A DNA stretch of 64,000 nucleotides from Deltaproteobacteria bacterium (GTDB lineage: Bacteria > UBA10199 > JACPAL01 > JAHFST01), in contig JAHFST010000002.1 of assembly GCA_023265625.1 (NCBI GenBank), positions 124,001 through 188,000 on the forward strand, in the 5' to 3' direction. The notes under the pieces were generated by a model. It saw only the letters and a program-made list of their open reading frames with translations, had not been told where the DNA came from and ran no database searches. Each line of letters starts with the position of its first letter. Positions within the stretch are counted from its first letter, which is position 1. Positions 1-64,000 of the stretch are shown here, one piece after another. The translations under genes and the position numbers were made by a program.

Positions 1-389
1 GTGACGGGCCTCACGAAACGTACCAATTTGTGCAGGGTCTCCGAATGGAAGCGCGAAACATGCAATTGGCTCCGCCCTTCGGCATCTTTGAATGCGATGT
101 AGTAGCGTTTGAAAACGGCTTTGAGTTGAAGTGTGCCGAGAATTTCCACGACACGGCTGACAGTTTCTGAAATTTCTGGAGTCAGGCTTTGAGGATTTGT
201 GATCGTCTTGGCGAGACGGGCACTTTGGGAAAGGAGCCGACGTTTGCGGCTCTCGAATATTTCGACTCCGGACTGGCGCAGGTTTTTAGAGAGGGCCTCG
301 CGGCATTCGCGGCGCGCTTGGCAGTGTTCGCGACAGGGAGCGAGGTTTTCGTCAAAGAGGTAGCCGAAACAGTCGATTTCATGATTCAT
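1..389 (-). CDS. Hypothetical phage protein, C-terminus beyond the window
   Basis: The frame is open from an ATG at 389 to the window edge, about 129 codons with no stop, so the gene continues to the left. No family is recognised. The first 30 residues hold four cysteines (C7, C19, C23, C29), a possible metal site, followed by a basic, mostly helical stretch. It is the next gene after the lysis set on the same strand, about 110 bases downstream of it. Short frames in other registers here (182-382 minus, 189-440 plus) are shadows of this one. It could be a late regulator or a small structural protein; nothing decides this. Confidence 0.6.
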   Translation of the reverse strand, partial: MNHEIDCFGYLFDENLAPCREHCQARRECREALSKNLRQSGVEIFESRKRRLLSQSARLAKTITNPQSLTPEISETVSRVVEILGTLQLKAVFKRYYIAFKDAEGRSQLHVSRFHSETLHKLVRFVRPV

Positions 390-416
390 CCGAAAAACAT
401 CTTACCTGAAATGAAT

Positions 417-452
417 CATTTGAAAAGACTAAAAACTTAATAAATTCAAATG
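417..452. promoter_or_regulatory. Inverted repeat in the gap after the lysis genes
   Basis: CATTTGAA and TTCAAATG form a perfect 8-bp inverted repeat separated by 20 AT-rich bases, just upstream of the minus-strand gene starting at 389. It could be an operator or a weak transcription stop after the lysis cassette. The stem is short and there is no T-run, so this is only a candidate. Confidence 0.25.
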
Positions 453-498
453 TTTAGCACCTATGACGTGTTTGCGTCACCCATGAGCAAAAACGGAC

Positions 499-693
499 CT
501 ACTTGAGGCGCATTTTGTCACCCGAACGCAGCTCCATGATGTGTCTGGCGATCGCCTTAATCATTCCAGGCACGCTTAATTTGGTGAACGTGGTGAGAAG
601 CAGTGTGCCGATGGTGATGCCACCACCGACCCATTCAATCGGTCCGCCATGCGCGAAGTAATGCACGCATTTTTCGAGAATATCTTGATCCAT
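499..693 (-). CDS. Small membrane protein, candidate holin
   Basis: A 64-residue protein with one hydrophobic segment (about residues 20-38, rich in Gly, Ile, Leu and Thr) and a basic C-terminus. An AGGAGG ribosome site sits directly upstream of the ATG. It lies immediately downstream of the M15 endolysin gene, the usual place for a holin or lysis accessory protein. Function is inferred from size, topology and position only; no holin family is recognised. Confidence 0.55.
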   Translation of the reverse strand: MDQDILEKCVHYFAHGGPIEWVGGGITIGTLLLTTFTKLSVPGMIKAIARHIMELRSGDKMRLK

Positions 694-706
694 ATATGGT
701 CCTCCT

Positions 707-1108
707 TCAGGTTTTTGATTTCACAAACCAGTAAGCCAATCTCTCCGCAGGGCGGATGTCCACATGCGTGAATGATGCGTAGGATCCGATTCCCTTCACT
801 CCAAGATTCTTGGCGGAAACGGCTTCGAGAATTTTCTGTGCAACAGTGCGAGCGGGCATTCCTTCAATCTTGATATCCGCGGCGCGGCCTTCAATGTGTT
901 GAGAGTTTTTTACGCCTCCAACTTTGCGGTTGTATTCGGGCGTCCGGTAACCCGATGTGATCATGACGTTACGGTTACCGCAGATGATGCGGATCAGTTC
1001 CAGTTGCTCGCACAAGGGTCTGAGCCGCGACGTGACCCAGGCGGCGGGATACGGCGTACCGTCACCGCAGCGGAACTCCTCAAGGTTGAAATGCGACGTC
1101 ACTTGCAT
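707..1108 (-). CDS. Endolysin, M15-type D-Ala-D-Ala carboxypeptidase
   Basis: This 133-residue protein is a single peptidase M15 domain. It shows the zinc-ligand pattern of the family: H71 and D78 in SQHIEGRAADI and H115 in FTHVDIRP, preceded by the typical SGYRTPEYN motif at 52-60. Proteins of this size in phages cleave the stem peptide of peptidoglycan at lysis. It has no signal peptide, so release would need a holin, for which the 64-residue membrane protein directly downstream is the candidate. Its start overlaps the preceding small membrane protein gene by 29 bases, as in compact lysis cassettes. Confidence 0.9.
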   Translation of the reverse strand: MQVTSHFNLEEFRCGDGTPYPAAWVTSRLRPLCEQLELIRIICGNRNVMITSGYRTPEYNRKVGGVKNSQHIEGRAADIKIEGMPARTVAQKILEAVSAKNLGVKGIGSYASFTHVDIRPAERLAYWFVKSKT

Positions 1109-1271
1109 AGTGGCTTTCGATCCTTTGTTTAATGAAGGCTACATCCAGCTTGACGTGCTCCAATTCGATTTGCGTTTTGGCCACATCGACTTTCAGACTC
1201 CAAAACATGCCCGAGGCACTGAGCAGCGCACCAATGATGGCGAACCAAAATTTCCAATCTCCGTTTTTCAT
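1080..1271 (-). CDS. Small membrane-anchored coiled-coil protein of the lysis cassette
   Basis: A 63-residue protein with an N-terminal transmembrane helix (about residues 8-25) followed by a short heptad-like amphipathic helix. This topology is shared by XhlA-like and Rz-like lysis accessory proteins. Its start overlaps the stop of the upstream gene in an ATGA arrangement and its end overlaps the endolysin gene. The role as a lysis accessory or spanin-like protein is inferred from topology and context. Confidence 0.6.
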   Translation of the reverse strand: MKNGDWKFWFAIIGALLSASGMFWSLKVDVAKTQIELEHVKLDVAFIKQRIESHYASDVAFQP

Positions 1272-1969
1272 ACGCAGTCGATGTTGATCGTGTTGGAACA
1301 GAGATAAGGCGCGCTCACATGATCCTTGTGCATGTGGCCCACGTAAATCTGGGCGTCACAGATGCTTTCATCCGGCAACAGCCAGAGGATCGCGCATTCC
1401 CCGTTCTCGAGTTTGTAATTGCCATCTTTCCGGTCGAGACGTCCGCGGGTCACATAGACCCGCACCTCATGGTCGAATTCCGAGCATTTCTGATCGGCGT
1501 CCGTTCGTTTACATTGGTAATCTTCGGACTCGAATGCTTCGAGCTTGAGTTCAAGTTGAGTTACGCCGTCACTCGGGAAAGTGTAGAAGTCCTTGCTGGA
1601 GGAAGGTCCCCAGGATCGGGATTTGATGAAAGTGGCCTCCGGAGAAACCATCGAAAGTTTAAGATACGGTTTCGCGATCAGTTTCGCTTCCGGTCCCGAT
1701 TCATCGATGCGCAAATAAGACATCGGCGTTTCGAGAAGAGGAACATGGATAGAACCCAGATTGTCGATATCCTTATCCGTTAACCTGTCGCGCATGTATG
1801 ACCACGGTTCGTCGTCCTGCATACGGCTTTTATGGGTTTCCACCATTTCGGGGGTGCAATCTTCCTGGATGATCTCGTTCGTTTTGCCGACTCTCTGCGA
1901 ATGTCGCCAGACGTTGACGACCATTTTCGTTTTCTTGTCGTAAAAATAAGCTACGCATTTTTCTTCCAT
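1268..1969 (-). CDS. Hypothetical phage protein between tail fibre and lysis genes
   Basis: A 233-residue soluble protein of unrecognised family. It contains seven or eight cysteines, is rich in Asp, Lys and Tyr, and has no signal peptide or membrane segment. A GGGAAGG ribosome site precedes the ATG. Lying directly after the tail fibre gene and before the lysis cassette, it could be a fibre chaperone, a receptor-binding accessory or a cargo protein. The sequence does not decide between these. Confidence 0.7.
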   Translation of the reverse strand: MEEKCVAYFYDKKTKMVVNVWRHSQRVGKTNEIIQEDCTPEMVETHKSRMQDDEPWSYMRDRLTDKDIDNLGSIHVPLLETPMSYLRIDESGPEAKLIAKPYLKLSMVSPEATFIKSRSWGPSSSKDFYTFPSDGVTQLELKLEAFESEDYQCKRTDADQKCSEFDHEVRVYVTRGRLDRKDGNYKLENGECAILWLLPDESICDAQIYVGHMHKDHVSAPYLCSNTINIDCV

Positions 1970-1984
1970 AAAGCCTTCCCCCGA

Positions 1985-3718
1985 TCAGACCGGCGATCCG
2001 GTCGAGAAATCGTTAGCGATGACGGCCCGGTAAAAAACCGCGACCTGGTCATCATTGCCAGCATTGGTTCTTTGCCGGAATTCCCAATTGCCCGTGCCCG
2101 CATTGAATTGGGCGAAGTGTTGGATATTGAAACCGGCCAGGGTATCGATCGTCGAGCGTCCGATCGCGATCAGGTTGTCGCCACTGAAGTTATTGTTATG
2201 CAGTTCCAGCATCGACACCGAATGAATCGGAAGATCGCTCGAATCGAAGCCGCCGATGGTATCCGTGATATCCTGACCTCCATTGTTGTCGTGGAATGCG
2301 CGGGATGAAACGCTCTTACCGATGGTGCCGGTATGGGTGTGGATACTGATATTGACCCCGTCTACGGTGACTCCACCGGCACAGGCCAAGTTCTGCTGCA
2401 AAGTTTGTCCGCCCTTGTTGAGATGAAGATATTGGGGGTGATCGTCATCGCCAAGGCCGGACAACGCTCCGTGATCCGTCACTCCCAAGTTGGCATCCAC
2501 ATAAGCCTTGGTCGCCAAATGCGAGGCTGCCACGGGATTTTGACCGCTTACCGGATTGTTGAAAGTCCAAGAGCCGTTGATCGTCTCATTTTGAGCGATA
2601 GCTGCGTATTGAGGATGGTCGTCATCGCCCAAACCGGCGAAGGTACCGTGATCCAACACCGGCCCGTTCGCGCCTCCGGTATGAATATGAGATCCGACAT
2701 CGACCCCGTCGACGAGGGCACCGCCCGCCATATCAATGTTGGCGTTGTGCAACCAGACTTGGGAGATGGTCTCATTCTGATCTTTGTGGGTGTATTGCGG
2801 GTGATCGTCATCGCCCAGACCCGAGATCGAACCGTGATCAATCGAAGGGACGGTAAAGTGAATCGAAGCATCGTTGATATGCGCATCGATGGTGGCGTGA
2901 GTATAGACGCCGATGCTCGTGAGATCGCCGTGATCGACCGTGCCACCTTGGCCTGGCCCGCCGTGATCATGATTGCTGATGTCGACCCCGTCCACAGTGC
3001 CGATGGTCGTGATATTTCCGTTCGATCCATCAATGTGAATGGTCTGCGTGACGCCGTTATCGGAATAAAATGTGATCGTGGATCCGTTGTTGAAACTCCA
3101 ATCACCATCGATGGTTTCGTTTCCGGTATCGTGGACAAAACCGCTGAAGCCCAAGATCGTCAGTTCTTCTTTTACGGAGGTATCGATTTGAGGGTTGTTG
3201 ACGGTGATGTCACCGAAGCTGATAGTCGCATGCGCGAGGAGAACACCGCCGTCGCCGGGATTCGGTGCCGGAACCGCTGCTGCGGCCAACACCTCGGCCC
3301 CCTGATAAAGTTTAAATTCTACATCCTCGGCCGTGATTTCAAATACGGTATTGCCGAAACCGTCGATAGCAGGACTCGAATCTGTGATGTGGTAGTAGGC
3401 GTAGATGGAAACGATCCGCTCGTTTCCCGGATTCAAGACCTCGATATTGTTTCCGTTCACATCCTGGGCGAACGGGACGTTGGTGGTCGCGTTGTTGAGA
3501 ATGCGTCGGCCGTAAGTGTCGTAAGCAACACCTGAACCGACATCGATGGAGAAATTGGCCCCGGCCCCGCGTTCGGAGACATCAAGGCCATAAACAGCGC
3601 CCGTGTTCTCTGTAATTTCGAGCATGAAATTCCAGAGGGCGTTGTTGATATCGCCGTGATGGCTGTTCAGCCAGTCGGTATCGGCGAGAAATCGGTAGTA
3701 CCAGTTATGTTTATCCAT
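1985..3718 (-). CDS. Tail fibre protein with DHG...GLGDDDHPQY repeats
   Basis: A 577-residue beta-rich fibre. The motif DHGxxxGLGDDDHPQY occurs three times (residues 294-309, 356-371 and 415-430), with further DGVD and H.H.G elements between copies. This repeat is a hallmark of phage tail-fibre shafts, where His-rich knots stabilise trimers. The N-terminal 200 residues probably attach to the baseplate and the last 130 residues would form the receptor-binding tip. It directly follows the gpI-like baseplate gene, as in P2-like tails. A 400-codon open frame on the opposite strand across this gene is a shadow. Confidence 0.88.
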   Translation of the reverse strand: MDKHNWYYRFLADTDWLNSHHGDINNALWNFMLEITENTGAVYGLDVSERGAGANFSIDVGSGVAYDTYGRRILNNATTNVPFAQDVNGNNIEVLNPGNERIVSIYAYYHITDSSPAIDGFGNTVFEITAEDVEFKLYQGAEVLAAAAVPAPNPGDGGVLLAHATISFGDITVNNPQIDTSVKEELTILGFSGFVHDTGNETIDGDWSFNNGSTITFYSDNGVTQTIHIDGSNGNITTIGTVDGVDISNHDHGGPGQGGTVDHGDLTSIGVYTHATIDAHINDASIHFTVPSIDHGSISGLGDDDHPQYTHKDQNETISQVWLHNANIDMAGGALVDGVDVGSHIHTGGANGPVLDHGTFAGLGDDDHPQYAAIAQNETINGSWTFNNPVSGQNPVAASHLATKAYVDANLGVTDHGALSGLGDDDHPQYLHLNKGGQTLQQNLACAGGVTVDGVNISIHTHTGTIGKSVSSRAFHDNNGGQDITDTIGGFDSSDLPIHSVSMLELHNNNFSGDNLIAIGRSTIDTLAGFNIQHFAQFNAGTGNWEFRQRTNAGNDDQVAVFYRAVIANDFSTGSPV

Positions 3719-3731
3719 ACGTGCGCACCTG

Positions 3732-4847
3732 TCAGTGTACGTAGGTATTTACGCCGACCTCCGAAACTCCAACCTCCCAATGATCCACAAAACCCGGGTC
3801 ATCGGGCTCCAGAATCCCGTAATGGGTGTGGGCTGGCTTCATGAAATCGGCAATTTCGTGGAGAAGATCCCGCTCGTCATCGGTAAGAATTCGTGGAGTC
3901 TGAATGAAGAAATGAAAGGCCCACGCTCCGGGGCGATCGCAGTCGTCGGCATCGTCCGTTCTCGGCGCATACGGGGTGTCCGGGTCGTCGCTCCTGACCA
4001 TTTGGGCACCCCAGGCGTACAAGGCTCCCACAAAACCAGCATCGGATTTCAAAAGAAAGCGGACATCGCCGGCGGCATTGGGGAGACATTGGTGCTGGGC
4101 GACAAAGCGCTGCCATTCCGATGTGACGGCAACGATTCCTTCCGTTTGATCCAAGGGGTTATCCACCGATTGGATGACGAAAGTGAGTGTTCCCGGCATG
4201 TCGGCCTTGAGCCAGATGGAAGCGGTGAACGGTTGGTTGGCGGCCAGAAGCGGCGTCGCATCCTGATAAATTAAGGCCCCGGGTGTGCTCATATCCAGCT
4301 GGTCGGCATCACGACCCCAAGGTGTGGGTCCGGTGATGACCTGTGGAGTGATGGTGACCAGGGATTTGATCCAGTCGGCCTCTGAAAAAACTTCGGTCCA
4401 CTTGAGCAGATTGCAATAAACGCGACGGCCTCCCGAATAAGTGGAAAGACCGATTTCGCTCACGCCCACATGCCAGCCGTCCTCTGGGTAGGCATGCGGG
4501 TCGACGATTTCCACTTCCATACCGAGCAGGAATCGGGCCGCGGTGACGATGCCTTTTTCCTTTCCGAGACCCTTCTGGTTGTACATGGGAATCAGAAGCT
4601 TCACGAGTTTACGTTTCTGCGTATCGGTCAGGGGATAGCTTCGGAACGGATTGCCCAATTGTCGCAGCATCAGTTCAACGAAAATCATGGGAGCCGTGTC
4701 GGGATCGACCAGCTCATCGTAGGCAGCGATGAAGGAGCGGAAATCATCGGAAATCTGGCTCGCCAGCGTTTTCCAGAGGTCGAGAATGCTGTCCGGATCG
4801 TTCTGGTGATATATTTTCGGAGGCAGATTTTTTTCGTTATCGGACAT
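3732..4847 (-). CDS. P2 gpI-like baseplate protein with an inserted jelly-roll-like domain
   Basis: A 371-residue protein after baseplate J, where P2-type phages encode gpI, which links baseplate and fibre. The N-terminal 120 residues fit the gpI fold (helical, LVKLLIPMYNQKGLGKEKGI). A beta-rich segment at about 175-290 looks like a carbohydrate-binding jelly roll (FTASIWLKADMPGTLTF, TSEWQRF). This insert is bracketed by two versions of one motif, GVSEIGLSTY near 127 and GVSEVGVNTY at the C-terminus. The family call rests on order and pattern, and the carbohydrate-binding reading is an inference. Confidence 0.75.
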   Translation of the reverse strand: MSDNEKNLPPKIYHQNDPDSILDLWKTLASQISDDFRSFIAAYDELVDPDTAPMIFVELMLRQLGNPFRSYPLTDTQKRKLVKLLIPMYNQKGLGKEKGIVTAARFLLGMEVEIVDPHAYPEDGWHVGVSEIGLSTYSGGRRVYCNLLKWTEVFSEADWIKSLVTITPQVITGPTPWGRDADQLDMSTPGALIYQDATPLLAANQPFTASIWLKADMPGTLTFVIQSVDNPLDQTEGIVAVTSEWQRFVAQHQCLPNAAGDVRFLLKSDAGFVGALYAWGAQMVRSDDPDTPYAPRTDDADDCDRPGAWAFHFFIQTPRILTDDERDLLHEIADFMKPAHTHYGILEPDDPGFVDHWEVGVSEVGVNTYVH

Positions 4848-4856
4848 GAAATCGCC

Positions 4857-6614
4857 TCAAGACGTTGTGAAAATCAGACTGTGTTTCGGAAACTGGTTGA
4901 TACCGAGGATGGTATTCGCCGACGGCTGTACGAGATTAAAACTCTCCACGCCTTCCACGTCCTGAATCAGCCAGATGATCCGATTCCGATAAACCGTGGT
5001 GCCGAAATCGATCGTGTATTGACCGTCCTCGTCGGTATTTTCGCGCCCAAAATACTTTTCAAGGGCGGTCCGGATGCCCGCCTGAACGACGGAATCCTCG
5101 CCATCAATGAAATTACCGCCCGACAAGAAAAAGTTGGCTGTGACGAAGTCGGCCATCGACAACGTGTAATCGTTTCCGTGCGCTCCCGGGGTTCGTACGG
5201 TCAGATCGATAGTCGCCGCGTTCACCTGCGCCGAAATTTCCGGGAGGGCTACTTCGATCGCGGTAGCAAGGTTACTGGCCGAGGAATTGAGATCACCTCC
5301 AGCCAGCCAATCGATGCCGATCACGAAATCGTGGCCGTTGACGGTGACCGTGTCTCCGACATCAAAGGTGTTATCCAGCAATGTGATGCTCGCGGTCGCG
5401 GAGACGCCCACGTCGGTCGAAAATTCGCTGCTGGGAACCAGGTCGCGGACTTCGATGGGAATCGTCACCAGTTGCGGACCGGTCAGAATAAGCCGTTGGG
5501 TCAACGGTGGCGGATTGTTCGACAGAGCCGTTTCAATCTGGTTCTCGAGCGCCTGGGTTAAGGTATCTGTGGTTTCCGGCAGCACCACTGCGAGTACCGT
5601 ATTCTCTTCGATGTAGGGATTGTCGTTAACGGTGAGGATCCGGACGCGACTCACTCCCGCAACGCTGGTGATCACCGCCTCGAAATCCTGATAATCAATC
5701 GTGACTTCTTTGGCTCCAATCGATTTCGGGATCCGAATTTTGGAAGTCTCGATATCCTCACGGTCGACACCACCTTGGGATGCCGAAACGTTGTTGACGA
5801 TCAACGAAACCGGATTGCCGCCGGTATCAGTAAAGGTCGTATCCAGAATCGTGATTGTCCCGGGAGAAACGTTGCCTTGAGCGCCGCCGCCCACCTTGTA
5901 AATGTAAACGATCGTGTCACCCGCCTGTGGAATCTTGCCGTTGGTATTGTCTCCGAAAATGACCGTGGGGATGCCTTCGGAATCCACCTCAAGACGGAAA
6001 TGTTCGCTGTTGCCGTTGGAGTCGAGAAAATTGTCGACCTCCACCCAAGGCACCCCAGCGACTGTCACCTCCATAGTGTCTTCGATATAAGGATTGTAGT
6101 GAAGTGGCGAACGGTAGTCGGAGCTTCCATCACTGGTTTCAGTCTCCGTACGGGTCACCTGATGGCGGCCCGCGATAATGCCGGATGCCGCACCCGTCGG
6201 GATGATCAGATTCGCCGTTGTCTCGAAAATAAGACTGGTTTCACCGGTAGTGCGGGTCTGCGTTCCCTTGGGTATGATGAGATCATGCGTGAGCGGATCG
6301 CCGTCCTCGGTACTGAAAGTCAGATCCACCAGGGCCGCGACGTTGTTGGGGATATGATAATCAAACTGTTTAGCCAGCTTCGTGAGATTCTTCGCTTCGT
6401 TGACCGTGGGCACGAAATGTTGCCGCGCATGGTAGTTCTGCATCCAGGCGAGATTGGCCGAGATGAAGGACAGCCATTCGATGAACATGACGCCGTGGTT
6501 GGATTCCAGCACGTCGGTCCACTCGGGAAAATGGGTTCTGGCGATGTCAAAGAGGGAGTCTTTGAAACCGTCATAATCGAAGGCACGGAACTCGATGTTG
6601 TCGAACGTTGGCAT
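4857..6614 (-). CDS. Baseplate J-like wedge protein
   Basis: A 585-residue baseplate J family protein (P2 gpJ / T4 gp6-like). The family signature GGVDREDIETSKIR is at 281-294, and the N-terminus carries the typical helical region (WTDVLESNHGVMFIEWLSF). The protein is longer than usual because a beta-rich module (about 408-508) is inserted before the C-terminal domain. That module resembles ones in the sheath and decoration proteins of this element. The gene abuts gp25-like and gpI-like genes, giving the standard wedge order. Confidence 0.9.
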   Translation of the reverse strand: MPTFDNIEFRAFDYDGFKDSLFDIARTHFPEWTDVLESNHGVMFIEWLSFISANLAWMQNYHARQHFVPTVNEAKNLTKLAKQFDYHIPNNVAALVDLTFSTEDGDPLTHDLIIPKGTQTRTTGETSLIFETTANLIIPTGAASGIIAGRHQVTRTETETSDGSSDYRSPLHYNPYIEDTMEVTVAGVPWVEVDNFLDSNGNSEHFRLEVDSEGIPTVIFGDNTNGKIPQAGDTIVYIYKVGGGAQGNVSPGTITILDTTFTDTGGNPVSLIVNNVSASQGGVDREDIETSKIRIPKSIGAKEVTIDYQDFEAVITSVAGVSRVRILTVNDNPYIEENTVLAVVLPETTDTLTQALENQIETALSNNPPPLTQRLILTGPQLVTIPIEVRDLVPSSEFSTDVGVSATASITLLDNTFDVGDTVTVNGHDFVIGIDWLAGGDLNSSASNLATAIEVALPEISAQVNAATIDLTVRTPGAHGNDYTLSMADFVTANFFLSGGNFIDGEDSVVQAGIRTALEKYFGRENTDEDGQYTIDFGTTVYRNRIIWLIQDVEGVESFNLVQPSANTILGINQFPKHSLIFTTS

Positions 6615-6617
6615 AGT

Positions 6618-7007
6618 TTACCCGACGAATCTGGGGAACGCGACGGCCACGCTATCGACGATCCCCCTGTTGATGATTACGTAGTCCGCGAAAATTTCCA
6701 CCCAGCCTGAATCAGGATTGACGGTCACAGCAACCTCGTTCAGCTCCACCCTCGGCTCCCATTTCTCGATCGCATCAATGACGTAGACGCGGGCCAATGC
6801 CACCGTAATCTCGTCGATGGGTTCGAAAAGAAGCTCCGGCAGTCGCGAGCCGAATTCCGGCACCATGATCCGTTCGCCGACCCGCGTGCCGAGAATCTGA
6901 TAGACGGACTCGCGGACGAGAGTCCGGATATCGCCCGTGAATTCGATGAACCCCTTGGCGTTTCTTCGTTGGGGGAATGTCAGGCCGTAATCGGCGATAA
7001 GTGCCAT
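6618..7007 (-). CDS. gp25/gpW-like baseplate wedge protein
   Basis: A 129-residue protein of the GPW/gp25 family: an N-terminal LTFP motif, VRESVYQILGTRVGERIM and PEFGSRLPELLFEP in the middle, then an AIEKWEPRV helix. It forms part of the baseplate wedge core and nucleates sheath assembly. The ATG at 7007 is chosen over an upstream ATG at 7124 because an AGGAGGAG ribosome site lies just before it and the extra 39 residues would overlap the spike gene in another frame. Confidence 0.9.
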   Translation of the reverse strand: MALIADYGLTFPQRRNAKGFIEFTGDIRTLVRESVYQILGTRVGERIMVPEFGSRLPELLFEPIDEITVALARVYVIDAIEKWEPRVELNEVAVTVNPDSGWVEIFADYVIINRGIVDSVAVAFPRFVG

Positions 7008-7008
7008 A

Positions 7009-7812
7009 TCAGTTGACTCCTCCTGTGCTACCACCGCCCGGATCCACGCCGGAGTGGTTGTGAGAAATGAATTCCCGGCCATCGATGTGCACGCCGCCGC
7101 CGTTGATGACGAGTGTGTGGCCACCTACGTTGAACGAGATTTCCGAAGGACTTAATGTCACGGTGCTGCTTCCGAAGGTCATCGTCGAATTGCCCGTGGC
7201 GGAGAGCGAAAAGTTCACGCAGGAAATGCTTTTATTGCCGGAAACCGTCTCGCTGCTGTTTCCCGAGACGTTCCGATTTCGATTGCCGCCTGTTTCCGTG
7301 CTTTCATCACCGGTCACTTTCAGATCCAGTTTTCCCGTGGCGGAATCGAAATGAAAATGATTCCCAGATTTCCGGTCGGTGATCTTGAATTTTTCGGAGC
7401 CCTCCTGGTCGTCCATTTCCATGATCCAGTTCTTGGTCTGAAAAACACGGTTGTCCGGTGTAGCCCGTTTGGCGACCTCCGGCGTCTTGCCGCGTGCCCA
7501 GTGTCCTCCCTCCCAGATCGGGTGGTTAGGATCACCGTTCTCGAAGGTCACCCATATTCCAGCCCCCTTGGGTGGGATAAAGAAAGCTCCGAAATCATCG
7601 CCTCCCACGAGTCCCGAAGGCCATGCCCAGGTCTCCATGATATTCTTGCCGCTTACCTGCGGGACGCTGACTTTGAGGCGTCCGAGTTTTTCCGGATCTT
7701 TATTGTCAGTCACGATGCCGCGATATTTTCCGTAGTAGACGCCGAAATATTCGAAGCCATACTTGCGAACGACATCCATCAGAGCGGGAACGGTTGTGGG
7801 AGTATCACCCAT
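7009..7812 (-). CDS. Baseplate central spike protein, gpV/gp5-like
   Basis: A 267-residue spike. Residues 20-110 resemble the gp5/VgrG OB-fold (YRGIVTDNKDPEKLGRLKV, FEKVTFENGDPNHPIW-like region). A run of short Gly/Ser/Asn/Thr-rich repeats (about 165-225) would form the triple beta-helix. The C-terminus carries a DGREFISHNHSG motif and a Gly/Ser tail typical of membrane-piercing tips. No lysozyme domain is inserted, unlike T4 gp5. The gene lies between the hub and gp25-like genes. Confidence 0.88.
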   Translation of the reverse strand: MGDTPTTVPALMDVVRKYGFEYFGVYYGKYRGIVTDNKDPEKLGRLKVSVPQVSGKNIMETWAWPSGLVGGDDFGAFFIPPKGAGIWVTFENGDPNHPIWEGGHWARGKTPEVAKRATPDNRVFQTKNWIMEMDDQEGSEKFKITDRKSGNHFHFDSATGKLDLKVTGDESTETGGNRNRNVSGNSSETVSGNKSISCVNFSLSATGNSTMTFGSSTVTLSPSEISFNVGGHTLVINGGGVHIDGREFISHNHSGVDPGGGSTGGVN

Positions 7813-7814
7813 GT

Positions 7815-9065
7815 TTAGAGCACCCGTCCTTTCTGTCCGTAAACGAATCCGGAAACCGACCCGATGACGGCGGTTTCCGCGAAATCGATCAGCTTCTCAA
7901 AAGAGTTCTTGATATTGATTGGGCCGTTCAGAATCCCGCTGACCGGATTGCTACCGGTCGCCCCCATGGCATTGCGTTTTCCGACAATGGAGTATTTGTA
8001 ACCGTCGGTCAGATCGTGACGGATGGAAACGATCTGGTACATGCCCGAAAACTTGCGGCCGATACCTCGTATTTCGATCAGACTACCGCTTTTGAGGAAA
8101 GGATCATCCGGCGAGGCGGAAATCTCGAAGTTCGCCTCTACATTATCGAGAAGTGCTCCGTGTCGGTGTCCCGATGCGATGGCTTTGAGTTCTTTATCTT
8201 CCTTGGGGGGAAGCGCCAGTGTTTTACCAGTGCTGTTGCCGAGGTTTTTATGCGGAACAGAAGCGCCGATAGCCTTGATGATGGTGTCGGTGAACGAGGT
8301 GACATAGTTTCGGGTTACGCGCACGTTTCCCAGATTCGAAGTCGGTGAAGTGCCTTCATCAGCGGAAAAACTTTTCGTCTTGTGCGTGAAGGGATCCACA
8401 GTCACGGCCGTGGTCTGCAGAGAGCTCTTCGCATTGTCCTGATCCTTGATCTGAATGTCGAAGGAGATAAGGCGCGAGTCGCGACCTGGCGCGTAGGCGA
8501 AGCGTGCCACGGGCGGCGCGTTCAGATCCCGCTTCTTGAACTGCAGCTTGTCGCCGATCACCTTGAAAACATGATCCTCGGTACGCGAGGCGATATATTT
8601 GAGAAGATCGAAAGGCGTCCGGCCGCCGGTTGCAAGAAACGGGATATCCATTTCCAACGGATCCATGTCTAGCGTCAGACCGTAGTCGGTAGCGATCTCT
8701 TCGAGAATCCGTCGGGCCGTTGTTTTTTTGTAGGTGGTCCATTTTTCTTCCAGCTTGAGAGCCGATCCTTTGTCGAGGGCTTGAACTTCCACCTGACCGT
8801 AAGCAAAACGAGGACGTTTGACGATGACCTTGCGCGGTGGATGTAACTTTCCAGCGAATCCCCATTGCACGATCCATTCGGTGCCTTCCTGAAACTGATC
8901 AGAATCCACCAGTGTATGGAACGGATCGCTGAAAGTGACCGTGACAAGATCGTCCTCTTTTTCGCTGTCCTCATACTGGAATTGGAAGACCTGCACACCG
9001 AGTCCCAGCGACAGGGGCTGTCCTTTAGCGACGACGCGGGCGATGATCGGGAGATTACCGGGCAT
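7815..9065 (-). CDS. Baseplate hub protein, late-control-D (gpD/gp27)-like
   Basis: A 416-residue protein of the gpD/gp27 hub family, the ring that carries the spike. Visible features are the early beta-barrel with FQYEDSEKEDDLV, an ARRILEEIATDYGLTLDM helix, GGRTPFDLLKYIASRTEDH and a C-terminal GKFSGMYQIVSIRHDLT-like strand set. It sits directly upstream of the spike and downstream of a gpX-like gene, the P2/Mu order. Its start overlaps the preceding gene by 11 bases. Confidence 0.88.
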   Translation of the reverse strand: MPGNLPIIARVVAKGQPLSLGLGVQVFQFQYEDSEKEDDLVTVTFSDPFHTLVDSDQFQEGTEWIVQWGFAGKLHPPRKVIVKRPRFAYGQVEVQALDKGSALKLEEKWTTYKKTTARRILEEIATDYGLTLDMDPLEMDIPFLATGGRTPFDLLKYIASRTEDHVFKVIGDKLQFKKRDLNAPPVARFAYAPGRDSRLISFDIQIKDQDNAKSSLQTTAVTVDPFTHKTKSFSADEGTSPTSNLGNVRVTRNYVTSFTDTIIKAIGASVPHKNLGNSTGKTLALPPKEDKELKAIASGHRHGALLDNVEANFEISASPDDPFLKSGSLIEIRGIGRKFSGMYQIVSIRHDLTDGYKYSIVGKRNAMGATGSNPVSGILNGPINIKNSFEKLIDFAETAVIGSVSGFVYGQKGRVL

Positions 9066-9366
9066 GGAGATAAATCCTTTCCAGCGTGTCCCGGCTGGGG
9101 ATGCGTAGACTCACTCCGACGAAGTCGGCCATGCTCATGGTATCAGGGATCTTGTTGTAGTGCATGATGAAGAACAAATACCGGGGATCCCCTAAGAGCT
9201 TGTAGGCGAGCACATCCAGTCGGTCGCTCTCGCGCCAGACGTAAAACTGGTCATCGTCCCGCTTGATGACGGGAGGCGGATCGACAATGCCCCATGTGTA
9301 TTCCTTTTGAACCTCGTCGAAATATGCGGTTGCAAATTTGTAGAGGGAATCAACGCGTGTTTTCAT
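9055..9366 (-). CDS. gpX/gp53-like LysM-type baseplate protein
   Basis: A 103-residue protein with the pattern SDRLDVLAYKLLGDPRYLFF followed by SLRIPSRDTLERIY. This is the LysM-like core of tail protein X / gp53 proteins that bind hub or wedge in contractile tails. It overlaps the preceding gene by 4 bases (ATGA) and the hub gene by 11, so translation is probably coupled. Confidence 0.8.
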   Translation of the reverse strand: MKTRVDSLYKFATAYFDEVQKEYTWGIVDPPPVIKRDDDQFYVWRESDRLDVLAYKLLGDPRYLFFIMHYNKIPDTMSMADFVGVSLRIPSRDTLERIYLHAR

Positions 9367-10007
9367 AACCGGATCACCTCATCGTAGGATTTGCCGCGTG
9401 TGCGCATTTCGATCAGTGTGAGGTTGACCTGTACCTCGCTGGGAAGCTGAGTGACCGGATCCATGGCATTGCCCCATTGGACATTGAAATCACGAATCAG
9501 CCAGATGTCCTGCGCGTAGAGCCGCCCTTGGATCACCACGACGGGATGCGGAGCGAGACTCGCCTCTGAATTCTGAGAGTAATCGGGATAAGCCAAAGCC
9601 TGAAGAAACCGGACGGCACGGCGTATGTCATTGCGCGACCGTTCCTGCATCGTGAAGGTGAGCGGTAATTCCAGTGTCCGCTCCTTGCCGCCCTTGTAGT
9701 GATATTGTGGTACCGATCTCGCCAACACCTCGTGATTCGCGTAATTGGCACCGCCGCTTTCACGACCTTGGACGTTATATTGGAACACGAGTCGTTCCCG
9801 GGTGACGGTATCGACCAGGAATCCGTGATTGCGCAGAAGATTGCGGACGAAGCCGATCCCTCCGTTGCCCTGGGCGAGCACGCCGTAGAATAGATCGGAG
9901 GCGATTCCGTTGCCGAGAGATTCATTCACCGTCGAAGCTGCCGAGACCCGCAGAGAATCGAGATAGTAATCTTTCGAGCCAAAAATGTTGAAAGCACCGA
10001 GTCCCAT
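9363..10007 (-). CDS. Tail adaptor / tube-initiator-like baseplate protein
   Basis: A 214-residue protein between the tape measure gene and the gpX-like gene. In contractile tails this slot encodes a protein linking tube and hub (gp48/gp54-like, DNA circulation or LysM families). Residues 100-200 are tube-like beta (LELPLTFTMQERSRNDIRRA, PSEVQVNLTLIEM). The start overlaps the tape-measure stop by one base. The assignment rests mainly on gene order and fold impression. Confidence 0.6.
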   Translation of the reverse strand: MGLGAFNIFGSKDYYLDSLRVSAASTVNESLGNGIASDLFYGVLAQGNGGIGFVRNLLRNHGFLVDTVTRERLVFQYNVQGRESGGANYANHEVLARSVPQYHYKGGKERTLELPLTFTMQERSRNDIRRAVRFLQALAYPDYSQNSEASLAPHPVVVIQGRLYAQDIWLIRDFNVQWGNAMDPVTQLPSEVQVNLTLIEMRTRGKSYDEVIRL

Positions 10008-12214
10008 CAGTTGCTCCTCACGGTTTGTAATTGCTGCATCTCGAAGACCACTTTTCCGATCTTCTGTTTGTCGAGGATAATGTCCGCCGGCGTGATTTTG
10101 GCGGGAGGTACATTAATCTGGTTTGTAATTTCCGGAACGGTGTTGGATGTGTTCGGATTCTTGGCCGCGGCCAGCGTGATGTTCCGCGATTGCAAGGAAG
10201 CGAGCGACATATCGGATTGATTCGGCGACGTGGTGATCGGGCTCATATTGAAATCCGCCGATTGTTGACCTGTTGCGAGACCCACGGTGGTTCCATCGAG
10301 AGCGGAAGGCACGGAATTTTTGTTGCGGATATTTTCCGCCAGTTGATGAATGCCGCTCCGGTTGTTCTCGATCGAATGACTGATCTCGTCAAACTCGGCG
10401 GTGATGTTGTCGGTCAGATCCCCGAAGATTTTCTTTCCGAATCGAAAGGCTTTCCCAATCACCTCGAACGACTTCTGTACTAACGGCATCTTGTTCAGAA
10501 ATTCGACGATCTTGTCGATGAGGCCCTGAATGAATCCGACGACTCCGCTGATCGCCTCGCCGATACCCGTTTTGAATTTCTCGAAAATCTTCACCACGAA
10601 TTGCGTGATGGGACTGACTGTTTCCTTGAAGATCGTCCACAGGTCCATGATCAGTTGCAGATTGGCCTTGGTCTCGGACCACCATGAGCGAACGATATTG
10701 ATGGCAAATTGAATCGTTCGCCCGATGCCACGAAAAACCGTGCTCCAGACGGCGATTTCGAATTGGACAAAGGCGGCGATGAGACTCCGGATAACGGGCC
10801 AGAGGTTGGCGACGAACCAGTCCCAAGCCGCCTTGATTCCTTGCACGATATCCTGATTATCCCGCCACAGCTTCGTAAGTACGGGCTTCAGAAGCATGAA
10901 AGCCCCGATGACCAGACCGACGACCGCCACGATCTTGGCAAAGACGATCAGCACGGGCACGCTGACCAGGGCCATCAGTCCCATCACGGCAGCCACGGCA
11001 CCGAGGGCAATGCCCAAGAGCGCGATAACGCCCAGGCTACCAGCGATGAGACTTGCCATTTTGGGGTGCTTGGCCATCCAGGCGTCAATCCGGTTCACCC
11101 ATTCGCCGACCTTGGTGATGACGGGCTCCATGGCAACGAGGAGCCTGTTGCCGATCGTAATTTTAAGGGATTCAAGACTGGCTTTCATTCGGGCGATTTT
11201 ATTATCGTGGGTGTTCTGCATCTTACTCACGGCAACGGAGGCTGCCCCCGCTTTATTCTTCATTTCTTCCATGGTCTGGTTGAACGAGGTCGTGTTGTCG
11301 CCCGAGAGTTGCAAGGCCGCCTGCACCGCTTCCTGAGAACCTAACAGCTGAATCAGGGCGCTCTTGCTCCCCTTGGTTTTCTCGACCAGGCCAGCCAGAG
11401 CCTGCTGAAGCCCCACACTTTTAATCGCTGCTTCTCCGGAGGAAAAACCAAGACTCTTCCAGACTTTCTGCAAATCATCGGACGGACGGATGATGGCCGC
11501 CATAACGTTGCGCAATTGGGTCATGGCGATCGGTGTCTTGGTTCCTTGTTTGGTCATGGTGACGATCGAGGCCCCGAGTTGTTCCAGAGAAATGCCCAAA
11601 GCACTGGCGAGCGGAGCGGCCTGAAAAATGAAATTGGAAAGTTCGGGAATCGTCGTTTTGCCGAGCCGCATGGTGGTGAAGAGTGTGTCCGCCACATCCG
11701 AAGCGTCGCTGGATTTGAGCTTCCAAGCATTCAGGATGGTCGTGAGTCCATCAACAGCGGTTGTCACGTCGGTAACACCTCCCAAGGCCACCTGGTTAGC
11801 GACGTCCATGACGTGCAATGATTGAGCAGTATCACCGATGCCGGCGGAGAGAACTTGATAGAGACCCTTGGCTTGATCCAAGGCCGAAAAGCCGAATTTT
11901 TTGGAAAGGCGCAGCGTTTCGTCACTCAAAGCTGCCATGTTCACGGCGGAAGTGTCGACCAGGGTTGAGACCTCGGCCATGGCTTTCTGAAAGCTGGAGG
12001 CGGAATCCACAACGGATCCGAAGGCCCTGCGGCTGGCCATGAAGATGGCTGCACCGGCGACGGCCGTGATTGCGCCTTGCATCCGTTGCATAGTCGCAAC
12101 CGTGTCCTGGGCATTCTGCCGCATGCCACTCATGGAATGGGATACATTTTTGGAAGTGGATGAGAATTGATCCTTGAGGGAAACGGTAATACCCAGACCT
12201 AAATCGGTTGCCAT
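10007..12214 (-). CDS. Tail tape measure protein
   Basis: A 735-residue protein of the TP901 tape-measure type: a helical N-terminus with FGFSALDQAKGLYQVLSAG-type core repeats, strongly hydrophobic segments at about 385-450 and long helices afterwards. It would set tail length, and at about 1.5 angstrom per residue the tail would be near 110 nm (inference). It follows the frameshifted assembly chaperones, the standard order. Large plus-strand frames across this gene are shadows. Confidence 0.92.
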   Translation of the reverse strand: MATDLGLGITVSLKDQFSSTSKNVSHSMSGMRQNAQDTVATMQRMQGAITAVAGAAIFMASRRAFGSVVDSASSFQKAMAEVSTLVDTSAVNMAALSDETLRLSKKFGFSALDQAKGLYQVLSAGIGDTAQSLHVMDVANQVALGGVTDVTTAVDGLTTILNAWKLKSSDASDVADTLFTTMRLGKTTIPELSNFIFQAAPLASALGISLEQLGASIVTMTKQGTKTPIAMTQLRNVMAAIIRPSDDLQKVWKSLGFSSGEAAIKSVGLQQALAGLVEKTKGSKSALIQLLGSQEAVQAALQLSGDNTTSFNQTMEEMKNKAGAASVAVSKMQNTHDNKIARMKASLESLKITIGNRLLVAMEPVITKVGEWVNRIDAWMAKHPKMASLIAGSLGVIALLGIALGAVAAVMGLMALVSVPVLIVFAKIVAVVGLVIGAFMLLKPVLTKLWRDNQDIVQGIKAAWDWFVANLWPVIRSLIAAFVQFEIAVWSTVFRGIGRTIQFAINIVRSWWSETKANLQLIMDLWTIFKETVSPITQFVVKIFEKFKTGIGEAISGVVGFIQGLIDKIVEFLNKMPLVQKSFEVIGKAFRFGKKIFGDLTDNITAEFDEISHSIENNRSGIHQLAENIRNKNSVPSALDGTTVGLATGQQSADFNMSPITTSPNQSDMSLASLQSRNITLAAAKNPNTSNTVPEITNQINVPPAKITPADIILDKQKIGKVVFEMQQLQTVRSN

Positions 12215-12215
12215 A

Positions 12216-12404
12216 TCAGCGCCTGCCTTTCCTTCCCGATCGTTCGATTTCCTGCCGCTCGTATTCGAGCTGGCGGGTCAAACGGTCGACGAATTTTCGA
12301 CGCAGACGGGTCGGCATTTCGAGAGCGACTTCCGCCAAGGCGTGGCAGCCGCCGTAATCCAAAAAGAAGATGTCCTCGTCTACGTCGAATGGGGGAACAA
12401 AAAA
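12216..12404 (-). CDS. Frameshift extension of the tail assembly chaperone
   Basis: This is the -1 frame part of the predicted 298-residue fusion: 60 residues from VPPFDVDED to SGRKGRR, rich in charged helical sequence. Read alone the frame could start at ATGs at 12485 or 12446, but both lie inside the upstream gene and no ribosome site is evident, so expression by frameshift is more likely. It ends 2 bases before the tape-measure start. Confidence 0.75.
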   Translation of the reverse strand, partial: FFVPPFDVDEDIFFLDYGGCHALAEVALEMPTRLRRKFVDRLTRQLEYERQEIERSGRKGRR

Positions 12405-13111
12405 TCGAGGTTCCCCATAATGTCTGCCGTGACCATCGTGCCACATTCGGGACACTTGATCCGCACGGTCGTATCCAGCTTGCATTCAACATTGCGGATG
12501 ACGCGCCGAAGCTCGGCGATCCAGCTCGACTTGAAGACATCCAGGTTGACGGGGATTTTCCCCTGATCGGTTTCCTCCCAAATTTTCATGCAACGAAGCT
12601 TCGTGTTGATTTCAGGATTCTTCACCCGGGCGATGCGCAGTTCTGTCTCTCCCGTGGAAAGCTCAAAATGAACGGTGCCGGGACCCAATGTGACGGAGCA
12701 ACTCCGTTGATCGCCTTGAGGGTACGATTCCATCGTATCGAGACAATCGTTCAGATTTATCTCGTGCTCGGATTTGGCCCCGCATGAGGCGCAATCCAGA
12801 CGAAAATGAACCTCACGACCGTGGGTCAAAAGCCGCGCTTGAAGCAGGATGAATGTCCGATCGCCTGTCAGCATTCCGTTGAAATCATCCGTGGTGGGAT
12901 GCCCCGATTTTCCATCGAGATTTTCTGTCACGAGGGATAAAAAGCGGTTGATGACCGAAAGATCACGGGTTTGTTGAAGACTGGAGAGAAGCCGTTCGGC
13001 TTCGCCCGTGGTTTCAAACACCGTTACCGTCCGTCCGGATGGCAAGATGATCTCCCGCTGTTCGCGTGCGGGACTCGTCGAAAAAGCACCCTTGGGTTTG
13101 TCGTCTGTCAC
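12380..13111 (-). CDS. Tail assembly chaperone, short (zero-frame) form
   Basis: A 243-residue protein between tube and tape measure genes. Its C-terminal half carries CASCG (about 130) and CPECG (about 222) pairs, suggesting a zinc site as in T4 gp26-like or chaperone proteins. Six codons before the stop lies T TTT TTG (12404-12398), a canonical -1 slippery heptamer in the correct phase. Slippage would yield a 298-residue form continuing into the frame that ends at 12216. In phage lambda (G/GT) and P2 (E/E+E') this arrangement produces the two chaperones that coat the tape measure. Confidence 0.82.
   Translation of the reverse strand: MTDDKPKGAFSTSPAREQREIILPSGRTVTVFETTGEAERLLSSLQQTRDLSVINRFLSLVTENLDGKSGHPTTDDFNGMLTGDRTFILLQARLLTHGREVHFRLDCASCGAKSEHEINLNDCLDTMESYPQGDQRSCSVTLGPGTVHFELSTGETELRIARVKNPEINTKLRCMKIWEETDQGKIPVNLDVFKSSWIAELRRVIRNVECKLDTTVRIKCPECGTMVTADIMGNLDFLFPHST
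12398..12404 (-). promoter_or_regulatory. Programmed -1 ribosomal frameshift site T_TTT_TTG
   Basis: On the minus strand the zero-frame codons are GAT TTT TTG TTC, so the heptamer TTTTTTG has exact X_XXY_YYZ phasing. It is the same heptamer reported for the P2 E/E' tail genes. The -1 product reads straight into an open frame of 60 codons between the tube and tape measure genes. Confidence 0.82.
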
Positions 13112-13123
13112 TATGACCTCCTG

Positions 13124-13588
13124 TTATGAAGAGCGGATCACCCGGTCGCAAGACAACACGACCTTCTCGATGATGTCGTCGCTCGATTTTCTGTCGAGTT
13201 CGTCCTTTTCGATCTGCTTGGGAAAACAGCCGATGACCTGCCATTTCTCCAGAATGGTTTCGAGATCGGTATCGTGGAAGATGATGTAGCCGTTCCGCTT
13301 ATATTCGGACGGAACACCCATGGTACCGTTTTCCGGATCGCTGACTTTTTTGAACCAGTCGTAGGCCCAGTTCTCATTCTTATCCATGAACATGAGCTTC
13401 TTGAGCTCAATGTCGCCGACCTTCACCATGCCACCGGTCTTGACGAGGATGTTGCTGGAGCCGTGCTCGGCAACCTCGACGGAAAGGCCGGGAATGGTGA
13501 CCTGTTGGACAAGAGCGGGTTCCAGACCCTCAAATTCGACGGTCCATGGGAATTTCTTGCGTGGGTTGATAGGTGTCGCTGTAGGCAT
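13124..13588 (-). CDS. Tail tube protein (gp19-like)
   Basis: A 154-residue tube protein of the T4 gp19/phage_T4_gp19 type: an early FPWTVEFEGLEPALVQQV strand pair, GGMVKVGDIELKKLMF, NWAYDWFKKVSDP and a C-terminal YIIFHDTDLETILEKWQV region. This is the usual length for tube monomers. It is separated from its sheath gene by an opposite-strand cargo gene, which is unusual since sheath and tube normally adjoin. Confidence 0.88.
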   Translation of the reverse strand: MPTATPINPRKKFPWTVEFEGLEPALVQQVTIPGLSVEVAEHGSSNILVKTGGMVKVGDIELKKLMFMDKNENWAYDWFKKVSDPENGTMGVPSEYKRNGYIIFHDTDLETILEKWQVIGCFPKQIEKDELDRKSSDDIIEKVVLSCDRVIRSS

Positions 13589-13668
13589 ATTGGTACCTCC
13601 ACAGCAGATTATGGGATCAGCAAAAACTCGGCTTTATTTGCGATCTGAAAAGGGTTATCGCTCGGGGA

Positions 13669-14427
13669 ATGACACCACTATCCTTGGCCGAAAATGATTT
13701 GCTTCAGCCGCGGGAGACAAAGCTGCTTTGCCTGATAAAATTCGGCGAAGAACAGCACCTAAAATCTCTCGCAGACGGGAAGTTACGTTGTCGGCACCTC
13801 GAATACTACAAGGCCGAAGAAAACAGGGGTAAGGTTTTTTATGACCAGCATGAAGGTCTGGCAGGCTTCTATCAGGCCCGACAAATCTCGATTCATTTCA
13901 CGCCGAAAAACCAACCCCCCGTTATCATTAACGCCGATAATGGTTTGGTCGGTCAGGTTCCGGTCAGTCTGAATCTCAAGAAACCGGCTTTCTGCATGTA
14001 TGCTATCCACACGGGCGAATGGACAAATCGTAAATTCACCGAATCAGAATTTGAGGATTTCAAATCATATCTCCAAGTCACGAAAAAAATGGAAGGCGGC
14101 TACAAGAACAAGCATGTCTGGGTGATCACTGACGGGTTAGAATTTAACAGCCGTCTCGGCAAAGCCTGCAAGGCACAAAACATCGGGCTTCAAGGGGATC
14201 TGGTTCGGTATATCGATGGTGATTTTCACGGAACCGTTCCTCAAAAGATATCAGGCTTTGTTAAAACGAACGAGTTCTCCCATGAGAGAGAGTACCGCTA
14301 CGTTTTTGATGCCGCCCACGATTTGCCGGACCCTTTCGTCCTTGAAGTAGGATCCTTGAAGGATATCTCAACGATCATCCCGGTCGAAGATTTCAAGAAT
14401 AGCTGGTCCATTCAATTCAGCGAGTAG
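13669..14427 (+). CDS. Cargo (moron) protein of unknown function between sheath and tube genes
   Basis: A 252-residue soluble protein encoded against the tail operon. Its stop is 3 bases from the sheath stop and its start is 80 bases from the tube start. Its layout (CLIKFGEEQHLKSLADGKLRCRHLEYYK near the N-terminus split by charged loops, and SHEREYRYVF near the C-terminus) is reminiscent of DUF2971-like small proteins found as phage or defence cargo. No catalytic motif is certain. A cargo gene placed this way needs its own promoter, probably in 13589-13668. The role as a lysogenic-conversion or anti-phage factor is inference. Confidence 0.75.
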   Translation: MTPLSLAENDLLQPRETKLLCLIKFGEEQHLKSLADGKLRCRHLEYYKAEENRGKVFYDQHEGLAGFYQARQISIHFTPKNQPPVIINADNGLVGQVPVSLNLKKPAFCMYAIHTGEWTNRKFTESEFEDFKSYLQVTKKMEGGYKNKHVWVITDGLEFNSRLGKACKAQNIGLQGDLVRYIDGDFHGTVPQKISGFVKTNEFSHEREYRYVFDAAHDLPDPFVLEVGSLKDISTIIPVEDFKNSWSIQFSE

Positions 14428-14430
14428 AAA

Positions 14431-16617
14431 TCAAAGCCTAATATCCAAAAGCTCTTTGAAGTTCGCGTTCGACTTCGTGATCACCGCCTCGATCCCGAAA
14501 TACTTGAGCGTGCGGGTCGGCTTGATGAAAAGCCTGCAGACGAATTCACCACGATCAATGCGCTCCGGCGTGTTCAAGATAGCGTCGGCGATGCTCTTGG
14601 CATCCTGGTCGCATTGGATCAGGTATTCGTAGAACGCCCGCCGTTTCAGGAGATCTTCCATCCAGGGGTTGATCAGGTTGAAGACTCGACGCCAAGTGAC
14701 GGGGTCGTTCGGTTCGAAGAGGTAGATCCGGTTTATTTTGAGAAGCGCCTTCCTCATGTAGATGAGCAGCCTGCGGATATGAAGCGACTGAAGCGCGCTG
14801 GGTGCCCGTTGCAGGGTTTGCTCGCCCCAGATGACGGTGCCTTCATCCGAGAAATCCACGATGGGGCTGATCTGGTTGTTTACCAGGTCATCCATCTCGC
14901 TAGACCGCCCGGGAGTTCCCACGTTGTAGTGGATGCCCAGAGTATTGGGGATCCGGCCGCGTTGCAGGCCCGCGGGGGCGAACCAAACCTCGGCCTTGGC
15001 GTCGTTGTAGGCATGGACGCCGAACACGTCACCGACAAGACTGATATCGGTGATATCGTTGGTCTTGGCCGAACGGATCTTGGGCCTCCCGAAATACATG
15101 GCCCCGTAACTGGAATTGAAAGCCGAATGAACCCACACGCCTTGTCCCAGGCGGAAATCGATCGCCTCGTCGGCGGAATCCACCGAGGCGGGAGGCTCGG
15201 CGTAGTACACCATGTCTTCCCGGTTTTCGCAGTAGGCGATACCTGCCGCTACCACGGCGGGAGAAGTGTTTTCGGGACAGGCCAAGCCGAAGGCATCATC
15301 GATATCGTCGAAGGCGTACAGACCGGTTCGGGTGGCCGGATTGCCGATCCAGTCGTCGTCATCCAGACCGCTTAAGCCGTCCGCGCCACCGGACAGGTTC
15401 GTGGCAACGATCACCGTCGGATTATCGACGGTCACGGGGTCCGCGCTGAACGTAACGGTACCGGTGGCCGCCACGGCATCGCTGCCGCCCGACAAGGTCG
15501 CCCCCGAGAGGATCAACCCAGTACCACTCACCGAAACCATGGTGATGGCGTTTCCGGCGTTGCCAGGATTCGCGGCCGTCACCGTAATGATCAGCCCGTC
15601 ATCCGTGGCGTTCACGTTCGCGAGCGCCTCGATGAGGGCTGTCAGCTCCGCGATATTGCTGAATTCGTTGCCTCCCGGAGGTCCCGGAACCTTGGTAAAG
15701 AGACTTCCGTCCACCGTCACCGTGTCTCCATCGGCGGGGATTCCGTAAGTGATTGTACCGTCTGCCACCACCGCATCAAGGCCGCCGGCAAGGTTCGCGC
15801 CCGAGACGGAAATATTCCCTCCGCCCGTCACGGCGGAGAGCGCGATGGCATTTCCGGCCACGCCGGCGACTACGGCGGTCAAAGAGATCACGTTGCTGAG
15901 TGAAGTCGCCGTCACATCGCCGGAGGTCGCGTTGATCGCATCCTTGAGTGACGACGCCATCAGGGGGATATCGTCGATGTCGATCGTGAAGTCGTCACCG
16001 GAATCGAACGTGTCGGTTCCGACGGTGACACTGTCGCTCTCGAAGGGATCTCCGGCCTCAAGGTCGGTGACCTTCACGAGCTTGGATTGGTCATTGATGA
16101 CCTTCACGGCATAATATTCCGTATCGACCTGATTCATGGTGAGGTACCGATATGATTCGCCCAATTCGGATTGTTCGGGATAATCAATACTGAGATCGAA
16201 ACGGTCGGGATCGACTTCGTTGGCCGTGACCGTGATCACGAGCGTGTTGCCCCAGGTTCCCTGGTTGGCCGCCTCGATTTTCAACGTGTCGCGGCTTTGC
16301 AGATCCTTCAGGGTCAGCGATGCCTTGAGCGCGGTGATCGTGGATGCATCGGCCGGGTCCGTGTAGTGAACCACGCGATTGATGTAGAGCACGGCCCCGC
16401 GATCGAAAGCCCGCTGGACCACGATATCGGAATCCGAACTGTCAATGGGAAGTCCGTAGTTCTCCTGGAACTGTTTCATGGAGCCGATCAGCTTGACCTC
16501 GTTGACCGGTCCGCGCCGCGCCGTGATCTGGACGCAGTTCCGTCCTTGCGTGACGGCCTGGATGAAGAAACTCAAATCCCGTTCGGTGAATGTGACTTTT
16601 GCGGCTCCTGTCGGCAT
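14431..16617 (-). CDS. Tail sheath protein with two inserted beta modules
   Basis: A 728-residue sheath. The N-terminus (FFIQAVTQGRNCVQITARRGP) and the C-terminal 300 residues (GRPKIRSAKTNDI, RRLLIYMRKALLK, FVCRLFIKPTRTLKYFGIEA) fit the gp18/gpFI sheath fold. Between them are two tandem copies of a beta module (about 195-282 and 288-381) and a remnant to about 413, each ending in L.GG.DA. The module is shared with baseplate J and the decoration protein here. Surface insertions in this region are normal for sheaths. Confidence 0.9.
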   Translation of the reverse strand: MPTGAAKVTFTERDLSFFIQAVTQGRNCVQITARRGPVNEVKLIGSMKQFQENYGLPIDSSDSDIVVQRAFDRGAVLYINRVVHYTDPADASTITALKASLTLKDLQSRDTLKIEAANQGTWGNTLVITVTANEVDPDRFDLSIDYPEQSELGESYRYLTMNQVDTEYYAVKVINDQSKLVKVTDLEAGDPFESDSVTVGTDTFDSGDDFTIDIDDIPLMASSLKDAINATSGDVTATSLSNVISLTAVVAGVAGNAIALSAVTGGGNISVSGANLAGGLDAVVADGTITYGIPADGDTVTVDGSLFTKVPGPPGGNEFSNIAELTALIEALANVNATDDGLIITVTAANPGNAGNAITMVSVSGTGLILSGATLSGGSDAVAATGTVTFSADPVTVDNPTVIVATNLSGGADGLSGLDDDDWIGNPATRTGLYAFDDIDDAFGLACPENTSPAVVAAGIAYCENREDMVYYAEPPASVDSADEAIDFRLGQGVWVHSAFNSSYGAMYFGRPKIRSAKTNDITDISLVGDVFGVHAYNDAKAEVWFAPAGLQRGRIPNTLGIHYNVGTPGRSSEMDDLVNNQISPIVDFSDEGTVIWGEQTLQRAPSALQSLHIRRLLIYMRKALLKINRIYLFEPNDPVTWRRVFNLINPWMEDLLKRRAFYEYLIQCDQDAKSIADAILNTPERIDRGEFVCRLFIKPTRTLKYFGIEAVITKSNANFKELLDIRL

Positions 16618-16632
16618 AATCCTTTACCTCCC

Positions 16633-16887
16633 TTAAATGTTCTCGATCCGGATGAGTCTTTTGCGTTCCAATGCCTTCGTGGCCGGAACGATCGCCGTCC
16701 CCGGAAGTATCGGTGCATCCTGACCGTGACGACCCGTCTGCAATCGGAGATTCAGAAAGGCGGTCGAGCCGTCGGAACTTCGATAAGGAACCGGAAAAGT
16801 CTTCTGCGTCAGGTTGATGATGCGAACCTGACTCGCGGCCTTGACTGGTTCTTTTCGGATGGGTGCTTCCTTATTTTTCTTTGGCAT
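16633..16887 (-). CDS. Small phage structural protein, unknown
   Basis: An 84-residue basic protein located between a connector gene and the sheath gene. It has a Lys-rich N-terminus and a beta-like middle (VRIINLTQKTFPVPYR, AFLNLRLQTGRHG). No family is recognised. Small genes in this place often encode neck or tail-tip accessory proteins, or carry a capsid decoration function. Confidence 0.65.
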   Translation of the reverse strand: MPKKNKEAPIRKEPVKAASQVRIINLTQKTFPVPYRSSDGSTAFLNLRLQTGRHGQDAPILPGTAIVPATKALERKRLIRIENI

Positions 16888-16899
16888 ACGCTTCGCTCC

Positions 16900-17559
16900 T
16901 TACGGCCCAGTGTCCGGTTGAATGGTCACTTGTTGCATTGAGATCCCCTCTGGATTCGAGGGATCACTACGCGTTGTTCTCAAAATCTCACTGTCGATTG
17001 TGGTGATTATTTTTCCATCACGATCCGGCAGGAATCCGGTCACCCATGCTTCGATCTTGAATCGGTAAATTTTCTCTCGGATATTTTTGGTTAGATCATC
17101 AAGATTCTGGATGCCGACGAGCTCAATGGGAAAATCCGCTGGTGCTCCGTCGATCGTGAGTGTCAGGACGCCGCGCTCTGGAAATTTAGCCAGCAACGCC
17201 AGATCCATTTCCAGTGCCGTCTGGCTGTCATAGCACCAGGCATCAATCTCATAGAGGAGGTCCAGCGGGAGAGGCTTCTTGACCGTGAATTCGGGATATA
17301 CCGTAACAGGTTCTCCGTCGTAGGTGAGAGTCACTGTCGATCCTGACGGCGTGACTACATCCGGAGTGACGCGACCGCGATCGATATCGTAACCAGCAAA
17401 CGAAATCTGCACGGCTTTCTTGGGAAGCACTGGACGGCTCTTGCCGTCATCAAAGCCAAGAAACTCAAGCGAGGGTACAGTAGCGATAGAAGCCATGTGA
17501 CCGTAGAGGGCTTGATGCAACCTGGCGATGCTGTTTAGAATCGTCGCGCTCATATTCAA
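16900..17559 (-). CDS. Putative tail terminator / neck protein
   Basis: A 219-residue protein between the gp10-like connector and the sheath-side genes, where tail terminator proteins are usually encoded. It has a helical N-terminus (ILNSIARLHQAL) and a beta sandwich (KPLPLDLLYEIDAWCYDS, IREKIYRFKIEAWV). The start overlaps the upstream gene by 4 bases (ATGA). The call is from position and fold impression, not a firm family match. Confidence 0.55.
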   Translation of the reverse strand: MNMSATILNSIARLHQALYGHMASIATVPSLEFLGFDDGKSRPVLPKKAVQISFAGYDIDRGRVTPDVVTPSGSTVTLTYDGEPVTVYPEFTVKKPLPLDLLYEIDAWCYDSQTALEMDLALLAKFPERGVLTLTIDGAPADFPIELVGIQNLDDLTKNIREKIYRFKIEAWVTGFLPDRDGKIITTIDSEILRTTRSDPSNPEGISMQQVTIQPDTGP

Positions 17560-18038
17560 TGTCCCGTGTTCTCCAGCGTTTCGCGAATGGCTTTTTTGTA
17601 GCCTCTTTCGACGTCAGGCTGGACTTCTTTGAAAGTCGGTCGGAACAACGGCCGTGCTGTGATATTCCGCGCATGACTTCCGAATTCATGAATCTCTGCA
17701 ATCAGAACGGGCGGTTCGCCGTCTTTGCGTTTACCGGATCGCAACACCCCGACGAAAGCGGACAGACGATCTCCTGCCAGTTCGGTCGTAATCGATTGCA
17801 TCAGTTGGGAAGTGGCAATGAGAGTGGCCGTGCTCAGATGTCGCCTTTTTTTGGAGGCAAGGTATTCAGGGTTTAAGGGCTTCCAGGACAAGTCTTGGTT
17901 CTGCAAATGCTTCACCAACACCTTGCGAACCAGCTCGGCATTCTGAAGAGTCGCCAACTGCAGACGCGACGTCAGTTTCAGGCCGAATCCGTTCAGGTCC
18001 TGTTCCAAATTCTTCCATGGTCCATTCATCTCGCTCAT
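17556..18038 (-). CDS. HK97 gp10-like / virion morphogenesis connector
   Basis: A 160-residue protein resembling the phage virion morphogenesis (Mu gpG / HK97 gp10) family: a long first helix, PEYLASKKRRHLSTATLIATSQLM, then EIHEFGSHARNITARPLFRPTF. That ITARPF-like C-terminal signature is typical of this family. It probably joins head and tail. It overlaps both neighbours by 4 bases. Confidence 0.72.
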   Translation of the reverse strand: MSEMNGPWKNLEQDLNGFGLKLTSRLQLATLQNAELVRKVLVKHLQNQDLSWKPLNPEYLASKKRRHLSTATLIATSQLMQSITTELAGDRLSAFVGVLRSGKRKDGEPPVLIAEIHEFGSHARNITARPLFRPTFKEVQPDVERGYKKAIRETLENTGH

Positions 18039-18475
18039 GGGTTGCCTCCGTCGGCCCAGCGTCTTTTGATCTGGAGATAGACGAAGGAGGGTTTCTTGGT
18101 CATGTCGGCCACACCGCCGAAGGAGACGATATCGTAGACCTCGTTCTCCATGACCACGACGTCGTTATGATCGAGCAATACCTTGTTATCGGCGTCCGTA
18201 AGTCCGGCGACCTCGACATCATCCCAGTTGAGATATATTTTTCTCTCGTGGGCAGCGTCGGGACCGAGGTCATTGCGGAACTGGTCATTTTCACCTTCGG
18301 AAACGAATTCACGGATGGCGTTGAATAAAAAATCCTCATTGGCTGGCAGCGTACGAAACGCGCCGTTGGCGAACGTCGTCCTGCGGATGATGATCGGACA
18401 GGCGAAGGTGTCACTCAGGTCATGAAAGACCTTACGAATCTGGCTGACCTGTTGATTTGAAAGTAAATCGCTCAT
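18035..18475 (-). CDS. Head-tail connector protein (head-closure type)
   Basis: A 146-residue protein between adaptor and gp10-like genes, with a beta-barrel-like C-terminal half (DHNDVVVMENEVYDIVSFGG, FVYLQIKRRW) as in head-closure proteins. No exact family was recognised. The role follows from gene order. Confidence 0.6.
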   Translation of the reverse strand: MSDLLSNQQVSQIRKVFHDLSDTFACPIIIRRTTFANGAFRTLPANEDFLFNAIREFVSEGENDQFRNDLGPDAAHERKIYLNWDDVEVAGLTDADNKVLLDHNDVVVMENEVYDIVSFGGVADMTKKPSFVYLQIKRRWADGGNP

Positions 18476-18486
18476 GGGTCATATCC

Positions 18487-18969
18487 TTAATCGCAGGGAC
18501 ACACGTCACCCGGTGGATCCTCGCAGGCACGTACTTTCCTGAGCAGCGCCGGCGGTCCCGAAAGCTCGGACTCGGCGTAGCCCAGTTGAGATTTTAGTCC
18601 GGAAAGTTTGTTTTCCAATTCTTCGAGAAGCGTCTTGAGCCATGCGAGCTTATCCTGACGGAATTTGGCATCAGCAGGTCCCGCCGTGGCTTCGACCACA
18701 TCGTCTTTATAGTAGGAGATCGCAGTATTGATGAGTTCAATAGCTGCCGCGGTGGCAATCAATTCCGATTGCAGAATTGTCAGATCGGATTTGTCCGCAT
18801 ACACGGCTTCCGATCCGTCTCCGCCGTACAGGGAGTAGAAGCTCGCTGCATATTGGAGGGAGGCGTTCTTGTTCTCATCGGTCAGTGTCGCGTCACCGTC
18901 GCCCAGAATATCTTTCGTCTTGAGTAAGATCCGGTTCAGTCGGTGCATGGAGCCGAAGGCCAAAGTCAT
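18487..18969 (-). CDS. Putative head-tail adaptor protein
   Basis: A 160-residue mostly helical protein with a coiled-coil-like stretch (about 105-145) and a Cys-rich tail (four Cys in the last 14 residues). It starts in a 4-base overlap with the upstream gene and sits where gp6/gp15-like adaptors are encoded. Function is inferred from position. Confidence 0.55.
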   Translation of the reverse strand: MTLAFGSMHRLNRILLKTKDILGDGDATLTDENKNASLQYAASFYSLYGGDGSEAVYADKSDLTILQSELIATAAAIELINTAISYYKDDVVEATAGPADAKFRQDKLAWLKTLLEELENKLSGLKSQLGYAESELSGPPALLRKVRACEDPPGDVCPCD

Positions 18970-19358
18970 ACGCTACCTCCGGATTTCTTTTTGGCCTTCT
19001 TGGATTTCGAATCAGCTTCTTCTTCGTTCGGTTTTTCGTCCGCGGAGGACGGAGCCTGTTCCTCTTCTGCGGGAACCGCCTGCGTCTCTTCTTTGACGGG
19101 CTCTGGTTCGGGCATGAGAGATTTTTCCGGCTGTGGCGACGCTTGTGGTAGCGATGTGGAAGACGGATCGGCCTTTGTTTGGGCCAAATATTGTGCTTCA
19201 TCCACGAGGATCAGTCCGCCGCGCCGTATCCATTTCTGCATGGTACGAGTAGGACTTCCTTCATATGGAACGATACGACCTCGCGGAACCTTGAAGTGGT
19301 TCTCCGGATCCATGTAGGTCATGACGGCGTTGCGGCATTTCAAATATTTCATGGGCAT
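18966..19358 (-). CDS. Phage protein with low-complexity Glu/Pro/Lys tail
   Basis: A 130-residue protein. The first 60 residues form a small domain (MKYLKCRNAVMTYMDPENHF). The rest is Pro, Glu, Ser and Lys rich and ends in a Lys cluster. It lies directly after the capsid gene. Such proteins are often small head accessory proteins; no family is recognised. Confidence 0.6.
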   Translation of the reverse strand: MPMKYLKCRNAVMTYMDPENHFKVPRGRIVPYEGSPTRTMQKWIRRGGLILVDEAQYLAQTKADPSSTSLPQASPQPEKSLMPEPEPVKEETQAVPAEEEQAPSSADEKPNEEEADSKSKKAKKKSGGSV

Positions 19359-19373
19359 GGTTCATTCCTCACT

Positions 19374-20483
19374 TTAGATCGTAGGTGCCATCCAGTTCGG
19401 GAAGTCGTTGACCGCCACATCAAGTGAATCATCGACGATCACCCGAGCGTCCCGGAAAATGACTCCGAAACCCGTGGTAATGGAGGCATAGGCTTCCTGA
19501 ATCTGTTTACTGATAATTTTGTCCCCCTCGACATTGAGCGGGGCCGACGTCAGCTGAACCAGCGCGTAACGCGGGTCGAGCAGAATGTACTGGTTTTGAG
19601 TAAGCCTTCCGCTGACGAATACTTGGCTTTGGCTGGGAAGCGTCTCATTGAGCACCATGGATGAAATGGGAGTTCCAGCTTGTTTCTGTTTGAACTCGTC
19701 CAGGTTGAGTAATCTGTTTGCGCCTCGCTCGCTGGTAATGATGTGGTCATAGCGCCGACCCAAGCGGCTCGCACGGATCCATGCATAGACCAGATCTCTA
19801 TAGGTAAGCCCCGGGGGTATAAGCGTGGACACGCCGATCGTAGCAGCGGCTTCGCTGCCACTAGGCTGATCGCCGTTGATGAGAACATCGACGGCTTCGT
19901 TGTTGAGTTTGTGACCCAGCTTCACGCCCACGTCTTGAATAAAAATCGTGAGCAGATTGATCGAGGTGTACTGAATGGCCTCGTAGCTGATGCTGACGCC
20001 GATCGCCTGTTTAAAAATCTCGGTGGTCTTGTTGCCGTAGGAGATGCTTCCCTTGGAAATGGTTTCTCCCTCGGCCGTGTCCTTGGGCTCGGCGTCAGAG
20101 AGTTCCAGAAACGGCATGTTGACTTGCGGTTGGCTGACGCTTTCGCTGACCGCCACCAGGCTGTTATAAAATGGCGAGGTGCGGATACCTTTGCGAATTG
20201 CATCCCGGAAGATTTCAGGAACCAACCAACGGCTGTCCTGATCCAGATCAATCAGCTGACTCACCGTCATCTTGTTGGGGTTGATCCCGAGCTCGCCGTA
20301 CAGATGGTTTACATCGAAGATACCCTCCTTGTCGCAGCCAGCCGGGTACTGGGCGCTCAGGTATTCGACGAGACTTACGTCCCGTTTGCCGCCCAGTGCG
20401 ACAGGACCCGATATGTTGCCGGATCGGATTTTTTGCAGCTCTTCGTAGGTCTGTTTGATTTTGCCTTTGAGTCCAAGTTCCAT
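19374..20483 (-). CDS. Major capsid protein
   Basis: A 369-residue protein consistent with the HK97-fold major capsid: an N-terminal helical region, an E-loop-like segment (PFLELSDAEPKDTAEGE), the A-domain (LNNEAVDVLINGDQ) and a spine-type C-terminus. It follows scaffold and decoration genes and precedes connectors, the standard order. The N-terminal 100 residues may act as a delta domain, and whether they are cleaved is unknown. Confidence 0.85.
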   Translation of the reverse strand: MELGLKGKIKQTYEELQKIRSGNISGPVALGGKRDVSLVEYLSAQYPAGCDKEGIFDVNHLYGELGINPNKMTVSQLIDLDQDSRWLVPEIFRDAIRKGIRTSPFYNSLVAVSESVSQPQVNMPFLELSDAEPKDTAEGETISKGSISYGNKTTEIFKQAIGVSISYEAIQYTSINLLTIFIQDVGVKLGHKLNNEAVDVLINGDQPSGSEAAATIGVSTLIPPGLTYRDLVYAWIRASRLGRRYDHIITSERGANRLLNLDEFKQKQAGTPISSMVLNETLPSQSQVFVSGRLTQNQYILLDPRYALVQLTSAPLNVEGDKIISKQIQEAYASITTGFGVIFRDARVIVDDSLDVAVNDFPNWMAPTI

Positions 20484-20513
20484 AGTGATCTCCTCTTAAA
20501 GTTTGTCTTCGAA

Positions 20514-21233
20514 TCAGCGGACCAGGACGTCGATGGGGACATCCGGTGCCGTACAATCGGTCAAAGCGATGCCGTAAGGATCTAGAATCGAGACATCGCC
20601 GTCATTAGCCAGCGACGGATCCACGACGATGTCGGCCCCGTTATCGCTTGTTGAAATCGGAATATTGGTATTGTTGTAAGATGGGCCGTTGCTTCGTCTA
20701 CGGACGTAAACTTTGTCGGTCCCATTCGTGAACGCGTCATAGTTCGGCAAATTCGTACGAATCGCGTTGGCGATATTCTGTGCGGTCTGCTGAACAGTGG
20801 CTACGGGAATGAAGTGCACCCCCTCGGTCAGGGTGTTGCCTTCTATGGTGATGGTTTCGCCTCCGTTCCAGATGAAATCGACGACTCTGTAACCGGCCTG
20901 CGGTTCACGGAATGTTGCTATGATAACTTTTCCGGCGGCGTTCATCGTTACCGGCCTACCAGCGGCAATCGCTTCTCCAGATGTCATTGTGATGACGGCA
21001 CGACCCTTGGTGGCGATGACGACACGGTTGTCGTTATTGGGCTTGTTGCTACGAATCATCACGTAGCCCAGACAGGCTGCGTAATCCGGTTGACCCGGTC
21101 CCACAAAAGGGGCCACCTGATCGAAGGCGCTCAATTTGACCGGAGTATGAGGTGCGAGGGGTCCTATCACGGCCGGATCGACGCCGAACGCTAACGTCAG
21201 CATACCGGAAAGTTCTTCTTTGACGATTGTCAT
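20514..21233 (-). CDS. Head decoration protein
   Basis: A 239-residue beta-rich protein between scaffold and capsid genes, the usual place for a capsid decoration (cement) protein. Residues 72-105 (VVIATKGRAVITM, SGEAIAAGRPVTMNAAG) match the DUF2190-like decoration core. Residues 126-208 form an added module (TITIEGN start, AQNIANAIRTNL helix) like those in the sheath and baseplate J of this element. Confidence 0.72.
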   Translation of the reverse strand: MTIVKEELSGMLTLAFGVDPAVIGPLAPHTPVKLSAFDQVAPFVGPGQPDYAACLGYVMIRSNKPNNDNRVVIATKGRAVITMTSGEAIAAGRPVTMNAAGKVIIATFREPQAGYRVVDFIWNGGETITIEGNTLTEGVHFIPVATVQQTAQNIANAIRTNLPNYDAFTNGTDKVYVRRRSNGPSYNNTNIPISTSDNGADIVVDPSLANDGDVSILDPYGIALTDCTAPDVPIDVLVR

Positions 21234-21251
21234 GGTTTTCTCCTTTTCCTG

Positions 21252-21776
21252 TTAGAGGGCATGCATGTCTTTCACATGCTCCATAGCTTTGCGGGACAAG
21301 GGGCCTTGGTTTTGCTGGCCCTGGTCCTGCGGTATCTGGGAACTTTGACGACGGATATCGGTGCCACCGCATTTGGCGCACCGGTTCGGAAACTTGGTTT
21401 CGACTTCCTTCTGAAATTCCTGTTTGAAGGCTTGAGCGATATCGAGATCGGCCTTTTCCAAAGTTTTGAGGATTGCTTCACTGACTGCATCTCCCTTGGC
21501 CAGACGGTAAAGTCGGATGGATTCTTTGCGCTCGTCCTCGAGATACTGCCGACCGAGAGTGGCCTGCGGCTCCAGATCACGCATCCTGCCTTCAAGCTCC
21601 GTGACACGATGCTGACCTTGTTCGATCTGAGATTGGAGGCTGGCGGTTTCCTGCTGGATCTTCTGCAGAAGCACCTTGGATTTGGTTTCAAAGTACTGAT
21701 TCAGCATCTCGGTGAAGTTCTTTTCCGTCACGTCAACGCCGAATGTTTCCTTCAACAGTTTATTTAAGGGGTGCAT
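21252..21776 (-). CDS. Nested scaffold protein, internal in-frame start
   Basis: This is the same frame as the protease-scaffold gene, but it begins at an internal ATG (residue 270) preceded by GAGGAG with 6-base spacing. The product would be 174 residues of coiled coil plus the C-terminal Cys pair. Many phages express scaffold separately from such a start to obtain excess scaffold over protease. The ribosome site is seen; expression is inferred. Confidence 0.55.
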   Translation of the reverse strand: MHPLNKLLKETFGVDVTEKNFTEMLNQYFETKSKVLLQKIQQETASLQSQIEQGQHRVTELEGRMRDLEPQATLGRQYLEDERKESIRLYRLAKGDAVSEAILKTLEKADLDIAQAFKQEFQKEVETKFPNRCAKCGGTDIRRQSSQIPQDQGQQNQGPLSRKAMEHVKDMHAL

Positions 21777-22583
21777 GGCAAGCTCCTCATTGTTCTTGAT
21801 AATTTTTTCTGGAATGGATGCCTGGGCGGCGATCGTTTGAAGATGTTGTGACTGCTGGACGGGCCTACCGTCTTCGCCAATCTGTTTGGCGAATTCATCG
21901 GCACCTTGCCAGACGAGGGAAATTTCCCAGAATTTATCGATCTTGGTGACTAGGATCCGCACCGTCTCGCCTTCGATTTCCTCGCCAAGATGATCAAAAA
22001 ATGTGCCCGTTTCCATGAGCGCAGGATGACTCGGTTTCCATTCGAAGCTGACAGTGACGCTGGCGGAGTGAATGGCTCCCTGAAGTACGCCGCGAACTGT
22101 CATGGGATCCTTGACCGTATCCAGTTTGAGAATGGCATTGATGCCGGAAGGAAAACCGGCCGTGTTGTCATCCCAGTGGGATGATTCCACGCGACCGACC
22201 CAATTGTTCACGCTGGTGTTGTGATCTTTGAAAACCGTCTGTCCGTTTAATTTGGAGACGGAGGCTTTGAGCATTTTCTCGTCCGTGAAATCGATGGGAC
22301 GATCGGCCAGCACGGTGGCTGACAAAGCTCTGAAGGTCGCGAATATGAAATCGTTCTCTGCCGGATCGACGCCATCCGCGGGTTGCAATGAAACATCGCC
22401 CGATTCCTCGGCGAGACGCTCATGAGCAATCTTTTCGGCTTGATCGGGATTTTTCTTCGGATTTGAATTCTGGTTCTGGAGACAGTTTGGTCGGATAGAT
22501 CCCACGAAAGTCATAGACAAGCCCAGAGGCTTGCGGCTTTTCCAGTTTGTGTTCGCCAGACTGATCTGTTGGTTCGTCAGCAT
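21252..22583 (-). CDS. Prohead protease fused to scaffold protein
   Basis: A 443-residue protein. Residues 75-235 look like a prohead protease, with candidate H121 in FKDHNTSV and S173/S175 in IHSASVTV. Residues 270-420 are a Gln/Glu-rich coiled coil typical of scaffolds, ending in a CAKCGG pair. The ATG at 22583 has an AGAAGG site. An internal ATG at 21776 with GAGGAG six bases upstream would give a free 174-residue scaffold, as with lambda C/Nu3. The N-terminal 75 residues are low complexity and overlap another frame. Confidence 0.8.
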   Translation of the reverse strand: MLTNQQISLANTNWKSRKPLGLSMTFVGSIRPNCLQNQNSNPKKNPDQAEKIAHERLAEESGDVSLQPADGVDPAENDFIFATFRALSATVLADRPIDFTDEKMLKASVSKLNGQTVFKDHNTSVNNWVGRVESSHWDDNTAGFPSGINAILKLDTVKDPMTVRGVLQGAIHSASVTVSFEWKPSHPALMETGTFFDHLGEEIEGETVRILVTKIDKFWEISLVWQGADEFAKQIGEDGRPVQQSQHLQTIAAQASIPEKIIKNNEELAMHPLNKLLKETFGVDVTEKNFTEMLNQYFETKSKVLLQKIQQETASLQSQIEQGQHRVTELEGRMRDLEPQATLGRQYLEDERKESIRLYRLAKGDAVSEAILKTLEKADLDIAQAFKQEFQKEVETKFPNRCAKCGGTDIRRQSSQIPQDQGQQNQGPLSRKAMEHVKDMHAL

Positions 22584-22674
22584 AGATATCCTTCTCTCGA
22601 TATCTATGCTTCGAGCGTAAACTCCCGGTCACTTTCGTGATCCCGAAAAATATTTTTTCTTCAGAATCTTTCAT
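22420..22674 (-). CDS. Possible small gene overlapping the protease start
   Basis: An 84-codon frame whose ATG lies 5 bases after the portal stop and which overlaps the first 55 codons of the protease gene in another frame. It is highly charged (EEKIFFGITKV start, many Lys/Glu/Ser). It may be a real short gene coupled to the portal, or the true N-terminus of the protease separated by a frameshift, since phage proteases often begin with a K(I/V)F.GI.KV-like strand. Evidence is weak either way. Confidence 0.3.
   Translation of the reverse strand: MKDSEEKIFFGITKVTGSLRSKHRYREKDIYADEPTDQSGEHKLEKPQASGLVYDFRGIYPTKLSPEPEFKSEEKSRSSRKDCS
22580..22609 (-). promoter_or_regulatory. Hairpin presenting the protease-gene ribosome site in its loop
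   Basis: GCATAGATATC and GATATCTATGC form a perfect 11-bp inverted repeat around an 8-base loop. On the transcript the loop contains GAGAGAAG, part of the ribosome site of the protease gene, and the start codon ATG lies in the 3' arm. The structure could tune translation of the protease relative to the portal. Confidence 0.5.
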
Positions 22675-22679
22675 AGGCG

Positions 22680-25151
22680 TCATTTGAAACGATCCACCAC
22701 GTACCCGTGCCGACAATGGGGATGGTACGGTGGCAGCGCGATTCCCTGCGCAAGCAACTGTGATGTATCCATTGCATCGACCACTACAGGGTGAATACGC
22801 CCGGGGAGAAAAGGATTGAGGTTCGGAAGGTTTTCGGGGTCCTGGTCGAGCACGTCCCGCACATGCTGCACGACGGGACCGACTTTGAAAATCTTACCCG
22901 TCATGCTTTGGCACCAAGGACAGGTCACGTTATCAAGCGGTCCTGTGATTTCGATTGATGCGGCCTTGGCTTCTTCAACCAGAAAAATGTTGCCCCAGTT
23001 ACGTGAGCGGTTCGTCGATGTTTCTACGACTCGCAAAATTTTATAATCCTCTTGGGCGACGCGGTCTCCGAAACGACTACGAAATTTTGTCAGCTCGCCT
23101 GAGTCACGAAGGTTGCGGCCCGATGTCAGATATTCGTCCACCAGCCAATTTTTCAGATCCTTTTTCGTTTGCGGGTTGGTGAGGTAGCGGCCGAAATAAA
23201 AGTCATCCGAGCTTTTGAGAAAGTTGATCGCCTTTTTGTCGATGAGATTGAACGATGGCTTGATCGGCAGATCGCCGCCGAAGGGCTCCACATCTTCCAA
23301 GCGGAAGTAGGAGTAGATCAATTTGATATTTTTGGAGGTCTTTTTATCGAGAACGGAGTTCTCCAGAGATTGGGCAAAAAACAGACCCATGGTTTCCAAT
23401 ACCCCATTGGCGAACAGGTCGCTGTCGCCGGTGTCAAAATCGAAGTCCGCCAAGAAGGCTTTGACCTGCTTCAAGGATTTATTTCGGGATCCCCTCAAAA
23501 CGGGATAGACCGCCGCGAAATATTCCCTCTGAAAACGATCGACCTGCTCTTGGGCAGGATTCAGCTGGAAAGATTCCTGCCGAGGACAACACGATGGGAA
23601 ATGTGTGTCCAATCCCTCAAGGCAACGACGGTATTCCGATTCGATGTCGATCTGTTCGGGTTCCGATAATCGCTGATGCATGACCTCGATAGGACGAGGC
23701 TCCTGGGCACGGTAGAAACCGGAAGCTTTGTCATAAACCATTCGAAACGGTTCTTTTGCCTGTTGGGATGAGGCTGGGGCAGAAATTATCGGACCGCGTG
23801 GACCCACTTCGGCAGGCCGATCATATCCGGCTTCCTGGGTGAACTGATTCTGATCAATGATTCCCTGATCGTAGAGGGTTTTCAGGTTGGCCAGTTTGGT
23901 CGCGTAGGTGCTCTCGTCCCGCTCGGCGGACAGAGATTTGGAAGGTTCAAATTCAATCCAGAGATTTTTGTAATCGATACCAAGCAGCGTGAGATGCAGT
24001 TTGTAACCGTATTCCAGCACGCAGCGAACGGTCCGCTGGTAATTCGTGATGATGGAGAGCATTTTCTCGTACACGACACCGGCATAAGTCTCGGTGGTTG
24101 AATAGGTCCGCCCGTGCAGGGCCGGATCCGCCTTGAGTCCTGAAAATACCTGCTGCTCATTCATCTCGAAGAGATCCTTGGCACCGGCAGCGTCGCCCGT
24201 AATGGAGTGATGTTCCACTGTGAAGGAGTCCATAAAACCAACCGCGATGCCATCCCGGTAATTGTGTTTGAGGCGCTGGGCCTGCTCGTCCAGAAATTGC
24301 TGGCAACGAGCGATGTACTCCTCGGTCTTTTCACCGGGGGATTGTTTAGGAGCGCGAACCAGAAAATTCACGAAACCAAGAAGCCCCATTTTTTTGGCAA
24401 TGAAGCGGAGGTTTTTCACGATGTCCCGTTGGATCACGATCGACTCAAGGGCGGCCAGGATCGGGGGCACAGCGTAGGGGGAATTATCCAGCATCTGCAT
24501 CGCGCAATACTGATACGTCGCGGTGTTGAGAGTGATGAGGCCCTGGTCGCCCTGGGTCAGATCACAGGTTTTCTGATGAGGGCTGTATTCGCCGGAATTG
24601 GGATCATAAAGAAAGCGGATCTCTTTCAGCGGCACGAAGACCACTTTATCGATGCCCGTCAGATTCTCGTTCACGACCCATTCGACGCTGATGGCTCCGC
24701 CGCGGCCGATCTGGGCGAGTGCCGAATTCACGAAGCCGTCGATCCCGCCGAACCGTCCGAAGACCGTCATGTTGAAACGATTCAGCTCGTCCATGGCGGA
24801 CTGCTGGACTTGCTCCCGATTGGTTTCAACCATCACCTTGTGACCGGTGTTGCCGAGTTGAACGATGTTGTCGATCATCTGGGCCACGTCGGGATTGACG
24901 AGACTCAAATTCTGCATCGCCTCGAGATATTCCAGAGGATAGGCCGCACCGACGGACCGCATCTCGGTCAACAAATCCCGCAAGAGTTCGCCGAAACCCA
25001 CGGTATCCACCGACACGCGTCCAACAGGGAGGGCTTTGGTATCAATTTCTTCGGGGGAGGTATAGGTGCCCAAGCTCTCGACCGATCTCTTGCGGGGAAA
25101 GTAGACTTTGCCGTTCACGACCATGCGTTCCTTGACGAATGTTTGGTTCAT
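22680..25151 (-). CDS. Portal protein fused to a MuF-type head morphogenesis domain
   Basis: An 823-residue protein. Residues 50-470 fit a portal (IVIQRDIVKNLRFIAKKMG, STTETYAGVVYEKM, long helices). Residues 520-823 fit a MuF-like minor head region, with CPWCQSMTG near 750 and the family-typical ending PPYHPHCRHGYVVD. Portal and MuF proteins are usually separate genes, so this is a fusion. It is the first head gene after the small + strand gene and AbiE cassette. Confidence 0.8.
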   Translation of the reverse strand: MNQTFVKERMVVNGKVYFPRKRSVESLGTYTSPEEIDTKALPVGRVSVDTVGFGELLRDLLTEMRSVGAAYPLEYLEAMQNLSLVNPDVAQMIDNIVQLGNTGHKVMVETNREQVQQSAMDELNRFNMTVFGRFGGIDGFVNSALAQIGRGGAISVEWVVNENLTGIDKVVFVPLKEIRFLYDPNSGEYSPHQKTCDLTQGDQGLITLNTATYQYCAMQMLDNSPYAVPPILAALESIVIQRDIVKNLRFIAKKMGLLGFVNFLVRAPKQSPGEKTEEYIARCQQFLDEQAQRLKHNYRDGIAVGFMDSFTVEHHSITGDAAGAKDLFEMNEQQVFSGLKADPALHGRTYSTTETYAGVVYEKMLSIITNYQRTVRCVLEYGYKLHLTLLGIDYKNLWIEFEPSKSLSAERDESTYATKLANLKTLYDQGIIDQNQFTQEAGYDRPAEVGPRGPIISAPASSQQAKEPFRMVYDKASGFYRAQEPRPIEVMHQRLSEPEQIDIESEYRRCLEGLDTHFPSCCPRQESFQLNPAQEQVDRFQREYFAAVYPVLRGSRNKSLKQVKAFLADFDFDTGDSDLFANGVLETMGLFFAQSLENSVLDKKTSKNIKLIYSYFRLEDVEPFGGDLPIKPSFNLIDKKAINFLKSSDDFYFGRYLTNPQTKKDLKNWLVDEYLTSGRNLRDSGELTKFRSRFGDRVAQEDYKILRVVETSTNRSRNWGNIFLVEEAKAASIEITGPLDNVTCPWCQSMTGKIFKVGPVVQHVRDVLDQDPENLPNLNPFLPGRIHPVVVDAMDTSQLLAQGIALPPYHPHCRHGYVVDRFK

Positions 25152-25322
25152 GCGGGTGATTACGTGAAAGGCGGGAATTTCAGCTTTTTCGGATCCGAAA
25201 ACGAAACTTTTCAGACGAGGCCATAATTGTGGCCCGATGACGGTCGGTTACCGGCCTTGAAATCGGCAGGCGGTAACCCTTATCGAGTTGCTATGTTTCG
25301 CGTAAGCCGGTGTACTGGGGGC

Positions 25323-25538
25323 ATGAAAACAACGATCAAAAAAGTGAAAAGCATTTCCTACGACGTCGACAAACTCGGAGGGATTCAGCTGCTCGGAAAC
25401 GATGTTCTGACAGCGGTTGCCCGGGGCGAGATGGATCTCAACCAGATCGCGATCAATCATCTGGCCGGTCGCGGGCTTGATGAAAATGGCGCATGGATCG
25501 GATTCGACAAGGCGAAGGAAAGATTTCTCGAAGAGTAA
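25323..25538 (+). CDS. Small conserved phage protein, unknown
   Basis: A 71-residue protein encoded against the operon, between the portal gene and AbiEii. Its second half (NQIAINHLAGRGLDENGAWIGF) looks like a conserved small phage protein motif in which LA.RGLD..G.W.GF recurs. The ATG at 25323 is chosen because it begins the charged conserved part; the frame is open upstream to 25227. It converges on the AbiEii gene with 30 bases between the stops. Confidence 0.6.
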   Translation: MKTTIKKVKSISYDVDKLGGIQLLGNDVLTAVARGEMDLNQIAINHLAGRGLDENGAWIGFDKAKERFLEE

Positions 25539-25568
25539 GCGAAACCACCGGATCTCTTCGGTTGGCGA

Positions 25569-26438
25569 TCACTTCGAGAGGAGCTTCGCGATTTCAGGAC
25601 GTAGTTCACCGATCACAGTTTGGAAAGGTGGAAGGTCAGGAACCAAAGGTCCCAGCCATTGCTCCCACGTTTTTTCGACGAGAGTCAGCATTTTCCCCCT
25701 GAAAAAATCCTCTTCATTTTGAAAGCTGACATTTTTTGCAGCGCATTTGACGCGCAGAAAAGCATCAAAGCCGTCGAGTTTCATCTGATCCTTGTAGGCT
25801 CCGAGTATGCGCCAGAGATCATAATAATCGCGAGCCCGTGATCGTGACCATCCCCGTGTTTCCAGTTTTTCCATGTGTTGAAGAATGGCTCGGAGCTTCT
25901 CCGCGACAATTTCTTCCAAGGCATAGACCCGAACCTGAGCATCCAGCGGCTCGCCGTACTCGTGAATGACTTTTCTCATGTTGGCAGGTTTCAAGACTTT
26001 CTCATCGACTGAAGTCTCGATAATGACCCGCGTATGCAACTCCCGATGCCACGGGAAGCGGGCGCGAATTGAGAAAGCCTCCTGTCCGCCCGGGTGCGGA
26101 TCCTTTTCCGTGTAACGCTCGCACACGATCTCCACGGGAGCATATTCATCGAGCAATTTTTTGGCGATCTCACAGGCTTGTTTTACAGCTTGTTCCATCG
26201 CAGCCCCTCGCGGTACAGCCTCCACACCCGAGAAATCCAAATCCTCCGAAAAACGGTAATCTCCGAAATAACATTTTTTGAGCGCGGTGCCGCCTTTGAA
26301 GATAAGGGTATCTCGAAACACGTCGACTCCGGCAATGCCAGCGAGAATCCACGACAGAAGGTAATCGCGCTCCAAGACTTCCCACGGAATTTTGAGACGT
26401 TTTCTGGCTTCTTGCAGACGGGTGTGCAGTGTTTTCAT
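25569..26438 (-). CDS. abiEii: AbiEii-type nucleotidyltransferase toxin
   Basis: A 289-residue protein of the AbiEii/nucleotidyltransferase toxin family. FKGGTALKKCYFG followed by RFSEDLDFS gives the GG...DxD active-site motif, and ALEEIVAEKLRAI and RARDYYDLWRI are the usual later family motifs. AbiEii toxins transfer nucleotides to RNA targets and arrest growth after infection. The ATG overlaps the AbiEi stop by 4 bases (ATGA), which selects this start over upstream codons. It is placed inside the prophage packaging genes. Confidence 0.88.
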   Translation of the reverse strand: MKTLHTRLQEARKRLKIPWEVLERDYLLSWILAGIAGVDVFRDTLIFKGGTALKKCYFGDYRFSEDLDFSGVEAVPRGAAMEQAVKQACEIAKKLLDEYAPVEIVCERYTEKDPHPGGQEAFSIRARFPWHRELHTRVIIETSVDEKVLKPANMRKVIHEYGEPLDAQVRVYALEEIVAEKLRAILQHMEKLETRGWSRSRARDYYDLWRILGAYKDQMKLDGFDAFLRVKCAAKNVSFQNEEDFFRGKMLTLVEKTWEQWLGPLVPDLPPFQTVIGELRPEIAKLLSK

Positions 26439-27253
26439 GTGGTAACCTTTCCCGGAAGATTCTCCTGAATCATCCAATAACGATTGTATGGACCCTTGAG
26501 AGGGCCACTCGAATCGAGTCTTCGGTACCCCTTGATCGGAAATTGCGCGAGTCGCTCCAAGCGATCGCGTCCTAACCCAAGGCTCTCCAAAACCCATCCG
26601 AGACGCTTGGTCGTGGCAGCATCCATCTTCAAAGCATAATCCATGATCCGCTCAAGATTTAATCGTTCTCGACTGACCTCGAACGCATGGAGGACCTCGG
26701 CAAAGTCACCGCAGTGTTGGGGCATGGTCAGTCCATCGATTAATGTCCGCTCAAGATCGGTGATCGTCACGCGGGTATCGCCAACCCAGACCTTCTCCGT
26801 GCCGAAAAATCTTTCCGGCTTGATTTGAATGAACTGATACGCCGTATCCCCAATCCGGTAGCTATCTCTTGCTCCCGTTCCTGGAACCGATGACTCCGTC
26901 GTGGTCAGCACGAAGATCGTTCTTGGAGTCTGTTCTGTTAACCCATGATGATGGAGTGCAGACCAGTGAGAAATCGCGGCCGGATCCACCAAGGCCATAG
27001 CGATCTCGAACTCATGAGCCGGCGTAACGCCTGGCACGGTCGGGGAAATCGCATAGAGTCCATTGTGCAAGCGAACCACCCAGCCGGAATTGGTCAGATG
27101 GTGCAAAACCTGCGTGATATAGCCGTTCGAAAGCCCCACTTCGGGGCCTAATTCCCGTGCCCGGGCCGTGGTAAAGATCCGGTCCCCCTGATTGGCAAGC
27201 CGACGCACCAGCTCCACCCCAGCCCCCTTATGTATTATATCCTGCTCTGACAT
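26435..27253 (-). CDS. abiEi: AbiEi-type antitoxin / transcriptional repressor
   Basis: A 272-residue protein with an N-terminal winged helix (TTARARELGPEVGLSNGYITQVLHHL, with LHNGLYAISP as the wing) and the AbiEi C-terminal region (SHWSALHHHGLTEQ, VTITDLERTLIDGLTMP). AbiEi neutralises AbiEii and represses its own operon. It has its own AT-rich promoter region just upstream, and translation of the toxin is coupled by a 4-base overlap. It is unlikely to depend on the phage late promoter. Confidence 0.88.
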   Translation of the reverse strand: MSEQDIIHKGAGVELVRRLANQGDRIFTTARARELGPEVGLSNGYITQVLHHLTNSGWVVRLHNGLYAISPTVPGVTPAHEFEIAMALVDPAAISHWSALHHHGLTEQTPRTIFVLTTTESSVPGTGARDSYRIGDTAYQFIQIKPERFFGTEKVWVGDTRVTITDLERTLIDGLTMPQHCGDFAEVLHAFEVSRERLNLERIMDYALKMDAATTKRLGWVLESLGLGRDRLERLAQFPIKGYRRLDSSGPLKGPYNRYWMIQENLPGKVTT

Positions 27254-27284
27254 TATTACCTCACAGCGAACAATCGCAATGAAC

Positions 27285-27331
27285 TATCTATTTAATGTAG
27301 ATATATTATACCGATTATTCGCCTAAGTCAA
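27285..27331 (-). promoter_or_regulatory. Promoter and candidate operator of the abiE operon
   Basis: On the minus strand TTTGAC (27332-27327) and TATAAT (27310-27305) are separated by 16 bases, a near-consensus sigma-70 promoter in an AT-rich gap. Directly downstream is the inverted repeat TATCTA / TAGATA (27285-27303), a candidate AbiEi operator since the family autorepresses through inverted repeats. The boxes are seen; function is inferred. Confidence 0.5.
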
Positions 27332-27359
27332 ACAATGTCAATGTTAAATATATTGCCGC

Positions 27360-27662
27360 TCAATTCTTGCCAGAAATCCGATCCAGATACTCCAAGGCTA
27401 TCTGGGGGTCCTCTTTGAGGGCTTTAAAGACAGTTTGTCTGGCCAAAAGCTGGGGCCGTTGTTTGAGGATTTCGCGCCGATCCTTGAAGGCCGGATGCTC
27501 CTTCAAATGCTCCTGAAAAGCCTGCAAAGTAATTCCCGCGAAACAGCAGGCCTCCGTATCGCTGCATCCGAGTGAAAAGGCATCCTCCAGACGACGAAGA
27601 CAATCCTCATCCAGCGTGTTGCTTTTCGGCGGTTCGGGCGTGGCCTCAATTTTTTTGGGCAT
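27360..27662 (-). CDS. Small terminase-like DNA-packaging protein
   Basis: A 100-residue protein with a helix-turn-helix (FSLGCSDTEACCFAGITLQAF) followed by EHLKEHPAFKDRREILKQRP and a C-terminal ALEYLDRISG. This layout is that of small terminase / phage DNA-binding proteins that recognise packaging sites. The ATG at 27662 overlaps the preceding methyltransferase by 17 bases. No large terminase follows; the next gene is AbiEi. Confidence 0.72.
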   Translation of the reverse strand: MPKKIEATPEPPKSNTLDEDCLRRLEDAFSLGCSDTEACCFAGITLQAFQEHLKEHPAFKDRREILKQRPQLLARQTVFKALKEDPQIALEYLDRISGKN

Positions 27663-28887
27663 GGATTCGCTCGGCTTTCTTTCCCGTATAATTTTCCCAG
27701 CGGGTGACGATGACATCACAATAGATCGGATCCAGTTCCACGAGCCGCGCTTTACGGCCGGTCTTTTCGCAGGCAATGAGGGTGGTACCTGAACCGCCAA
27801 AAAGATCGAGTACGATGTCGTCGCGTTTCGAGGAATTTTCAATTGTCTTGACGATCAGCTCGACCGGTTTCTGATTAGGGTGAAGAGCGCGGTCTTGTTT
27901 TTGCCCTCTGTCATCCTTTCGGCCCGCGAAGGAATTGAATGACGGAAACTCGAAGACATTGGGATGATTCTTTTGACCAAAGAATTCAGGATGCCCCTTG
28001 GCAATGTAGAGGATCGGTTCGTACTTCCAGGTGTAGTGGCCGAAGTTCATGGCCTGCACATCCTTCAGCCAGATCAGGGTATTGCGGTAATCCCAACCGG
28101 CATCCAACGCACAGGTCAGGAATTCGAGGACGTTCGCTTCGGCATAGCAGACATAAGCGGGAGCGTTGTCAGAACAATTCGCGAAAGCGTTTCGGTAAAC
28201 CTGTCCGAGAAATCCCCGAAAGTCTTTCTGGTTGTCGCCCATAATTTTTCGGCCAAAGGTATCCTCGTAATTCACATTGTACGGGGGATCGGTGAAAATC
28301 ATTCGGCCCTGTTCGCCATTCATAAAGGTTTTGAGCGATTCTTCATCCGTGCTGTCGCCGCAGTAAACGCGATGATTGCCGAGAATCCAGGTGTCGCCTG
28401 GCTCCGTGATGGCTGTCTCGGGGGCTTCGGGAACCTCGTCATCCTCGGCATCGGTAAGAAGGGTCTGCTTTTCGTAATTGATAAGATCTTTGAGTTCGTC
28501 GTAGTCAAAACCGGTCAACTCGATCGGAAATTCACCGGTATCGATATCGATGATCACGTCGCGCAGCATTTCAAGATCCCAATCTCCGTGAATCCGGTTC
28601 AGCGCCAGATTGAGGGCCTTTTCCTTGGAGAGGGGGATATCCACGACCACGACCTGCGTGCTTTGGACGCCGAGGGATTGAAGAACCTTGTAACGCTGAT
28701 GTCCGCCGACGACATGACCGGTTTGCCGATTCCAAATGATCGGCTCAACCAGTGAAAATTCCGTGATGGATTTTTTCAGGCGTTCCAGTTGTTGTTCGGA
28801 GATCTGTCTCGGATTGTATGGGGCAGGATTCAGCTCCGACAATTTCTTTTTTTCGAGAATCAGATCCGTGTTCAAATCAACGCTCAT
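27646..28887 (-). CDS. ParB-domain-fused beta-class DNA methyltransferase
   Basis: A 413-residue protein. Residues 15-100 form a ParB/sulfiredoxin-type nuclease domain (LNPAPYNPRQ, TGHVVGGHQRYKVL). Residues 165-405 are a beta-class amino-methyltransferase with DPPY at 200-203 before DLFGGSGTT at 361-369, so it methylates adenine N6 or cytosine N4. Such fusions are common in phages and probably protect the genome from host restriction. It overlaps both neighbours, so it is translated with them. Confidence 0.92.
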   Translation of the reverse strand: MSVDLNTDLILEKKKLSELNPAPYNPRQISEQQLERLKKSITEFSLVEPIIWNRQTGHVVGGHQRYKVLQSLGVQSTQVVVVDIPLSKEKALNLALNRIHGDWDLEMLRDVIIDIDTGEFPIELTGFDYDELKDLINYEKQTLLTDAEDDEVPEAPETAITEPGDTWILGNHRVYCGDSTDEESLKTFMNGEQGRMIFTDPPYNVNYEDTFGRKIMGDNQKDFRGFLGQVYRNAFANCSDNAPAYVCYAEANVLEFLTCALDAGWDYRNTLIWLKDVQAMNFGHYTWKYEPILYIAKGHPEFFGQKNHPNVFEFPSFNSFAGRKDDRGQKQDRALHPNQKPVELIVKTIENSSKRDDIVLDLFGGSGTTLIACEKTGRKARLVELDPIYCDVIVTRWENYTGKKAERIHAQKN

Positions 28888-29632
28888 AGTGTGCCTCTTT
28901 CATGATGGCTTTGCCGATCACTTCGACGACCTGCGGAACGACCGCGTTTCCGAGGCAGGTAAGCTGGTGAATCCGGTCGGGAATCCCATCAGCCACTCCA
29001 CAAATCTTGGGTGCGGATACAGGCCATCCGTCGGCCCATTGCGAAGCACCTCCCGCAGGTTGCCGCGACATTTCGGCGAACCTTTGAACCTCTCGGTAGA
29101 AGCTCCCTTGGAATCCGAGACGATCGGCGTCGGGTACCATTCTTTTGGTTGCGAAAATCCAGATCCGTTCGCGGCGGTGGGGAGCGCCCACGGCCGCCGC
29201 CGGTATGCATTCCCATTCAACATCGTACCCGAGCGCGGCCAGGTCTCTGAGAATGCATCCGAAGTACCGTCCAGATTCAGTTGAAAGAATCCCTGGCACG
29301 TTTTCAGCCAAGACCCATCGGGGCTCAAGCTCGCGAATAATTCGGGCGAATTCTTCCCAGAGATCGCGTGCATCATCGGAGCCTTTGCGCATGCCGGCGA
29401 AACTGTGGGGCTGGCACGGAAAACCTCCGCAGATAAGATCGACGGGTTCAAGGTTATGCTGGCCACATTCCCTGACATCCCGATGGCGGATGACATGGGG
29501 CCAGTGTTTTTCAAGAATCCTAGTCGCATAGTCACCGAGCTCCACTTGCCAGGCGCATTTCATTCCGGCTCTTTCGAGTCCCAGATCGAATCCGCCGATA
29601 CCGGCGAACAAAGAACCGAACGTGATCGTCAT
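28877..29632 (-). CDS. C5-cytosine DNA methyltransferase
   Basis: A 251-residue Dcm-type enzyme: motif I SLFAGIGGFDLGLERAG (7-23), motif IV GGFPCQPHS with catalytic C73, motif VI ENV (110-112), motif VIII RRERIWI (153-159) and motif X GNAVVPQVVEVIGKAI. The target-recognition region is short, which is normal for phage versions. It overlaps the next methyltransferase by 11 bases. A second frame on the same strand inside this gene also encodes a family-like protein (28918-29535). Confidence 0.93.
   Translation of the reverse strand: MTITFGSLFAGIGGFDLGLERAGMKCAWQVELGDYATRILEKHWPHVIRHRDVRECGQHNLEPVDLICGGFPCQPHSFAGMRKGSDDARDLWEEFARIIRELEPRWVLAENVPGILSTESGRYFGCILRDLAALGYDVEWECIPAAAVGAPHRRERIWIFATKRMVPDADRLGFQGSFYREVQRFAEMSRQPAGGASQWADGWPVSAPKICGVADGIPDRIHQLTCLGNAVVPQVVEVIGKAIMKEAHYER
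28918..29535 (-). CDS. Second conserved-looking protein in the +1 frame of the C5 methyltransferase gene
   Basis: A 205-codon same-strand frame lies entirely inside the methyltransferase gene. Its translation carries motifs familiar from separately annotated phage proteins: SWLKTCQGFF, FSETWPRSGTMLNGNAYRR, a WYPTPIVSD block and FVEWLMGFPTGFTSL. Two explanations fit: true overprinting, or a family known only because the methyltransferase is conserved and its other frame is translated in databases. An independent start or ribosome site is not obvious, so expression is uncertain. Confidence 0.4.
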   Translation of the reverse strand: MTMRLGFLKNTGPMSSAIGMSGNVASITLNPSILSAEVFRASPTVSPACAKAPMMHAISGKNSPELFASLSPDGSWLKTCQGFFQLNLDGTSDAFSETWPRSGTMLNGNAYRRRPWALPTAANGSGFSQPKEWYPTPIVSDSKGASTERFKGSPKCRGNLREVLRNGPTDGLYPHPRFVEWLMGFPTGFTSLPASETRSFRRSSK

Positions 29633-29785
29633 GTCCGTGAATACGGGATTGACGATAACTGCACCGGTGCCCCGAGCCGGAAATAGTGGGACCCTGCAAT
29701 GAAGGATTCCCGAAAGGGTTTCGGAAAGCCTTTGCGCAACCCTTCGTCAAAGTGTTTCGAATACCGTATGCCAAATCCTGACGGA

Positions 29786-30136
29786 TCATGATTCGGCCTC
29801 CGGCTGTTTTGATTTTTGAAAATCAGGTTGGTGATACGGAAGATATTCAGGAATGCCGCGATATCTGTGCCGCCACTGGATGATGATCCGCTGGCCACAG
29901 CCGCACTGGCACAGGAGCGCGTTGTGACTCTGCTCCTCGGCCCATGCTTCGGCCTTGGTCATGAATCGCCCCGATTTTTCGCCTGATTCGTCGGTAAATT
30001 CCTTGTAGGTTAAGGGGTTGTATTCGCGGATGGTGATCCTGAAAACGGAGTAAATCTCTTTGCAGAAAGGGTTCGCGTAGTGTACAAATGGGGACGCCAA
30101 TTTATAACCGGGGCCGTGGCGGCGAGGAGCCGCCAC
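29786..30136 (-). CDS. Small protein with CQCGCG zinc motif, next to the recombinase
   Basis: A frame of up to 116 codons, with its convincing part from about residue 36 (FTDESGEKSGRFMTKAEAWA, LLCQCGCGQRI, RHRYRGIPEYLPYH). The C-C-C and H arrangement is like HNH-endonuclease or Zn-ribbon proteins in phages, but the catalytic set is not complete enough to call a nuclease. The first third overlaps the recombinase end in another frame and is read from the inverted repeat, so the start is uncertain; an ATG at 29962 is an alternative. The 150 bases after it, to 29633, hold no gene I can support. Confidence 0.55.
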   Translation of the reverse strand: MAAPRRHGPGYKLASPFVHYANPFCKEIYSVFRITIREYNPLTYKEFTDESGEKSGRFMTKAEAWAEEQSHNALLCQCGCGQRIIIQWRHRYRGIPEYLPYHQPDFQKSKQPEAES

Positions 30137-31536
30137 GGCAAACTGTAATCAAAATGCAGGGTTTTGGCCGCCAGCCGAAAGTTCGAGCCGATCTTTTTCA
30201 GGAAATCTCGCTGGGATTCTAAATTTTCACTCGCTGCCCTCTGATGGGCCTGGTGGGCCACCTCCAGGAATTCCCGACAGGGTTCGAGCCAACCCGTTGC
30301 CCCTTGCTCCAATGACTTCAAATTTTCCTCCAAATCGATCTTGTTCTTGAGCAGGGCCTCCTTTTTGGACTGAAATTGGGCCTTATCGATTAATCCCTCC
30401 AGATGGGTATCCAAAAGTCGATCCAGTTTGGTTTGAATGTCCCGGATCTGAATGGCTAGTTCGGCTTTCTTGCGGGCAATGGGTTGGCTTATCTCGTCCC
30501 GTTCCTGAGACCACGCCGCCAGCATTTTTTGATAAACCTCGGTCGGAAGAGCAACCCGGGCAACCGCGGCCCTGACCTGTTCAGCCAATCGCTCTTCACG
30601 CACGAATGGCTCCGCACATTTTCCCCGCTTCTTGGTACAACGATAATAGTGATGACCTTTTTGTCGCTCGGCCGTAATGGAACACCCACAGCTGGCGCAA
30701 ACCGCCAGGCCCAGGAGTGGAAAGTACTTTTTGTGGTATTTATTGGGTTTCCCATTTCTGACGAGACTCCGCTGGACCTGGTCAAAGAGTTCCTTCGAAA
30801 TGAGGGGCTCATGCCTTCCTTGATGGGCTTCCCCATTAAAATTCATGAGGCCATAGTAAAATATGCTCGTCAGTATTCGGTGAATTTGAGAGACCGAAAG
30901 AGGTTTCCTGGTACGACTCACCAATCCCTTGCGACCGGAAATTTTCTTAAGGTCGGGTAAGGTATATTCCCCGGTCGCATAGGACTCGAACAAATCGCGG
31001 ACGAGTGGTCCTTTGATCGAATCGATGACAAGTTTTTTCGATGTATCATCACTGGCATATCCAATCGGTGGGAATGAGGGCCATTCACCACGACGAAGTT
31101 TCTGCCGCTGCCCCCGCTTCACATTCTCCGAAAGGTTATCAATAAAATATTTGGACTGGCCGAAGGCAATGTTCATCATAAACTTCCCCTGAGGGGTGTT
31201 CTCGAACCAAAAGGTGGGGAACTTGAGTTGCTGGATTTGTCGAGTATCCAGGAGATAGATGATCCGGCCGCCATCCACGGAATTTCGGGCCAACCGATCG
31301 GGATGCCAAGCGACGATCCCGTCAGCTTCTCCCCGTTCAATCCTAGTAATCATCTCATTAAAAATGGGGCGGCCGGGGGTTTTGGCAGTCATTGCCTCGA
31401 TAAACTCTTGCTTGATGGTCAATTTCTCCCGTTGAGCAAAGATACGAAGCTCGGTCAGTTGGGCCTCGATGGAGAGGATCTGCTTCTCCTCGGTATCAGT
31501 TGATTTTCGGGCATAGAGAAATAAAGAGTTGAGCAT
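30010..31536 (-). CDS. Large serine recombinase / integrase
   Basis: A 508-residue serine recombinase. Catalytic S12 is in YARKSTD, resolvase motif HPDRLARNS at 78-86, a recombinase domain covers about 150-260, the Zn ribbon uses C280, C283, C300 and C307, and a coiled coil follows to about 440. It would integrate, excise or invert the element. Residues about 448-482 are encoded by the left copy of a 95-bp inverted repeat, and the last 27 residues run into unrelated sequence, so the present C-terminus may not be the native one. Confidence 0.9.
   Translation of the reverse strand: MLNSLFLYARKSTDTEEKQILSIEAQLTELRIFAQREKLTIKQEFIEAMTAKTPGRPIFNEMITRIERGEADGIVAWHPDRLARNSVDGGRIIYLLDTRQIQQLKFPTFWFENTPQGKFMMNIAFGQSKYFIDNLSENVKRGQRQKLRRGEWPSFPPIGYASDDTSKKLVIDSIKGPLVRDLFESYATGEYTLPDLKKISGRKGLVSRTRKPLSVSQIHRILTSIFYYGLMNFNGEAHQGRHEPLISKELFDQVQRSLVRNGKPNKYHKKYFPLLGLAVCASCGCSITAERQKGHHYYRCTKKRGKCAEPFVREERLAEQVRAAVARVALPTEVYQKMLAAWSQERDEISQPIARKKAELAIQIRDIQTKLDRLLDTHLEGLIDKAQFQSKKEALLKNKIDLEENLKSLEQGATGWLEPCREFLEVAHQAHQRAASENLESQRDFLKKIGSNFRLAAKTLHFDYSLPWRLLAATAPVINWRPHLYTTRTLSAKRFTPFSGSPSANTTP
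30090..30184. repeat. Left arm of a 95-bp perfect inverted repeat around the recombinase
   Basis: The 95 bases match the reverse complement of 31706-31800 with no mismatch. This arm lies inside the recombinase gene and encodes its C-terminal stretch (NFRLAAKTLHFDY to VINWRP). It also contains a smaller palindromic stem, GCCGTGGCGGC / GCCGCCACGGC. Confidence 0.95.
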
Positions 31537-31639
31537 GTGGTCTCCCTTTTTCTTGGAATAGTGCCAGACCTGTTCGGCCCGTCTAGAAATACTTTTAGCT
31601 AAAATTTAGAATCCCAAATGGAGACAGTGGGATCGGCTC

Positions 31640-31700
31640 CCCCTGTACCGTACGGTACAGGGGCAAAGGTCCCGTAGGGACCTTACCATCCCGAAGGGAT
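31640..31700. promoter_or_regulatory. Three consecutive palindromes upstream of the recombinase
   Basis: The first is a perfect 24-bp palindrome (CCCCTGTACCGT and its complement, 31640-31663). The second is AAGGTCCC GTA GGGACCTT (31666-31684) and the third is ATCCC GAA GGGAT (31688-31700). They lie between the recombinase start (31536) and the right 95-bp arm (31706). They could be recombinase binding or crossover sites, or operators of the recombinase promoter. Confidence 0.6.
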
Positions 31701-31705
31701 CTTTG

Positions 31706-31800
31706 GAACTTTCGGCTGGCGGCCAAAACCCTGCATTTTGATTACAGTTTGCCGTGGCGGCTCCTCGCCGCCACGGCCCCGGTTATAAATTGGCGTCCCC
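31706..31800. repeat. Right arm of the 95-bp perfect inverted repeat
   Basis: This is the perfect reverse-complement copy of 30090-30184, located upstream of the recombinase. Read on the plus strand it encodes the same recombinase C-terminal residues and continues past the repeat for 12 codons (PPWEQIRVYFHD) to a TAA at 31833-31835, so it looks like the 3' end of a recombinase gene in opposite orientation. This makes the segment between the arms a candidate invertible unit. Confidence 0.95.
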
Positions 31801-31835
31801 CCTGGGAACAGATTCGAGTTTACTTCCACGATTAA

Positions 31836-32661
31836 TTCTATAGCGAGCCGGCGCAACTCGGGCCTGGCGAGCTGATTTCAACGTCAATGGGCCAATCCAA
31901 CACCTGAACCGACATCCCACCGACTCCCGGACTTAATGGCGGTCGTTTCAACGTAACGTAACTTGGGTGGCGCTGATGTGTCGCTTCAGGCTAACGTGGC
32001 TTGGGTGGCTGTCTGAGTCGGCAAAAGCCGCGCCGTCCTACCGGCCGTCACGCCTTTTGCACCCCCGTGGTCTCCGGATGCGCCGCAACCCGCGCGCCCC
32101 TGCTTCGCTAAAGCTACGCAGGGTCACGCGGCTTGCCACGTCCGCCTCCGGCGGGGGCCTTCCCGACGACTCAGCAAGTGGCATCATAAGGCCCGGGCCA
32201 CCTTTAAACACCCGCATCAAACACCGCCCGGGCCGTGCCAGCGGGATTGACTTGTGCCCTTGGGCACGAGTCAAACTGCACGGTAGTTAACTGTGTGTGA
32301 TTCATTCAAGACAGAAATTACCAGTTTTTAGGGTCTCAGAATGGGTGTCGGTTTCGAGTGCTTTGCAATTGCTTTTATAAGAACCTGAATAAGATAAAGC
32401 CCTGACCCTTTGCAACCTTTGCCTTTTATACGACGAGCGTAGATTACATCCCAAACATGGAAATATCCCAGCAGTTTTTTGCCACCGTTCAGAAAAAATT
32501 GCTATCACCCATTTTTGACCCCATTTTCCATTTTCATGGTCAGTAGCATCCTTTTCTCCTGTTCTTAAAACAGGACCACTACTGACATAATCACTCGGCT
32601 GTTAGGCTGACACATTCATTCGGCTACAACAGCTTCCGATTTTCAATTTTCAATTTTCGCG
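31836..32661. other. Non-coding stretch with a sharp composition change
   Basis: No gene is supported here. About 31836-32280 is GC-rich with many short palindromes, including a strong stem TTGACTTGTGCCC / GGGCACGAGTCAA (32247-32274) and two GCCCGGGC words. About 32290-32661 is AT-rich and contains a nested hairpin at 32539-32586 (GTCAGTAG/CTACTGAC outside, CCTGTT/AACAGG inside). Short frames on both strands of the GC-rich part look like composition artefacts. It marks the boundary between the prophage and the island. Confidence 0.6.
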
Positions 32662-33327
32662 TTGATCATTCCAGATTTCTGGATTATTAGGCCAGAGGTG
32701 GGGCTTTTGGGAAATTTAATTCGAAGACGAGTTCCAATATCCAGTTTGCCAACAGATATTGCGGCTGCGTTCCTCAAAAATTTTGCTGCGGATCCATCGA
32801 TAAGAAGTGAAGCATATAATATTCATGATTTGGGTGAAGTGTTTGAGATCTCAATATTTTTTCTATCATCAGTTAATTGTGCTTTTTTCTCTTCTATGAC
32901 CGCCAAGGATGGTGGTCTCGTGCACGTAACTGCAGAGATGAAACTCCAGTTTGCAAAAAATATTGTGGAATCAATGCCAGGACGAAAAATTGAGGAGTTA
33001 CTGACACTCATCAGGAACAGGCTTCGGGAGTACATGGAAATATTTGAGAGGGATCTTTTTCCTGGAGATCACGGAGTAAAGTCGGCTTTGTTCATAGAAC
33101 TTACAAAGGACGCAGGGGCTTTAAATGAATACTTTAGACGTTTTCCGGATCCAAAAACAAATCTCATGTATGCACTGGGAAGAAATATTCAAGGGTTGAG
33201 GGATAACAACCCAAGATGTGATATGATTTTCAAGCACTATGTAGCAATTTTTTACAATGTTACTGATTTTTTAAAAAAAGGAATCCCAATAAAAATGCTA
33301 GAGGCTGGAAGAAATCTCTGGCGCTAA
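32662..33327 (+). CDS. Hypothetical protein, first of an unknown pair
   Basis: A 221-codon frame starting at a TTG. No family is recognised. It is AT-rich compared with the prophage, mostly helical in appearance (KIEELLTLIRNRLREYMEIF), with no signal peptide. No ATG occurs in the first 70 codons and no clear ribosome site is seen, so the N-terminus is uncertain and the gene may be truncated. The next gene begins 14 bases after its stop. Confidence 0.6.
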   Translation: MIIPDFWIIRPEVGLLGNLIRRRVPISSLPTDIAAAFLKNFAADPSIRSEAYNIHDLGEVFEISIFFLSSVNCAFFSSMTAKDGGLVHVTAEMKLQFAKNIVESMPGRKIEELLTLIRNRLREYMEIFERDLFPGDHGVKSALFIELTKDAGALNEYFRRFPDPKTNLMYALGRNIQGLRDNNPRCDMIFKHYVAIFYNVTDFLKKGIPIKMLEAGRNLWR

Positions 33328-33341
33328 TTGTTTGCCAAATT

Positions 33342-33935
33342 ATGAATATTGACGAATGGTTGTCTCAGGTGTCGCAAGCATGTCAGGCAGTAGGAAGGCA
33401 GCTCTCTTCTGACGAAAGTAAGTTCCTTTTGGAAAATTTTCCAGAAAAGGCCACGGAAGATCAAAAAAAGACGGTTGCCGAACTTTATCAAATAATGTTT
33501 CGATATTTTTTCGATAGGGTCCCTAAAGGCAGTACCTTTGGCTCTTTGCTAAGAATAAAAGAAACATTCGGAAAAACCCTTGAGGAAAACTATGGGCTAT
33601 CTGATGGGCCATTTATAGCTATGGCCAAAACCTATTGGACATTTAAACTGGAACTGGATGATATCCTTGATGCTAAAATAAATGACTATGTGTTGACCCA
33701 AATTCTATTCAAAATCGAATCTCAAATCAGAAGTCTCTTTTTCCCAACTCCGGGTCCCTATAAGACACCACCAGTAAGCCTACGCAGAGAAACTCAACGA
33801 GAAATGTTGCAAGAATATGTCCCATCTATTGACATCGAAAAATTCTTATTTGAAAATCCCATCTTAAAGAAATTGGAGCGAGAAGAAAAAAGAACAGGGC
33901 TAGGAATACTTAGAAGATTGTTTGGAAGGGCATAA
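33342..33935 (+). CDS. Hypothetical protein, second of an unknown pair
   Basis: A 197-residue charged, helical protein with no recognised family, ending in a basic segment (KLEREEKRTGLGILRRLFGR). It lies 14 bases after the preceding gene on the same strand, so the two are probably co-transcribed. Low GC and location in an island of defence-gene remnants suggest transfer. A paired defence or toxin-antitoxin role is possible but not shown by any motif. Confidence 0.7.
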   Translation: MNIDEWLSQVSQACQAVGRQLSSDESKFLLENFPEKATEDQKKTVAELYQIMFRYFFDRVPKGSTFGSLLRIKETFGKTLEENYGLSDGPFIAMAKTYWTFKLELDDILDAKINDYVLTQILFKIESQIRSLFFPTPGPYKTPPVSLRRETQREMLQEYVPSIDIEKFLFENPILKKLEREEKRTGLGILRRLFGRA

Positions 33936-33998
33936 TGGTAGTTGACACCCCGGTCAATGGAAATCAGTAGCTAGCGGGGCGAATTTAAATGGCGTAAA

Positions 33999-34512
33999 TC
34001 AATGTAGGAGGGATTTTAGATTATTGGTGATTTTCTCGATTGGAAACACACATTTTCTGGTTCCGGCGAGCCAAGGAGTCCGGTTAATTTCTTTGGTTAG
34101 TCCCACGATACTGACGTGTTCCCAACCTCCCCGGCTCTCAACGTGATACCGTATATGATTGATCGCCTCATTGATGATCCCCAACACTTGGCGATCATGG
34201 GTTTTACCATAATGAATTTGTCCATCTGTTAGGAATTCCAAATGATGATCCTGAAATCCATCGCTTCTCAGGGACAAGGACAACGTGGAGAGGAACTCGC
34301 CTGCGAAGTCTTCCAATTGATTCTTTTTCATCCACGGCATAATGATAGCATAGAAAGTCTGATCGCTTATCTCAATGAGCGTTTTTCTGTGTGTTGCTGT
34401 GCGCGATATTAACGATGTGGGCGTGCCACGCAAGGCGTCAACTTGAAGCATCAAGATCGGCCGCTGAAAAGCCCAACTGTTCGATCATTTTTTTGGTGCA
34501 ATGGAGATGGAT
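33999..34512 (-). pseudogene. Broken DUF6933-like gene
   Basis: The remnant reads IHLHCTKKMIEQLGFSAADL in one frame directly after the SIR2-like gene, hits an in-frame TGA, continues as RLAWHAHIVNIAHS, then changes frame to THRKTLIEISDQTFYAII and runs to VLGIINEAINHIRYH and EINRTP...PIEKI. These pieces fit the order of a DUF6933-type protein. There is no start codon, at least one nonsense change and one frameshift. The longest intact frame (34454-33999) is therefore only the second part. Confidence 0.6.
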
Positions 34513-34520
34513 TTTTCAGG

Positions 34521-35795
34521 CTAAGGGTCGCTAAGACTATTTATCGCGTCTAAGCTAAATCCTTGATGAACCTTCTTCATTCTTTTGGGCTGAAATAACG
34601 CTTCCATCCTGTCAAAGTAGCCGTCATTTTGTGACGGCTTTTTATCGATTACAATGAGCTCTTCCAATTGATGTTGTGGAGATCGTCGTAAGATTCTTGA
34701 TCTGATTGCATTGAAATGATCCGTGTCCGTTGGCGGCAAGCTCCACCCTATAATAATTACCTGTTTCGTATTTGAGTTTTCTAATGCATCCAGAAACGTC
34801 CGTTCGGCCTCATATAGAATGGGATAGGATTTCACCTTGATTGACGTTGGAGGAACGATAAGTGGTTCAACGCGCGGGAACCTGGTACTTCCTTCAAAAT
34901 CTATAATCCTTGCATCACCTAGGCTTGGAAATGCACTAAAACGATTCTGAACATTAACCAATAGGCACGTTTCCTTCGCTTCGTCATTTTCTCTTCGCTT
35001 GCAAAAAGACAGTGAGCCATGCGGCTTCAATAATCTTAGCCTTGATAGCCCTCCGGTTGCATTTTTTCCTATTTCTTCACAGTTCGGAGGATCAGGGAAC
35101 GACCCGTTGATCCTATCAAAATCAGGAATTTGAGATGGGTCTAATTTCCCTTTAAATGCATCTTGCCTTGTCAATATTTGCTTAAGATCGGCATCGGCAA
35201 TTTGTTTATTCAGAGAAACCACCCAGTTTAGGAGGGCGTTGTCAGCAATAATGTCATAGTTGAAAGAGACAATTGTAGAAACGAATTGCTCACCTATAAA
35301 GCGGTCAAATAGCTTTCCAAATAATTCGTCGGCCTTGTTTTGGTGTTCTTGGGAAATAGGTCCCAAGAGCCAATTGATCATGAATAATATAGCCGAATAC
35401 GCATCAGGCTTCTTCTGGGTAAGACATTGATCCAAGACCCTTTCAAGATTTTCGTTTGCACCATCAAATCGTGATTGGAGGACAGAGAGATACTCATCGC
35501 GAACGACCTCAATTACTTTGGCATGATTATCCTTGTCCTTAAGACCAATAAGCGTCCTATATTGTAAAGCCAGGTTCTCGCATGTGGAATTTATTGTAAG
35601 AAATGCTCGATCGTCATCAAGGGTGGAGAAAAGCGTTGCCACTAGACTCTTGTCATCATTATTCTGCGCATTCTTCAGGGCTGCAGTGAAAAAACAGTCC
35701 ATTGTAGCAAAGCGATCGGAATCGATGGACGCAGATGCTCCTGCACCCAGAACAATTATTTTCATGCACCACGTGGAACAATCTGCCTCTGTCAT
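34521..35795 (-). CDS. SIR2-like domain protein, candidate NAD-targeting defence factor
   Basis: A 424-residue protein. IIVLGAGASASID near the N-terminus is the Rossmann NAD-binding loop, VSFNYDIIADNAL and LLKPHGSLSF are the Asn- and His-containing motifs of SIR2_2-type proteins, and VIIIGWSLPPTDTDHF follows. Such proteins occur in anti-phage systems that deplete NAD. The ATG at 35795 has GGGAGAG upstream and follows an HsdS stop by 4 bases; a second ATG at 35765 is an alternative. The gene therefore once sat in a type I restriction operon. Confidence 0.78.
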   Translation of the reverse strand: MTEADCSTWCMKIIVLGAGASASIDSDRFATMDCFFTAALKNAQNNDDKSLVATLFSTLDDDRAFLTINSTCENLALQYRTLIGLKDKDNHAKVIEVVRDEYLSVLQSRFDGANENLERVLDQCLTQKKPDAYSAILFMINWLLGPISQEHQNKADELFGKLFDRFIGEQFVSTIVSFNYDIIADNALLNWVVSLNKQIADADLKQILTRQDAFKGKLDPSQIPDFDRINGSFPDPPNCEEIGKNATGGLSRLRLLKPHGSLSFCKRRENDEAKETCLLVNVQNRFSAFPSLGDARIIDFEGSTRFPRVEPLIVPPTSIKVKSYPILYEAERTFLDALENSNTKQVIIIGWSLPPTDTDHFNAIRSRILRRSPQHQLEELIVIDKKPSQNDGYFDRMEALFQPKRMKKVHQGFSLDAINSLSDP

Positions 35796-35799
35796 AAAT

Positions 35800-35943
35800 T
35801 CACAACTCTCCCTCAATCGCCCGGTGTAAAAGCGAATTGAAAAGATCATCCAACCATTGGCAACTGGTGGCCTGCTCGGCTTCCAAAGAGCGGATTTCAA
35901 CAACTCGGATGGCAAACTCTCTTTGTATAATGGTGTCAGACAC
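35800..35943 (-). pseudogene. hsdS: C-terminal fragment of a type I restriction specificity subunit
   Basis: A 47-codon piece beginning VSDTIIQREFAIRVVEIRSL and ending CQWLDDLFNSLLHRAIEGEL then TGA matches the conserved C-terminal helix of HsdS proteins. An in-frame stop lies four codons upstream of its first codon, so the rest of hsdS is missing, and no hsdM or hsdR is present. The SIR2-like gene starts 4 bases after its stop. Confidence 0.7.
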
Positions 35944-36073
35944 GCCTCCAACCTACGAAAATATTTAGGGCATGTCCAGCTCAAGAGAATCCAGAATCGT
36001 CATTTTCTTTAATAGTAGATAGGGTCAAGTATTGACGGCGTGTTGCTCAAACCCATTTTTCAAAGTAAGTCTT

Positions 36074-36540
36074 CTAGAAGGCGAGCCTCCAACCATCGCT
36101 TAGACTGAGAATGATATTTACGAACTGGAGAAACGTTTTTGAGCAAGAGCCGAGGGTGAGCTGAGGTACAGAGCAGTATCCTATGTCCCGAGGGGAATTG
36201 GTGCCGTGATCAATGAGAATCTTCATGTTTTGGACAGCTGCCGTCAGATAATCCTGGATCTGGACCGGCCAGATCCTTCTCCACCTTGACTGTTTGAATC
36301 CGTATCTGGTTGACCGGGCAAAGGATCTCTCCATGAGATGTTGGCGCACAAAGATATCTCGGCGAGACCGCCAGGATCTGCCTGATGTCTCATGGCAGCG
36401 ATCTCCTCCTGCCTCAAATGTCGCAGGATGGTTCGCCTGTTTTCGACGTCGTACACTGTGATTTAAGAGGACAAGCCTGACAGCTCATCTTTGATGCTGC
36501 ATAATCAACGGAGTCACGCCCTTTATGCGAAGATTTTCTT
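36074..36540 (-). pseudogene. Remnant of an IS1182-type transposase
   Basis: Pieces of a DDE transposase C-terminus appear in three frames of the minus strand: SCQACPLKSQCTTSKTGE, then RRTILRHLRQEEIAAMRHQ, then FVRQHLMERSFARSTRYGFK with RIWPVQIQDYLTAAVQNMKI. This order matches transposases of the IS1182 / DUF772 group. At least two frameshifts separate the pieces and the N-terminal half is missing. Confidence 0.65.
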
Positions 36541-36932
36541 CTCAGAACCTCTCCCGCAGGCCTTGCCCCTTTCTCACAATACTATTCAGATTAAAGATTT
36601 GGACAAATCAGAGATTGAAAAATGCTTGTAATTCAGTATGGTAACTAGCTTTCCAACTAATCGTCGGGGCGGGTTTGGGGCTCTACAAAATTTGAGCATC
36701 TCAATTGATTGGGAGATATAAAATTGAAGACGGAGGTTTTTAAAAAATTGCCGAACTCCATGGCTTCCGGGGTTTCATCCGGGGATTTAGCGGGCGGATT
36801 ATGGTTGTGAGGATCGAATTTTTGGCGTTGCTTGGGGTGACAAATAGTCTGGTGAGAAGAAAGAGATTCCAATTGGCGAGATTGGAACACACCCATCCTG
36901 ACAGATTAGTCTTAATCTGAGGATAAATGGGG
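36541..36932. other. Intergenic stretch, nothing recognised
   Basis: I see no supported gene or strong structure here. Short minus-strand frames exist but lack any recognisable motif or ribosome site. Confidence 0.5.
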
Positions 36933-37637
36933 TTAGGTCCCAAACCTTTCGCGATATTTCTGTTTCCAGGCGAGGAATTTTAGTTGATGGGACCTGCGTA
37001 AGATGTGAGTTTTGTGGATGACCCAATCAGGATTACCGATGAAAGGGGAAGAGGAGTAGGGTTGTTTTGTTTTCCAGTCATTTTGTAGGAGTTGATCAAC
37101 GAGGGCGCGGTATTCGGCCTGTCGTTGTTCTGGGGTAGATGCGAGTGTGAGGTAAGAGGGCGCAGGGGTAATGAGGGGGTCATTTTCTCCATAGGCGTAG
37201 TGGCGGTAGGAAGAGAAGGTGTTATGGTTGGGATGATGAACCTTTCCCGCGCGTTTTGGGTTGAGATCGATGTAGCGCATGACTTCTAAGAGGTGTTTAT
37301 CGGATTGAATCATAGGGGATTTGAAACGGTCCATGACAACTTGACCCTGTCTTTTGACGTGTTTGTTGTAGAGTCTAGCAAAGCGAGCGTTGACGACCCG
37401 GAAGAAGTCGGAGAAGTCACGGAGTGAGGAGAGGTGACCTGAGAGGTGAGGGTGGTTGTCCATGAGACAATAGGAGTATATTTGGATGCCGTAACGATTT
37501 TTGTAATGGAGTAGGAGGTTGTAATAGAGTTGTTTGGCCCAGGATTCTTTCAGTAACCAATCTTTGTTATGACATTGCCAAGTGACGTGGAAGCAGGAGT
37601 CGTCTTCAAGGATAGCGGAGCGAGGGAGCGATGCCAT
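36933..37637 (-). CDS. REP-associated tyrosine transposase (RAYT / Y1_Tnp)
   Basis: A protein of about 234 residues of the Y1 transposase superfamily. It has an early VTWQCHNKDW strand, the HUH-type metal site in YCLMDNHPHL, an FFRVVNARFARLYNKH region, and YIDLNPKRAG with the candidate catalytic tyrosine. RAYTs process single-stranded palindromes. A start at 37637 is preferred to 37688 because the family begins with a MASLPR-like segment. A 50-bp palindrome-bearing repeat lies 79 bases upstream. Confidence 0.85.
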   Translation of the reverse strand: MASLPRSAILEDDSCFHVTWQCHNKDWLLKESWAKQLYYNLLLHYKNRYGIQIYSYCLMDNHPHLSGHLSSLRDFSDFFRVVNARFARLYNKHVKRQGQVVMDRFKSPMIQSDKHLLEVMRYIDLNPKRAGKVHHPNHNTFSSYRHYAYGENDPLITPAPSYLTLASTPEQRQAEYRALVDQLLQNDWKTKQPYSSSPFIGNPDWVIHKTHILRRSHQLKFLAWKQKYRERFGT

Positions 37638-37715
37638 GGGCCAGACTAGAGCAAATTCCGGGCCAAATACTGTAGGACGAGAAATCAAGGGGTTAGCGTG
37701 ACAAGACGGAGTTAG

Positions 37716-37765
37716 ACCGTCCGAAATTCGGACGGTATCGACCGAAAATCGAACCTTCGTCTTAC
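37716..37765. repeat. 50-bp palindrome-bearing repeat, copy 1
   Basis: Identical to 38399-38448 except for one base. The first 21 bases are a perfect palindrome (ACCGTCCGAAATTCGGACGGT, arms ACCGTCCGAA). It lies between the RAYT gene and the toxin-antitoxin pair, 23 bases past the antitoxin stop. Confidence 0.9.
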
Positions 37766-37788
37766 TTTTCTTCTTTTCTTAAGAGTTG

Positions 37789-38031
37789 TCAGGCGGCTCG
37801 GGACAAAGACCAGATTGGAACCCTGGCCCATCGTGTTGGTTTTAGTCCCTTGTGCAGAATCTTTTCCATCTTTTCTACGGTCTTTCCATCCATCCAAACC
37901 TCGTCACAAGCAGAACAGACGAGGGCAGGGACGTCTTCAAAACTAAACATCCTTTTACCAACTTTTTTGTCATAACAAATTTTCTGCGCAACTAACGTGC
38001 CTCCGCAGGAGGCACACCTATTTTTTTTCAT
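37789..38031 (-). CDS. YgiT-type zinc-finger antitoxin
   Basis: An 80-residue protein with CASCGG and VCSACDEVW, the two CxxC pairs of the YgiT-type (MqsA N-terminal-like) zinc finger. This domain is the usual partner of DUF4258 proteins, which is the gene directly upstream here. The start overlaps the partner's stop by 4 bases (ATGA). No HTH follows, so regulation by DNA binding is unclear. Confidence 0.85.
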   Translation of the reverse strand: MKKNRCASCGGTLVAQKICYDKKVGKRMFSFEDVPALVCSACDEVWMDGKTVEKMEKILHKGLKPTRWARVPIWSLSRAA

Positions 38032-38336
38032 CTCTTCTCCCTTCTCGTGGTTGGGTCAAGCCATTTTTCAGGATCCAGCCAGTGCACGGTAACGATATGC
38101 ACCTTCTTTTCGAGGGCACAGACCGCATACAGGGGGAATCCCCCTTTTACCCGCCCCATGATCAGACAGGATGGGTAAGGTTTGTCATCCTTATACTCTT
38201 CCACGATGCTTCCATGATAAATGATTTCTTTGAGCTCCTCAATCGTTATTCCTCTTTGGTCCATGCGCTTCTGAGCATGCAAAGTGATGAGATATTTACC
38301 TTTTTTGACCAGTGATTGGAGTTTTTTGAAATCCAT
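38028..38336 (-). CDS. DUF4258-type putative toxin
   Basis: A 102-residue DUF4258 protein: ITLHAQKRMDQRGIT (the HA..RM..RGI motif), DKPYPSCLIM and PLYAVCALEKKVHIVTVHW. The fold resembles RelE/BrnT-like RNases. It forms an operon with the overlapping YgiT-type gene, the known order for this pair. The toxin role is inferred from family pairing. Confidence 0.82.
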   Translation of the reverse strand: MDFKKLQSLVKKGKYLITLHAQKRMDQRGITIEELKEIIYHGSIVEEYKDDKPYPSCLIMGRVKGGFPLYAVCALEKKVHIVTVHWLDPEKWLDPTTRREKR

Positions 38337-38398
38337 TTATTTTCAAATTAGCCCAAGTCCTTAAGGGCGTCTATCCTAAAAATGTTAAGATCGAAAAT

Positions 38399-38448
38399 AC
38401 CGTCCGAAATTCGGACGGTATCGACCGAAAATCGAACCTCCGTCTTAC
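38399..38448. repeat. 50-bp palindrome-bearing repeat, copy 2
   Basis: The second copy, in direct orientation to 37716-37765, differs only at one base (CCTCCG versus CCTTCG). It lies 62 bases upstream of the DUF4258 gene, so the two copies bracket the toxin-antitoxin operon with a period of 683 bases. The rest of the 38337-38672 gap is otherwise empty apart from the leader of the next gene, which has an AGGAGG site. Confidence 0.9.
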
Positions 38449-38672
38449 GGTGGACGGATATCATAACGACTTGCGTCACAAAAATATTTTCCAAAACGCG
38501 CAACTTTTCTATAGCGGTGCCGAACTTCTGGGTAGACAGTCTCAGCGTGGTTGGTTTAAGTGCCTTCGACGAGGTGTTACATGTCACCTGCAGTTTGGTT
38601 GCTCGGTCGGTTATCGGTTGTCTTTAAAATCTCATTCATTGCTAACCTTGTATCTTTTCCCAGGAGGGTTTT

Positions 38673-41309
38673 ATGAGCCAAGTCGATACGGCTTCCAGCT
38701 ATGTCTATGATCCGCAGACCCAGACCATTTTCCAGGCGGGGGATGACAAAAACCCCGATCTGATTCCACTCGATCCAGCCTCCAGTGGGGCATTAACGGA
38801 ACAGTTGTCGAAACATGGGCAACCGGATGAGGTGGTGATCCATGGGGCGGATTCCTTCACTGTGAAATGGCGGCAAGTTCAGGATGGCCGTTTGTCCTAC
38901 GAAGATTGTGGGGGCATAGATGATGACTGCACCGATGGGGAAAAACAGGAATTATATTGGAAAAATGTGAGGCCTGAAAATATTGTGGTCGTTAATGCCC
39001 TTGGTTATTATCTGGAACGCTCCTTGCCGGTTATGATCCTAGCTGCTTTGTCGAATATGAGCTGCAATAAGGTGGAAGATACCGATGCCATCGATGGCTC
39101 GGGAGAAGTTTCAATGGATGCGGGTACTGTGGCTGACACAGCTTGCACAATCTTTGTGGGGGGCAAGACGATTGATTGTGAGGGGGATGAGGATGGGGAT
39201 AAAGTGATCAATAGAGATGATCGATGTCCCTTTGACAAAGGTGTACTTGAGGGGTGTCCTGATACCAATCAACCTCCAGTGATTAAACCGATTCCCGATC
39301 AAACAGTCGTGGAAGGTAAAACTCTTTCCTTTGAGGTGACAGCCACGGATCAAGATGGTGATTCTATAATCTTGAGTGCTTATCCAACTAGCCTCGATTC
39401 CCCAGTCAAATACGCCAATTTTGATCCTATAAAAGGCACCTTTTCTTGGACTCCAAAGGTTGGTGATGCTGGCAAGTATCAGGTCGAGTTCAAAGCTACT
39501 GATGGTAAGGTAACGGTCTCTCTTCTAGTTGACATTGTTGTGATTGATCAAGGCGATCTCGATAGCGACGGAGACGGGGTTAAGGACTCCTTTGATGCTT
39601 GTCCAGATAAAGCGGGGCCGTCTTGGAGAAAGGGATGTCCGATTCAGAATCACGCGCCGATCATTATTCCTATCCCTAATCAGACAATAGCAGAGGGCAA
39701 TCATCTGGAATTGGTGATTTCTGTTTCAGATCCTGATGGGAATGTCATTCAAATGAATGCAGATCCAATTCCTACAGGGGCGCAGTTTGATTCTATAAAG
39801 GGAGTCTTTGATTGGATACCAAACTTCACACAGTCTGGGATCTATAATATTACGTTCTCAGCGACAGATGGGAGCTTGAGTGATTCTCAAAAAGTTCTTA
39901 TCACTGTGGCCGACACACCACTTCCACCAAAACTGGAAATGGTAGAGGATAAGACTGTCAGTGAAGGACAGGCCCTTTCCTTTCAAGTAAAGGCAACAGA
40001 TCCAGATGGAGATCTTATTTCCTATTCTGTAGAGCCATTGCCCCAAGGGGCACAGTTTAATGAGGCAACGGGATGGTTCCTATGGATACCCGATTTGACT
40101 CAGGCGGGATTTTACCCCATCAATTTCTCGGCCGCGGCAGGTGGTCAAAAAGTGACGCAAAATATGACTATTACGGTGCTCAATGTAAACCAGGCACCTC
40201 TTCTTGCACCTATCGGAGATAAAACAGTTAATACGGGAGAGGTGTTGTCATTTACGTTATTGGCTACGGATGCGGACGGAGATGGCGTCACTTACGATAT
40301 CCAACCATTGCCGAATGGAGCTACTCTTAACACCAAAACAGGTGCTTTTCAGTGGAAGCCGGATTATACGCAGGCGGGGAAGTACAGTGTGAGCTTCTCG
40401 GCAACGGATGGAAGCTTGAGCGATTTTCAAAATGTTTTGATTACCGTGGAAAAGGACGTGGATGTGGATGGAGTACCGGATAAGATGGATAATTGTCCCA
40501 ATTTCCCCAATCCTGATCAATCTGATCTGAACAAGGATGGGCTGGGGGATGCCTGTATCTGCGATCCGGATGGAAATGGAATAATTGGTGATAACCAAAT
40601 ACCGGACACAGTTTTACGTGGGGTTGTAAAAACTGCTCTTGGTCTTAATTCAGCAGATCCTATTACCTTGACTCAAACTAAACAGTTGCTTTCTCTCGAT
40701 TACACTAGCACTTGTGGTGATCCTTCTCCAGACCAAATTTCCAATCTCGTAGGACTCCAGTGTTTCCCCCAGTTAAAGGAGTTATGGTTGGGTATGGAAT
40801 ACCCATGTATAAATCCTATCAGTGACCTCACTCCGTTAGGTGGGTTGACACAGTTACAGAGCTTAGGTGTAAGAAATAGTCAGGTAGCTGATATTGGGGC
40901 ACTAGCTGGATTGGTCAAATTGGAAGAATTGTATTTAGATGGTGGTAAAATTGTTGAAGTTGTTCCACTCTCTGGCTTAACTAAATTGAGTGTGTTGACT
41001 CTTGATTCAAATAAAATTGCTGATCTAGGGCCCTTAGCTACCCTAAACAATTTGAACCTTTTGGACCTAAGATACAATCAGATTAGCGATTTAACTTTCC
41101 TTCAGGATCTAGTAAATTTGACATCGCTTGGACTTAGTTCAAATCCAATCAGTGACATTGGTTGGTTGTTAATTAACCCTGGTTTGGGTAAGGGAGATGA
41201 GGTGGATCTAGGTTACGATCTCGAGATTCCTCTAGCGCAGATTGACCAGCTTTGTGCCAAGGGAACAACTGTGGTTTATCCTGGTATTACTTCGGTTTAC
41301 TGCAACTGA
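38673..41309 (+). CDS. Large Ig-like / thrombospondin-3 / leucine-rich repeat surface protein
   Basis: An 878-residue protein. From about residue 200 there are four Ig/cadherin-like repeats of the type ..EG..L.F.V.ATD.DGD....LP.GA.F....G.F.W.P..., interleaved with thrombospondin-3 calcium motifs (DSDGDGVKDSFDACPD, DNCPNFPNPDQSDLNKDG). Residues about 690-860 are internalin-like leucine-rich repeats (LTLDSNKIADLGPL). The first 100 residues are an unknown domain; a hydrophobic stretch near 112-120 may be a delayed export signal or anchor. AGGAGG precedes the ATG. Confidence 0.85.
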   Translation: MSQVDTASSYVYDPQTQTIFQAGDDKNPDLIPLDPASSGALTEQLSKHGQPDEVVIHGADSFTVKWRQVQDGRLSYEDCGGIDDDCTDGEKQELYWKNVRPENIVVVNALGYYLERSLPVMILAALSNMSCNKVEDTDAIDGSGEVSMDAGTVADTACTIFVGGKTIDCEGDEDGDKVINRDDRCPFDKGVLEGCPDTNQPPVIKPIPDQTVVEGKTLSFEVTATDQDGDSIILSAYPTSLDSPVKYANFDPIKGTFSWTPKVGDAGKYQVEFKATDGKVTVSLLVDIVVIDQGDLDSDGDGVKDSFDACPDKAGPSWRKGCPIQNHAPIIIPIPNQTIAEGNHLELVISVSDPDGNVIQMNADPIPTGAQFDSIKGVFDWIPNFTQSGIYNITFSATDGSLSDSQKVLITVADTPLPPKLEMVEDKTVSEGQALSFQVKATDPDGDLISYSVEPLPQGAQFNEATGWFLWIPDLTQAGFYPINFSAAAGGQKVTQNMTITVLNVNQAPLLAPIGDKTVNTGEVLSFTLLATDADGDGVTYDIQPLPNGATLNTKTGAFQWKPDYTQAGKYSVSFSATDGSLSDFQNVLITVEKDVDVDGVPDKMDNCPNFPNPDQSDLNKDGLGDACICDPDGNGIIGDNQIPDTVLRGVVKTALGLNSADPITLTQTKQLLSLDYTSTCGDPSPDQISNLVGLQCFPQLKELWLGMEYPCINPISDLTPLGGLTQLQSLGVRNSQVADIGALAGLVKLEELYLDGGKIVEVVPLSGLTKLSVLTLDSNKIADLGPLATLNNLNLLDLRYNQISDLTFLQDLVNLTSLGLSSNPISDIGWLLINPGLGKGDEVDLGYDLEIPLAQIDQLCAKGTTVVYPGITSVYCN

Positions 41310-41334
41310 ATTTTGGAAGTGGAATAACTGATTG

Positions 41335-42903
41335 TTATTTCTTTTCAACTGTCGCCGTAATTTCAATTGCCGCCTCTCCATTAGGTGGTGGTGTCATGCT
41401 GTCTGCCAGAAGGCCGTTGCCCTTGGTGTCTAAAAAGCCTGGCGAGACACCCACTAAAACTATCTTGCCGGTTGCCGCATTCAAACTTGAACCCAAAAAT
41501 TCTCCTTTGCCTCCTGATGGAAGCTGGTTGGATGTGTTGAATAGAGCCTTCTTCAAGGAACCTTTGGGGATGTTTTTAGTAATCGCGCTCTTGGTAGTTA
41601 AAGAGAGTACCATACGGGCCTGAAAATCATCTTTGGTGCCTCCGATGTCTTTGACGTCACTAACCAGTTTAATTGAAAGATTGGGAAGGTCGATGTTTCC
41701 AGTGTTGCGATCAAAAGTCCCGGTTACCTCGTTTTCAACAATGACTTGGGTGTAACCATGTACCAAGGTTTTGATATCTCCAGCGTCGGGTCCAGGAGGG
41801 GGTAGGATGAAATCTTTTAGGATGGCGGGAAAAACCGCGACGCCTTTGGATGTCAGTTGCATAAATGTCTTGAATGGCGTGTAGGCTGGGACTGCTGTGG
41901 CACTTGAAATAACCGCCGCGGGTGACTTCTGCGTGATGAGCCGGATGAGATCAATGGTGAGATGGAGTTCACCACAATAGTTGGCAAATGTTCCCGTGCA
42001 GGTTTCAGCCCCGGTCGTACTTCCCCCGGTGGTAGACCCCCCAGTTGTTGTGCTTCCGCCAGTAGTGGAACCGCCAGTCGTCGAGCCTCCGGTCGTACTC
42101 CCCCCCGTGGTAGATCCCCCGGTTGTCGTACTTCCGCCGGTGGTGGAACCACCAGTAGTCGAACCTCCGGTCGTGCTCCCCCCCGTGGTAGAACCTCCGG
42201 TTGTCGTACTTCCGCCGGTGGTGGAACCACCAGTAGTCGAACCTCCGGTCGTACTTCCCCCGGTGGTAGATCCTCCGGTTGTCGTACTTCCGCCAGTAGT
42301 CGAACCACCGGTCGTGCTCTCCCCCGTGGTAGATCCCCCGGTTGTCGTGCTTCCGCCAGTTGTCGAACCATTGCTTGTTTCCCCTGCGGTAGTGGCGCCA
42401 CTGGTTACACTCCCACCATCAGAGGGAGGGGGAGGATTATTTTCATTTGAGGTACATTCTGGGGTTGCGGCCCCGGAAGAACCCTCAAGGTGGATTTGGA
42501 ACACCCCTTCAGGGGATTCAAAGGCGATGTCGAGCATGGCCTCTTGAACGCTATTTTCTACAGCGGGAGAAAACTCAATCTTCCATGTGTAGGTGGAATT
42601 GGCTGGGATTTGGGCATCTTGAATGGCACCAAGTTGAGCGGGGATTTCTTTGTCACCAATGAAAAGAGAGAGGAGCTGAAAGTTGCCGTCGGGATCGGTA
42701 CCGGCATCGATACTGGCCCCTTTGACGATCATTTCACTGTCACTATTGTTTCGCATCCGGATATTTTTGATGTGGGAGTCGCAAACCGCGGTGGTCTGGA
42801 AGGTGGAAACGATCATCCCCCCGATCTGACTGGAGCCGCAGCTAGTAAGGGCTAGAGACAAAAATAAGGGGAAAATAACGATCCGTAGAGACTTGATTTT
42901 CAT
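41335..42903 (-). CDS. Lipoprotein with Gly-Gly-Ser-Thr-Thr linker
   Basis: A 522-residue lipoprotein. The signal peptide ends in the lipobox LTSC (C22). Residues 30-145 form an Ig/ASH-like beta domain, residues about 179-298 are a GGSTT linker, and the last 220 residues are a folded domain with FDRNTGNIDLPNLSIKL that is similar to the end of the 1705-residue protein. The start is the ATG at 42903 rather than the one six codons upstream because it gives a regular signal peptide. It is transcribed divergently from the large lipoprotein gene. Confidence 0.85.
   Translation of the reverse strand: MKIKSLRIVIFPLFLSLALTSCGSSQIGGMIVSTFQTTAVCDSHIKNIRMRNNSDSEMIVKGASIDAGTDPDGNFQLLSLFIGDKEIPAQLGAIQDAQIPANSTYTWKIEFSPAVENSVQEAMLDIAFESPEGVFQIHLEGSSGAATPECTSNENNPPPPSDGGSVTSGATTAGETSNGSTTGGSTTTGGSTTGESTTGGSTTGGSTTTGGSTTGGSTTGGSTTGGSTTGGSTTTGGSTTGGSTTGGSTTGGSTTGGSTTTGGSTTGGSTTGGSTTGGSTTGGSTTTGGSTTGGSTTGAETCTGTFANYCGELHLTIDLIRLITQKSPAAVISSATAVPAYTPFKTFMQLTSKGVAVFPAILKDFILPPPGPDAGDIKTLVHGYTQVIVENEVTGTFDRNTGNIDLPNLSIKLVSDVKDIGGTKDDFQARMVLSLTTKSAITKNIPKGSLKKALFNTSNQLPSGGKGEFLGSSLNAATGKIVLVGVSPGFLDTKGNGLLADSMTPPPNGEAAIEITATVEKK
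42010..42369. repeat. Tandem 15-bp repeat encoding the GGSTT linker
   Basis: About 360 bases encode 120 residues of GGSTT units with GGSTTT every fifth unit, giving a 26-residue (78-bp) higher-order period. Such minisatellites change length by slippage. The plus-strand translation (Val-Glu-Pro-Pro runs) is an artefact. Confidence 0.9.
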
Positions 42904-43073
42904 GGGACACCTCGTTTCCACAACCCTAGTATCGGCATATGTTGCAGAACGTTGCTAGATGTGAAGCAGAAAAATAACTATTTTTTTAAGCGTCTAATGC
43001 ACCGCGTTACAGAAAAATATGGTGGGGTCATCTTTTTACGCAACGTTTTCTGAGAATCGCCGATATTTCCAAC

Positions 43074-46000
43074 ATGAAGAGGGGATTCCTGCAGTTCACA
43101 GTTCCTACCTTGCTCGTTGCGATTCTTGCCTTGTCGCTTTCTGGTTGTGGTTCGGGTGGAACGGATAGTCCCTTTGTTTTTCCAGAAACTTCAAAGTCGG
43201 ACAATCCTTGCAAGAGCCACACGGAGTGTAGCGATGGGAAGGTTTGTTCCAATGGGACCTGTGTCGAGCCCAGTGGCAGTCTTCCCCCTCCGATTGATTG
43301 TTCCGTCGCCGGTTGTCCGGCAGGGCAGACCTGTAATGAGAAGAAGGTCTGTGAGAACCCAAAACCAACCTGTAGCACGGTTGTTTGTAGTGCCACTCAG
43401 ACGTGTAATCCCAGCTCGCTAAAGTGTGAATGTGATCCAGCCAAGGATCCGAACAAATGTCTGCCAGTCATTCCTGATTGCACCAACGGGCTCACCTGCC
43501 CAGCCGATCAGCAATGTAACATGCAAACCAAACAGTGCGAACCAAAACCACCTGTTACTTGTAATCCAGTTTGCAGCTCTGATCAAGTTTGCAACAATGG
43601 TAAGTGTGAAGCCAAGCCGCCAGTGATCTGTGATCCAGCATGTGCTGCGGATCAGGTTTGTAACAATGGCAAGTGTGAAGCCAAGCCACCGGTGATCTGT
43701 AATCCGTCCTGTACCGCGGATCAGGTTTGCAACAATGGAAAATGTGAAGCGAAGCCGCCTGTGGTTTGTGATCCGGCCTGCGCCGCCGATCAAGTTTGTA
43801 ACAATGGCAAGTGTGAAGCCAAGCCGCCAGTGATCTGCGATCCAGCCTGTACCGCGGATCAGGTTTGCAACAATGGAAAATGTGAAGCGAAGCCGCCTGT
43901 GGTTTGTGATCCGGCCTGCGCCGCCGATCAAGTTTGTAACAATGGCAAGTGTGAAGCCAAGCCGCCAGTGATCTGCGATCCAGCCTGTACCGCCGATCAG
44001 GTTTGTAACAATGGCAAGTGTGAAGCAAAACCACCAGTGATCTGTGATCCAGCCTGTACCGCCGATCAGGTTTGCAATAATGGTAAATGCGAAGCCAAGC
44101 CCCCGGTGACCTGTGACCCTCTATGTATTGCGGGCCAGGTCTGTAACAATGGTAAATGTGAACCTGTCCCTGTGGATTGTACTAAAGATGGTTGTTTGGC
44201 AGGGCAAGTATGCGATGCCAATTCCAAGCAGTGTGTTACTCCTGATTGCACCAAGGATGATTGTCCGCAGGGTAAAATTTGTAATGTGACCAGCAAACTA
44301 TGCGAGCTGAAGCCCATTACCTGTGTGGATCTGACCTGCAGTCCTTCCGAGACTTGTAATGCCACCACCGTGAAGTGTGAGTGTGATCCTGCCAAGGATG
44401 CCAATAAATGCCAACTCCAGGGATGTGCGCTCAATTTTGTCCCCTATCTGACGTTACGCGGGGATGCTTCCCTCAATGACAAGCAAGACATCCCCTCCAC
44501 TTGCGATAAATACTTTTCGGATGGTCAAGGGTTGTCGCCGCAATATGCCTATGACCTGCGTTGTTGCGAACCTAAAGACAAAGTCAAATTTCCATTTGAT
44601 ATGGATAAGGACAGCACCATCCTAGATGTCACCGGATTGAATAAGCTGATTTGCAGCAAGGGTGAGGACCCCACTGTGACGGAAGAGGGACGGCTGTCCG
44701 CGACGCTTTGGAAGCCGTACTTCGCGGAGAAAACCGCCATGCCTCTGTCGGTCAAGTTGACCAAGGACCCGCAGAGTGGGGTTGTGACGGATTGTCAGAT
44801 CTCCTTTAAGGCTGCAGAATTTCCTTTTTGGAAATTGGAAAATACCGCCATCCAAGCCTCCTTGCTAATTAGCTCTGGGGCGGCGGCGGACAAGTTGCCA
44901 TTAGTTCTCAATTATGCCGATCATCGTCTGAATCTTGATAAAAAATATGATACTCTGAATCCTGAAGTGATCTTGGCCAAGTGTGCGGTTTCGCAAGATG
45001 CCCAGGGTAATGTCCAACTCTCCGTTGGAGAGAAGGCCGATCCGGGCCTGCAGATGCGCTTCTTTGCCTCCCTCTATAAATCGCAAGCCGCCTGCAATTT
45101 TGAAAAACTGAGTGATCCGCAAAAAACGTGTTTGCAACCCTTTTCAGAATTATTCCAGATTGCGAATGCCTCCAAGGGAGAGATTGATAATTCCAATATG
45201 CAGATCATTCCGGGATTTGATCCGGCGCTGTCTCCGCTCAACCTCATCACCGGACTTGCCACGGTTAAGAATGTAGGGGTGCCCAATGTGGCCGCGACCA
45301 TGGCGGTGCTGGGGTCCCCGCTTCACTTTGATACGGCCAAGGGTAAATCATCGATGCGGCTCGTCACAGCGCTTCATTTACCCAATGATTCGGCGACCAG
45401 TCGATGCGAAGATGTCTTCGATTTCCTCAGTGATGAAGATAAAAAACTTTGCGACATCAAGGGGGTCGGTCAGATCCAGGCGCAATTGCAAGCGGCCTTG
45501 TTGACTGCCGCGCTCGATGGTGAAGTGACCCTCCCGAATGGTCAGCCGGTCAAGACGCTCTCCGACTTGGAAAATTGTGGCAATGGGGAACCGCCTCCGC
45601 CGCCGGCCAAGAAGGAGCTGAAACTTGAGATCAAGAGTACGTTTGCGGATGCGTCAGAGACCGTGGTCAACACAGAAGTGGATCCCAAGACAGCCTTCTC
45701 TGGCGAGGTCTGTCTCCTGGGGTTGCACGGTGGCGGCAAATGTAATTTTTCTCCCGCTCAGATCCCTTACTTTAAGAGTGTCAATGAGCCGTATGGTAAT
45801 GAGGCGAGTTTGCAGGATCGTTTTACCAAGAGCGGGAAGTTGATTTTGACCAATCAGGGAGAAGATCCGTTGCCCCTGTCATTTGCAAAATCGGTGGGGG
45901 CCTTTCAGTTGGATTGTCCCCCTCTTGTAGCGGCTCAGGGGAACTTTAATTTTGATCTCGCCGCTGGGACGAGTTTGAGTTGTTCCGTCCTATTTACCCC

Positions 46001-48191
46001 GGCGGCTGGTTTGGCAGGTTGTCAAGAAGCGGCGGGAAACGAAACGACCTCATTGTGTGCCTCCAGCTTAGCCTTGACGGCGGCTGATGCTACGTTGCCA
46101 GTGAAGGTGAATTTAGTCGCGGCTGGGAAGAAAGCGCGAGGTGTATTGAGCGTGGTGCGCATCGACAATGAAGGCAAAGTAACTGCCTTGCCTTTACAAG
46201 ACAATATTCCCGTGGTTGATTTTGGCGAGAAAACAGTTGGTTTTGAGACGCAGTCCTTTGCCTTTGATTTTAGCAATACCGGGGTGCGAGATTTGACCAT
46301 CACGCCCAATGTTCTGGATACCTCCAGGAATTTCCGCGCCAGTCGGTTGTATCAAGGAGCCAACCTCTTTGAGGCCAAGCTTTTGACTGGAGGCAAGAAG
46401 AGCGCCCTGGTCAAACCGATGATCGGCACCGACCTATTCCAGTTCACAAGTTATGGGCCATTTGGCGGGGTGGACAAGAATGATCAAGGGGAATCCAAGC
46501 GCGATGATTTTGCCAATCTGAATATCTCCAGTAACGAAGGGGTTGGGATTGTCTCGCTCAAGGGAACGGCAAAAAATGAGACCCGGGCCGTTGTGGGACT
46601 GTACATCCAAGATGAGAAGCGGTTTACGGCCCTGAAGATCAGCGATTTGACCGTGACGGAGTCTGGCAAAGATCTGCATTTGTATCGAGCGGAGGCCTTA
46701 ACAAATCTTGCCGATCCTTCTGGTATAAGTTTTAGCCTCCGCCAAGACACTTCGGGACGTGCGGTTTATTTGGTAAACGATGGGGTTGCCGATGAACTCA
46801 AAATCAACTCGATTAGCTATGATACGCCAGATGGGGTCGCCTTTGAATTGAATAAGCAGGACGACTCCCTGGTGAAGGATTGTGCGGCTCCAGCCACCAA
46901 GCCTTGTGTGACACTGGCTGTGAAAAAACAAGCTCGTTTGGGCACGGTGGCTCTCACTGGCGGGGCGGTTGCTCAATACAAATTACAACAGTTGGTTTTG
47001 AAGCTGGATGCCTATTCCAAGTCTGAAGGGACCAAACCACTCGTAGCGAAACGGGTCTCAGGCAAGACGGAGCTGGTGGAAGGGACTATCCCGGGTGGTT
47101 ATCGTATCCTGGGAACGGTCGGGGCCCCCAACGGTATTCAAGATTTCATCGTGCATCGCCTGATGGCGCTCTTGAGTGAAACCCTTTCTAATGAATTGAA
47201 TATCACCGTCTCTTCCTTGACCCAAGGAATCGCGACCCGTGCCAATGTGAGCGCCGCCGATTTTGTCGATCGTTTCGTGATTCCCGGTAAGACAGGAGAG
47301 TCGGGGATTGAATTGGATCCGGAGTCCGGTACGGCGATGCTCTATCCCGTCTTTACGCCCGTCGGTGGCAACGATCAGCTCAATGCCAAAGGGGTTCAGG
47401 GGATTCGTCTCTTCAACGCGCCGGGTGCCAAGGGCACCGTTAAAAATCGCCAAGTACAGTACTTGTTTGAATGTGCCCAGGCCAACCCCGGGAACGGCAG
47501 CGATAATTGCGGTTTCTTCTTCATCTACATCGGCGGTTGGGATTCCACGCAGAACAAGCAGTGTGGTTTGCCGCCGGTCTATGATGGTTATACGGGCAAG
47601 CCGACTGGGAGCAAGGTTGTGTTGGATCCAAGCCCGAAGGGTGGAGGCGATGCGGAGTGTATGCGCAAGGCACTGACACCGGTCAAGGGCGAGTATGATC
47701 CCGTGAGCGGCAAACTGACCTTCCGCAATCTGGCCGTCCGGCTCTTCTCCTACAAGACACCGCTGCTCAATGGCAACAATATCGATGTGACGATGCACAT
47801 GACCCTGACCACGGATGTGGTGGATGCCACGAATGTCTCCGACCCCAATGCGACAGGCACAGCGCTCCAGCCCAAGGCGCAAAACCAGATCAAGAAGGAA
47901 CTCTCCAATCCACCGGTCTTGGATTACTTGGCCAACAATGAAAATCCCCTCCTGAGTTTCATTGATCCCGTGAGCGGTTTCCTCCATGGCCGATCCATGG
48001 TGCAAGACCCGATTGAATCGATCGTGGATGAGCCGGATTTTTTCAAGGATGTGAAGGATCATGAGACGGCCGATCCGCTGACATTTGAATTGGCCGGCCT
48101 GTCCCGCATGAAGGCCGATAGCGACAAGGTTGGGGATAAAAAACTAATGTACTTGGTGATTACGGTCGGTGTGCAACCGCCGACGAAATGA
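43074..48191 (+). CDS. Giant Cys-repeat lipoprotein, 1705 residues
   Basis: The signal peptide ends in the lipobox LSGC (C25). Residues 35-450 are Cys-rich disulphide modules, including nine near-identical 23-residue units (about 161-367) with the pattern C.P.C..DQVCNNGKCEAKPP. Residues 450-860 and 860-1300 are beta-rich; one part is an ASH-like choice-of-anchor-D domain (LILTNQGEDPLPLSF, LSCSVLFTPA). The C-terminus holds YDPVSGKLTFRNLAVRL, similar to the divergent lipoprotein. Anchored in the outer membrane, probably surface exposed. Function is unknown. Confidence 0.85.
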   Translation: MKRGFLQFTVPTLLVAILALSLSGCGSGGTDSPFVFPETSKSDNPCKSHTECSDGKVCSNGTCVEPSGSLPPPIDCSVAGCPAGQTCNEKKVCENPKPTCSTVVCSATQTCNPSSLKCECDPAKDPNKCLPVIPDCTNGLTCPADQQCNMQTKQCEPKPPVTCNPVCSSDQVCNNGKCEAKPPVICDPACAADQVCNNGKCEAKPPVICNPSCTADQVCNNGKCEAKPPVVCDPACAADQVCNNGKCEAKPPVICDPACTADQVCNNGKCEAKPPVVCDPACAADQVCNNGKCEAKPPVICDPACTADQVCNNGKCEAKPPVICDPACTADQVCNNGKCEAKPPVTCDPLCIAGQVCNNGKCEPVPVDCTKDGCLAGQVCDANSKQCVTPDCTKDDCPQGKICNVTSKLCELKPITCVDLTCSPSETCNATTVKCECDPAKDANKCQLQGCALNFVPYLTLRGDASLNDKQDIPSTCDKYFSDGQGLSPQYAYDLRCCEPKDKVKFPFDMDKDSTILDVTGLNKLICSKGEDPTVTEEGRLSATLWKPYFAEKTAMPLSVKLTKDPQSGVVTDCQISFKAAEFPFWKLENTAIQASLLISSGAAADKLPLVLNYADHRLNLDKKYDTLNPEVILAKCAVSQDAQGNVQLSVGEKADPGLQMRFFASLYKSQAACNFEKLSDPQKTCLQPFSELFQIANASKGEIDNSNMQIIPGFDPALSPLNLITGLATVKNVGVPNVAATMAVLGSPLHFDTAKGKSSMRLVTALHLPNDSATSRCEDVFDFLSDEDKKLCDIKGVGQIQAQLQAALLTAALDGEVTLPNGQPVKTLSDLENCGNGEPPPPPAKKELKLEIKSTFADASETVVNTEVDPKTAFSGEVCLLGLHGGGKCNFSPAQIPYFKSVNEPYGNEASLQDRFTKSGKLILTNQGEDPLPLSFAKSVGAFQLDCPPLVAAQGNFNFDLAAGTSLSCSVLFTPAAGLAGCQEAAGNETTSLCASSLALTAADATLPVKVNLVAAGKKARGVLSVVRIDNEGKVTALPLQDNIPVVDFGEKTVGFETQSFAFDFSNTGVRDLTITPNVLDTSRNFRASRLYQGANLFEAKLLTGGKKSALVKPMIGTDLFQFTSYGPFGGVDKNDQGESKRDDFANLNISSNEGVGIVSLKGTAKNETRAVVGLYIQDEKRFTALKISDLTVTESGKDLHLYRAEALTNLADPSGISFSLRQDTSGRAVYLVNDGVADELKINSISYDTPDGVAFELNKQDDSLVKDCAAPATKPCVTLAVKKQARLGTVALTGGAVAQYKLQQLVLKLDAYSKSEGTKPLVAKRVSGKTELVEGTIPGGYRILGTVGAPNGIQDFIVHRLMALLSETLSNELNITVSSLTQGIATRANVSAADFVDRFVIPGKTGESGIELDPESGTAMLYPVFTPVGGNDQLNAKGVQGIRLFNAPGAKGTVKNRQVQYLFECAQANPGNGSDNCGFFFIYIGGWDSTQNKQCGLPPVYDGYTGKPTGSKVVLDPSPKGGGDAECMRKALTPVKGEYDPVSGKLTFRNLAVRLFSYKTPLLNGNNIDVTMHMTLTTDVVDATNVSDPNATGTALQPKAQNQIKKELSNPPVLDYLANNENPLLSFIDPVSGFLHGRSMVQDPIESIVDEPDFFKDVKDHETADPLTFELAGLSRMKADSDKVGDKKLMYLVITVGVQPPTK
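43554..44174. repeat. Nine tandem 69-bp repeats in the giant lipoprotein gene
   Basis: Nine units of 69 bp each encode a 23-residue, four-Cys module. Units 4-5 and 6-7 repeat as an essentially identical 138-bp block (43761 and 43899), showing recent duplication. The array is in frame and inside a gene, so it is not a CRISPR. Confidence 0.92.
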
Positions 48192-48196
48192 TAATT

Positions 48197-51100
48197 ATGA
48201 AATTTATCAAACCACAACTGAAGACCTTGATCCTAGTGAGCCCGCTCTTGTTTGGGGGAACCTTATCCGCGGCGACGATCACGTGCCCGGAGGCGGGTCG
48301 TGGCGGTCGCGCCCCAAGTTCTTGCGAATGTGTGGATCAAGAGAGCAGCGAGATCAAGAGCACGACGGCGGATCAGATTTGTCTGACCGGCAAGCTGGAT
48401 CAGGTTGACGGTCTGATCGATTTTGTGGTGGCGACGGGTCACGGGACTTTATCCCTCACCCCATTTCAGTTGAGCGACGTCGGCTCGGATGGGACCTTCA
48501 AGATTTTTGTCCCGCTGACGGAGGGTGGCACTTATTCCGTTCGCATCAGTGCGCGTTACGCCCAGCCGATCGATGCGGCTTCGGGGGCCGTGGGTTATAC
48601 GGACCTGACTCGGGATCGAAAATACACCAAGATTTTGGCCCCGGATTTTGCTGCCCTCCAGGTGCAATTTCAAGGAGGGGCCCTGCAGACGGCGATCAGT
48701 GCCTGTAAAGATCAGCAAAAATGCAACGATCGGGCCGAGGCGGAAAAAGCGAAGTGTAATCTGAACTGCGATCAACTGGCCCTGCATACGGTAAGTGGGG
48801 ATGCCGTGGCGGTAAGTTCTGATCAAGCGCGGATATGTCTTGTCCCTGGAGGTACCCAGCAGGGGGTCGAGCAGAAGATCACGGTCTCAGCGGTGAATAC
48901 AATTACCGATATTGATTTTACCCCAGCTCGCGTCGTGACCTTGCAGACACCTGCCTCCGAGGTGGTTAAACTGCCGGTTACTAGTACATCTGATTTCTGC
49001 TCCGGTGGTTTCCCCTTCAATGTGATCTTGGCCCATGGGCAAAACAATGTTCAGGTCACCGTGGACAATGGCAAAGGCACACAAAAAATTTCAGTGCCGT
49101 TGTCGGTGGATCTCAAGGGACCGCGTTTTTGTGTTGAATATATCGATAGCCAAGGAAAGCCCCTGGGCAGAACCGATCAGGCGACTCCCATTATTCCGGC
49201 GCCGTTGGGCAATCCCTTAGTCCTCAAGGTATCGGCGCACACCTGTGGATCAGATTCTGCACCGGAATCATTATTTAACGGAGGCACTCCAATCATTAGC
49301 GTCAATGGGAAAGATACCGGTGTTTTTAAGAAGGGCGATTATTTTGAGGCCTCGATCGCATCGAATCAACTGAAGTTTCCCCTCAATTTTGCCCAGGTGA
49401 CGTTGAAGGACAAACTCGGCAACGAGACCGCGGAGACCGTTTCATTCGGATATGGCAAGGTGCAGCATCCCTTTGATGATCAAGGAAAATTCCAGGTAGC
49501 CAAGGGATTGGTGCCGGATGCCTTGGCCGGTTTTGTCTCGGAACCGTATCTGCAAGACACCTTGAAGGGGGCCGTGGAGAAGATCGCTAATTCTCGGGAA
49601 TTCAAGCTCAATGTGTTGCCGAAGGTGTTTGAGATCAAGCAACCCTCGGATCATGAAGCGGAACTTTGTGGTGAGAAGTCGAGGATTCACAAAGACAAAG
49701 GTCAATATGCGATGCTTCAAATTCCTGATCCCAAGAAGATAGACGATCAAGCGGCCATTAAAGAGATTGACGATATGAAGGTGGAGATCCCGAGTCTTTA
49801 CCTCCTGAATCAGGATACCCTCTGGGTTCAACTGAAGATTAAGAATTTTAAACGTAACGCGGAGATCTTTGCGGTAACTTTCAATGATACGGAGTCCACG
49901 AAAGACACGAATGTCGATCATCTCCCGGGGCCGATTGATCAGAGTGGTCCGTTTACCTTTGGGGTGCCGGTGGTGCCGGTGAAATTCACCGTCCAAGAGC
50001 TGGCCTTGAACATGCAGATAAAATTCAGCAAGGATGAGACGGGGCATTTGCAGATTGCGATTACGGATGTCCCGGGTCGTCTACTGGTTGAAGCCATGGG
50101 GATGGATGCACGCCTCATGGTCTTGAATTGTGGCAAGTCTGGTGACCAGACGCGGGTGCATAACACCGATGGCAAGACCCTGTCGATTGACACCAATGGT
50201 TGTAACGGTCTGGGGACGGTCAATGGGAAGGTCAACGGAGTGGGGACCACGCCGACTAAGTTCAATCAGAATCTCGATCATCAATTTATGGAGACCTTGG
50301 GAACGATTGTCAGTTGTAATCTGCCGCTCCAGGTGAAGGAGAAGTTGGCCAAGTTTGACGACGAGGCCGTCACCCAAGCCAAGTTCTCCCTATTTGGTAA
50401 ACAGATGTTCCTCGACCTATTCGCGCCGATTGGTAAGGCGGATTTGAATGTGAGCACGGCGGGGATTTCATTTGGTGGGACTGGGCTCATGATGCCCGCC
50501 GGTTTCCAGGAAGCTGACAAACCGGAAGGGAATTTTGATGCCCAATCGTATGCCGACGCGTTGCCGGAGGATCTGAGGAAGGACCCGTTATTCGGGCCGA
50601 TCTACGACTACGATGAGGGTGAAGTCGACGCCCCGCATGAGGCGCAGGAGATCGGAAGTGGGATTAATTTTGTCCTCAAGGAAGACTTGATCAACTCCCT
50701 CGTTTTTAGCTCGACGCTGTTGTTAAACGACGTGGTGAAATCACAGGGGCAGGGGCATCAGATCCTGGACCTCGATCAAAAACGTCTGGTAGAGGATGCT
50801 GGCATGGGGTTGGACACCGACTGTGCCAGAAAAGATGGTTTAAGTCCCCTGGCGGATACGAACAATTTTAACGATTGGCTCTGCTTCCCCAAGCCGTTGC
50901 GCATGGATGCGATTTTTAACACCATCTTGACTCAGGACCCGGTCGTGAAGGCCATCGCGTATGATGAAGCCAAGCTTGGCGGTGGTAAATTTGTCCCGCT
51001 GATGATTCGCACTCATCTCAATTCTTACTTCCCTCCCACAGTCAAGTTGCTCAACGCCTCTCCCATTCAGGCTTGGAACGGGAAGTCACCGGTGAAGTCG

Positions 51101-51850
51101 ACAAAGGTCTTGGCCACGTTGGAAGTGAACCTGGGTTCGACCTTGATGGATATCTTTGAGGAACATCCCGGTGACCCGAAGGATACGCTCCATACCGGTT
51201 CGGGGGAGATCAAGGATTGGTGTGATGCGGATCGCGTGCCCTTCATGAATCCCGCGGCCTGTCAGGGAGAAAAGACCAAAAAAATCCTCCCCATAGTGGC
51301 CTTTCGCACCACGGGCAAGGTGACGGTGGAATTGCTGCTCTCAATCAAAGATAACATCTTAACCGCGGAAGGCGGGCTTGCGTCTAAGATTATTGGTATG
51401 GATATGGAAAATGGTAAACCTAAAATTGACCTGGATCCGGCCAAGACCTTTGTGAAGTTTGGGGTGGTGGAGAACAACACCTTGACTGGCGATGCCAATC
51501 TGTCGAGCGGGATGGAAGAGAATATGAAGATTATCCTGAGCCAGTTCTTGTTTGGCAAAGAGAACAACGGCAAGGGCCAAGACATTCGTTTGAGGATCCC
51601 GTTGCAGATGCCGCTCGATAATTTCTGTGCCCTCCATCCTGAAGTCACGGAGGTATGTAACTGTCTGGTCAATACAGACGGTCAGTGGTGCGGCCTAGTC
51701 AACACCGTCGACAACCTCCTCAAAGACCTCGACATCGAGAAATACGGTATCGAATCGGCCAATATTGATGAGTTGTTACTCAATATCACGGATCCCATTT
51801 TTGGGGCCCCGAGGTATCTGGGTGTGGGGTTGAAGGCGGATGTTCAATAG
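48197..51850 (+). CDS. Giant exported protein, 1217 residues, unknown
   Basis: A Sec signal peptide (MKFIKPQLKTLILVSPLLF, then LSAA) is followed by a Cys-containing N-terminal region (CPEAG, CECVDQ) and a long beta-rich body without recognised domains. The ATG at 48197 is preferred to one at 48188 that overlaps the previous stop; either way translation is likely coupled to the giant lipoprotein. The next gene begins 12 bases after its stop. The arrangement suggests a surface complex with the lipoprotein. Confidence 0.82.
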   Translation: MKFIKPQLKTLILVSPLLFGGTLSAATITCPEAGRGGRAPSSCECVDQESSEIKSTTADQICLTGKLDQVDGLIDFVVATGHGTLSLTPFQLSDVGSDGTFKIFVPLTEGGTYSVRISARYAQPIDAASGAVGYTDLTRDRKYTKILAPDFAALQVQFQGGALQTAISACKDQQKCNDRAEAEKAKCNLNCDQLALHTVSGDAVAVSSDQARICLVPGGTQQGVEQKITVSAVNTITDIDFTPARVVTLQTPASEVVKLPVTSTSDFCSGGFPFNVILAHGQNNVQVTVDNGKGTQKISVPLSVDLKGPRFCVEYIDSQGKPLGRTDQATPIIPAPLGNPLVLKVSAHTCGSDSAPESLFNGGTPIISVNGKDTGVFKKGDYFEASIASNQLKFPLNFAQVTLKDKLGNETAETVSFGYGKVQHPFDDQGKFQVAKGLVPDALAGFVSEPYLQDTLKGAVEKIANSREFKLNVLPKVFEIKQPSDHEAELCGEKSRIHKDKGQYAMLQIPDPKKIDDQAAIKEIDDMKVEIPSLYLLNQDTLWVQLKIKNFKRNAEIFAVTFNDTESTKDTNVDHLPGPIDQSGPFTFGVPVVPVKFTVQELALNMQIKFSKDETGHLQIAITDVPGRLLVEAMGMDARLMVLNCGKSGDQTRVHNTDGKTLSIDTNGCNGLGTVNGKVNGVGTTPTKFNQNLDHQFMETLGTIVSCNLPLQVKEKLAKFDDEAVTQAKFSLFGKQMFLDLFAPIGKADLNVSTAGISFGGTGLMMPAGFQEADKPEGNFDAQSYADALPEDLRKDPLFGPIYDYDEGEVDAPHEAQEIGSGINFVLKEDLINSLVFSSTLLLNDVVKSQGQGHQILDLDQKRLVEDAGMGLDTDCARKDGLSPLADTNNFNDWLCFPKPLRMDAIFNTILTQDPVVKAIAYDEAKLGGGKFVPLMIRTHLNSYFPPTVKLLNASPIQAWNGKSPVKSTKVLATLEVNLGSTLMDIFEEHPGDPKDTLHTGSGEIKDWCDADRVPFMNPAACQGEKTKKILPIVAFRTTGKVTVELLLSIKDNILTAEGGLASKIIGMDMENGKPKIDLDPAKTFVKFGVVENNTLTGDANLSSGMEENMKIILSQFLFGKENNGKGQDIRLRIPLQMPLDNFCALHPEVTEVCNCLVNTDGQWCGLVNTVDNLLKDLDIEKYGIESANIDELLLNITDPIFGAPRYLGVGLKADVQ

Positions 51851-51862
51851 AAAGAGGTTTTT

Positions 51863-52975
51863 ATGGGTGATGATGACAGACTAACAGTCAACATTCGTTA
51901 TGCCAATCCTGACATGTTGCAGGGCGATCTTAATAAGCTCGGTTTGCCTCAGCCTGTGTTCACCATGTTTGATACGGATGTTTCCTATGGAAATAAATCG
52001 GTCCTGGGCGATGCCCAATTGCACATCAGTTATACGGACATGAAGTATTCGGTTGATGAATCAAGGTTCATTGGTTTTAGCACGGAAAAAAATGAAGTAG
52101 TCAATTCTGGGACTACCTACCAAGTGCATGCCCCGGGTTTTGGTATCTCAACGGCCCCGCTTCGTTTGCTGGGGGGGGACAGTTTTCGGATAGAAACCGA
52201 GATGAGAAATTCGTTCTTGATTCCGATCTCGATTGGACCCGATGGGAAAAGTTATGGTTTTTCTGTGGCGACCGATTTGCAATTTTCTGTGGGAGGAGGT
52301 GGGGGGTGGGGAGGGTTAGGGGTGATTATAGGCCTGAGATCCATCACTAGACTCGCCGGCAGCGGACCCAGTGCTTATCTCATTCCGACGATTGGCATCA
52401 CGAGTCGGTGGTTTGGGAATGCCAATGGACAGAATTTGAAGCAGGACACCTGGGCCGATCGTGTGACTTATGGTTTTGGTTTGTTTGTCAGCCGTGCTCA
52501 CTATCTTGAGCTGGCTAATATCGACCAGGGTCTCTTCGATGCCCCGGAACTCAAACAGAAAAAACCCTTGATCGATTTGTTGGTGGCTCCGCCTCACAGT
52601 GCCATGTTTGCGGGGGACCTAGACAATCTGGCGGGTGACAAAGGTGGTAGGTTGTACGGTGTCGACAGTTCTTTGGCAGCCGCGGGGCTGCTTTTGGCCA
52701 GTGCCTCCGGAGGCAAGTGGCGTCAAATGGGGATGGATACCGCGACGATCGCACTCATTGATATGTGGTCAAAGATCCCAGAGGATCCTGCCACGCAAGG
52801 TTGGGTTCGTTTCAGCTCTTCGGCGGCTTGTCTTGCCCTCACCCTCGCGTTGCCGTCCATCATGACGGCGGCAGGAAAAGACATGGATCGGGAGGGGGCC
52901 GCCACCCTGACGGGTGTGCAAACCGGCTGCACGGGCCAGATGATTTATAGCGGCTTGAGGTTACTCAAAAAATAA
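51863..52975 (+). CDS. Unknown protein, first of two tandem paralogues
   Basis: A 370-residue protein without signal peptide. It aligns along most of its length with the next gene (shared GLPQP...., AQLHIS/TQLHVS, VNSGTT/VNHGTT, DKGGRL.GVDS and a final hydrophobic stretch ending in GVQTGC / GFQGGC). Gly-rich loops (GGGGGWGGLG) and hydrophobic C-terminal segments could associate with membranes. No family is recognised. It begins 12 bases after the giant exported protein, so it belongs to the same transcription unit. Confidence 0.78.
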   Translation: MGDDDRLTVNIRYANPDMLQGDLNKLGLPQPVFTMFDTDVSYGNKSVLGDAQLHISYTDMKYSVDESRFIGFSTEKNEVVNSGTTYQVHAPGFGISTAPLRLLGGDSFRIETEMRNSFLIPISIGPDGKSYGFSVATDLQFSVGGGGGWGGLGVIIGLRSITRLAGSGPSAYLIPTIGITSRWFGNANGQNLKQDTWADRVTYGFGLFVSRAHYLELANIDQGLFDAPELKQKKPLIDLLVAPPHSAMFAGDLDNLAGDKGGRLYGVDSSLAAAGLLLASASGGKWRQMGMDTATIALIDMWSKIPEDPATQGWVRFSSSAACLALTLALPSIMTAAGKDMDREGAATLTGVQTGCTGQMIYSGLRLLKK

Positions 52976-53016
52976 TCAGGAATTTTGTACCGGGTACACG
53001 CAAAAGAGAGAAATTT

Positions 53017-54144
53017 ATGGCCGATGACGAAAGATGTACGCTCAGATACCGCTTTGCCCATCCCGAATTGGGTCAGGACAAACTGAACGAGTTTGGTCTT
53101 CCTCAACCTTTGGTTAAGATGCATGAGGTGGAGGTGGGATGCGGCGATAAAGACCATTTTGGGGATACCCAGTTGCATGTGAGTTGGATGATGCGTCAAT
53201 ATGCGACCGATGACTCTAGTAACATTGCAGACAGTACCGAACAGCAGGGAGTGGTCAACCATGGGACGACCCACACCGTTCATACCCTCGGCATCGGACT
53301 TTCTCCCACCCCTCTGACATTGGTTGGATCTACTTTTCGTGTAGCGGTGTTGATGGAGAATTCGGTCCTTTTTCCCCTTTCTTTGACTCCGAATGGGTCC
53401 TATGACCCGGCGGTTTCGACCGATGTTAATATTTTATTTGCAGGGGGAAAAGGTGCGGGAGCCGGAGGTTTGGTGTTTGGTCTGAAGTCGGTGACCAGTT
53501 TGAGGGGCATAGGCTCAAGTTTTTATTCTATTTTGACGATTGGGATTGAGGGGGACTTCGGACGAGGGGCCAACGGAAACAATACGCGTGGTGATACTCC
53601 AGCCGATTGGGTGGCGGCCGGCTTTGGTCTTGCGACAAGCATGGTGCATGCCCGGGAGCTGGCGAGTATCAGCCGGGCCTTGTTTGATTTGGAAGAATTG
53701 AGGAGCAAGAAAGACGTTTTAAATCTGACTATGGACCCGATTCATTACTCGATGATGGCGGCCCATCTCCGCACCATTGCCAGGGATAAGGGGGGAAGGC
53801 TGTGGGGTGTTGATAGTGTTTTCACCGTCGCCGGTGGAATGACAGCTGCGATCGGCGGTAGTCAGGGCAGTGAGGTGGCGGTGCAATTGGGTTCCGGAAT
53901 GACAGCTGTTGGTGCCATCGACATGATTGCGATGGCCCCCAGTGATCCCTCCACACAAGAATGGACTCGGGTCAGCACTTCTTTGGGTTGCATGCTTCTC
54001 ACTGGTTTGGTCGTACCCAAGATGATGACTGGGTTTGGCAAAGAAATTAGTCGGAGCGATGATGCGGTGCTGAGTGGTTTTCAGGGTGGTTGTTCCGGCC
54101 AATTCCTCTCTTGGGGCGTGAACAAAATTGTGAGCTTGTTTTAG
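53017..54144 (+). CDS. Unknown protein, second of two tandem paralogues
   Basis: A 375-residue paralogue of the previous gene with the same N-terminal motif (EFGLPQPLVKM), central Gly-rich segment and C-terminal GFQGGCSGQFLSWG. Divergence is substantial (perhaps a third of positions identical by eye), so the duplication is old and both copies are intact. The gap to the previous gene is 41 bases with an AAGAGAG site. Function is unknown. Confidence 0.78.
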   Translation: MADDERCTLRYRFAHPELGQDKLNEFGLPQPLVKMHEVEVGCGDKDHFGDTQLHVSWMMRQYATDDSSNIADSTEQQGVVNHGTTHTVHTLGIGLSPTPLTLVGSTFRVAVLMENSVLFPLSLTPNGSYDPAVSTDVNILFAGGKGAGAGGLVFGLKSVTSLRGIGSSFYSILTIGIEGDFGRGANGNNTRGDTPADWVAAGFGLATSMVHARELASISRALFDLEELRSKKDVLNLTMDPIHYSMMAAHLRTIARDKGGRLWGVDSVFTVAGGMTAAIGGSQGSEVAVQLGSGMTAVGAIDMIAMAPSDPSTQEWTRVSTSLGCMLLTGLVVPKMMTGFGKEISRSDDAVLSGFQGGCSGQFLSWGVNKIVSLF

Positions 54145-54315
54145 AGAACTTGATAGGACTACGATGGGTGCCATACGATGGGTGCCAGGCACGCTTGGAA
54201 CCCATTGAAATATAAAGGTATTAATTTTTTATTTTAGACGTACTTTGTGGACAACTTTTTTGTCCATCCGCCGATAATACCCATAGATCTGGCGTTTCAT
54301 AAAAGGGGAGACGAT

Positions 54316-55407
54316 ATGTCATTTGATTCATTGAGAATGAGTTCCGCTGCCTTGGCTGCCCGGGCGGTGATGATGCTTGGAGGGGCTGGAGTAGGTGCTT
54401 TGTTGGGGAGTGGTTGTGCCGATGACATAGCTCCTCCCTCAGACAGTATTCCCCCGTTAGAGAGGCCGACCCCTGGACAAACTGGCGATGCCTTTACCGG
54501 TACCCCACTTCATCAAGAGAATGTGTTTGTCGACCAATGTCTCTCCCCCGCGCAGCGCGCCCAGATTAAACTCGCTGCCACCGGGGTGCAGATGCCTGGC
54601 GCCACCGGTGAGCCGGTGGATGGGTGTGCGATGTTGGTGTTGGATGTGAAGCCGGTTGATGGGACGATGGATGACGCCAAGACGAAGGTCACTGTCAAAG
54701 GGGCCTTGCGGTTTGGGAGTGCCCCGATTGCCTTTCAAACGGGTGAGATCGGCGATCCTGGTTTTATCGACCTGCTGAATTTGACGGCACCCCGTCTTAA
54801 CGGATCCCCACTTTCGGCTTATGGCCATCCCGATTACTTGGCCGTCTATCCGGTCGTTGGATCCGACACGAGCTCGCCGGCCGATGTCTTTGGTTTTTAC
54901 TGGGTGGTGACAGGGGCCTTGGAGGTGGTGAATGGGCAGTGCCAACTGAAATTAACAGTGATCACCAACGTGGCCATCAAAGACGGGGTTCCGGCGGATG
55001 TGGTGAATGGTTTTCTGGTCATGCTCTATGACGGCGATATTTGTCTTCCCGGCCCTCCAGGGGCTGGTTCTGTTTGGTACGACGATGAAAGGGCGGTTTT
55101 TGTTGCTGAGGCTGCTAACATGACCTTTGCCTTCCCCGTAGGTGGCCAGCCTCAAGAGGTCGACTCCGAGGTTTGTGGTGCCAGTACAACGCCCTGCAAG
55201 CCGGTGAGAGGGGCGAAAGTAGGTACTGTGAAAGCAACCTTAACGATCGCTGAAGAGGAAGCTGCCTCAGTGGGTGATCAGGATGCCGGTTCCAGCGTTC
55301 CCGATGCCAGTTCGGGTCGCAATGGTACCCCCGACGCCCAGGGAGGCGATGCCCCCGATGGCATCCCACCGCTTCAACCCCCTCCGTCTGATGCAGACGC
55401 CAAGTAG
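54316..55407 (+). CDS. Putative lipoprotein, unknown
   Basis: A 363-residue exported protein. The N-terminus is hydrophobic and ends GSGC, a weak lipobox, so lipidation is likely but not certain. A beta-rich body with few Cys residues follows, then a Pro/Ser/Asp-rich tail of about 60 residues. The ATG at 54316 with AGGGGAG upstream is chosen over the more distant one at 54247. It is separated from the paralogue pair by 171 bases that contain a tandem ACGATGGGTGCC word, and may have its own promoter. Confidence 0.75.
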   Translation: MSFDSLRMSSAALAARAVMMLGGAGVGALLGSGCADDIAPPSDSIPPLERPTPGQTGDAFTGTPLHQENVFVDQCLSPAQRAQIKLAATGVQMPGATGEPVDGCAMLVLDVKPVDGTMDDAKTKVTVKGALRFGSAPIAFQTGEIGDPGFIDLLNLTAPRLNGSPLSAYGHPDYLAVYPVVGSDTSSPADVFGFYWVVTGALEVVNGQCQLKLTVITNVAIKDGVPADVVNGFLVMLYDGDICLPGPPGAGSVWYDDERAVFVAEAANMTFAFPVGGQPQEVDSEVCGASTTPCKPVRGAKVGTVKATLTIAEEEAASVGDQDAGSSVPDASSGRNGTPDAQGGDAPDGIPPLQPPPSDADAK

Positions 55408-55477
55408 CGCCGAGCAGTAGTAATCCCACATCTTATTGACACCTTACCGGCCCTAGTTGTACAAACTCCCCCTTCTC

Positions 55478-56827
55478 ATGAAGGGTCATTATTGGGGCGT
55501 TAGCCTCCTCATCTGGCTTTTTTTGCTCAGCGCCCCGTCTTACGGCGAGGAAAAGGCGCATGCCCTTTCGCTTGACGAGTGTGTTCGTTGGGCCTTGAAA
55601 TTCAACCCGGAGATCCGCGCGGCCGATTTTTCGATTGCCGAGGCGATGGAAAAAAAGGTGGATGCGCAGCGCCTGGGTCATCCGGTGGTGGAATATGAGT
55701 ACAACCTGGCCCCGGTGCCTCAGGATGTGAGCAATGCGGTTTCCAGTCTCTTTTCAGGGGATGTGACCGTTTTTAATCGCGTCAAGGTGGGTTTGGGAAT
55801 TCCTGTCTATACCTTTGGCAAGGTCAAGACGGGGAAGGCCCTGGCGCAAAGAGGGATTGAGGCGGAACAAGAACAAAAGATTAAAAAACAGGCGGAAGTC
55901 GTCTTTAAGGTGAAGCAGCTCTACTACGGTATTCAGTTATCTCATGAAGTGGGGGAGTTGGTGCAATCCGCCCAAAAGCAGGTGCAGGATCAGGTGAAAA
56001 AAAAGGCAGCTCAAGAGACGCATGACCCCGCCGAATTGTTGAAGTTAAAATTGTTTGGCATGGAGCTGGCGAAACGAGCCGATGAGGTCAAGCAGCGGGG
56101 CATTCTCGCCTTGGAGGGGCTGCGGGTCCTGTTGGGGCTGGAATCGGGTGTCGGGTTCAACATCGCCTCCCATCAGCTTTCTCCCATCAATCGGCGCCTG
56201 GGTTCTTTTGCAAGCTATCAACTTTTGACGGAACAGGATCGCAGCGATCTCAAACTCTTGCAGATCGGTTATGAGGCCAAGGCCCAGGAGTTGAAATTGG
56301 AGAAGCGGCTGATGACTCCCAATGTGGGGGTCGGTGGTTTTTTTGAAGTGGGCAGCGCCCCATTCATCAAGGGTGTGACGACGACGGATGATTTTAGCGA
56401 TCCGTTTAATTTTACCCGTGCGGGTTTCGGGATTCGTCTGAATGGAACTTTTGACTACCATCATTCTTTTTCGCGGCTCAGAAGCCTGGAGAGTCAGCTC
56501 TACAAGACCGGTCTGATGAAGACTCATGCGGAACACGGTATCAATCTCGAACTCAAGGAGGCTTATTTGCAGCTCCAGAGTGCGAAAGAGGCCGTCAACC
56601 GTGCGGATGAAGCGGGTAAATTGTCACGGCAACTGTTGTTTCTAACCCAGAGTAATCTGGATATTGGTTTGGGGGAGGCGAAGGATTTAATTGATGCGAC
56701 GACTGCCTTCCTCCAGACGCGTGGGGCTTATTTTGAGGCAACTTTTAACTACAATGCGGCGTGGGCCAAGCTGGACGAAAAGACCGGATGGGTGCCTGCC
56801 CAATCAGGAGGAAATGATGAGAAATAG
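55478..56827 (+). CDS. TolC-family outer membrane efflux protein
   Basis: A 449-residue protein with a signal peptide and the outer membrane efflux protein pattern: LSLDECVRWALKFNPEI at the N-terminus, two long coiled-coil halves, and TFGKVKTGKA and GLGEAKDLIDATTAFLQTRG in conserved places. It forms a trimeric outer membrane channel for an exporter. No RND or MFP partner is next to it; instead the following gene overlaps its end by 11 bases and encodes an MlaC-like protein, pointing to a lipid or envelope transport role. Confidence 0.88.
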   Translation: MKGHYWGVSLLIWLFLLSAPSYGEEKAHALSLDECVRWALKFNPEIRAADFSIAEAMEKKVDAQRLGHPVVEYEYNLAPVPQDVSNAVSSLFSGDVTVFNRVKVGLGIPVYTFGKVKTGKALAQRGIEAEQEQKIKKQAEVVFKVKQLYYGIQLSHEVGELVQSAQKQVQDQVKKKAAQETHDPAELLKLKLFGMELAKRADEVKQRGILALEGLRVLLGLESGVGFNIASHQLSPINRRLGSFASYQLLTEQDRSDLKLLQIGYEAKAQELKLEKRLMTPNVGVGGFFEVGSAPFIKGVTTTDDFSDPFNFTRAGFGIRLNGTFDYHHSFSRLRSLESQLYKTGLMKTHAEHGINLELKEAYLQLQSAKEAVNRADEAGKLSRQLLFLTQSNLDIGLGEAKDLIDATTAFLQTRGAYFEATFNYNAAWAKLDEKTGWVPAQSGGNDEK

Positions 56828-57599
56828 CCGATTTTTGTTTTTGGGAATAATGATGTTTGGGTGCGTCGTGGGTTGTGGCCACAAAGCGGAAGTAGGCGCT
56901 CCCGTGGCGGCCCCGACAATTCCTGCCCAGGCGGAAAAAGTGGTGGCCCCTGAGACCGTTTCAGAGCTACCCTCCACCCCCGTCAAAGTGCCGCAAAAAA
57001 AGGGCAAAAAATATGCTGTGGAAGGAACTTCGACGCGCGCCATTCAAGAGCTGGATGATCGTATCGATGCCTATATTATCAATCCGAAGAATGACGAAGA
57101 ACGGGCCTTTAACGCGAATTTAAAGCGGAGCATCATCCATGGTATTTTTGACGTGTCTGAATTGTGCCGCCAGGCCTTGGATAAACATTGGGCCACCCTC
57201 GCGGAGGCCGATCAAAAATCATTTGTCGATTTAATGACGCGTCTCTTGGAGAAGAAGGGAATATTCTCGAAAGAGCAGGATAACCACAAGGGCACCGATG
57301 GGAAATATTTTGTGACCTACGAAGGGGATAAATTCCTGAGCCCCGAGAAGACGCTTTCTTTGGTCAATACGCATGTCCACATTCCCAAAGAAAACCTGAG
57401 CATTGAATTGAATTACAAGATGAGACGATCTGCGGAATGGAAGATCTTCGATGTGATTGTGGATCAGGCCAGCCTGCTCGACAATTATAAATATCAGTTC
57501 GACAAGATCATTTCCAAGGATGGCTACCCCGAACTCTACAAGCGGATGTCGGCCAAATTGCAAGACATGGAAGCCAAAGAGAAAAAGAAGACGGAGTGA
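56817..57599 (+). CDS. MlaC/Ttg2D-like lipoprotein
   Basis: A 260-residue protein with the lipobox VVGC (C20), a Pro/Ala linker, then an MlaC-type domain (SIIHGIFDVSELCRQALDKHW, TRLLEKKGIF, DYKMRR-like strands, YPELYKRMSAKLQ). MlaC proteins carry phospholipids across the periplasm; the usual form is soluble, so a lipid anchor is unusual. AGGAGG lies 7 bases before the ATG at 56817 inside the TolC-like gene. Confidence 0.75.
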   Translation: MRNSRFLFLGIMMFGCVVGCGHKAEVGAPVAAPTIPAQAEKVVAPETVSELPSTPVKVPQKKGKKYAVEGTSTRAIQELDDRIDAYIINPKNDEERAFNANLKRSIIHGIFDVSELCRQALDKHWATLAEADQKSFVDLMTRLLEKKGIFSKEQDNHKGTDGKYFVTYEGDKFLSPEKTLSLVNTHVHIPKENLSIELNYKMRRSAEWKIFDVIVDQASLLDNYKYQFDKIISKDGYPELYKRMSAKLQDMEAKEKKKTE

Positions 57600-59113
57600 G
57601 TTATCAGCGTTGTATCGTCATCTTAGCCGACGGGGCCAGGCCTGATGTCATGCAGGAGCTGATGCGTCAAGGAGAACTGCCGGCCATCAGCGCACATTTA
57701 GGTAAGTCTTATCCCGCGGTCACGGTGTTTCCTTCCACCACGGGCCCGGCCTACATGCCTTTTTTGACCGGGAGTTACCCGGGCACCTGCAATGTGCCTG
57801 GGATTCGCTGGTTTGATAAAAGCACCTTTGCCCAGCGCCGTTTTTCACACCGAAAATTTCGCAGTTATGTCGGTGGGGCCACCCTCTACATCAATGGCGA
57901 TATGGCTCCAGTGCCGTCACTGTTTAAGCTCCTGCCTCGCTCCAGCAATATTTTTAGTTCGATCAATCGCGGGGTGAGTTGGCATGGCAACAAGACGACG
58001 TTTTCCCGGATTTGGTATTGGTACTATGCCCATCTCACCGATCACTGGGGGGTGCCGGATCGGGCCGCCACGCGAAAAATGCTGCAGGCGGCCGAAGAGG
58101 ATTTCCAGTTTATGTTTGTGGTGTATCCCGGCATCGATGAATTTTCGCATCTCCACAGTCCCTTCGGAGAGCGCACCCGGGAGGCCTATCGGGAGATTGA
58201 TCGGGCGGTCGGCAGCGTGGTGGCCCAGCTGAAACAGTCCAGGCGATGGGATGAGACCTGTATTATGATCGTCAGTGATCATGGCTTGTCCGAGACCCGG
58301 AAACATTTTGGCCTCAATCGTTTTTTGGAAGAGGAGATGGGGTTGCCGACCCTTTATTATCCCAAGACGGTTTTCAAAAAAGATTTCGTGGCGGCGAGCA
58401 TGGTTTCCGGCAATGGCATGTCGCATCTCTACTTGAGAAATTCTCATGGTGCGGTAGCGCGACGAAGTGATTGGGCGGGACGGACTTTTTGGGAGACGAT
58501 ATTGGCCAGGCCCGATCGTTTGGTGGAGCGTTTGTTGGAGCATGAAGAGGTGGATTTGATTGCCGGACAAAGATCCGATGGGGCGGTAGTGGTCCGTAGT
58601 CGACGCGGGGAGGCGGTGATTTCGGTTGCTGTAGGGGCGGCCCTGCGTGGCCGCCCCAATCCCGGTGGCCCCGGCCTTGATGGCCACGACGGGGGCAGAC
58701 ACATAGGTCTGCCCCTACAATACCAAATTAAATACCAAAGTATTGGTTCAGACCCCTTCGGCTATCCCCAATTCCCCACGATGATGACCGAACGCGAGAC
58801 CTTGGATCGCACGATCACAACGGATTACCCGGACGCCCTGGTCCAACTCCTGCAGATCTTTCGTTCCGGCCGCACCGGGGACCTGGTCCTGTCGGCCAAA
58901 AAGGGTTTTGATCTCCGGCAGCGCCATGAGGTCCACGAGCACAAGTCCTCCCACGGCTCTCTCCACCGGGAGCATATGATGATTCCCTTGGTGACCAATG
59001 TCACCCTCCCGAATCGAGCGGTTCGATCGGTCGATGTGTTTCCGACGATTCTATCGTTGTTGGGGCAACCGATCCCTGGCGGGATTGATGGGGTTTCGTT
59101 AAATCCCCCTTGA
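57596..59113 (+). CDS. Type I phosphodiesterase / alkaline phosphatase superfamily protein
   Basis: A 505-residue enzyme starting at GTG in a 4-base overlap with the MlaC-like gene. Metal and nucleophile motifs are present: ILADGARPD, FPSTTGPAYMPFLTG (catalytic Thr), GIDEFSHLH and VSDHGLS. It probably cleaves a phosphodiester or phosphate group in envelope metabolism. About 30 residues (345-374, Gly/Pro/Arg-rich) are encoded by an inserted palindromic element, and the last residues and stop come from another repeat. No signal peptide is seen. Confidence 0.85.
   Translation: MSYQRCIVILADGARPDVMQELMRQGELPAISAHLGKSYPAVTVFPSTTGPAYMPFLTGSYPGTCNVPGIRWFDKSTFAQRRFSHRKFRSYVGGATLYINGDMAPVPSLFKLLPRSSNIFSSINRGVSWHGNKTTFSRIWYWYYAHLTDHWGVPDRAATRKMLQAAEEDFQFMFVVYPGIDEFSHLHSPFGERTREAYREIDRAVGSVVAQLKQSRRWDETCIMIVSDHGLSETRKHFGLNRFLEEEMGLPTLYYPKTVFKKDFVAASMVSGNGMSHLYLRNSHGAVARRSDWAGRTFWETILARPDRLVERLLEHEEVDLIAGQRSDGAVVVRSRRGEAVISVAVGAALRGRPNPGGPGLDGHDGGRHIGLPLQYQIKYQSIGSDPFGYPQFPTMMTERETLDRTITTDYPDALVQLLQIFRSGRTGDLVLSAKKGFDLRQRHEVHEHKSSHGSLHREHMMIPLVTNVTLPNRAVRSVDVFPTILSLLGQPIPGGIDGVSLNPP
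58631..58718. repeat. 88-bp palindromic element inserted in frame in the phosphodiesterase gene
   Basis: The element begins GTAGGGGC and ends with the complement GCCCCTAC, with further internal stems (GGGCGGCC/GGCCGCCC). It stays open in the gene's frame and encodes a Gly/Pro/Arg-rich loop between RGEAVISV and IKYQSIGSDPFGYP. Similar elements are typical of intergenic repeats in related genomes. Confidence 0.8.
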
Positions 59114-59201
59114 TCCCCCTTTTTCAAAGGGGGAGGTGGTGAAGACTCCTTTTGTAATGGTATTTCCCCCCTTTGAAAAAGGGGGGTAGGGGGGATTTAA
59201 G
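59107..59201. repeat. Palindromic repeat supplying the phosphodiesterase stop codon
   Basis: The element begins AAATCCCCCTTGATCCCCCT and ends with an approximate inverted copy (about 59164-59201: CCCTTTGAAAAAGGGGGG, then GGGGGGATTT). The phosphodiesterase stop TGA lies in the left arm. The structure could also act as a transcription terminator before the etf operon. Confidence 0.75.
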
Positions 59202-59243
59202 GGATTTATGATTGACACTCATTGACGCACAGTGTTAATTTTT

Positions 59244-59271
59244 TTGACGTCACAGATTTTTCGAATATCTT
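59244..59271 (+). promoter_or_regulatory. Candidate etf promoter
   Basis: TTGACG at 59244-59249 and TATCTT at 59266-59271 are 16 bases apart, about 28 bases before the etfB start, whose AAGGAG site follows. It resembles a sigma-70 promoter with a weak -10 box. Confidence 0.35.
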
Positions 59272-59298
59272 AATATTATTCGGCCAAAAGGAGACAAT

Positions 59299-60081
59299 AT
59301 GAAAATAGCTGTGTTGGTAAAACAAGTTCCGGATACCGAGACCAAGATTCGCATCAAAGGCGATAGCTCGGGGATCGAGACGGATGGGATTAAATTTGTG
59401 GTCAATCCCTATGATGAATATGCCATCGAAGAGGCCATCAAGACCAAGGAGAAGAATGGTGGCGGTGAGGTAATCGTGGTTTCGATGGGACCGGCACGAA
59501 CCGTGGAGTCCATTCGGACGGCCCTGGCGATGGGGGCGGACCGGGGGATTCATATCGATGATGCGGGTTTGCAGGCGGACAGTCATGTGACGGCCAAGAT
59601 CCTGGCCGCGGCCCTGCAAAAAGAAGGCGGCGTCGAGGTTATTTTTTGCGGCAAGCAGGCCATTGATGGTGATTGCAGTCAAGTCGTGCAAGGGGTGGCT
59701 GAGTTGTTGGGCATCTCTCAGGTGATGATCGCGGTCAAATTTGACCTGCGCGAGGATAAGAAGGGGGCCCTGATTCAGCGTCGCATTGGGGGCGGTTCGC
59801 AAGAGGTTTATGATGTTTCGTTCCCGGTCATTGTTGGCGCGGAAAAAGGCCTCAACACGCCCCGGTTTGCCTCTCTGCCCGGGATCATGAAGGCCAAGAC
59901 CAAGCCGCTGGCGGTTCTCAAGGCGGCCGAGTTGCTCGGGGAAAGCAAGCCCCGTGTGTCGTTCGTGAATTATCGTCTACCACCGGAACGCAAGGCCGGA
60001 AAGATCTTGCAAGGCCAGGAACCGGCGCAGATGGCGGCGGAGTTGGTAAAATTGTTACGCGAAGAGGCAAAGGTTATTTAA
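59299..60081 (+). CDS. etfB: Electron transfer flavoprotein beta subunit
   Basis: A 260-residue EtfB with standard signatures: MKIAVLVKQVPDT, INPYDEYAIEEA-like (VNPYDEYAIEEA), FCGKQAIDGD and RRIGGG...EV. With EtfA it accepts electrons from acyl-CoA and other dehydrogenases and passes them to ETF:quinone oxidoreductase. It binds AMP, not FAD, in the canonical subunit. It lies directly upstream of etfA. Confidence 0.95.
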   Translation: MKIAVLVKQVPDTETKIRIKGDSSGIETDGIKFVVNPYDEYAIEEAIKTKEKNGGGEVIVVSMGPARTVESIRTALAMGADRGIHIDDAGLQADSHVTAKILAAALQKEGGVEVIFCGKQAIDGDCSQVVQGVAELLGISQVMIAVKFDLREDKKGALIQRRIGGGSQEVYDVSFPVIVGAEKGLNTPRFASLPGIMKAKTKPLAVLKAAELLGESKPRVSFVNYRLPPERKAGKILQGQEPAQMAAELVKLLREEAKVI

Positions 60082-60084
60082 TCC

Positions 60085-60119
60085 CGTAGGGGCGCCCCGT
60101 CATCCGACAGGGCGCCCTT
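60085..60119. repeat. GC-rich hairpin between etfB and etfA
   Basis: GGGGCGCCCC and GGGCGCCC around a short spacer form a strong stem in the 55-base gap. It may attenuate transcription between etfB and etfA or be a small repeat related to the nearby palindromic elements. Confidence 0.55.
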
Positions 60120-60136
60120 CGCTTAAGGAGAAAAAC

Positions 60137-61108
60137 ATGTCTAATATTTTAGTCATCGGTGAATTAGGCGGCGGTAAGGTCAAGAAGGTAACCCAGGAGC
60201 TCGCCTCGAAGGCGGCGGAACTCGCGGGGAAGATTGGCGGCGAGGTGCAGGTGGCGTTGATCGGCAATGCGCAGGGGGCCGAGGAGTTGGGGAGTTTCGG
60301 GGTCAAAAAGGTTTTTCAGATCACGTCCCAAAAATTGGAACAATACAACACCGAAGGTACCGTCAAGGTCTTGGCGGAATTGGTGGCGGAACAGAAACCG
60401 TCGATCATCCTCGGGACCGCGAGTCCCATGGGCCGCGATCTTTTGCCCAGACTGGCCACGCGACTTGAAGCGGGTTTGGCCTCTGATTGCACCAATCTGG
60501 ACATCGTGGACGGCAAGCTGGTGGCGACCCGCCCCATTTACTCTGGGAAGGCGATCGTGGATGTGAAGTTTGAAACCGCGATTCAGATGGCCAGTACCCG
60601 GCCCAATTCCTTTGTGCCACAGGTCGTAGCGGCTGGGGCAAAGGCGGAGCTCGTGGCCTTGGCGAAAGATCCGGGCGAATTACGGGCATTGATCAAAGAG
60701 GTGCTCAAGGGCAAGAGCGATAAACCCGATTTGACGGAGGCCTCGATTATTGTTTCGGGTGGACGTGCCATGAAGGCGGCGGAAAATTTCAAGATCCTGT
60801 TGGAATTGGCCGATGTCATCGGAGCCACGGTGGGAGCCTCCCGCGCGGCGGTTGATTCCGGTTACGCACCCCATGATATGCAGGTGGGACAGACGGGCAA
60901 GGTCGTGAATCCCAATCTCTATATAGCCTGCGGTATCTCAGGGGCCATCCAGCATCTAGCCGGCATGCGCACTTCGAAGGTGATTGTGGCGATCAACAAG
61001 GATCCCGAGGCACCGCTCTTTACCAAGGCCGACTACGGCATTGTTGGCGATCTGTTTCAGATCGTGCCGTTATTGACCCAAGAGTTTAAGAAGGTGATGG
61101 CGGAATAA
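60137..61108 (+). CDS. etfA: Electron transfer flavoprotein alpha subunit
   Basis: A 323-residue EtfA with an FAD-binding C-terminus: [53 protein letters not shown] and NKDPEAPLF. Length and motifs match the bacterial family. AAGGAGA precedes the ATG. It works with EtfB as a soluble electron carrier in fatty-acid or amino-acid oxidation. Confidence 0.95.
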
Positions 61109-61217
61109 CACCCTAACACCCCCAACCCCCTCTTACACTAAGAGGGGGCTAGGACACCAAAGGGGGCTAGGATAGTATTTCTCCCCCCTCTTAATGTAAG
61201 AGGGGGGTTGGGGGGTG
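61109..61217. repeat. Long inverted repeat between convergent genes
   Basis: ACCCTAACACCCCCAACCCC at the left and the near-complement GGGGGTTGGGGGGTGTTA at the right (about 25 bp arms) enclose smaller AGAGGGGG elements. It fills the gap between etfA and the convergent kinase-AAA-TPR gene and could terminate both transcripts. It resembles a small mobile or repeat element. Confidence 0.75.
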
Positions 61218-64000
61218 TTAAAGTTTTAACCCCGAAAACCGTTTTTGATGACGAAAGCTGTCCTGGTATTCTTCCGGCAGGCTCTTGCGAAGTTGTTCAT
61301 AAAGTGAATAGGCCTGGTGGCGGTGCGTTTCCGATTTTTCTTTGTCACCCATTTCATGGGACAGCTGGGAGAGGGCTAGAAAGGCCTCGATTTGAATCTC
61401 AGGTGAGTAGTCAGCCAGCTCGGCTAGGAACTTGAGGTCATCGGAGGCCAGCGGACATTGTCCGGTTAAGGCGCCCATCTTCACTTTGACGATCATGACG
61501 CGCACGCAGAGTTCTTCCATCTTGAGCTCGGCGATCAACGGTTCGCAATTCTTTAGCGCGGTGACACAACCTTGAGTGTTTTTTTGTGACAGCGTGATTT
61601 CCGCCTGGGCATACCAGAGGTTCGCGATGAGGTTTTTATCTTGGAGCTCCTGCGATAATTTGATGGCCTCGCTGATTTTTTTCTCGCATTCCTGAAAGCG
61701 TTCCGTCTCTGAATAAAGTCCCGCCAATGACAGCAGGGTCCAACCCATCATGAGTTTTGCTTTGGATTCATTGAAAAATTGCAGGGCTTTTGCGAAGAGC
61801 GGCTCGGCCTTGGAATAGACACCTAGCGTGACATAAAGCGTGGCGACTGAGAGGGCACTTTCCGCCACGTCTTCGAGGGTGCCGATATGAGAGGCGTATT
61901 TCAGTTGTTTTTGTGCGTAGACAATGGCCGGGGCGTACAGGCTTTGATATTCATAACAATGCGTCAAATTAACCAGCGTCTTGATAATGTTATGCAGAAA
62001 GTGGCATTCCTCCGAGAGTTTGAGGCATTGTTCCAGGTGAGGGGTTGCTTCCTGATATTTCCCCTGGCGCATCAGGAGATAGCCGAGTTCGCTTTCTGTC
62101 ATGGCTAAAGTAATTTGATTCTGGTTTTGCGCAAACAGCCTAATCTTTTCCTCAAGAAAATGACGCGATTCTTCATCTTTGCCCATCAAGTTATAAACCA
62201 CCGCGAGTTTGTTATTCATCAGGTCGGTGGGGTACAGCAGGGGCGTCTTTTGCAGCGCTTGAAAGCTTTCTTGAAATGTCTGTTCCGCCTCCGGATAGCG
62301 GCGCGTTAGCAGGTAAACGTTACCAATGTCATTGAGCAGGGCGGTGTAAAAAGAATGCTTGGGATCGCCTAAGTTTTCTTTTGCCTTCAGAAAATAATCG
62401 AGTGCCTGATCGCGATTTTTCTGTTTGAGGGCCAACCACCCGGCGGTTCTTAGATCACGCGCACCCTCGATGGGATTGGGGGCAGTACTGTGCAACAGCT
62501 CGACCATGAGCTGTTCGGCTTCCGTATAACGTCCTTCAAAGCCGTGAATTTGCGCGAGGCGGCGTTTTGCGACGCGCGCCTTGGCGTCCTCGGCGTCCAG
62601 ACCGAGCAGTGCGGCTTGCAAGGCGCTGATCTCGTGCTCAATATCACCGGCTAGACGGAACTCTTCCGCCGCCGCAATCGCGTAAGGGGCCGCATCACGA
62701 TGGTCACCAGATTGTCCGAGATGATAGGCCACCCAATAGTTGTCCAAGTCTTTTTTGAGCAAGGAATTGGCGAGGCCACGATGGATGGATTGTAATTTGT
62801 CTAGGGCCATGGTGCCTTGAATCGCCTGAGCCAGGGCCGGATCTTTGAGGCGAATCCAGCCGTCATCTTGTTCGATCAATTCCTGATGTTGCAATATCTC
62901 CATTTGTTCTTTGAGTTGCGTTGTGTGCAGTAATTCCTCCAGGACGGGTTCGGTGATGCCACGGGGTGACGCGGAGACAGTGGTCAATATTTCTTGTTGC
63001 GCTGGCCCGAGTTTAAAAAAGCGTTCCTTAAAGGCATTGGTAATGGAGGAGGGGATGGGGATGTCGGTTTTCAGGTCAAGCCCGCTGGGATCAAACAGCA
63101 AGTTGTTCTCCACCAAGGCCTTGAGGATTTCTGATAGAAAAAACGGATTCCCGGACGTGACATTGAAAAACTTTCGGGTCAACGGTTTGGGAATAGTGGC
63201 GAGCCCCGTGAATGATTTGAGATAAAGTTCCACTTGGGGTTCCGTAAAATTTCTGAGCAGGTGCAGGGCCACGTATTCTGATTCCGGCCAGCAGGGTTTA
63301 TCTCCGGTGGCCATGATGACAAAACGGGGCGTATCATTGGCCAAAAAAGCAATCTTCTGGACTTGAATGAGTTGCTCAAAGAAGAGTTGCGCCACTTTTG
63401 AAAAGTCCGTCAAGTCGTCGACCAAGACGAGCATGGGTTCAAGCTTTGTTTTTTCTAAAAACAGTTCAATCCATTCCTTGATTGTTTGCGCCGGGTCATC
63501 CGGAAGGATATCGGTGCGTTCCAAATCATCAGTAATCCCCAGCTCTCGATTGAGATCCGTCTGGAACTGATGAGGGTTGTCAAAATGCATGACCGGGTGT
63601 CCCGCCAGCTGGTTAAAATATTTAATCTCGGATAGGATGCGTTTTTTTCCGGTACCATGTTCCCCGACTAGATAAGCCGCTGCGGGGGGGTGTAAGGCGC
63701 CCCCCTCCAAAATTAACTGGCACTGAGACTTCAAGGCATCCAGAATCGGTTCTCGGGCGATCAACTCGCCGGAGAAGGCATATCCCATCATTCCTTCCTT
63801 GGTTTCAGTGGGTGCCTCCGCGGCCTCCGGACAATTCAGGTGGATTGTTTTTAAAATCGTAGTCGCGCTGGAATAACGCTCTTCAGGTTTTTTGGCTAAC
63901 AGCCGGTCGAGGATTTCCTGCCAAAATGGTTCCAAATCAATCCTAAATTCATCGACCCGTGGTGGCGCGGCCTCGATATGTGCCCTGATGATTTCCTCCT
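61218..64000 (-). CDS. Serine/threonine kinase-AAA-TPR regulator, N-terminus beyond the window
   Basis: The frame is open from the right window edge. The first visible residues are the end of a protein kinase C-lobe (EIIRAHIEAAPPRVDEF and RLLAKKPEERYSSA). A STAND-type AAA ATPase follows, with Walker A GEHGTGKK and Walker B MLVLVDDL, then about 500 residues of TPR repeats (LLGNIYLLTRRYPEAEQTF-like). Proteins of this kind are signalling kinases common in myxobacterial and related genomes. What activates it cannot be seen. Confidence 0.85.
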   Translation of the reverse strand, partial: EEIIRAHIEAAPPRVDEFRIDLEPFWQEILDRLLAKKPEERYSSATTILKTIHLNCPEAAEAPTETKEGMMGYAFSGELIAREPILDALKSQCQLILEGGALHPPAAAYLVGEHGTGKKRILSEIKYFNQLAGHPVMHFDNPHQFQTDLNRELGITDDLERTDILPDDPAQTIKEWIELFLEKTKLEPMLVLVDDLTDFSKVAQLFFEQLIQVQKIAFLANDTPRFVIMATGDKPCWPESEYVALHLLRNFTEPQVELYLKSFTGLATIPKPLTRKFFNVTSGNPFFLSEILKALVENNLLFDPSGLDLKTDIPIPSSITNAFKERFFKLGPAQQEILTTVSASPRGITEPVLEELLHTTQLKEQMEILQHQELIEQDDGWIRLKDPALAQAIQGTMALDKLQSIHRGLANSLLKKDLDNYWVAYHLGQSGDHRDAAPYAIAAAEEFRLAGDIEHEISALQAALLGLDAEDAKARVAKRRLAQIHGFEGRYTEAEQLMVELLHSTAPNPIEGARDLRTAGWLALKQKNRDQALDYFLKAKENLGDPKHSFYTALLNDIGNVYLLTRRYPEAEQTFQESFQALQKTPLLYPTDLMNNKLAVVYNLMGKDEESRHFLEEKIRLFAQNQNQITLAMTESELGYLLMRQGKYQEATPHLEQCLKLSEECHFLHNIIKTLVNLTHCYEYQSLYAPAIVYAQKQLKYASHIGTLEDVAESALSVATLYVTLGVYSKAEPLFAKALQFFNESKAKLMMGWTLLSLAGLYSETERFQECEKKISEAIKLSQELQDKNLIANLWYAQAEITLSQKNTQGCVTALKNCEPLIAELKMEELCVRVMIVKVKMGALTGQCPLASDDLKFLAELADYSPEIQIEAFLALSQLSHEMGDKEKSETHRHQAYSLYEQLRKSLPEEYQDSFRHQKRFSGLKL

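Follow-up and report, generated by a model that had tools for sequence, protein, structure and literature searches.

The recombinase gene and the inverted repeats around it in the window (the whole 64,000-nucleotide stretch of DNA analysed here) probably constitute the module by which a small tRNA-targeting element integrates (probability about 0.8); in this module the gene for a large serine recombinase (LSR) shares sequence with its own attP and is accompanied by a second, inverted attP (attP2). In the proposed mechanism the final ~30 codons of the LSR gene would constitute the P half-site and the core, and integration at a tRNA 3' end would exchange the native tail (P', ...IRxxF...stop) for codons of the tRNA antisense strand. 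The attP2 would repeat the gene 3' end and attP in inverted and altered form immediately 5' of the start codon, and the observed inverted repeats would correspond to the gene-end arm and the attP2 arm. The element in the window presumably integrated at a tRNA-Glu, and a later prophage with another LSR would have entered the same junction and moved the tRNA by 58 kb.

The two arms are reverse complements of each other at 95 of 95 nt and are separated by 1521 nt (Table 1), a match far above chance (blastn E = 2e-45 within a 4.5-kb stretch). The open reading frame sited between them encodes an LSR with Resolvase, Recombinase and Zn_ribbon_recom domains, each above the Pfam cut-off. The earlier note had described 95-bp perfect inverted repeats flanking a serine recombinase, and the alignment and the domain matches bear this out. 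Translation also agrees with its account of the coding content, as the left arm comprises the C-terminal codons of the LSR and those residues are encoded again on the plus strand by the right arm, which continues with ...NWRPPWEQIRVYFHD* to a stop. The inverted match exceeds 95 bp, since a block of 16 nt and a second one of 9 nt (GATCGGCTC) are kept in inverted order with hairpin insertions between them. A near copy of the 24-nt palindrome listed among these insertions was observed at C6:207248-207273.

Table 1. Coordinates of the predicted integration module and the adjoining putative prophage end in the window.
Feature	Position	Strand	Remarks
LSR open reading frame as now read	30010..31536	-	the element's own coding would stop at core 30090-30100; remainder from the prophage end
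Right end (attR) of the putative prophage with its P' half-site (ATTTGTACACTACGCGAACCC...)	30050..30089	-	
Arm 1: gene 3' end, P half-site and core of former attL	30090..30184	-	
Core TTGGCGTCCCC, CCA end and acceptor strand of tRNA-Glu	30090..30100	-	
GCGTCCCC within core TTGGCGTCCCC, doubling as prophage crossover core	within 30090..30100	-	
Conserved motif GATCGGCTCGAAC (KIGSN codons)	30181..30193	-	arm starts mid-motif, between GGCTC and GAAC
Block B2	30185..30193	-	counterpart 31631-31639
Block B1	30212..30227	-	counterpart 31601-31616
Block B1 in attP2, the inverted upstream copy	31601..31616	+	
Block B2 of the upstream copy	31631..31639	+	
Hairpin insertions separating GGCTC from GAAC	31640..31705	+	nested hairpins 31664-31705
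24-nt perfect palindrome CCCCTGTACCGTACGGTACAGGGG	31640-31663		within the hairpin insertions
Arm 2: P half-site and core of attP2	31706..31800	+	
P' half-site of attP2, native C-terminal stop	31801..31830	+	ATTCGAG motif, its distance to the core 5 bp greater than in tRNA-Glu
P' spacer	31831..32274	+	~91% identity to the C30 and C5 copies

A scan of 84,980 species genomes yielded 80 relatives that were kept (48-69% protein identity), the majority of them from Patescibacteria and the others from Bdellovibrio-like, deltaproteobacterial, Omnitrophota and further bacteria. Arms of at least 40 bp flank the LSR gene in 69 of these 80 relatives (67 of 82 loci in an earlier count), and several of the 11 relatives without a flanking repeat end in an arm or contain N. 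Two further copies are located on contigs C5 and C30 of the source genome, and relatives elsewhere carry inverted copies of their C-terminal codons 5' of the gene. Self-comparison detected gene-flanking inverted repeats in nearly all closer relatives and none in the distant LSRs L040-L047. All 83 ingroup proteins formed one clade against the distant LSRs with modest support (0.71). No close relatives were found in viral contigs, where two proteins of ~30% identity lacked the repeat.

Several members and distant homologues showed further peculiarities. The distant LSRs L040, L041, L043, L046 and L146, which lack the inverted copy, have ends that read as tRNA-like antisense and retain TCGAAC ("SN") codons ~100 bp upstream. 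The C5 copy (L017, C5:65791-68088) has the P' spacer on both sides and a deletion of the gene's arm, and an extra copy of core, P' and spacer is located 12 kb away (C5:53394-53667). The recombinase L018/L024 (G000:C30:137434-138993) contains the C-terminal module with the KIGSN arm twice in tandem before a tRNA-His, the inner core being followed by the GGCTCGAAC of the next module, as if repeated integration lengthened the C-termini.

The surroundings of the arms are consistent with attachment sites. Among the 69 loci with at least 150 bp of sequence past the gene, a tRNA 3' end abuts the arm at the gene 3' end in 54, the target tRNAs being Gln (24), Ser (15), Asn (5) and others. The target tRNA of one locus harbours a group I intron (L143:7507-7843, Rfam RF00028), and three further loci (L083, L106, L131) resemble this case as judged by eye. 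The common core starts with TGG, the complement of the tRNA CCA end. Past the upstream arm the identical core is followed by a different sequence bearing a YYCGAAC motif, and the distance between the core and the CGAAC of this P' motif exceeds that of the T-loop YYCGAAC in the tRNA by exactly 5 bp in all 35 scorable loci. This shift matches the published LSR rule, according to which the zinc-ribbon motif is shifted by 5 bp between attP and attB (LI; PMC3783163), and thus identifies the 3' site as attL (P.core.B') and the upstream site as an inverted attP (P.core.P'). The two sites are therefore not equivalent, the 3' site reading P.core.tRNA and the 5' site P.core.P'. On the P side the inverted motif of the textbook symmetric attP is absent.

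Furthermore, an attR (core.P' in the opposite orientation) was detected in seven loci, 1.3-5.9 kb further out. The six comparable attR sites have P' and most of the spacer in common with attP2 and diverge thereafter. The cargo between the sites in L087 comprises a cytosine methylase and an NgoPII-type nuclease, and according to the assemblies L090 and L139 contain tandem elements joined by a rebuilt attP. The earlier note was right to treat the arms as recombination sites of its recombinase; they consist of the P half-site and the core. The LSR, the att logic and the tRNA targeting are of known kinds, and recombination presumably proceeds as in other LSRs.

The same note had interpreted the segment as a candidate self-inverting switch, in which the recombinase inverts the arm-flanked segment that carries its gene and thereby alters its C-terminus and promoter context. 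The gene is indeed flanked by identical inverted arms, and a tRNA on the 5' side of the gene was found in L100 and L109. Free exchange between the arms would predict a tRNA on the 5' side in about half of the loci, whereas the flipped arrangement, sought in the related genomes, occurred in 2 of 57 loci as opposed to 54 canonical ones. Moreover, the contig of L100 stops inside the other arm, which makes its assembly ambiguous, and L109 is a chimera of Trp-type and Ser-type parts. The orientation thus appears nearly fixed. Taking furthermore into account that attP and attL are not expected to form a productive pair in the published LSR model (PMC3783163), and that site-specific crossover at the core would leave the arms un-homogenised, self-inversion is not supported and seems very improbable. 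The suggested switch of the C-terminus holds insofar as the tail depends on the DNA past the arm, but its cause would be integration at the tRNA rather than inversion. A transposon with terminal inverted repeats was also rejected, since the arm ends are att cores and the outer flanks differ, one being a tRNA and the other P'.

No tRNA was found within the window. At C6:95878-95885 the tRNA-Glu 3' end GGGGACGC continues into TTCGTACACTGGCGCGAACCC and then into another LSR gene (-), and at window position 30090 ATTTGTACACTACGCGAACCC comes after the core GCGTCCCC. The TTCGTACACTGGCGCGAACCC and ATTTGTACACTACGCGAACCC sides are the half-sites of a single attP, inverted relative to each other on either side of the core GCGTCCCC, which indicates a prophage of ~58 kb (C6:95886-154097) ending at the 3' arm of the recombinase. 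Joining the flanks in silico restored the tRNA-Glu with its CCA directly against the arm, and after this removal of the prophage the motif spacing in the window (18 vs 23 nt) was canonical. The element in the window can therefore be regarded as a normal member in normal orientation. Its original place was probably at the tRNA-Glu; a prophage that encodes an LSR of its own would have inserted later, leaving the tRNA 58 kb off. Judged from the sequences, the att anatomy, the +5 spacing, the attR sites, the nearly fixed orientation and the restoration of the tRNA are evident.

Contrary to the earlier note, which placed the recombinase in the context of a phage operon, the gene lies outside that operon, as the prophage ends at 30089/30097 and would have been inserted later beside it. 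No attR of the element was found in C6:64001-228000, and the element may be a remnant.

The prophage shows features of its own. Its integrase is a second, distant LSR at C6:95847-97700 (L148:11847-13700), and its attP half-sites and core are legible from both ends, the tRNA-Glu and window positions 30050-30097. The prophage end is 97% identical over 273 bp in L057/L152 (G018:C24:9425), whose genome belongs to another bacterial family, and this identity points to a recent transfer of this phage type. Contig 24 of that genome was considered as an empty site of the element in the window and rejected, because it carries the attR of a related prophage instead. Inside the prophage (window 25569-29632) an AbiEi/AbiEii-like pair is encoded together with N6 and C5 methyltransferases. 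Possible cargo of the element itself (window 33999-37688) includes genes for a DUF6933 protein, an AbiH-like protein (weak, below the cut-off) and a Y1 transposase-like gene.

The structure of attP2 differs between the target types. In non-Ser types, for which 13 segments were parsed, hairpins are inserted in or beside the GGCTC/GAAC motif. In Ser, Leu and Trp types the motif is displaced behind the P' spacer and a stem of 17-33 bp closes the module. The sequence of these closing stems varies between loci and their pairing is kept, with 556 of 569 positions being Watson-Crick. Both layouts may represent circular permutations of a single design, with a stem that would protrude where two stretches matching the gene 3' end meet. 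Compared with shuffled sequences attP2 folds more stably, with a mean z-score of about -6 in 25 Ser-type and about -3 in 21 other loci, on both strands. As to the transcribed strand, wobble pairs numbered 5 vs 2, and folding energies and z-scores disagree. No match of attP2 to any Rfam family was obtained, and a known ncRNA was rejected as its identity on this ground.

The short blocks of attP2 match the gene of their own locus over 14.8 nt on average and the genes of other loci over 7.4 nt, the own-gene match being higher in 47 of 67 loci; random other loci rather than the nearest relatives served as the comparison set. Ser-type loci mostly have no blocks. A non-functional inverted duplication whose identity is maintained by gene conversion would agree with the arms, which are often 100% identical inside one locus and yet different between loci, and gene conversion could indeed account for the identical long arms. 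Such a duplication is highly improbable as the whole explanation, however, since the repeat occurs in 69 of 80 loci across many phyla and the short blocks match their own gene despite the unrelated hairpins between them. The simple inverted duplication that had been offered as the alternative to a switch thus fails, because the copy occurs family-wide, has structure and follows the sequence of its own gene. In terms of its sequence the upstream copy is no plain duplication, being split by hairpins and still matching its own gene in the short blocks.

Among the possible roles of attP2 we favour one at the nucleic-acid level, followed by a protein-bound operator or spare site and then by fold-back of single-stranded DNA. 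Tentatively, attP2 may act as a structured leader or as an RNA pairing with the gene 3' end or attP1 and thereby control the integrase. The block matches to the gene of the same locus, the preserved pairing of the closing stems and the stable folding speak for such a role. A more far-reaching version, in which this structured nucleic acid (leader RNA, ncRNA or folded ssDNA) would pair with the gene 3' end or attP and be needed for control of the LSR or even for the choice of site, seems unlikely. It is possible, though rather doubtful, that attP2 serves as an operator or decoy in DNA form, with the integrase binding it near its own promoter, repressing itself or looping to attL. The P, core and P' beside the start codon would suit such a role, and the matching blocks could be protein-binding sites common to the two places. 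An operator or decoy alone, however, leaves the variable but paired closing stems and the permuted layout unexplained.

As a spare attachment site, attP2 would be a working second attP that allows integration in the other orientation, for which the tRNA joined to the upstream arm in L100 and L109 could be taken as evidence. These are just 2 of 57 loci, and attP2 mostly has the GGCTCGAAC motif interrupted or displaced, making this role decidedly unlikely. In the phage CTXphi the inverted copies attP1 and attP2, ~90 bp apart, provide a XerCD substrate folded from ssDNA (PMC3089051). With this precedent, and given inverted attP copies with hairpin bulges, the copies could anneal in ssDNA to a duplex attP. 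The lack of any sign of an ssDNA stage and the permuted Ser-type layout, which does not nest, render such folding very unlikely. Two inverted att copies per element occur in both CTXphi and the present family, where an LSR gene lies between the copies.

The integrase resembles those of the phage type (LI/A118, phiC31, Bxb1) in its domain architecture, the 5-bp motif shift between attP and attB and the attL/attR logic (PMC3783163). In contrast to these systems, attP is located inside the 3' end of the integrase gene, its P side is asymmetric, tRNA 3' ends serve as the target and a second, inverted attP is present upstream. Archaeal integrases of the SSV type are tyrosine recombinases whose gene carries attP and is split on integration, and integration into the tRNA alters the end of the reading frame. 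The latter applies to the present family as well, where only the tail is exchanged. Invertible segments of the Hin type comprise a small invertase and short sites and are found in both orientations. They share with the present family the location of the recombinase gene between inverted sites; here, however, the orientation is nearly fixed. In the open-access literature searched, neither an attP overlapping the integrase 3' end in this family nor a conserved inverted, structured attP copy was described, and tRNA is unmentioned in the main text of a survey of thousands of LSRs (PMC10083194).

The findings describe a family of small elements that target tRNAs and are widespread in Patescibacteria and other phyla, some of these elements carrying restriction-modification genes. 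The integrase of this family would exchange its own C-terminus upon integration, and an inverted, structured second attP is conserved. Serine integrases are widely used tools in genome engineering, and we know of no control layer based on base pairing in them. If attP2 does control the integrase by base pairing, this would represent an extra regulatory layer for serine integrases.

Follow-up and report, generated by a model that had tools for sequence, protein, structure and literature searches.

How a palindromic repeat can lie within the coding sequence of a conserved enzyme while the reading frame stays open is the question raised by a type I phosphodiesterase gene in a 64,000-nucleotide stretch of a Deltaproteobacteria genome (referred to here as the window). 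An earlier reading made without database searches (the sequence-only reading) had placed an 88-bp palindromic element inside this gene at positions 58631 to 58718, and its coordinates, the ends of the element, and the open frame all proved correct on re-reading. The explanation that we favor, to which we give a probability of about 0.88, is that a GTAG-tagged REP dimer was inserted in frame and is translated as a loop of an enzyme that is likely active, and that a phase rule governs such elements genome-wide. On this view, the two REP hairpins form a head-to-head dimer, a mobile repeat of the non-autonomous, REPIN/BIME-like kind, which entered the gene where a surface β-hairpin turns; translation presumably yields a loop of ~30 residues that is flexible and without structure, and the enzyme most likely remains active. 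In two of the three phases such an element would usually be open and would survive in genes where a loop or linker accepts 15 to 33 residues, while in the third phase its TAG would end the gene and it would survive only at gene ends, the remaining elements being intergenic.

The element consists of two GTAG-tagged hairpins in opposite orientations (a REP dimer), reading GTAGGGGCGGCCCTGCGTGGCCGCCCC, followed by a 34-base spacer and then GGGGCAGACACATAGGTCTGCCCCTAC. Both arms have a perfect 9-bp stem, a 6-nt loop, and an unpaired GTA 5' of the stem, with the G of GTAG pairable. The folding of each arm was more stable than that of 200 of 200 dinucleotide shuffles (z, -4.6 and -5.4), and the whole element gave a z of -3.5 on either strand. 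The element has the features that define GTAG-tagged REPs in the consulted part of PMC3733652, namely, GTAG at one end, a stem of 5 to 13 bp, and a loop of 2 to 20 bp. The stem and loop type of arm 1 is present in 5 arms of the 60 dimers collected from this genome, and a copy at G000:C32:62159-62204 shares 91% identity over 46 bp with arm 2 and part of the spacer. Because the element length of 88 bp is 1 mod 3, a clean insertion would shift the frame, and two extra bases or a small indel would therefore have been involved. The 12-bp sequence that adjoins the element as a tandem duplication is present as a single copy after the element of the orthologue from a related genome, G004, by direct reading.

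Table 1. Positions of the features in the window, and other genes that carry REP dimers
Feature	Position	Strand	Description
Type I phosphodiesterase/nucleotide pyrophosphatase gene	57596..59113	+	505 aa; Pfam PF01663, E value 1.8e-32
REP arm 1	58631..58657	+	GTAG tag and hairpin GGGGCGGCC-CTGCGT-GGCCGCCCC, 9-bp stem, 6-nt loop
Spacer between REPs	58658..58691	.	Weaker inner hairpin; related to spacers of other dimers
REP arm 2	58692..58718	- (58718-58692)	GTAG tag and hairpin GGGGCAGAC-CTATGT-GTCTGCCCC
Imperfect 12-bp tandem duplication	58719..58742	+	AATACCAAATTA AATACCAAAGTA; adjoins element 3'; direct reading
Second, different palindromic repeat	59099..59200		TTAAATCCCCCTTGATCCCCC ... GGGGGATTTAA, 36-nt arms; starts at end of phosphodiesterase gene
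Phosphodiesterase stop codon	59111..59113		TGA, supplied by second palindromic repeat
Degenerate GTAGGGGC repeat	60086..60125		Between two genes, presumably for electron-transfer flavoprotein subunits
RAYT-like genes with dimer	L070:1400-1485; L024:1437-1534; L069; L254 (G001)	- (dimer in L069)	Hairpin stems all different
metG, mutY, pabB/trpE-like gene			Two dimers each
mutL (linker), murD, icd, phosphodiesterase, Rsm22-like methyltransferase, agmatine-deiminase-like gene			One dimer each
M15 peptidase, gpmI, mqnA-like, mqnC-like, truA, class-III aminotransferase			One dimer each
Two Y1 transposase genes			One dimer each; Pfam match only 3' of insert

A scan of the window's own genome (2.93 Mb in 37 contigs) revealed a repeat family with head-to-head dimers. 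The 27-nt unit GTAGGGGC-N14-GCCCC has 37 exact copies, compared with 0 for the reversed pattern, and a looser pattern of the unit gave 139 matches versus 13 reversed (palindromic units being counted on both strands). The dimer pattern GTAGGGGC-N46..76-GCCCCTAC occurs 53 times and its reversed counterpart not at all, which, with the folding beyond all shuffles, upholds the claim of a palindromic repeat. The 60 distinct dimers analyzed come from own-genome loci retrieved by similarity or pattern, and the genome may hold others. Their 120 arms fall into several stem types, with equal arms in only 3 of the 60 dimers and at least 4 arms without a perfect stem. Among 14 distinct 27-nt arms, 99.2% of the stem cells pair and 16 cells are altered on both sides; the pairing, the double changes, and the covariation score were matched by 0 of 500 shuffles, and slid registers all scored far lower. 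The stem is maintained by compensatory changes, and both this and the head-to-head dimers agree with the description of GTAG-tagged REPs in the available part of PMC3733652.

In the phosphodiesterase, the segment between conserved residues G338 and D386 has 49 amino acids, whereas 100 of 122 orthologue rows (two collections combined, so that some genomes occur twice) have 19 to 22. The net gain is 27 to 30 residues, in keeping with the ~30 added residues that had been claimed, and the sequence-only reading's proposed test, the same loop with unrelated DNA in all orthologues as the sign of a native origin, gave instead orthologues in which the loop is missing. The rows span several phyla, including Dadabacteria, Latescibacterota, Zixibacteria, and Gemmatimonadetes. 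In 15 rows, all from Poribacteria (L208-L235), a 40-aa segment of unrelated sequence lies at the same place, a native-looking extension of ~20 residues at the same turn. One further row, L134 (G024), is a wrong ORF that was excluded from the class alignment and appears in the segment survey with 29 aa. Five relatives within the order were compared: nothing is inserted there in four, and one has a different REP dimer.

Insertions of at least 9 residues over 470 core columns were found in 5 of 41 aligned class sequences (40 genomes), namely, those of the window, G004, G007, G018, and G039. The G004 phosphodiesterase carries a GTAG dimer whose stems are of a different type, almost at the site of the window's element. 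Palindromes of the CCCTCTCCCC type are found a few residues downstream of the window's site in G007 and G018; that of G007 seemingly has a second repeat nested inside, and its insert sequence recurs elsewhere in both genomes. Three relatives carry palindromes other than the window's in the same loop. G039 represents a different family of the class; its orthologue (L053) contains, at a different loop, the in-frame repeat CATTGCGAGC..GCGAAGCAATC (insert, VIASGAKQSPESI), which looks like a CGTC-type REP, the type being assigned by eye.

A single old insertion, inherited by both the window genome and G004 and followed by swapping or divergence of the hairpins, is rather unlikely. The right junctions of the two are near-identical in nucleotides (CTAC-AATA[CT]CAAATT), as a shared insertion would predict, but the left junctions are 6 nt apart and the hairpin stems are of different REP types. 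A tree that omits 10 of 42 rows, these being distant, partial, second-copy, or wrong-ORF, groups G004 with G002 (support, 100/99); both G002 and G001 are without the insert, so that an ancestral gain would need losses. As the sister of G004, G002, has no insert, the window genome and G004 more probably acquired theirs independently than through a single gain in an ancestor. The nearest relatives compared belong to other families of the order, at 56 to 64% protein identity, and the exact insertion event is therefore not reconstructable.

The reading frame of the phosphodiesterase is open throughout, and the element encodes residues 346 to 375. The insert peptide, VGAALRGRPNPGGPGLDGHDGGRHIGLPLQ, corresponds to 30 codons, including 2 nt outside the 88 bp, and the insertion phase reads GTA-GGG-GC.. 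(Val-Gly-Ala...) and not G-TAG. The flanking motifs had been described as intact, and residues D12, T49, D181, H185, D228, H229, and H453 indeed lie in columns that are invariant across the aligned orthologues; we take these seven to be the nucleophile and metal ligands of the alkaline-phosphatase superfamily. An AlphaFold2 model built on a 47-sequence alignment has a mean pLDDT of 90.1, and the predicted fold resembles NPP and phosphonoacetate hydrolase. Residues 348 to 372 have a pLDDT below 50 and are located between strands 339-345 and 377-383, which, from the order of elements in the model, may form one β-hairpin with the insert as its disordered tip. A pseudogene or an inactive enzyme, with the element situated in decaying DNA, is very unlikely; a stop codon taken from a second repeat would suit such decay, but the 505-aa frame is intact, the invariant motif residues are retained, the predicted fold is confident, and matches to the phosphodiesterase were found in 44 of 46 class genomes searched.

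The phosphodiesterase insertion is not isolated but one of many in this genome, and the search for further copies that had been proposed found them both in genes and between genes. Twenty of the 60 dimers lie in frame inside 17 protein-coding genes with Pfam support (Table 1; the gene names are our reading of the Pfam matches), and Pfam domains surround the insert or flank it on both sides in all but the two Y1 genes. Not counted as genic were L144 (upstream of a gcvT domain), L115:735 and L018 (no Pfam match), and L029:304, a read-through near the end of gpmI. Both MetG inserts are absent from the MetG homologues of 7 related genomes by tblastn. Alignments with solved structures place the inserts of MetG, GpmI, and the deiminase at turns, where a few native residues are missing; the Icd insert coincides in part with a segment that is also occupied by residues in the enzyme of B. 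subtilis. Element lengths of 1 mod 3 are found in 15 of 20 in-gene dimers versus 19 of 40 others (Fisher P = 0.056, with the same split in the final genic list), an excess that is only suggestive.

Two of the repair genes have in-frame REP dimers, mutL (L154) with one and mutY (L073 and L141) with two, and mutL also has a REP-like peptide, VGAPLAAPLQ. Ahead of the C-terminal tRNA-binding domain of MetG, the linker contains inserts that are repeat-like or long and of low complexity in L259 (G004; for example, SPLAPRGEG) and L264 (G002).

Frames GTA-GGG.. and nGT-AGG.. can pass the element, while frame nnG-TAG stops. At 42 dimers the frame that enters the element is 100 codons or longer; the TAG of the element terminates it in 23, it continues through the element in 18, and in 1 it ends inside. 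The 23 TAG stops of longest incoming frames, which are also the total for all 60 dimers, exceed the one third expected among the 42 (binomial P = 0.003); one of them, L011:1502, is on the opposite strand to a read-through gene and is likely spurious. Among the 11 TAG-ended proteins that were scanned, a Pfam match was obtained for 10, most reaching near the profile end, which places the TAG stop at or near the natural gene end. No gene cut in two by the element was found among 10 left/right ORF pairs scanned on both sides; one left ORF of these had no match, and the LeuC/LeuD-like pair (L109) was taken as two genes. LeuC and LeuD are ordinarily encoded by separate genes. Most simply, the elements would insert at many places, and the copies that break genes would then be removed. 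It was also considered that the elements evolved to be coding, but this is unsupported, as 114 of 160 strand-frames of dimers outside genes are open (71%), much as in shuffled sequence (73%).

Even less probable than an inactive enzyme is that the inserts are absent from the final proteins, through ribosome bypassing or RNA removal, so that any site is tolerated. This would accommodate inserts in genes such as metG and murD, which are usually essential in bacteria. Skipping would, however, make frame and position irrelevant, and it is thus opposed by the 20 of 20 in-gene elements that are in frame and stop-free, in contrast to the partly open strand-frames elsewhere (partly a selection effect), by the location of inserts at turns and linkers, and by the lack of any frame-broken gene among the 10 scanned pairs. 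That the enzyme has this loop natively as a lineage-specific feature, with a palindrome by chance, is hardly credible and was rejected on the repeat copies and the orthologue survey: the Poribacteria segment, whose peptide has no sign of a repeat, indicates that a long loop is possible natively, but the element DNA belongs to a genome-wide family, and the relatives in the order have either no insert or another REP dimer.

In PMC3733652, GTAG-tagged REPs are described as associated with tyrosine transposase (RAYT) genes. The genome of the window has 10 Y1_Tnp matches. Two of the matching genes (on C36 and C32), a kindred gene just under the Pfam cutoff (C26), and one gene of G001 carry a GTAG dimer in frame, located between the NH[IF]HGI (HUH) motif and the next helix. 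The best NCBIfam match of these four RAYT-like proteins is the REP-associated tyrosine transposase, at 45 to 61 bits, below the curated cutoff of 80. GTAGGGGC was absent within the loci of the other three own Y1 proteins scanned against NCBIfam. The base 5' of GTAG is T at 102 of 120 termini, with CT at 46 of 120, and studied TnpAREP enzymes cleave at CT beside the REP, according to the accessible part of PMC8266576. REP units and Y1 genes are poorly correlated between relatives, as G002 has 17 and 16 unit matches on the two strands and no Y1 match, and G007 has Y1 genes and no units. Mobilization by a RAYT-type mechanism is likely and would proceed as single-stranded DNA through a RAYT-like Y1 (HUH) transposase. 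More doubtful is the idea that the RAYT-like genes of this lineage keep their own in-frame dimer as a copy source, from which dimers are scattered as coding inserts of 15 to 33 residues, the phase alone deciding between a loop and a gene end. If true, the genome would steadily gain disordered loops of this size at the turns of conserved enzymes.

These insertions represent a known but little-studied route by which mobile DNA reshapes proteins. Conserved enzymes that lend themselves to assay (methionyl-tRNA synthetase, isocitrate dehydrogenase, phosphoglycerate mutase, MutY, and MurD) here bear a good number of in-frame mobile-element insertions, with which the acceptance of new loops by proteins and a role of REPs beyond gene boundaries become testable. 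Annotators of such genomes are also warned that a REP-encoded peptide in a predicted protein is probably genuine. A nonexhaustive literature search on palindromic elements of UBA10199 found nothing relevant.

REPIN or BIME elements, reportedly described together with RAYT by Bertels and Rainey in 2011, are similar in having two inverted REPs as a unit, and RAYT-like genes are likewise present in this genome. Unlike in those elements, each arm here folds alone, the arms are mostly unequal, and the RAYT-like genes are only candidate cognates. The sequence-only reading had compared the insertion to those of Rickettsia, and the Rickettsia palindromic elements (RPE) are indeed palindromes that lie in frame in numerous unrelated genes, according to the part of PMC3733652 available to us, but the comparison was too narrow, since GTAG REP dimers are known from several lineages. 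RPE-4 and RPE-6 are given there as CGTC repeats without transposase association, whereas the element described here, compared with RPE by description, is of the GTAG type and from another lineage.

The closest likeness is to the GTAG-tagged REPs of Di Nocera et al. (2013; PMC3733652), a family known from several bacterial lineages, for which the consulted sections of that paper already describe intragenic dimers. Shared features are the tag, stem and loop sizes within range, head-to-head heterodimers, many copies, TAG often serving as a stop, intragenic dimers encoding 20 to 30 aa, two inserts in one gene, and different REPs near the same site in related species (recB of two Xanthomonas species). 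DNA-repair genes are numerous there among the hosts of intragenic REPs, a remark that the mutL and mutY insertions fit. Those GTAG REPs are mostly intergenic, whereas one third of the dimers here (20 of 60) are in frame in genes, and the lineage differs, with Deltaproteobacteria MAGs as its nearest named relatives. RAYT-like genes with an in-frame REP dimer are present here and receive no mention in the portion of PMC3733652 consulted. Unusual in this lineage are the share of dimers inside genes, the repeatedly hit loop, and the in-frame REP dimers of RAYT-like transposase genes.
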